DNA of 18,085 nucleotides. Source: a candidate division TA06 bacterium SM23_40. Lineage in GTDB: Bacteria > LJUI01 > SM1-40. The position numbers were made by a program, and so were the translations under genes. A model generated the notes under the pieces. It had not been told where the DNA came from. It did no database searches and saw only the letters and a program-made list of their open reading frames with translations. Within the stretch, counting starts at the first letter, position 1; every line of letters begins with the position of its first letter. The stretch lies in assembly GCA_001303705.1 (NCBI GenBank), contig LJUI01000051.1, positions 1-18,085 of the forward strand, in the 5' to 3' direction. Shown here in pieces: positions 1 through 18,085 of the stretch.

Positions 1-746
1 CCAGTGGCCTCGTCAAAGCAGCAACCACCGGCAACGCTCGACGGTATCCCGGAGTTCACCGTACACGACACGCCCGTGTAGACCAGGGCAACAGGGTCAA
101 ACTGCCGCAGATTGTAGAGATTTTGCTCGAACACCCACAGCCACGGACCATCAGGGCTGTTGTTGTCATACGCCATCCCGTACTTCGCATACACGGCGTC
201 TGGCGTCGTCGTCAGAACCACGAGCGGCGGGGTCGTGAACGAATAGATCGGATCGTAGAAGTCACCAGTCCACCAGACACCCGTAACCTGATCGTACGCC
301 AGCGCACGGTTGGGATTCTCAGGACCAGGGTTCGACGTGACGTAGTTACCGAACTGGTCATACGCGTCGATGTTCGTTGAGAAACTACCCCAGATGTACT
401 CCTCAGTCTCCGCCAGGTCGCGGAGACCCCAACCATTCGATCCGGCCATCTGCTGATACGTCCCGACCAGATTACAGTTCTCGTCGAACTGGTAAATGTA
501 GTTCGGATCCAACCCGCTGTTGCCGCCGGTCACCCAGTGATATCCCCACTTCCACTCGTTGCCGAGTATGTGGTTGTCACCCGTCGGGGCCTCCATGAGC
601 GGATCGCAGAAGTCAGCCGGGGTAACCTGGCCAGGCTCCGCGCTCCGATCCTCGGTAACCGGCGCTACTTTCACAGCACTGGTGGCATAGGCCAGACTCG
701 CCAGCATCACAGCCATCAGTCCTGCCAGGAAGATACTTTTCCTCAT
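1..746 (-). CDS. Secreted propeller-like protein, paralog A (3' end cut by window edge)
   Basis: The open frame runs from ATG at 746 off the left edge: 248 codons with no stop or frameshift. The N-terminus is a signal peptide (basic MRKS, then a hydrophobic stretch ending near ATSA, about residue 23), so the product is exported. The rest is nearly identical to the N-terminal 218 residues of the gene at 1301-2995, so this is a tandem duplicate. It differs in lacking a four-residue WAWD insertion near residue 51 and in keeping 36 residues (about 183-218, including GMAYDNNSPDGPWLWVF) that the other copy lacks. Those residues read like a beta-propeller blade. A GGAGG lies just 5' of the start. 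It has its own promoter at 1138-1166 and a leader of about 385 nt. Function unknown; a secreted or surface role is inferred. Confidence 0.85.
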   Translation of the reverse strand, partial: MRKSIFLAGLMAVMLASLAYATSAVKVAPVTEDRSAEPGQVTPADFCDPLMEAPTGDNHILGNEWKWGYHWVTGGNSGLDPNYIYQFDENCNLVGTYQQMAGSNGWGLRDLAETEEYIWGSFSTNIDAYDQFGNYVTSNPGPENPNRALAYDQVTGVWWTGDFYDPIYSFTTPPLVVLTTTPDAVYAKYGMAYDNNSPDGPWLWVFEQNLYNLRQFDPVALVYTGVSCTVNSGIPSSVAGGCCFDEAT

Positions 747-1131
747 CTTCCTCCCCCCTCCTGTTATGTTACCCATTCCCTACGAAGCGCGTTGCGAGCT
801 TCTGGACCCTCCCGGGATCACGCCATCGACGCCAGACCGGGAAGCTCCCGGATCATGCCTGATCCGATAAGCTCGCACCTCCCATGAGCCCGCCAGACGA
901 CTCCCGTCATCACCCCCTTTCCACGACGGCCACGCGGGCCCTGACTCTGCCGCCGTCGGTTGGTGTGACAGCCTCCCTACGTACTCTACAAACGAGCTGC
1001 TACTGAGGTAGCTCGCTCTCATAGGGACAAAAGACCCACCTCTGCCGTGTCCCGCTCCGATCGCGGTTTCTCCAGAGCTCGTAGCCACATAGGAATACTC
1101 CACCCGGCAGGGCAGGCCTCACCTCTTGATG
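747..1131 (-). promoter_or_regulatory. Long structured 5' leader of paralog A
   Basis: No credible gene lies between the promoter and the start at 746. The RNA can form a closing stem (869-876 with 794-801, 8 bp), a hairpin with 6-bp arms at 850-855/860-865, a hairpin at 837-842/846-851 that shares two bases with it, and an upstream stem at 924-930/952-958. All four recur in the leader of paralog B, and one pair has changed A-T to G-C with pairing kept. The first 23 nt near the transcription start (1106-1128) match the B leader at 20 of 23 positions. I do not recognise it as a named riboswitch. Structure is inferred from two copies only. Confidence 0.6.
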
Positions 1132-1137
1132 AGCGCC

Positions 1138-1166
1138 ATTGTACGACTCTCGCCGAACCCTGTCAA
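1138..1166 (-). promoter_or_regulatory. Sigma-70-type promoter for paralog A
   Basis: On the minus strand, -35 TTGACA (1161-1166), a 17-nt spacer and -10 TACAAT (1138-1143). The -35 is perfect and the -10 has one mismatch to consensus. The predicted start is near 1131, giving a leader of about 385 nt. Both hexamers and the spacer length are identical to the promoter of paralog B, but the spacer sequence differs. Confidence 0.85.
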
Positions 1167-1223
1167 GCGAAATGTAAGCCATCGATCACGCCCCCTCAAA
1201 AGTGGCCAGTGACACATAGTGAA

Positions 1224-1251
1224 GCGCGGGGGTTCATCACAACCCCCGCGC
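1224..1251 (-). terminator. Strong hairpin between paralogs B and A
   Basis: A perfect 11-bp stem (1224-1234 with 1241-1251, arms GCGCGGGGGTT/AACCCCCGCGC) with a 6-nt loop lies about 50 nt past the stop of paralog B and before the promoter of A. Only a short T-run (TT) follows on the minus strand, so it may be a weak intrinsic terminator or a 3'-end stabiliser. A smaller 5-bp hairpin with a GAAA loop (minus strand) sits at 1260-1273. Confidence 0.55.
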
Positions 1252-1300
1252 CTCTCGAACGCTCTTTCGAGCGGTTGTCGGCTCAGCCGAGTCCGCTGCC

Positions 1301-2995
1301 CTAGAAGGCAACAAACTCCATCACGACATCCGCCAGGAAGTCGGTCCCACCGAGCTCGAACGACGTGCCAAGCGTCTTGCCTGTGCCGAAATTGGCAATG
1401 CCGATCTGATCCATGTTGTCCGGGTTCTGGAACACGAGCTCAGCCGGCGGGATCGGTGAGAGTTCATCGATCCAGCTGTTCTCGCCGAAGTACGGAGAAA
1501 CCAGACCCCCAAGACCCGGCATCAGCGTGTTCGCCACGCCGTTGACCGTGAACAGATCACTACCGCCGTCGCCTACAGCCATGATCCCGAACGCCGGCCC
1601 GAAGTCATGCCCGCCAACCATCGGATCGTAGTACCAGAAATCGCCGCCCTCAGCATACACCTTGCCGCCGGCTGCGATGTAGGCCTCGATCTGCAGGGCC
1701 TCGGGCGCGCCCGCCGCGATGAACCCGCTGTTCGGGTAGATGCCCATGAGAACAAACAGGCCCATGTGGTCGGGCAGGTTCCAGTCGCCCAGGTTGACCA
1801 CAAACTCGTGCGTGTGGCCCATAGCTGTCAGCACATCGGCAATCGGCTGCCCGCTGATCGGGGTCATGTCAAGCTCCCAGATCAGGAACTCGGGCGGCAT
1901 GTACACGTCGATGATGCAGAGGTTGTGCTCGATGTAGATGCTCTGCTCAGGCTGACCAGGACCACTCCAGTCCGGCCAGCAGTGGCCGCCGCCACCGACC
2001 TCGGTGCCCAGAGGTGTGGCCATCGGGACGGTGAAGTAGAACAGTTCCGTGTAGCTGCCCGGCCCGACCGGACCAACCATCGTGTTCTGGATGAACCGAG
2101 GATGGCCAGCAGGCTCCCTACCAAGGCCGCCGCCAACGAGGAACGTGTTCGACATGCCCCACGGACCTGTGTCCACATACTTCCAGTTCACGGTCAGCTC
2201 GATCACGTCGCCGGGCAGATAGTACTCGGCATCCGTGGAAACGTCCGTGACCTTGCAGTATGCCGTGTCACCAGCACAACCCTCGGTGATGTCCACCGCG
2301 AACAGATGGTCCGGAGTACCCTGGATGATACCGTAGATGTCACCAGTGGCCTCGTCAAAGCAGCAACCACCGGCAACGCTCGACGGTATCCCGGAGTTCA
2401 CCGTACACGACACGCCCGTGTAGACCAGGGCAACAGGCGTCGTCGTCAGGACCACGAGCGGCGGGCTCGTGAACGAGTAGATCGGATCGTAGAAGTCACC
2501 GGTCCACCAGACACCCGTGTCAGGATCGCGCGCAAGCGCGCGGTTGGGATTCTCAGGACCGGGGATCGACGTGACGTAGTTGCCGAACTCGTCATACGCG
2601 TCGAGGTTCATCGAGAAACTACCATAGATGTAGTCCTCGTCCTCCGCCAGATCGCGGAGACCCCAACCATTCGACCCGGCCATCTGCTGATACGTCCCGA
2701 CCAGATTGCCAACATCGTCGTACTGGTAGATGTAGTTCGGGTCCAACCCGCTGTTGCCGCCGGTCACCCAGTGATATCCCCACTTCCACTCGTTGCCGAG
2801 AATGTGGTTGTCACCAGTCTGAGCCTCCATGTCCCAGGCCCAGAGCGGATCGCAGAAGTCGGCAGGCGTCACCTGGCCAGGCTCCGCACACCGATCCTCG
2901 GTAACTGGCGCTACTTTCACAGCACTGGCGGCATAGGCCAGACTCACCAGCATCACAGCCATCAGTCCTGTCAGGAAGATACTTCTCCTCATCAT
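1301..2995 (-). CDS. Secreted two-part protein, paralog B (propeller-like N-terminus, GATase-like C-terminus)
   Basis: 564 residues. There is a signal peptide (MRRSIFLTGLMAVMLVSLAYAASA), then a Trp/Tyr/Gly-rich region to about residue 240 that looks like partial beta-propeller blades. A beta-rich middle with Cys pairs follows. The C-terminal part (about 370-564, with GLFVLMGIYPNSGF and AYIAAGGKVYAEGGD) resembles the GATase1/ThuA-like fold found in some secreted bacterial proteins. That similarity is my recollection and no catalytic residues can be assigned. Two ATGs lie in tandem; the second (2992) matches the start of paralog A and is better spaced from GGAGG, so 2992 may be the true start. 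Relative to A, this copy lacks 108 bp in frame after residue P187 and has a 12-bp insertion encoding WAWD. No sorting signal is obvious at the C-terminus. Confidence 0.9.
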   Translation of the reverse strand: MMRRSIFLTGLMAVMLVSLAYAASAVKVAPVTEDRCAEPGQVTPADFCDPLWAWDMEAQTGDNHILGNEWKWGYHWVTGGNSGLDPNYIYQYDDVGNLVGTYQQMAGSNGWGLRDLAEDEDYIYGSFSMNLDAYDEFGNYVTSIPGPENPNRALARDPDTGVWWTGDFYDPIYSFTSPPLVVLTTTPVALVYTGVSCTVNSGIPSSVAGGCCFDEATGDIYGIIQGTPDHLFAVDITEGCAGDTAYCKVTDVSTDAEYYLPGDVIELTVNWKYVDTGPWGMSNTFLVGGGLGREPAGHPRFIQNTMVGPVGPGSYTELFYFTVPMATPLGTEVGGGGHCWPDWSGPGQPEQSIYIEHNLCIIDVYMPPEFLIWELDMTPISGQPIADVLTAMGHTHEFVVNLGDWNLPDHMGLFVLMGIYPNSGFIAAGAPEALQIEAYIAAGGKVYAEGGDFWYYDPMVGGHDFGPAFGIMAVGDGGSDLFTVNGVANTLMPGLGGLVSPYFGENSWIDELSPIPPAELVFQNPDNMDQIGIANFGTGKTLGTSFELGGTDFLADVVMEFVAF

Positions 2996-3603
2996 CCTTC
3001 CTCCCTACTACTTACATTGTCCATTTCCTACGAAGCGTGGTGCGAGCTTGGTAACCCTCCCGGGATGACGTCATCGACGCTCCACCGGGAAGCTCCCGGA
3101 TCGCGCTCGATCCGATAAGCTCACCCCTCCCATGAGCCCGTCACACGGCTCCAATCATCACCCCCTTCCTCGACGGCCAACCGGGCTCACGTTCTGCCGC
3201 CGTCGATTTCGTGTTCTCAATCTTTAGGTAACCGGATACATCTATCACTCTCCCGGTGGGAGAGCTATGAGCCTTGGGGGTGGCCCCACATCACATCCCC
3301 GGGTTCGGCTACGCTTCACCAGTCGTCCCCGCCGAAGCGTCCAGCCGCTTCCCTGCCCGAGGTTCACCACAACCCCACCCAATGACGAACTATCCACCGG
3401 CCTCGGAAACAGCCGAGCCACCCAACCTCCGCCAGGGACACGTGTCCGCACGGCCCCCCTCCGGTCCTCACCAGAGCCACCGCCCGAGGCTCGTCACCAC
3501 AATATGTACAAACCCGCCATTGCCATGTCTCTCCCCGTGGGCCTCATGGCTACGCCACGCATAGAGAAACATCACCTAGGCAGGGCGGGCTTCACTTCTT
3601 GGT
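2996..3603 (-). promoter_or_regulatory. Very long structured 5' leader of paralog B
   Basis: About 600 nt with no convincing gene. The part nearest the gene (3029-3210) is homologous to the A leader. It keeps a closing stem at 3117-3124/3042-3049, a hairpin at 3098-3103/3108-3113, a hairpin at 3085-3090/3094-3099, and a stem at 3170-3177/3199-3206 (8 bp). The part nearest the promoter also matches A (3579-3601). The middle (about 3211-3560) is absent from A and holds further hairpins, including 3248-3254/3258-3264 (7 bp, 3-nt loop), a GCCATG/CATGGC pair, and the palindrome GGACACGTGTCC. RNA structure is predicted by eye. Confidence 0.6.
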
Positions 3604-3609
3604 AAACCG

Positions 3610-3638
3610 ATTGTACACAACTGCCCTCTTCTTGTCAA
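3610..3638 (-). promoter_or_regulatory. Sigma-70-type promoter for paralog B
   Basis: On the minus strand, -35 TTGACA (3633-3638), a 17-nt spacer and -10 TACAAT (3610-3615). The hexamers and spacing are the same as for paralog A. The next gene downstream starts at 2992-2995, so the inferred leader is about 610 nt unless a nearer promoter exists. I saw no good nearer candidate. Confidence 0.8.
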
Positions 3639-3700
3639 CCGAAAACTGCGATTTTTTAGGCTTTTCCAGCCCCCTCCCGCGGACAGCCATCCCCGAACGA

Positions 3701-5422
3701 TCAGGGCGTCACCTCGAAGTCGAATATATCGTCGTCGAGAAGCGCATCCGGACCGTGGCCCAGTGCGGCACGGTACGTATAGGTGCCCGCAGGAGCTGCC
3801 GAGGGCACCTGGTGTGACCGGTGCACCACCAGGGTCTCCGCGGGAGCCAGTGTCACGAGCACCGGTCCGGCAATCGGGTTCCCCGAGTACGGCCGGCCAT
3901 CAGGAAAAAACACCTCGGCCAGACCCCATACCGACTGAACGCTATCCGTACGATTGATGACCGCCACCGTGACCCCGAGGGTGCCGCCCGGCTGCACCGT
4001 CTGAGAGTCCGGTTCCAGGAAGAGCGAAACATCGGGGAATGCCAGTTCAGCGGATACTTCGAGATCGATCCTCCCCCACCCGTAGTCCCAATCCGGTCCG
4101 GGCGTGCCGAGATCGACCGCGCCCTGTTTCAATACAGTCTCGAGCTGATCGAGAGACAGTGTCGGATTGGCATCGATGAGAAGTGCGACGCCTCCGGTAA
4201 CGTGAGGCGTCGACATCGACGTGCCCGATTTGAAACCGTATCCCCCGGGGACCGACGACCATACATCCACGCCCGGGGCCGTCACGTCCGGCTTGACGAC
4301 GGAAGGATCGCACGCCGAAGGCCCGCGTCCGCTGCTGTTACATATGACATCGTCCGAATCGGTGTTGCCCACGCCGACGGACTCGAGGTAGTTGCCGGGA
4401 CTCCTCGCCGAGGCGTACCCCGGACCGTAATTATGCGTTGCGAACGAGGGGAATATCCCTGCCGCAACCCACGCCTGGACGCTCGCGAGATACGTCGTCT
4501 CGCAGCCATAGCTCGAAAATCCCCACGAGTTGTTGACCGCGATCGGAGCGTCATCGGTGGCGGGGTCGCCGTCAGGGTCCATCATCCATTCGAATATCTC
4601 CAGAAAGGCGGACGTTGTGCCCGAACCGTTATCGTCCCAGGCCTTGGCAGCGATCCACTTCGCCCCGGGAGCCACACCGATATCCGTACCCCCGGCATCG
4701 CCACCTACCATAGTACCCGTCGTGTGAGTGCCGTGTCCTGTCCACGGCCCTGCCAGGTCGACCGGTGTGGAGTGCTGCCCGTAGGGGTCGAACCAGCTGT
4801 TCGATCCGCCCCGGTATCGGCTTTCCAGATCCGGGTGGGTGACATCGACGCCGGTATCGAAGCTTCCGACGACGAACCCGCTACCATCATATCCCATGGC
4901 CCACACCTCGGGCGCGTTCACCTTCGCGATATTCCACTCGCTCGACTCGTCCCGGGGGACGCCCTCCCCCTGCTCGTGCTCCGGGCCTGGCATAGGTCGG
5001 TCGAGATAGATCGCCGCCACCTCCGGCCGCTCAGCGAGACGCGAGATGACAGGGGGAACGGCACTGAGCGCCATGCCATTGAACACCCAGAACGGCCGTA
5101 CATCGCGAACACGTCCTGCGTCTCGCTCCCGTTCAAGCTCCTTGAGCGTTCCCCGTTGGGTGCGATCGGCAGTCTCCTGAAGAGCTTCGATGACTCTCAT
5201 CAGCCGCTCGCTCCGCGGCCCCGCATCGAGGCCGGTGATCACTTGTGAAAGGTCTGTCTGATCGACGAGGTGTACGATTATGGGCACCATCTCGGAAGGG
5301 CCCCCGACCGCCATTATGTGACCGAGCTCGGGCTCGATCTTCCCGGCACCGGCAGAGGACCACATGACTGTAACGATGGTCGCGACGGCAACCGGAAGGA
5401 TGGCAATTCCCCTGATCGACAT
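3701..5422 (-). CDS. Secreted subtilisin-like serine protease (S8) with C-terminal Ig-like domain
   Basis: 573 residues. A signal peptide spans about 1-26. A region at about 45-140, ending AIYLDRP, fits an I9-type inhibitor propeptide. The S8 catalytic domain spans about 165-460 with Asp189 (FDTGVDVTHPDL), His230 (GHGTHTTGT), oxyanion Asn331 (in ATHNYGP, where most family members have AAGNSGP) and Ser402 (GTSMSTPHVTGG). All four key residues are present, so an active exported protease is likely. The tail (about 466-573) is a beta-rich Ig-like domain ending in FDFEV, and its last 45 residues resemble the end of the gene at the right edge. The start is ATG at 5422 with GGGAG six bases upstream. 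It has its own promoter at 5536-5565 and appears monocistronic. Substrate unknown. Confidence 0.93.
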   Translation of the reverse strand: MSIRGIAILPVAVATIVTVMWSSAGAGKIEPELGHIMAVGGPSEMVPIIVHLVDQTDLSQVITGLDAGPRSERLMRVIEALQETADRTQRGTLKELERERDAGRVRDVRPFWVFNGMALSAVPPVISRLAERPEVAAIYLDRPMPGPEHEQGEGVPRDESSEWNIAKVNAPEVWAMGYDGSGFVVGSFDTGVDVTHPDLESRYRGGSNSWFDPYGQHSTPVDLAGPWTGHGTHTTGTMVGGDAGGTDIGVAPGAKWIAAKAWDDNGSGTTSAFLEIFEWMMDPDGDPATDDAPIAVNNSWGFSSYGCETTYLASVQAWVAAGIFPSFATHNYGPGYASARSPGNYLESVGVGNTDSDDVICNSSGRGPSACDPSVVKPDVTAPGVDVWSSVPGGYGFKSGTSMSTPHVTGGVALLIDANPTLSLDQLETVLKQGAVDLGTPGPDWDYGWGRIDLEVSAELAFPDVSLFLEPDSQTVQPGGTLGVTVAVINRTDSVQSVWGLAEVFFPDGRPYSGNPIAGPVLVTLAPAETLVVHRSHQVPSAAPAGTYTYRAALGHGPDALLDDDIFDFEVTP

Positions 5423-5519
5423 AGTCTGCTCCCTGTTCCTGGCTCAGCCCCCCGGGGCCAGGCAGGCCCTTCCCCTGGCACCCGCAGAGAGGTTCGCCGT
5501 TCATGCAGAGTATCGAACC

Positions 5520-5543
5520 GCTAACGTAAAATGAAATGTTAGC
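5520..5543. promoter_or_regulatory. Inverted repeat over the -10 of the subtilase promoter
   Basis: The arms GCTAAC (5520-5525) and GTTAGC (5538-5543) are a perfect 6-bp inverted repeat separated by 12 bp. One arm overlaps the -10 hexamer. It could be an operator or an initial hairpin of the transcript; only two arms support it. Confidence 0.35.
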
Positions 5544-5565
5544 ATAATTCTTCCTCGGCTGTCAA
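5536..5565 (-). promoter_or_regulatory. Sigma-70-type promoter for the 3701-5422 protease
   Basis: On the minus strand, -35 TTGACA (5560-5565), an 18-nt spacer and -10 TAACAT (5536-5541). The transcript start would be about 105 nt before the ATG at 5422. The leader has G/C-rich hairpin potential, for example the CCTGGC/GCCAGG arms around the GGGGGG run. Confidence 0.7.
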
Positions 5566-5599
5566 GAAAAAACGGCGCCCCCGGCGCAACAGACCCATC

Positions 5600-6335
5600 G
5601 CATTCGCCGGGTCGAAGGGCCTAAACGGTTAAGAGGGGACGCAGAGCGAAGGAAGAAGGTGCGCCGTACGAAGGGCTGCTGAAGACAAGAGTGTACAGTG
5701 TCAAAAGCGGCCTGCGGCGTACAAGGCGCACACAGAGTGAGAAGCAGAGGAAAGTAGGTGAAGGATGTGGAGTGTGACGAGGAGCGGGGAGGATGAGAAG
5801 AGTGTGCAGTACGAGGGCCGCCTCCAGCATCAAAATGAGGCGGGGCGCGTGAGAACGGCGCAGTGTAACAGGAACGGTACAGGATGAAGACGGTGTGCTG
5901 CAGAGAACCGGCCCCCAGCATGAGAACGCCGCACGTAGCGAGAAGGAGATCGAGTCTGCGAGAGGTATAAAGAAGGCAAGGAGCGCGCAGTGCGAGAGGC
6001 ATATGTAATATGAAGGCGCTCCGGATTACGCAAGAGGGACCATGCAACGTGAGAAGGGACATCGAGTGCGTGCACGACCTACGCGATGAGAACAAGGCAG
6101 ACCACGTGACGGGTGTCGGGAGGGGGCAGGGAGCGCGCAGTACAGAGAAAAGTCCGCGCCGGGAGAAGGAACGTGCATGGTATGAAAAAGGTGCATCATG
6201 AAGGTGGCGCGGAGCGTCAGAACCAGATGCGACAGGAGAAGAAACGAGCAGGGAGAGAGGAAACGAGCCATAGCAGTACGAAGATTCTCAACGCATCGAG
6301 GCGAACGGGGGATCCGGATGAAAGCCTGTCAGGTG
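5600..6335. other. Gene-free, purine-rich degenerate spacer (about 700 bp)
   Basis: The plus strand is dominated by A/G words such as GAGAAGG, GAGCGAAGG and GAAGGCGC, mixed with a recurring degenerate motif close to GCGCAGTRYGAG. Examples are near 5803-5815, 5857, 5981-5993, 6131-6143 and 6276-6283. The 10-mer GAGCGCGCAG occurs twice, 150 bp apart. ORFs here have the biased composition expected from such sequence, lack ribosome binding sites and match no fold I know. The spacer lies between the terminator at 6349-6396 and the protease promoter at 5565. Function unknown: it may be decayed repeat DNA, a noncoding RNA or neutral spacer. Confidence 0.6.
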
Positions 6336-6356
6336 GGTGATCCGGATGAAAAAGCC
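6311..6356. repeat. Short direct repeat beside the terminator
   Basis: GATCCGGATGAAAGCC (6311-6326) recurs as GATCCGGATGAAAAAGCC (6339-6356), start to start 28 bp. The second copy supplies the A-run that forms the terminator U-tract and the outer bases of its stem, so the repeat may be a partial duplication of the terminator end. Confidence 0.6.
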
Positions 6357-6396
6357 GAGGCAGGTTGGGGGGGAGGGACTGCAACCTGCCCCGGCT
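6349..6396 (-). terminator. Strong intrinsic terminator of the 8202-6441 transcription unit
   Basis: On the minus strand, a 14-bp stem (6383-6396 pairing with 6353-6366, one G-U pair) encloses a 16-nt C-rich loop and is followed at once by TTTTT (6349-6353 on plus). It lies 45 nt beyond the stop of the 56-aa ORF. The opposite strand has no T-run after the stem, so termination is directional. It is the clearest terminator in the window. Confidence 0.88.
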
Positions 6397-6440
6397 CATT
6401 ATGTGACACTTCGTGCCGTCACCAGACGTGCGTCAGCCTC

Positions 6441-6611
6441 TCAGTTCCACTTGCGCTCGTCGTGAATCTCCTGCTCAGCGTCCGGCGGAACATATTCAAG
6501 TGAGACTTTGCTCAATGCATCTATCAGGTCCCGAAAGTCCACGTTGTTCCATCCTTGAGCGGACGCGCGTCGGACGATCTGGTTGACCGCATCCCAGACC
6601 GAGGGCTTCAT
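6441..6611 (-). CDS. Small hypothetical protein, 56 aa
   Basis: ATG at 6611 opens a 56-codon frame ending TGA at 6441. The peptide is soluble and probably helical (MKPSVWDAVNQIVRRASAQG, then DFRDLIDALSKVSLEYVPPD), with a charged end (EIHDERKWN). An AAAGG stands seven bases before the start. Residue use is balanced, unlike spurious GC-rich frames nearby, and the frame is followed 45 nt later by a strong terminator on the same strand. I do not recognise the family. The amphipathic helices and size would fit a small regulator or an antitoxin-like protein, but nothing in the sequence shows either. It may be cotranscribed with the cohesin-domain gene upstream. Confidence 0.6.
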   Translation of the reverse strand: MKPSVWDAVNQIVRRASAQGWNNVDFRDLIDALSKVSLEYVPPDAEQEIHDERKWN

Positions 6612-6789
6612 TTTCTTGCCTTTCTAGCCAACCGAACCGCTTCGTTCTGGTGACAACCCAGCATTCAGTACCTCGTCCGTGGAGAGCTCCTGCATCCTCA
6701 CATTCTACCTGGCAGGGAAGCAAGAAGGATGCCAGCGGGAGCGTCGAAGCACGCCGGATGGTCCTTTTGGACGTCGGATCGTCCTGCTA

Positions 6790-7146
6790 CTAAGAGCCTG
6801 ATCCTCCGCCAGTTAGCAGGACGTCCGCGGGCGCCCCGGTGCGGCCAGAGCCGCCAGCCCCCCGGAACGATATGAATCGTGCCGCAGTCCTTTCCAGTTC
6901 GTGTGCGATTTTGCCCATGTGCGGCTCCCACTCCCAATCCCTCATGTTGTAAGTCAACAAGGAGCCCTCTGCTAGGGGAGTGCGAAAACTCACCTCTCTG
7001 CTGGGGAAGAAGACCCACACCCCGGGGGCCCAACGATCACAGATCCCCTCCCCGCAGGCGGGCGCATAGACGAAGCCCCTCTCCCGCTTCCGGCTGATGC
7101 CGGAGGCGGTGAGGGGCGACTGTAGGGTTAGACCCTCCCATGGCAC
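6790..7146 (-). CDS. Doubtful ORF, 118 aa, between cohesin gene and small ORF
   Basis: A frame from GTG at 7146 to TAG at 6790, starting four bases beyond the stop of the cohesin gene. No good ribosome binding site precedes the GTG, and its first codons run through a long hairpin (7075-7117), which argues against translation from there. The middle part (WAPGVWVFFPSREVSFRTPL and MRDWEWEPHMGKIAHELERT) has protein-like composition, so an internal start or a decayed gene is possible. No family recognised. The 6612-6789 stretch downstream holds nothing I can call. Confidence 0.25.
   Translation of the reverse strand: MPWEGLTLQSPLTASGISRKRERGFVYAPACGEGICDRWAPGVWVFFPSREVSFRTPLAEGSLLTYNMRDWEWEPHMGKIAHELERTAARFISFRGAGGSGRTGAPADVLLTGGGSGS
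7075..7117 (-). terminator. Long hairpin just 3' of the cohesin-domain gene
   Basis: GCCCCTC (7075-7081) pairs with GAGGGGC (7111-7117), and after a small internal loop CCGCTTCCGGC (7084-7094) pairs with GCCGGAGGCGG (7099-7109) with one G-T pair, closed by TGAT. That is 18 bp in all, about 33 nt past the stop codon. The minus strand continues TTCGTCT, a poor U-tract, so it may be a leaky terminator or an mRNA 3'-end element allowing some read-through to 6441-6611. Confidence 0.45.
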
Positions 7147-7149
7147 GAG

Positions 7150-8202
7150 CTATCGGGATGACCTCACCTTGACCGTGCCCGATCCGAGCTGGACCGGCAC
7201 GAACATCGACTTGCTATCCATCACAACCCCACTGACAAAGCCGAGAGTAGATACGCCGGCGGACAGCGCCCTGAACTTGATCCTTGCCAGGCTGCCGGAG
7301 CCCGCGACGCCTCCGTCGCCCGGATTCTCCCTCGCTACTGTCACGAAGATCCGACCTGCCGCGTTGTCGATCTGGGACTCGAAGGTAGCAGGGCGCCAGT
7401 CCTTGCTGGCGAAATTACCTTCCTTCACATTGACGGCTTCGAGAATGCCCGGGTCGAATTCGACATCGAATGATGCCCGAAAGAAGTCTGACACGTTCTG
7501 GACATTGACCTGCACGGTAACGATCTGCCCCAGCCTCGGCGACTGGCTTTGCGGGGTAAACGAGATCGAAGTCCTCGATGTCCCTCCGACCCCCGGCTCT
7601 TCTCCGGTCTCATCCCAGATCGGCCCAGCCTGGACGGACTCCGCGGCCCCGAAGAACCACCCGCTCTGGGTATCGGGCGGCGCGAGCCAGTTGCCCCACG
7701 GGTCCTCGGGCTCCGCAGAGGCATCGAGCACCGCACCGAAGGGCCCTGTCGCTTCCTGGACGAGTTCCGTCACCTCCTCGGGCGGTGAGATCCTGGAAGG
7801 CTCGGCGCCTTGCTCTCGAGCTGTGGTCTCCGAATCGGATTCCGATGACCACCCGATGTACACCGAGGCCCCCTCCTCCCCCCGGCTCCCAGCATCTTCA
7901 GCAACTGTGGACCGGCCCTCGAGCGCCGGCGACTCTCCCTGCCCGGAGCTGTCCTCATCGGTCGGCGTCGCGCCGGGCCGGCCGGGACCGACGGCGGATG
8001 CCGCATCATCGGCACTCGCTTCAGCACCCGGCCCACTGCCTGCCGGCAGTCGGGCCTCCTCTTCGAGCGAAGCCACTGAGATGCTGCGAAGCTGATCCAG
8101 GGTCCGCTGCCTGCTCGCAAGAACTCTCCGCTCGGCGGCATACGCAACGAGCCCCGCAATGAGCAGGACAACTAGAATTATCGTACTGCGTCTGGTGCCC
8201 AT
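7150..8202 (-). CDS. Membrane-anchored cohesin-domain protein
   Basis: 350 residues from ATG at 8202. I reject the longer frame to 8553 because the promoter at 8344-8372 lies inside the extension and because GGAGG precedes this ATG by about ten bases. MGTRRS plus a hydrophobic segment (about 8-22) form a signal anchor. A short basic/helical stretch follows, then a low-complexity acidic, Ser/Gly/Pro-rich linker (about 45-210). The C-terminal domain (about 213-346) has the pattern of cohesins: SPRLGQIVTVQVNVQNV, FRASFDVEFDPGILEA, LARIKFRAL, then a final strand. Cohesins bind dockerins in cellulosomes. In other bacteria such domains are found on surface and secretion-associated proteins. No dockerin-like sequence is seen in this window. 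The product likely sits in the inner membrane with the cohesin domain outside the cytoplasm. Confidence 0.85.
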   Translation of the reverse strand: MGTRRSTIILVVLLIAGLVAYAAERRVLASRQRTLDQLRSISVASLEEEARLPAGSGPGAEASADDAASAVGPGRPGATPTDEDSSGQGESPALEGRSTVAEDAGSRGEEGASVYIGWSSESDSETTAREQGAEPSRISPPEEVTELVQEATGPFGAVLDASAEPEDPWGNWLAPPDTQSGWFFGAAESVQAGPIWDETGEEPGVGGTSRTSISFTPQSQSPRLGQIVTVQVNVQNVSDFFRASFDVEFDPGILEAVNVKEGNFASKDWRPATFESQIDNAAGRIFVTVARENPGDGGVAGSGSLARIKFRALSAGVSTLGFVSGVVMDSKSMFVPVQLGSGTVKVRSSR

Positions 8203-8343
8203 CGTACACAAACCTCCACGACTCCATATCGCTTCCCGGGCCGCGATCCAGCGCTCGCCGGACGATCCAGCCCTGAGAGAAGCGGCACCCCTCTCATGCT
8301 CTGACGGCCGAAAAACCCGATGGTCGGCTGTACCAGGGATTCT

Positions 8344-8372
8344 ATGATACCGCAATTCGGGCCCCGATTCAA
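8344..8372 (-). promoter_or_regulatory. Sigma-70-type promoter for the cohesin-domain gene
   Basis: On the minus strand, -35 TTGAAT (8367-8372), a 17-nt spacer and -10 TATCAT (8344-8349). The inferred leader is about 135 nt and includes a TGAGAG/CTCTCA hairpin. The 8373-8592 stretch upstream, back to the stop of the S8 gene, shows no gene and no clear terminator, although the sigma operon must end or read through here. Confidence 0.75.
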
Positions 8373-8592
8373 GGTGAATTCTGATGGAATGCGATGGCCT
8401 GCGCCCTCCTCCCTGGTCGCGGCCCACATAAAGAACCGGCGGCGGAGCCACTCTCACCGAGTGTCTCGCGCCGCCACAGGCACCGCTGCTGCAAGACCTT
8501 CGGAAGTCTTCCTCAGGACGAGCAGCCTCACAACTCATCACAGTAGAGGGCACATCCCGCTGGAAAAATACAACAAAAGCAAGGCGGCAGCA

Positions 8593-9849
8593 CTACGGAA
8601 TAGACAGTGCCTGGGCGGCATCCAGTCTCCCCGCACCGAGCTGGCCAGCGAAGCTCGCGTTGAGACTGTCGATATCGACCGCCGCATCCAGAACGATGTC
8701 CATGACCTCGTCATGGGCGAGTCCCGGAGCCAGCGCCCACACAAGGGCCGCAGTCCCCGATATGAACGGAGCTGCCATAGACGTCCCGTCCCACCGAGCA
8801 CACAGATCATCCGAGAAGGCACTGTAGATGTCTACTCCGGGAGCGGTCAGAGAGACGAGGTCGCCATAATTGGAGAACGGCGCCTTCACGTCGAGAGTGT
8901 CAGTGGCGGCCACCGCATAGGTGTGTGGGCTCGCTGCCGGCATGTATTCCGGATTGGGGCTCACCGTATTGCCGGCCGTACAGACGATCAGGCACCCCGC
9001 ATCCCTGGCATATGCAAGAGCCTCCTGAAGCACCGGCGAGGTCAGCTGCATCCCGAGGCTCAGATTGATTATCCGGGCCTCCTCTTCCACAGCCTTGGCA
9101 ATCCCCTGGATGAGGTTGAAGAGCGTCCCGCGACCCTCCGCGTTGAGCACACGATAGACGGCGATCTCGCAGTCAGGTGCAACCAGCGCGATGATGCCTG
9201 CGATGTGAGTGCCGTGTCCACGGGCCTCGTCGACATAGCCATCCCAGTCGTTGTCGATTCCGTCCGGCTCCTCAGACGGATCGGGGTCATCGTCGACGAG
9301 GTCAGCTCCAGCCGTGCAGAGATGTCCGAGGAGCAACCAGTGATCGAGGTCGGCGCCTGTATCGAGAATGGCGACGCGTATTCCTTCGCCAGTAGACACC
9401 TCATGAGCTTCAGTGAGGCGGATCTGATCGACCGCGCGCTGCCACTCATAATCTTCGAGCGACGGATCGTTCTCGATGAATGGCATGCTCGACTGGTCTG
9501 CCTCGGGAGCCTCGAGCAGGAAATTCCTCTCCGTATAGATGATCCCGTCGAAATCCCTGATCTGTCCGATCACCTCGGACTCTGAGCTGTACCCCGGCAG
9601 CGTGACCCGGGCCACTCCTAAGACGGGGATCTCCTCGGCGGTCGTCGTCCCGAAGGTGATGTCTATCGTTTCCGTAGACATGCCCGGCTCCAGGACGACT
9701 AGCACTTCGGACGGCACGTACTCGACGCCCCCTCCCTGCGCCCTCTCCACCATCGGAAGGAGAACGAGAAGACCTGCGATCGCAACCGCAAGAGCTGTAC
9801 CGACCCGGAGGCGCGCGATACCATGAAGTTGTGAGACCGCGTCCTGCAT
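8593..9849 (-). CDS. Subtilisin-like serine protease (S8) of the sigma/CHAT operon
   Basis: 418 residues from ATG at 9849, chosen because AGGAG stands seven bases upstream; frames to 9882 and 10053 lack such a site and overlap the CHAT gene. A hydrophobic segment (about 17-33) ending LPMVERAQGG is a signal peptide or anchor. A short prodomain (about 45-115) follows, ending IIYTERNFLLEAP. The catalytic domain has Asp163 (AILDTGADLDH), His212 (GHGTHIAGI), oxyanion Asn294 (CTAGNTVSP) and Ser357 (GTSMAAPFISG). An acidic insert (DDDPDPSEEPDGIDNDWDGY, 186-205) may bind calcium. Unlike the 3701-5422 protease there is no C-terminal extra domain. It is last in the operon, 46 nt after the CHAT gene. 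An export-side effector, or processing of an envelope target, is inferred. Confidence 0.93.
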   Translation of the reverse strand: MQDAVSQLHGIARLRVGTALAVAIAGLLVLLPMVERAQGGGVEYVPSEVLVVLEPGMSTETIDITFGTTTAEEIPVLGVARVTLPGYSSESEVIGQIRDFDGIIYTERNFLLEAPEADQSSMPFIENDPSLEDYEWQRAVDQIRLTEAHEVSTGEGIRVAILDTGADLDHWLLLGHLCTAGADLVDDDPDPSEEPDGIDNDWDGYVDEARGHGTHIAGIIALVAPDCEIAVYRVLNAEGRGTLFNLIQGIAKAVEEEARIINLSLGMQLTSPVLQEALAYARDAGCLIVCTAGNTVSPNPEYMPAASPHTYAVAATDTLDVKAPFSNYGDLVSLTAPGVDIYSAFSDDLCARWDGTSMAAPFISGTAALVWALAPGLAHDEVMDIVLDAAVDIDSLNASFAGQLGAGRLDAAQALSIP

Positions 9850-9895
9850 GTCACTTCTCCTTTCGGACGAGGCACCCGACATTCGAGTCTCGCCA

Positions 9896-12739
9896 CTAGC
9901 CCCTACCCAACAGCACGAACGGAGCCCAGTAGTAAGGATGTGCGAATTCTCTCTTCGTCTCCAACATGGCTCCACGTAGCGAGCCACTCTTCGAATGTCC
10001 CGCCTTGAGTCGGCGATAGAAGTTCCCCATGATAATGGCTGTCGACTCGTCATGCACCTGCCAGAGGCTCACGACGAGCGAACGGACGCCAGCGTGCAGG
10101 AAGCCCCGAACCAGCCCGACCAGTTCATCGCCCCTCAGGACTTTTCCCACACCCGTCTGGCACCCGCTCAATGTAACCAGAGAAGCGTCCAGGCGCAAGT
10201 CGTAGAGGTCATAGATATTGAGCCATCCGTCGGCGAGCTTGAGTGACGAGAACATGGGGTTGCCCCCGCGGAATACCCCGTGACAGGCAAGATGTATCAT
10301 CCTCCCATCGCGCCCGTGCTGCCGCAGCTTATCGACCCCTGCCTCGTTTCCCACAAAAAGCAGCGCGTCATCGTAAATACGAGCGATCTGCTCGACCTCC
10401 GTGCTGATGTGGGGCGCGCCGTTCCCATCGACACCCAGGATCAATAACCTCTGCTCGTCCTCTTGACCATCTCCATCGCAGAGTCTGAGCACGGTCGCGC
10501 TCGGCGAGTAACGCACTTCGTGTCGATCGATGAGGAACTGCTCCCCATCGAATACCGCGTGGAAGGGAACGTAATGGAGTTGCCCGTGCGGGACGATCAC
10601 GAGTCTCCTCCCGTCGATCCTTCTCGCCATCGGCTCGACGAGCTCGGCATTGAGACGGCCGAGCGAGCAGAGAACGCTTTCGTACAAATGAGAATTGTGG
10701 CGCCGAACATACTCATCGCCGAGCTGGAATTTCTTGAGCTGGAATTGGAGCCTCGCCATCAGCCGATCGACGACCGCAACATCGGCGAGATGATCATATA
10801 TGTCGATGCTATCATGATCCATGGCGAACGCCATCACCCGGTCGCGAGCGATGTAGTATTCGATGAGCGTCTCGTCGGCGCCCAGGGATTCCCTGATCTT
10901 CTCAATCGGGATCGTCGACGCGCTGTGCAGGGAAGCGAGTTCGAAATCCTTGTGCCGCAGTTCTCTGAGGATATATGCGATTCTTCGCTCGGTTTCGGTG
11001 ATCTCCTGACGCAGATCCGATATTACTGATAGCGAGCGCCTCGTCCCCTGAGTGTCCAGATCGTTGAGCTGACTGTAGCGGAGATTGAGCCGTTCTCGCT
11101 GTTCCTGCAGCTCATCGACCAGCCGGGACGGGACGCGTCTCCCGTTCTTCACCTCTGCATGCGGACGGTATGTGAGCAGGTCAACGAGGGCTTTCGACTT
11201 CCCGCGCTCGACGTACTCGAGTGCCTTGTGGATGCTCCGCTGGGTACCGCCGCGGAGATAGTGGAGGACGATGTCCTCATACACACGGAACTTATCCGTA
11301 AGGAAGTTGGCCTTGTACTCATCCGCCCCGATCGTGCTCCACATCTGCTCCACCGATTCGACTGCGCGACGGAGGTACCGGCTCGCCTTTCCTCTCTCAC
11401 CCTCTCGCTCGCTGATCTTCCCCAACAAGTGATAACACTGGTAGTTGAGCCAGGGGGTCTCGTCTGCGGCAGCCCCACGAAGAGCCCGGCGGCACAGCGC
11501 GAGGGCATCGGCATGCTTGCCCAATTCAAATGATGCGCGGGCCATCTCCAGCCTGGCATACCGTCTCTTCGTCACCAGGCCAGCCCCGGCGAATACGTCA
11601 TGCGCCCGACGTGCGATCCGCAGCGCCTCGCGGACCTTCCCCTCCCGGCGGAGCAGCGTTGCCATGTACAGGTCGATCATAGCAGTCCATACATGGTTAC
11701 CTTCACGTCCGAAGATCCTGCGCGCGGCTCGCAAGTGTTCTAAGGCCTGACCGTATTGCCCGAGATGGATCTCTGCAATCGCCTGATTCGAGAGGGCTCT
11801 TCCCGCCTCATATGCCATACCGAGTTCATCGAATCCCAGCCTCGCGGCCTCACAGAGGTGCACGACATCGGCATGCAGGTTCAGTCGGAGATAGACCTCA
11901 GCCTCATCCAGGTTAGTGAGCGACACATGCCGCACGTCCCCCAGCTCCTCGAAGATGTGACGTACATCGTGATAGCTCTGGATCGCCTGATGGTATCGGT
12001 CGGTGAGGAAGAACAGATACGCGATATTGTAGTCGACCTGCGCTACTCTCGGCCCCTGACCGCGCTCGGCAAACTGGCCTCTGGCCGACTGATAGAGCGC
12101 CAGGGCCTTGTCGAATTCACCGAGGCTGGTGAGGACGTTCGCGCGGTTGAAATCGACGAGTGCTTGTTCGTAGCTCTTGCCGAGTCTGCCGAAGGTCCTC
12201 TTCGCCCGGCCGTAGCAACGGAGGGCCTCACGATACCGGTCGAGCCGGTGATAGATGTTCCCAGTGTTCGTATCGAGCTTCGCGACGAGGCTGGCCTTCC
12301 GATGCTGCTTGAACACCGCTCTCGCCCGGTCGGCAAGCTTGAGGGCACGATTGTACCGACCGAGATACATCAGCGCGTCGACATGTCCCATTTGAACCTG
12401 AGCCCACTCGAGATCCGACCCCTGCCTCCTGAACCACCGCGCGACCTCCCGGTAGTCCTCAGCAGCCTGCCGGTATGAACCCATGGCATGGCGCGCCTTC
12501 GCCCGAGCCCACCTGCCATGTAGGCGGATCTCGGCATCCCGGACAACGGTGCCGATCTCCAACCAGAGATCAGCCAACTCCAGCGCCCGAGAAGCATCTT
12601 TCCACAGCAGATCGTTCAGTCTTGCTGTGAGTTCCCGTATCGCACTGTGATCAAACCGCCCGCGGTGCTTGCGGATGTAGTCGCAGCGTCTCTTTCCCCG
12701 AAGGGTCTGTACACGAGCGAGCAGCGCATCGAAGGTCAT
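9896..12739 (-). CDS. TPR-CHAT protein (caspase-like protease with tetratricopeptide repeats)
   Basis: 947 residues, no signal peptide, presumably cytoplasmic. The first half (about 70-465) is a run of TPR helix pairs (for example YHRLDRYREALRCYGRAK, LGEFDKALALYQSARGQF, LGQYGQALEHLRAAR) about 40 residues apart. A helical linker (about 500-600) has coiled-coil character. The C-terminal CHAT domain (about 700-945) includes LVIVPHGQLHYVPFHAVF, the His motif IHLACHG (His820) and the Cys motif TLSGCQTG (Cys860), the predicted catalytic dyad, plus VSLWQVHDEST and YYWAPFVLLG. CHAT is a clan CD (caspase-like) peptidase family. TPR-CHAT proteins include the Csx29 protease of type III-E CRISPR and activators of bacterial gasdermins. 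No gasdermin or CRISPR effector is present here. ATG at 12739 lies 10 nt after the anti-sigma stop, with AGGTGA overlapping that stop, so the two are probably translated together. Confidence 0.95.
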   Translation of the reverse strand: MTFDALLARVQTLRGKRRCDYIRKHRGRFDHSAIRELTARLNDLLWKDASRALELADLWLEIGTVVRDAEIRLHGRWARAKARHAMGSYRQAAEDYREVARWFRRQGSDLEWAQVQMGHVDALMYLGRYNRALKLADRARAVFKQHRKASLVAKLDTNTGNIYHRLDRYREALRCYGRAKRTFGRLGKSYEQALVDFNRANVLTSLGEFDKALALYQSARGQFAERGQGPRVAQVDYNIAYLFFLTDRYHQAIQSYHDVRHIFEELGDVRHVSLTNLDEAEVYLRLNLHADVVHLCEAARLGFDELGMAYEAGRALSNQAIAEIHLGQYGQALEHLRAARRIFGREGNHVWTAMIDLYMATLLRREGKVREALRIARRAHDVFAGAGLVTKRRYARLEMARASFELGKHADALALCRRALRGAAADETPWLNYQCYHLLGKISEREGERGKASRYLRRAVESVEQMWSTIGADEYKANFLTDKFRVYEDIVLHYLRGGTQRSIHKALEYVERGKSKALVDLLTYRPHAEVKNGRRVPSRLVDELQEQRERLNLRYSQLNDLDTQGTRRSLSVISDLRQEITETERRIAYILRELRHKDFELASLHSASTIPIEKIRESLGADETLIEYYIARDRVMAFAMDHDSIDIYDHLADVAVVDRLMARLQFQLKKFQLGDEYVRRHNSHLYESVLCSLGRLNAELVEPMARRIDGRRLVIVPHGQLHYVPFHAVFDGEQFLIDRHEVRYSPSATVLRLCDGDGQEDEQRLLILGVDGNGAPHISTEVEQIARIYDDALLFVGNEAGVDKLRQHGRDGRMIHLACHGVFRGGNPMFSSLKLADGWLNIYDLYDLRLDASLVTLSGCQTGVGKVLRGDELVGLVRGFLHAGVRSLVVSLWQVHDESTAIIMGNFYRRLKAGHSKSGSLRGAMLETKREFAHPYYWAPFVLLGRG

Positions 12740-12749
12740 AGCCGATCAC

Positions 12750-13370
12750 CTAGAGCGAGACATCGCGGATATTGACATGGCCCATTTTCAGCCGGAGGCC
12801 TATACCGTACGTTGCTTCCTCGACCTCCTCGAATGCGAACTCCCCTATGGCATTAGTGAATGTGCTACCCACTTCCTCGTCTCCACGCATCAGCCGCACC
12901 GACTGAAACGCGAGGTCACCCGCCTCCCCCGCCAGCGGCAATACCTGGCCCAAGATGTCGATTGATCCCGGCCTCTCTAGCTCTCTCATCTGGAGATCAA
13001 TGTCCACGTCCTCCGCCCGATACAGAAGCTGTCGAACCTCCCCCCCCATGGTGCGCACACCCGCTGGTTGCAGGGAACTGTGGCTGTCGTAGACGAGCAC
13101 TGCCTCCAGCTCGCGATGCGCCGAAGCCCCACTCTGCTGACGCATCTTCGAATAGAGTGCGCATGCCCGCTCGATAACTTCCTTTGGAGGATCGACGAGT
13201 TCATCTGTCCTCATGAGAGCAATCAATCGGCCGATCCACGCGAGCTCCGCGTCACACGCGGGACATCCAGTCGCCAGATGCTCCTCTACCGCTCTCCTGT
13301 CCGGTTCCGACAGCTTTCCCTCCAGATAGTCAATAAGACGCTCGAACGAGACATGGACAGAATCCGACAT
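12750..13370 (-). CDS. Putative soluble anti-sigma factor: zinc-finger plus beta-sandwich domain
   Basis: 206 residues. The N-terminus resembles the anti-sigma zinc finger (zf-HC2 type): RLIDYLEGKLSEPDRRAVEEHL, then His31, Cys36 and Cys39 (H-x4-C-x2-C; the usual spacing is H-x3-C-x2-C). A helical stretch runs to about residue 85. The C-terminal part (about 133-206, with ILGQVLPLAGE, SVRLMRGDEEVGSTFTNAIGEFAFEEV) looks like a carboxypeptidase-regulatory/CnaB-like beta sandwich. There is no transmembrane segment, unlike most anti-sigma factors of this zinc-finger class. It lies 69 nt after the sigma gene and 10 nt before the CHAT gene. Sigma binding and its possible role as CHAT substrate are inferred from order and domain type. 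Confidence 0.75.
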   Translation of the reverse strand: MSDSVHVSFERLIDYLEGKLSEPDRRAVEEHLATGCPACDAELAWIGRLIALMRTDELVDPPKEVIERACALYSKMRQQSGASAHRELEAVLVYDSHSSLQPAGVRTMGGEVRQLLYRAEDVDIDLQMRELERPGSIDILGQVLPLAGEAGDLAFQSVRLMRGDEEVGSTFTNAIGEFAFEEVEEATYGIGLRLKMGHVNIRDVSL

Positions 13371-13439
13371 GTGATGACCCCCGGCTGATATTGTGGTTTT
13401 CTATGAACCAGTGCCGCGAGCGCCCAGCGGCAGCTCCCG

Positions 13440-14117
13440 CTATCGGTACCCCCTCCGCCCCAGGACCGCCCGCAGCTTCTCAAGGCATCTCGCCCTCGTC
13501 GGGCCCACGCTCCCCGGAGGGATACCGAGGCGCCGGCCGATTTCCTGATAGGAAAGCGGCTTCTCAAGATAGAATAGGTAGGTGATCATGCTCCGACAGC
13601 GTCTCGGCAACTGCTCTACTGCCCACCTGACAGTATTCTGCATCTCCAGCCGAACGAGTTCTTGCTCCGGCAGGGACCCCGAGACGACAGGATCTGTCAT
13701 CTCGTACGCAGCCCCCGCACTATTCTCTTTTCTCCTCCGCTTCTCGACCACTGTCCAGGACATGCGAGAAGCCGTCGTCAGGAGCCACGTGCCGAGCTTG
13801 GACGTCTCTCTGAGCGTGTCGAGCTTCTCCAGAAGGACGAGACAGACAGTCTGAAAGATATCGTCCGCCTCGGAGCAGGTCGCACCGCATTTGAGGGCTA
13901 CCGAGTAGATGAGCCGTCTGTACTTGAGGACGAGTTCCCCCCATCCTCTCTCGTCTCCCGCCAGACATCTCCGTATCAGCTCATCATCGGCAGAGAGTAC
14001 GTGCTGCCGCCGGCCCCTCCGCTGCACATCCGAGTAGATAGCACGCGAGGAAGGTTCTTGCGCGATTCCCCCGTAGACGTCGAACGCATGACCGATATCG
14101 CCTGAATCACTGCTCAA
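13440..14117 (-). CDS. ECF-type RNA polymerase sigma factor
   Basis: 225 residues. Region 2 spans about 43-115 (ADDELIRRCLAGDERGWGEL, KYRRLIYSVALK, EADDIFQTVCLVLLEKLD, LGTWLLTTASR). Region 4 spans about 160-220 (WAVEQLPRRCRSMITYLFYL, then the helix-turn-helix LSYQEIGRRLGIPPGSVGPT RARCLEKLRAVL). Regions 1 and 3 are absent, as in ECF factors. The frame opens at TTG (14117), with GAGGG eight bases upstream. The first 40 residues are not part of the fold, so GTG at 14027 (residue 31) is an alternative start, though with a weaker site. It is the first gene of the operon with the anti-sigma, CHAT and S8 genes. It probably directs a small regulon and perhaps its own operon; the promoter found upstream looks sigma-70-like, though. 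Confidence 0.93.
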   Translation of the reverse strand: MSSDSGDIGHAFDVYGGIAQEPSSRAIYSDVQRRGRRQHVLSADDELIRRCLAGDERGWGELVLKYRRLIYSVALKCGATCSEADDIFQTVCLVLLEKLDTLRETSKLGTWLLTTASRMSWTVVEKRRRKENSAGAAYEMTDPVVSGSLPEQELVRLEMQNTVRWAVEQLPRRCRSMITYLFYLEKPLSYQEIGRRLGIPPGSVGPTRARCLEKLRAVLGRRGYR

Positions 14118-14197
14118 GGGTCAGCCCTCGTCCAGAACGCTCAATCCTGTATCCCTCCACACCGGGCCGGGCGGCACGCTGGAGAAATGAACAGTCC

Positions 14198-14239
14198 AGA
14201 AGAAGAGAGAAACCCGCACTCCTTACAGAGAAGAGCGGG
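14198..14239 (-). terminator. Possible attenuator in the sigma operon leader
   Basis: On the minus strand, CCCGCTCTTC (14239-14230) can pair with GGAGTGCGGG (14222-14213), with one mismatch and one G-U pair around a 7-nt loop. A pyrimidine run TTTCTCTCTTCTTCT follows. It lies between the promoter (14318-14347) and the sigma start (14117), so if it terminates it would limit operon expression. The U-tract is interrupted by C, so this is tentative. Confidence 0.35.
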
Positions 14240-14317
14240 CCTACCTCATCAAGCTACTCACACGAGACATCTCCAGCCGATTCTGAGTGCAGCATCTCTC
14301 ACGTTCACGACGAACCT

Positions 14318-14347
14318 ACCATACTCCACTTCCGCTGACCCTGTCAA
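14318..14347 (-). promoter_or_regulatory. Sigma-70-type promoter for the sigma/anti-sigma/CHAT/S8 operon
   Basis: On the minus strand, -35 TTGACA (14342-14347), an 18-nt spacer and -10 TATGGT (14318-14323). The start would be near 14311, giving a leader of about 195 nt. No second, divergent-type ECF promoter could be recognised by eye. Confidence 0.7.
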
Positions 14348-14435
14348 CCAAAAAGTGAGGCTCACGGCGTCTTCTTCTCTCCGCGCTTCAGTCGTCATGC
14401 GCTTCACTCACTACGCTTTATGTTTCACTCCTTCC

Positions 14436-14540
14436 GCCTCACTCTCTGCTCGTTGCGCTTCACACCTCACTCCTTACGCCTCACTCTGTGCCCGTTGCAC
14501 TTCACCCCTCACTCCTTACGCCTCGCCCCTCAGTCCTTAC
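14436..14540. repeat. 42-bp tandem repeat in a pyrimidine-rich spacer
   Basis: Two adjacent 42-bp units (14436-14477 and 14478-14519) differ at only four positions. A third, shortened copy (14520-14540) follows. Shorter relatives of the core CTCACTCCTTACGCCTC continue on both sides (about 14400-14590). The last ones run into the 3' end of the flavoprotein gene. The minus strand, sense for flanking genes, is purine-rich here. There is no regular repeat-spacer pattern, so it is not CRISPR. Role unknown. Confidence 0.8.
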
Positions 14541-14578
14541 ACTCCAGGCTCCACTCCTAACGCTCCACGCTTCACTCC

Positions 14579-16063
14579 TTACGCCCGACGTCTCGTGGTT
14601 GTCCCTTCACGTTTTCCACCTCTATCTTCGCCTTTCATCTCTATCCCGGCCAGCCGCCGGGCCATCGCCACCTTCTCGTCGATCCCTGCGTTGGCCCAGA
14701 TGACGAGCTTCGCCCCATCAGGCGATCCACCTCCATGGTGGCACCCCGGTATGCCCGCACCAACAGTCAGCCACTCAACGAGGCGTGCTCCCCGAACGCG
14801 CGTCTCGGCATCCGATGCCGCCTTGAGATACTTCCGCACGAGCTCGCCGTATTCCTCGCTCTGGAAGTCCCTCCAGGACGGCATACAGCCGGTCTCACCG
14901 ATTCCGCCGCAAATGTCCTGCGCGATATTCCTCGTATCGCAGGGGAGCTTGGCGACCAGCACCTTGTTAACATTGGCGAGGAGCGGATCACAGATCCAGG
15001 AGCCGGAAGAGTGCTGTCGTCCCATGGCGGCCGCGGCGATTCCCAGGCCGAATGTCACCTCGTTGTTGATGCACATGTTGACGACCTTATCCCGGAACAC
15101 CTTATCGGCCAACCCATTAGCCCTCCCCACAAGCATCGCAGCCCCCACCATCACATCCCCCTGCCCGGCAACGCATGCGCCGATGGCGGATCTGTACGGC
15201 ATGATGAAGTTCATCACCGCGGGGAGTGTAAAGTCGCACTCCCCACACATGAAGACACGCTCCCGGGGAATGAAGACATCCTCGAAGAAGAGGTACCCCT
15301 GTGTGATGCCTCCTGCGTTGGAGGGGACATCAAACCCCTTCTCCAGATCTCTTAGATCGCTCGGATGTCTCGCCTCGACGATCGTGAGCCCCTCGGCATC
15401 TCGGGGGACGACAAACGAGATCGCATAATCAGCATCCTCAGCGCCGTATCGCGAGCCGGGAAGGACGAAGATCTCATTCGCCGCCGCGGCCCCGGCAATC
15501 ATAACCTTCGCGCCGCGCACTATGATCCCGTCATCGCGCCGTTCGACGACACGCAGATACATGTCGGGATCCGCCTGCTTCGAAGGCGGCAGCGTGCGGT
15601 CACCTTTCGGGTCAGTGAGAGCACCGCAGACTGCGATGTCCTCCGACTGCGCCCGGCGCAGCCAATCCATCAGTCGCGTGTGGTAGTCGGTGCCATGTTT
15701 CTCATCGATATCGTAGGTCACAGCCCACATCGAGTTGAGCCCCGTCCAGCCGACACAACGCCCACCCGTGCAGGTCCCCGTCAGGTTGAAGACGAATCTC
15801 TTCATGCGGGAGTTGGCAAACATGTCTTCCGGCTTGCGAAGTATCGAAAGATAACGAGAGATTCTCTCGCCGGTGAGATGAGACGTCGTCGTCATCATCT
15901 CTGCATATTCTCGATCGAGCGACGCCTCGTATATTCTCCCGTGGCCCTCAACAGTGCGCCTCGTGGCCGGGTGCGTTGTTACATCTTCGATCAGCTCCCC
16001 GAACTTGTAGACATTGGCACGGAGACCCCTGAGGCTCTCCTTATATTCCTCCTTCGTCTTCAT
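14579..16063 (-). CDS. AbfD-like flavoprotein (4-hydroxybutyryl-CoA dehydratase / 4-hydroxyphenylacetate 3-hydroxylase family)
   Basis: 494 residues, acyl-CoA dehydrogenase fold. Family features include MKTKEEYKESLRGLRANVY at the start, TDPKGDRTLPPSKQADPDMY, VVERRDDGIIVRGAKV, EDVFIPRERVFMCGE and CHHGGGSPDG. The true dehydratase binds FAD and a [4Fe-4S] cluster through Cys99, Cys103, His292 and Cys299 (Clostridium aminobutyricum numbering, aligned from memory). Here I see Cys98 (one residue shifted), Cys103 and Cys297, but Tyr290 where the His is expected. The segment of the catalytic Glu455 is Gly/Cys/His-rich. So the fold is clear but dehydratase activity is doubtful; a related CoA-ester or aromatic substrate is possible. 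The last about 18 residues, rich in Lys/Arg/Thr, exceed the family length and run into the repeat region. ATG at 16063 has GAGGAGG upstream. Monocistronic. Confidence 0.88.
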   Translation of the reverse strand: MKTKEEYKESLRGLRANVYKFGELIEDVTTHPATRRTVEGHGRIYEASLDREYAEMMTTTSHLTGERISRYLSILRKPEDMFANSRMKRFVFNLTGTCTGGRCVGWTGLNSMWAVTYDIDEKHGTDYHTRLMDWLRRAQSEDIAVCGALTDPKGDRTLPPSKQADPDMYLRVVERRDDGIIVRGAKVMIAGAAAANEIFVLPGSRYGAEDADYAISFVVPRDAEGLTIVEARHPSDLRDLEKGFDVPSNAGGITQGYLFFEDVFIPRERVFMCGECDFTLPAVMNFIMPYRSAIGACVAGQGDVMVGAAMLVGRANGLADKVFRDKVVNMCINNEVTFGLGIAAAAMGRQHSSGSWICDPLLANVNKVLVAKLPCDTRNIAQDICGGIGETGCMPSWRDFQSEEYGELVRKYLKAASDAETRVRGARLVEWLTVGAGIPGCHHGGGSPDGAKLVIWANAGIDEKVAMARRLAGIEMKGEDRGGKREGTTTRRRA

Positions 16064-16083
16064 CTCGGACCTCCTCCAGGGTT

Positions 16084-16101
16084 CCCGGCCTGCTGGCCGG
16101 G
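16084..16101. promoter_or_regulatory. Hairpin just upstream of the flavoprotein ribosome binding site
   Basis: A 7-bp perfect stem CCCGGCC/GGCCGGG with a 4-nt loop lies about 20 nt before the ATG at 16063. No T-run follows on the minus strand, so it is not a standard terminator. It would sit in the 5' leader next to the GGAGGAGG site. Confidence 0.4.
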
Positions 16102-16145
16102 ACGGATTCAGGGCGCCTCCTCCACGGCGACACGATCAGGCTCTC

Positions 16146-16174
16146 ATGCTACCACGGCCGGTACAGGGGGCCAA
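16146..16174 (-). promoter_or_regulatory. Weak candidate promoter for the flavoprotein gene
   Basis: On the minus strand, TTGGCC (16169-16174), a 17-nt spacer and TAGCAT (16146-16151). The hexamers match consensus only partly; it is proposed because the gene needs a start site after the preceding operon. Confidence 0.3.
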
Positions 16175-16278
16175 CCGATCAATGTGTGGGGGGAGGAGCG
16201 CACACATGCCCGCCGGAACGCAAATCGGGACGTCCTCCTCGACGCCCCTCCACTTCCTGTGCAGCGTATGGCCCGGTT

Positions 16279-16791
16279 CTATCCTCTGGCACCGCCGCCC
16301 GTCTCTCTCACAGAGACGATCGCCGATTTGTTGATGAGATAGACCTCATCGCCATGAGACAGACGTACGAACCTCTCGTCCAGATTCAGGAGGTCCTTCG
16401 TTCTCGATCCCTCCCTGGGAAGAAGACCGAATAATCGGCCCCCCACCCTGTAGCCACCGGCTACCTCGATCTCGACGTCGATCTTGCAGCTCAGACCATA
16501 CAGTTCGTCGACCTCTTCCTCGGCGGGTGCAGCGACGACGTGTATCCGACCGACGTTCAACAGTCGCGTACCCCCTTCCTCACGGAAGGCGAGAAATCCG
16601 CCCTCTTCCTTAAGGAGGTCGCTCATCCGCTCTCTTCCCGGACGCACCCGAGAACTCAAGTAGAGAAAGACCGACCCTTCACACCATTCCTTTCCGTCGA
16701 GAAACACCCGTACCATCACCTCCCTCTTACTAACGCGCAGGTCCGGCTCCGGGATGTCAACCCCGCCCTCGTGCTCGTCGTCACCGATCAT
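16279..16791 (-). CDS. Hypothetical protein of two similar halves, downstream of pilT
   Basis: 170 residues, soluble, no signal or membrane segment. Two segments follow the same pattern. One is at about 25-87 (VRVFLDGKEWCEGSVFLYL, ERMSDLL, GFLAF, LLNVGRIHVV) and one at about 105-162 (VEIEVAGGYRVGGRLFGLL, RTKDLLNLDERFVRL, VYLINKSAIVSV). Each runs from beta strands through a D-L-L turn to a final strand with asparagine then V/I. This suggests an internal duplication of a small beta domain. It is similar in style to small uncharacterised domains (DUF6812-like, a guess from memory). GGAGG stands six bases before ATG at 16791, and pilT ends 36 nt upstream, so cotranscription is likely. A role linked to twitching motility or surface sensing is inferred from context only. 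Confidence 0.75.
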   Translation of the reverse strand: MIGDDEHEGGVDIPEPDLRVSKREVMVRVFLDGKEWCEGSVFLYLSSRVRPGRERMSDLLKEEGGFLAFREEGGTRLLNVGRIHVVAAPAEEEVDELYGLSCKIDVEIEVAGGYRVGGRLFGLLPREGSRTKDLLNLDERFVRLSHGDEVYLINKSAIVSVRETGGGARG

Positions 16792-16827
16792 GCCGTACCT
16801 CCATCAGGCCCTGGCCCGACGGTCGCT

Positions 16828-17907
16828 TCATGTGCTGGCCACGGGTGCCGATCTTCCCAGCATCGTCTCGAAGGCTGCCTTGTTCCTCGCCACCCGGAAC
16901 GCCTCCTCCGGCGCGATCCTCCGTGCCTTGAGCAGATCCATGATCGCCTGATCCAGAAGCTGCATCCCCTCACCCTTCCCCGTCTGGATCGCCGACGGTA
17001 TCTGGTACGTCTTCCCTTCACGGATCAGATTCGCTACTGCCGGCGTCACCCACAGGATCTCCACCGCTACTGCCCGCCGTCCGTCGATGGTCTTGAGGAG
17101 GTGCTGCGCGATCACGCCCTTCAGTGACTCGCAGAGCATCGTCCTGATCTGCTCCTGCTGGTCGCTGGGAAATACGTTGATGATCCGGTCGACAGTCTTT
17201 GAGGCGCTGCTGGTGTGGAGAGTGGAGAAGACGAGGTGACCTGTCTCGGCTGCCGTGATCGCCAGCTCGATCGTCTCCAGATCGCGCATCTCGCCTACGA
17301 GGATGACGTCGGGATCCTCGCGGAGTGCGGCGCGGAGTGATGCGGCGAACGACCTAGTGTGCTTCCCGACCTCCCGCTGATTGACGAGGCACTGCTTGCT
17401 CTCGTGGACGAACTCGATGGGATCCTCGATCGTGATGATATGATCGGATCTAGTAGTATTGATATGGTCGATGAGCGCAGCGAGCGTGGTCGATTTACCG
17501 CTACCCGTCGCGCCGGTGAAGACGATGAGCCCCTGGGGAAACTGGGTACACTTGAGGAGCTGAGGAGGCAGGCCGAGCTCCTCGAGTGACTTGATCTCGT
17601 TCGGGATGAGCCTGAAGACCGCCGTCAATCCATAGCGCCCATAGAAGACATTGGTACGGAATCGCGAAGCGATCGACTGCACCTCGTACGCGAAATCAAG
17701 CTCGAGGGCCTGTTCGAACCGACGCTTCTGCCCCTCGCTCATGATCTCATAGAGCATCTCCTTGTTACCGTCGTGGGTCGTGGGCTCCATGTCGAGGGGC
17801 TTGAGGATCCCGTGGATCCTGAGGATAGGTGGGTTGGTGGGCGACAGATGGAGGTCAGAACCCTCCCGATCGCGCAGGACCTCGAGGAGAGCATCGATCT
17901 TCGCCAT
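16828..17907 (-). CDS. pilT: Type IV pilus retraction ATPase PilT
   Basis: 359 residues, the usual PilT length, cytoplasmic. The N-terminal PAS-like domain begins MAKIDALLEVLRDREGSDLH. The RecA-like motor has Walker A GATGSGKST (132-140), the Asp box around IITIEDPIEF (157-166), Walker B VILVGEMRDLETIE (201-214) and the His box TGHLVFSTLHT (222-232). The C-terminal PilT signature VANLIREGKTYQIPSAIQTG (291-310) corresponds to the AIRNLIRE motif required for retraction, which separates it from PilB. It powers pilus disassembly for twitching motility. ATG at 17907 has GGAGG five bases upstream and starts 24 nt after the preceding gene. No other pilus gene is in the window. Confidence 0.97.
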   Translation of the reverse strand: MAKIDALLEVLRDREGSDLHLSPTNPPILRIHGILKPLDMEPTTHDGNKEMLYEIMSEGQKRRFEQALELDFAYEVQSIASRFRTNVFYGRYGLTAVFRLIPNEIKSLEELGLPPQLLKCTQFPQGLIVFTGATGSGKSTTLAALIDHINTTRSDHIITIEDPIEFVHESKQCLVNQREVGKHTRSFAASLRAALREDPDVILVGEMRDLETIELAITAAETGHLVFSTLHTSSASKTVDRIINVFPSDQQEQIRTMLCESLKGVIAQHLLKTIDGRRAVAVEILWVTPAVANLIREGKTYQIPSAIQTGKGEGMQLLDQAIMDLLKARRIAPEEAFRVARNKAAFETMLGRSAPVAST

Positions 17908-17923
17908 CGTTACCTCCCGGCGT

Positions 17924-17947
17924 CAGCCTCCTCAATCGAGGAGACTG
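17924..17947 (-). other. Hairpin across the stop codon before pilT
   Basis: A 10-bp stem (17938-17947 with 17924-17933, one G-U pair) with a 4-nt loop covers the TGA of the upstream gene. No T-run follows, so it is more likely an mRNA element between cotranscribed genes than a terminator. Confidence 0.45.
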
Positions 17948-18085
17948 ACGTCGAAGTCGAACTCGTCCTGGTCGATAATGGTGTTCGGCGGGAGGCCGAT
18001 CGTGACCCGAAAGGTGTAGGCCCCGAGGGGCGCGGTGAGAGGGATCTGGTGGGTCCGATGCCCCTGGATGACCTGCCCGGGCTGA
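17932..18085 (-). CDS. C-terminus of an Ig-like-tailed protein (5' end outside window)
   Basis: The last 50 or so codons of a gene entering from the right, ending TGA at 17932. The visible peptide (QGHRTHQIPLTAPLGAYTFR, then about 15 residues, then DEFDFDVSLLD) matches the end of the 3701-5422 protease (HRSHQVPSAAPAGTYTYR ... IFDFEV) in spacing and key residues, so both carry the same C-terminal beta-sandwich domain. The full protein is probably exported, perhaps another protease, but its catalytic part is not visible. It ends 24 nt before pilT. Confidence 0.8.
   Translation of the reverse strand, partial: QPGQVIQGHRTHQIPLTAPLGAYTFRVTIGLPPNTIIDQDEFDFDVSLLD

Follow-up and report, generated by a model that had tools for sequence, protein, structure and literature searches.

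Candidate RNA motifs proposed by comparative genomics are backed by many aligned homologues, whereas the leader described here has two. Among the results of this approach in bacteria and metagenomes are candidate structured RNA motifs (PMC2864571, PMC8040213). Here, we analyzed a stretch of 18,085 nt (the window), in which an initial annotation had described a conserved leader RNA in front of two paralogous genes. The structured leaders belong to the minus strand and form part of the 5' UTRs of two paralogous genes arranged in tandem, both encoding signal-peptide-bearing proteins. Both sit between a consensus promoter and their own paralogous gene, with the promoters assigned by consensus only. 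We consider it rather probable that both 5' UTRs carry a selected, stable 83-nt three-way-junction RNA that works in cis to affect translation initiation or mRNA lifetime. The features of the two transcription units are the following.

1 to 746, minus strand: copy A downstream gene, start codon 746-744, secreted-type protein, truncated by the contig end
1301 to 2995, minus strand: copy B downstream gene, complete, 564 aa, signal-peptide-like N terminus
1138 to 1166, minus strand: copy A promoter, TTGACA-17-TACAAT, sigma-70, 11/12 consensus match
3610 to 3638, minus strand: copy B promoter, TTGACA-17-TACAAT, sigma-70, 11/12 consensus match
772 to 793, minus strand: conserved segment from junction to ribosome-binding site in copy A, AACGCGCUUCGUAGGGAAUGGG, about 3 substitutions against copy B in the aligned part
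794 to 876, minus strand: copy A three-way junction, 83 nt
876-869 with 801-794, minus strand: closing stem P3 of copy A
866-849, minus strand: hairpin P4 of copy A
847-837 with 815-805, minus strand: arm P5 of copy A, with a tip hairpin at 832-820
3042 to 3124, minus strand: copy B three-way junction, same structure

The N-terminal coding parts of the two paralogues share about 88% nucleotide identity, with a coding divergence of dN 0.065 and dS 0.245. The duplication took in the entire transcription unit, promoter too, and would by its dS of 0.24 be fairly recent. The 564-aa protein of copy B matches no Pfam and no NCBIfam family; relatives of the downstream protein in other phyla align over single domains at about 27 to 46% identity. 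At the contig start, 95 bases (1-95) are identical to part of the copy B gene, the paralogues being about 88% identical beyond. This has the appearance of an assembly that broke at a repeat of about k-mer length, so that the extreme end of copy A may be foreign to it. At 1200-1250, 3' of the stop of the copy B gene, lies a strong GC-rich inverted repeat, GGCGCGGGGGTT/AACCCCCGCGC, which is possibly the terminator of that gene; a clear U run is absent.

A consensus scan of 700-3700 found two promoter-like sites only, those of copies A and B. If these promoters are real, transcription of copy A would start near 1131 and give a leader of about 385 nt, and that of copy B would start near 3603 and give a leader of about 608 nt. 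The element thus lies on the sense strand between promoter and start codon, as a cis-regulatory mRNA leader should, with the promoters again known by consensus only. Near the promoters the two leaders are still homologous, though with greater divergence, and the middle of the copy B leader contains a long additional stretch compared with copy A. Between promoter and start codon no terminator-like site (a hairpin with a U run) was found in either copy. In both copies the AGGAAG of the ribosome-binding region can pair with CUUCCU of the first codons, the conservation of which says little because the CUUCCU stretch is also coding.

The window holds further features outside the leaders. The minus-strand genes at 8593-14117 may make up a cluster that combines a sigma/anti-sigma pair with a CHAT/subtilase protease system:

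13440 to 14117, minus strand: sigma-70-family gene
12750 to 13370, minus strand: zf-HC2 protein gene
9896 to 12739, minus strand: TPR-CHAT protein gene
8593 to 10053, minus strand: subtilase gene, the longest frame of which overlaps the TPR-CHAT gene

Upstream of the sigma-factor gene on the minus strand, and adjoining the end of an HpaB-like gene, a degenerate 21-nt tandem repeat of about 9 copies occupies 14400-14584 (consensus CGCTTCACTCCTTACGCTTCA), with a 42-nt unit scoring best. The stretch at 5600-6300, upstream of the subtilase gene, is purine-rich and has weak short direct repeats and no convincing gene.

The leader region of copy A at 794-958 is exactly one homologous block, with its counterpart in copy B at 3042-3205 on the minus strand; the 165-nt block of copy A aligns with it at about 80% identity. 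Against a dinucleotide null, none of 300 controls matched the whole block, and its structure conservation index (SCI) was 0.91 versus 0.71 +/- 0.05. The consensus fold of the block reaches -67.4 kcal/mol in sense and -45.0 in antisense orientation. Within the block the structure is concentrated in the 83-nt junction. Both copies fold beyond shuffled sequence, as is expected of a conserved structured RNA: copy A reaches -49.9 kcal/mol (z -5.26) and copy B -42.1 kcal/mol (z -3.82), in each case with 0 of 200 shuffles as stable. The two-sequence consensus fold has -44.7 kcal/mol and a z of -7.2, and 0 of 500 column shuffles were as good. The antisense junctions fold more weakly (-35.5 and -33.5 kcal/mol), which is as expected for an RNA and not for a DNA palindrome. 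Across the 18 kb, 146 background windows of 83 nt had a mean z of -0.09 (sd 1.27, lowest -4.6). The copy A junction lies below the lowest of these and the copy B junction ranks with the most extreme, in a comparison that favours the junction windows since their boundaries were chosen as known. All 30 junction base pairs form in both copies and none is broken. The fold, as predicted, is real, unusually stable, on the sense strand and common to the two paralogous leaders. With the entire leader folded, the mean pairing probability of the junction stems is at least 0.98 in copy A, whereas P3 of copy B, which faces competing pairings, falls to 0.28; in shorter contexts it reaches 0.77 to 0.92. The predicted probabilities therefore suggest that the two leaders may behave differently.

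Loops diverge more than stems, as the initial annotation had stated. In the block 6 of 76 paired sites changed against 25 of 91 unpaired ones (Fisher P=0.001), and in the junction 5 of 60 against 9 of 23 (P=0.002), both P values being optimistic because the choice of stems drew on both copies. When stems were predicted from one copy alone, the other copy had 7 broken pairs where 12.2 were expected (P=0.012); the reciprocal prediction gave 5 broken pairs against 10.0 (P=0.010). Divergence in the loops (25/91) is about that of synonymous sites (dS 0.24). Four junction pairs changed, one of them doubly (A-U to G-C) and three in a wobble-compatible way. The double change is the loop-closing pair of P4 (hairpin at 849-866 in A and 3097-3114 in B), where pairing is kept as described before, and the C-G to U-G change in the closing stem is likewise present. 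However, the reading of one compensatory pair as a mark of selection found no support. With two sequences only, the one compensatory pair of the junction compares with a null mean of about 0.46, and in a pair-shuffling control about half of the shuffles matched the single double change. Two sequences confer no power, so that covariation cannot become significant here, and the lone change by itself proves nothing. The broader claim of a conserved RNA structure is supported by stability in both copies, consensus score, strand asymmetry and pairing-preserving changes, but not by covariation, which does not exceed chance. Selection on the leader fold is likely, not proven. Judging from the dS of 0.24, part of the similarity between A and B is mere inheritance through the tandem duplication.

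The stems that the initial annotation described as kept are not all equally good: the junction fold at 794-876 is far beyond chance, but the 5' part of the block at 885-958 is not above chance. The weaker structures are these:

885 to 958, minus strand: upstream part of the copy A block, with P1 and P2 in both copies
958-952 with 930-924, minus strand: P1 of copy A, CGACGGC/GCCGUCG
941-934 with 893-886, minus strand: P2 of copy A, GGGCCCGC/GCGGGCUC
3133 to 3205, minus strand: upstream part of copy B, possible pseudoknot, not above chance
1033 to 1118, minus strand: hairpin near the inferred 5' end of copy A, terminal stem GGCCUGCC/GGUGGGUC (1118-1111 with 1040-1033)
3511 to 3591, minus strand: hairpin near the inferred 5' end of copy B, terminal stem AGCCCGCC/GGCGGGUU (3591-3584 with 3518-3511)

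Together, P1 and P2 might form an H-type pseudoknot, which the folding results leave as possible only: the consensus fold of the upstream part has an alifold z of -1.9 (21/500), and the single-sequence values of -1.2 and +0.2 are ordinary. In the 5'-end hairpin the 8-bp terminal stem differs between A and B by one double and two wobble changes with no pair broken; its stability is unusual in copy B (z -4.0) but not in copy A (z -1.3).

None of the 4227 covariance models of Rfam 15 matched the window at its gathering score, and at E<=10 nothing relevant and no riboswitch appeared. The best match at E<=10 was an R1162-like plasmid antisense RNA at 1175-1253, outside the block, with 24.7 bits against a cut-off of 55. 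The statement that the leader fits no known class therefore stands as far as Rfam reaches. BLASTN of the leader returned the two copies and nothing else in its own genome, and short chance-level matches only in genomes of other phyla. We then searched with two covariance models, R1 for the 165-nt block and R2 for the 83-nt junction. In the host genome R1 found the two copies and one 10-bit match, and R2 the two copies only. In 385 genomes of other phyla R1 gave matches of 20 to 25 bits only and R2 gave none. We took the R1 matches as chance after inspecting three alignments; both loci checked for ORFs (2/2) lay inside genes. R2 had no match in 7 genomes from a phylum in which a protein relative occurs. 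The genomes searched with both models include those that hold the protein relatives, and the host itself is the single genome of its phylum in the set. Scans of the GTDB genome collection with the downstream protein (narrow, exact short matches) and with a P3/P4 DNA pattern (exact pattern) were both empty, in searches that diverged homologues may escape. Viral contigs and plasmids had no match.

The main rival explanation is that of ordinary duplicated DNA: a foldable GC-rich leader was carried along when its gene was duplicated, or was homogenised through gene conversion, and its fold serves no function. We regard it as unlikely, while giving it serious weight. The identity of about 88% in the N-terminal coding part at a dS of 0.24 speaks for it, as do the duplication of the whole unit with its promoter, the one double change that chance yields about half the time and the other 83-nt windows of the GC-rich region that reach a z near -4.6. 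However, duplication alone explains neither the consensus z of -7.2 (0/500) nor stems that diverge less than loops. Another rival is a DNA-level element, in which the palindromes GGATC-N6-GATCC and CCGGGAAGCTCCCGG would be protein-binding operators. Both copies retain these short inverted repeats, which speaks for it. Against it, the repeats are situated about 265 to 520 nt downstream of the presumed transcription starts, junction changes on one side alone preserve the pair solely as G-U in the RNA of the minus strand, and the antisense orientation folds less strongly; such operators are very improbable in our view.

Control by a metabolite-binding riboswitch, whose aptamer and expression platform would free or hide the ribosome-binding site, appears improbable. 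The junction and the possible upstream pseudoknot do look switch-like, and there are alternative pairings, with CCGGGAGCUUCCCGG able to form its own hairpin and CGACG pairable with CGUCG. Still, folding of the pseudoknot part does not exceed chance, and even with the threshold relaxed to E<=10 the Rfam riboswitches give no match. The element also stands only before two secreted-protein genes of one genome and not before metabolic or transport genes. A riboswitch aptamer would be expected before several genes of a common pathway; here both of the two copies precede paralogues of one gene. A translated leader peptide or attenuator is hardly credible. A frame of 31 codons exists in copy A at 913-818, but its homologue in copy B runs into a stop within a few codons, and A and B do not have the downstream stop in common. 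We rejected the leader-peptide attenuator on this interruption of the A frame in B, and the intrinsic-terminator attenuator on the lack of a terminator-like site in either leader. Transcription attenuation, one of the classes that had been proposed, is for the latter reason unlikely, whereas a riboswitch and a protein-binding leader, the other two, cannot be told apart from the present data.

The selected junction RNA acting in cis remains the reading that we prefer. The position of the junction, the fold common to both copies and the excess stability of the sense strand were established by computation. Transcribed from the consensus promoter, the junction would form a rigid block 5' of the ribosome-binding site, about 47 nt before the start codon in both leaders, and might in this way act on translation initiation or mRNA lifetime; the second hairpin at the 5' end possibly joins in. 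Since the leaders lack both an intrinsic terminator and a conserved leader peptide, we infer that translation or mRNA lifetime is the likeliest level of control. The element is probably a cis-acting structured leader restricted to its lineage. This reading draws on two sequences from one duplication, and as no homologue was found elsewhere, deep conservation would not be demonstrable from them. A bolder version, in which the junction, the upstream pseudoknot and the 5'-end hairpin make up a new class of regulatory RNA in an isolated phylum that controls surface or secreted proteins in response to a signal, seems doubtful to us. If the junction RNA is real, it would add a structured leader not described before, from a lineage of which hardly any relatives have been sequenced, and comparison of paralogues within one genome could expose RNA structure where related genomes are lacking. 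Practical interest is limited pending further homologues or a function.

Several described systems can be set beside this locus. With the many riboswitch families of Rfam it shares the character of a cis-regulatory-type leader with a multistem junction, and no family matches here. The candidate motifs of the comparative-genomics studies (PMC2864571, PMC8040213) are likewise predicted from sequence and without an assigned function; the comparison with them extends as far as Rfam holds them. The bacterial structured cis-regulatory leaders that act as 5' UTRs on translation or stability differ from ours, which has two copies only, both before paralogous secreted-protein genes and in one lineage. 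Like them, it has a long 5' UTR behind a sigma-70 promoter and places a stable junction upstream of the ribosome-binding site.

Follow-up and report, generated by a model that had tools for sequence, protein, structure and literature searches.

An ECF sigma factor gene in a candidate division TA06 bacterium (SM23_40) lies next to genes for a small zinc-finger protein and for two proteases of unrelated classes, one of them cytoplasmic and the other exported. The question is whether these four genes form a regulatory switch and, if so, which of the proteases acts on the sigma factor or its inhibitor. Here, the whole 18,085-nucleotide stretch of contig LJUI01000051.1 that was analyzed is called the window, and the four genes are called the module.

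Four adjacent genes encode a sigma factor, its predicted inhibitor, and two proteases

All four open reading frames are encoded by the minus strand and are adjacent, separated by 69, 10, and 46 nt as stated in the original prediction. The sigma factor (13440 to 14117) contains the sigma2 and sigma4 regions (Pfam Sigma70_r2, 2e-9; r4, 1.3e-6; TIGR02937). The listed start codon is TTG at 14117, but GTG at 14027 is the likelier start, since the resulting 195-aa protein is close in length to most sigma homologues (~193 to 204 aa). The next gene (12750 to 13370) encodes a 206-aa predicted soluble anti-sigma protein (zf-HC2; RsiW profile match; AlphaFold2 [AF2] model). It is followed by a gene for a 947-aa TPR-CHAT cysteine protease (9896 to 12739; PF12770, 6.5e-58; TPR_12, 1e-24; AF2 model) and a gene for a 418-aa exported S8 protease, or subtilase (8593 to 9849; PF00082, 6.5e-41). 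The true start of the S8 gene is ATG at 9849; the mechanically listed ORF (to 10053) overlaps the CHAT gene.

The S8 protein has a fervidolysin-type prodomain (PF22148, 4.6e-6) and the predicted triad Asp163/His212/Ser357, which is invariant in 28 of 28 sequences. A hydrophobic N-terminal export signal was recognized by hydropathy in all S8 proteins of the loci described below (35/35), several of which also have a lipobox. With an Asp/His/Ser triad and a predicted export signal, the protein belongs with the subtilases (S8).

Directly downstream of the S8 gene lies a gene for a cohesin-domain protein that is anchored in the membrane by its N terminus (7150 to 8202). Farther downstream, on the same strand, another S8 subtilase is encoded (3701 to 5422), which also carries a signal peptide. 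Tandem paralogous secreted proteins (3 to 776 and 1301 to 2995) occupy positions 1 to 3167, where DNA blocks are 83 to 100% identical, indicating a recent duplication; the complete copy has no Pfam match. Upstream of the module, imperfect 42-nt repeats are found at 14407 to 14595, and similar-looking low-complexity sequence occurs near 5562 to 6095. A reading of the locus as a defense system was considered and rejected: PADLOC gave generic subtilase matches only, no CRISPR array was found in the window, and no RAMP (Cas7-11) protein was found in the organism's own genome (~90% complete).

The four families occur together in many genomes

The original prediction depended on co-occurrence of the four families in other genomes, and dozens of such loci were found. 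Relatives of the 206-aa protein were sought by a profile search of three genome sets, namely, 297 from Acidobacteriota, 386 from mixed bacteria, and 296 from Actinomycetota, the last set having been reached via a WhiB-bearing genome, and the flanks of the matches were then examined. Among the 43 relatives with full flanks (at least 6.5 kb on each side; a few generic zinc-finger proteins are included), a sigma factor was encoded nearby in 37, a CHAT protein in 38, an S8 protease in 37, and all three in 35. The module occurs in Acidobacteriota, Actinomycetota, and other lineages, and the actinobacterial loci contain homologues of all four window genes. In ten of the Acidobacteriota, the base rate of CHAT genes is about 2.3 per Mb, at which chance association of CHAT genes with relatives of the 206-aa protein is negligible.

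The window's gene order, sigma-anti-CHAT-S8 on a single strand, was the commonest (25 of 70 rows), and the orders sACP, sCAP, CPsA, and PCsA also occurred. The sole named genome with a strong, near-full-length CHAT match was an Acidobacteriota MAG, in which homologues of all four genes are clustered in the order sigma-CHAT-anti-S8 (L032:1121-13713). No constant fifth gene family was found in the loci; GAF/kinase neighbors were common but variable. One genome (G491) carries two complete sigma-anti-CHAT-S8 modules in tandem (L128:2856-15418). A 4.7-Mb Acidobacteriota genome (G191) has seven copies of the 206-aa family and ten CHATs, and one of these copies (L100:9443-10099) is an orphan, with no sigma or CHAT gene nearby. 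Three plasmid CHATs were inspected and discarded; they lie in other contexts without a sigma factor, one of them in a CATRA-type system.

In a quick tree, the module sigma factors formed clusters apart from the generic ECF sigma factors of the same loci, and the window sigma factor grouped with those of the modules, including the actinobacterial ones. The module label changed 5 times on this tree compared with 12.2 times with shuffled labels, and some of the 5 changes come from module sigma factors near the end of a contig, which had been labeled "other." A motif search upstream of the sigma genes found no shared promoter motif above shuffles. Thus, autoregulation is unsupported and is not claimed here.

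The 206-aa protein is a predicted soluble anti-sigma factor

The AF2 model of the 206-aa protein (mean pLDDT, 90.4) consists of four helices followed by a beta-sandwich. The helical domain (residues 9 to 79; 13134 to 13346, minus strand) comprises helices at residues 9 to 16, 22 to 33, 37 to 54, and 63 to 79, and it contains the zinc motif H31-x4-C36-x2-C39 (13254 to 13280, minus strand). The protein therefore has the hallmark of zinc-binding anti-sigma (ZAS) factors, namely, His..CysxxCys within an N-terminal helical domain. Its profile matched the anti-sigma domain of RsiW (3.9e-7 over positions 1 to 77) and DdvA (1e-4). By hydropathy, the window protein has neither a signal peptide nor a transmembrane segment, and the other module anti-sigma proteins likewise have no membrane segment. 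From the domain and its place beside the sigma gene, we infer that the ECF sigma factor is held by this protein, acting as a soluble anti-sigma factor in the cytoplasm.

The N-terminal domain is not equally well preserved in all relatives. Both zinc cysteines are retained in 39 of 66 proteins. In an actinobacterial group (family f270), the helices are kept and the zinc ligands are gone, and in Streptomyces-like copies, the last helix and the beta-sandwich alone remain. Thus, classical ZAS sequestration is not universal among the modules. The C-terminal beta-sandwich (residues 87 to 205; 12756 to 13112, minus strand) is kept in every relative according to the model and the alignment. A fold search with it returned middling matches to common Ig/MG-like sandwiches only (best Z, 8.6), and no function was read from so common an arrangement. 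Csx30 was absent from both the sequence and the fold matches of the 206-aa protein, an absence that excludes no relation.

The CHAT protease resembles Csx29 and separase

The TPR-CHAT protein was modeled with a pLDDT of 86.7. It contains a TPR array (about residues 31 to 467; 11339 to 12649, minus strand; AF2 helices and Pfam TPR) and a CHAT domain (9905 to 10660, minus strand). The catalytic residues His820 (codon 10280 to 10282) and Cys860 (codon 10160 to 10162), reported as intact in the original prediction, do not vary in any of the 29 complete sequences (29/29). Over its whole length, the model matched the fold of Csx29 best (Z, 34.4), and Csx29 was also the top PDB sequence match. The protease half aligned with separase over 309 to 324 residues at 2.7 to 3.0 Å, the 324-residue alignment at 2.9 Å, with 14% identity. 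The fold matches of the TPR array included Rap and NprR, which are peptide-sensing TPR proteins; TPR arrays are scaffolds that bind proteins and peptides. The gene is the single CHAT gene in its own genome (~90% complete).

A further acidic residue, Asp897 (codon 10049 to 10051), lies 37 residues past Cys860 and is invariant among the CHAT relatives. Its position may correspond to that of an acidic S1-pocket residue of separases. In the alignment, Csx29 has a Ser at this position. The sites cleaved by Csx29 enzymes are L|D, M|K, or A|S (PMC11106740), and separases cleave after Arg (PMC4626109).

Arg106 is the candidate cut site

The most constant residue of the 206-aa family is an arginine, Arg106 (codon 13053 to 13055), which is invariant in 66 of 66 relatives, including those without a zinc finger; the motif of the proposed site is [GA]-x-R-[ST/G]. 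It lies in a loop (residues 101 to 110; 13041 to 13070, minus strand) that forms the lowest-confidence block of the AF2 model, with a mean pLDDT of 62 compared with 92 to 95 on the flanks. Because the CHAT model resembles both Csx29 and separase and separases cut after arginine, we infer by analogy that CHAT cuts the 206-aa protein after Arg106. Alternatively, Arg106 may have a role in structure or binding rather than in cleavage. Craspases cleave at non-conserved sites (PMC11106740), so a conserved P1 residue is not required for CHAT cutting. In practice, Arg106 in the substrate and Cys860 in the enzyme are simple residues with which to test the cleavage model.

A proposed switch and its alternatives

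We propose that the 206-aa protein keeps the ECF sigma factor bound in the cytoplasm until the CHAT protein senses an intracellular cue through its TPR array. Activated CHAT would then cleave the anti-sigma protein, most likely after Arg106 in the flexible loop of the beta-sandwich. The cut would free or destabilize the anti-sigma domain, and the sigma factor would activate its genes. The exported S8 protease would work beyond the cytoplasm, where it could be an output of the switch, a source of peptides that report back, or both. The predicted division into one cytoplasmic and one exported protease fits the data, with no transmembrane segment in the anti-sigma protein and a signal peptide in the S8 proteins. 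Since S8 is outside the cytoplasm and the inhibitor within it, the inhibitor is accessible to just one of the module's proteases, CHAT. We give this reading, that is, release of the sigma factor through CHAT cleavage of a soluble anti-sigma protein with S8 acting outside, a probability of roughly 0.55.

The strongest alternative is partner switching without cleavage, in which the TPR-CHAT protein binds the beta-sandwich and controls the sigma factor by complexing, and the CHAT active site serves another substrate. It would account well for the beta-sandwich being kept across all lineages, those without a zinc finger included, and for a TPR array with Rap and NprR among its fold matches, since such arrays bind proteins and peptides. 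However, the CHAT dyad is invariant, and the invariant arginine is found in the least-confident loop rather than on a confidently folded surface. We regard partner switching as possible, if rather doubtful.

In another explanation, close to that published for ECF54 (PMC8999054), the sigma factor itself is the substrate, degraded by CHAT or a different protease, and the 206-aa protein serves as an adaptor. The missing N-terminal anti-sigma helices in Streptomyces-like modules are in line with it. Against it, the window protein and its relatives in most other lineages have an RsiW-related anti-sigma domain; moreover, the invariant Arg residues of the sigma factor are in region 4, and no candidate site comparable to Arg106 was seen in it. 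This explanation is therefore unlikely.

It is similarly improbable that CHAT and S8 are mere neighbors, that is, genes that simply belong to the sigma regulon and play no part in its control. The varying gene order (sACP, sCAP, CPsA, and PCsA) and the large number of CHAT genes in some Acidobacteriota would be expected in this case, whereas the finding that lineage after lineage keeps the same CHAT, sigma, and anti-sigma families tightly conserved and the precedent of Csx29, Csx30, and CASP-sigma would not. Destruction of the anti-sigma factor by the exported S8 protease, as in the RseA or RsiW envelope stress cascades, would explain the constant presence of S8 in the module and is very hard to reconcile with the different compartments of the two proteins, the 206-aa protein having no signal peptide or transmembrane segment and S8 having a signal peptide.

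Peptide importers accompany some modules

In the proposed switch, CHAT would be activated by a cue, and a lead to its nature came from the Acidobacteriota. In ten loci (L092:615-13745, L086:1-10420, L032:1121-13713, L083, L090, L095, L105, L108, L116, and L087), a peptide-binding protein (SBP_bac_5), mostly together with ABC permeases, is encoded near or inside the module. In several of these Acidobacteriota, importer and module genes share an operon. In L092, the order is ATPase-permease-permease-SBP-sigma-CHAT-anti-S8, and no gap exceeds 161 nt; in L086, the importer genes lie between module genes. In a search of 12 genomes, such a peptide-binding protein was found at 7 of 22 loci, compared with about 0.4 expected (P about 5e-7). 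After removal of two genomes that had been added with knowledge of a match, the count was 5 compared with 0.33 expected (P about 3e-5).

These loci suggest, tentatively, a peptide-gated switch: peptides made by S8 might be imported by a dipeptide/oligopeptide ABC transporter and sensed by the TPR array in the manner of Rap or NprR, whereupon CHAT would cut the anti-sigma protein at Arg106. No importer adjoins the window module, so this is a lead only and not a property of the window. If true, extracellular protein breakdown would be wired to transcription via a caspase-like protease.

Comparison with known systems

ECF54 sigma factors have been described with conserved carboxypeptidase-like, subtilase, and CHAT neighbors, and control by proteolysis without an anti-sigma factor was proposed for them (PMC8999054). 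The window module has the same gene context (CHAT, subtilase, and a carboxypeptidase[-regulatory]-like protein), and the actinobacterial loci found here look like the ECF54 group by this context. In contrast to the published description, the window and most other lineages have a zf-HC2 anti-sigma domain, which the Streptomyces-like copies have lost. Thus, the window module is a variant of a recorded gene association, distinguished by a full zinc anti-sigma domain. What is new is that the "carboxypeptidase" protein of the ECF54 context is itself a predicted anti-sigma factor in most lineages. ECF54 sigma factors, thought to have no anti-sigma factor, are thereby recast as kin of modules in which such a factor is present, although some lineages have it in reduced form.

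In Myxococcus xanthus DdvS-DdvA, DdvA is the zinc anti-sigma factor matched by the 206-aa profile. The N terminus of PDB entry 8rot_B, a 991-aa CHAT domain-containing protein, is the DdvA anti-sigma sequence; thus, an anti-sigma factor and a CHAT protease are fused in one chain in nature. DdvA is called transmembrane in a title cited in PMC12288465. In M. xanthus, anti-sigma domain and CHAT are parts of one transmembrane chain, whereas in the window they are two predicted soluble proteins. The window CHAT protein and separase both carry a caspase-like protease half made of two parts, which follows a helical array; separase differs in being eukaryotic, in cleaving cohesin, and in being held by securin.

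In type III-E CRISPR systems, Csx30 is the inhibitor of CASP-sigma and is cut by Csx29 (PMC10028731). The original prediction drew this analogy, which held for the architecture: a TPR-CHAT protease with a His/Cys dyad and Csx29 as the best whole-length fold match, an inhibitor, an ECF sigma factor, and fitting compartments. It did not extend to membership. The window CHAT scores 61.7 bits with NF041237, below the Csx29 cutoff of 300, and no Cas7-11 was found in the ~90% complete genome and no CRISPR array in the window. The inhibitor matched RsiW and DdvA, an S8 protease is added, and Arg106 is invariant, whereas the cut sites in Csx30 are non-conserved (PMC11106740). By analogy, the window module would work like Csx29-Csx30-CASP-sigma while not being a member of that system. 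The module thus offers a CRISPR-free setting for the Csx29-Csx30-sigma logic in many bacterial lineages, which bears on the origin of the type III-E accessory genes.
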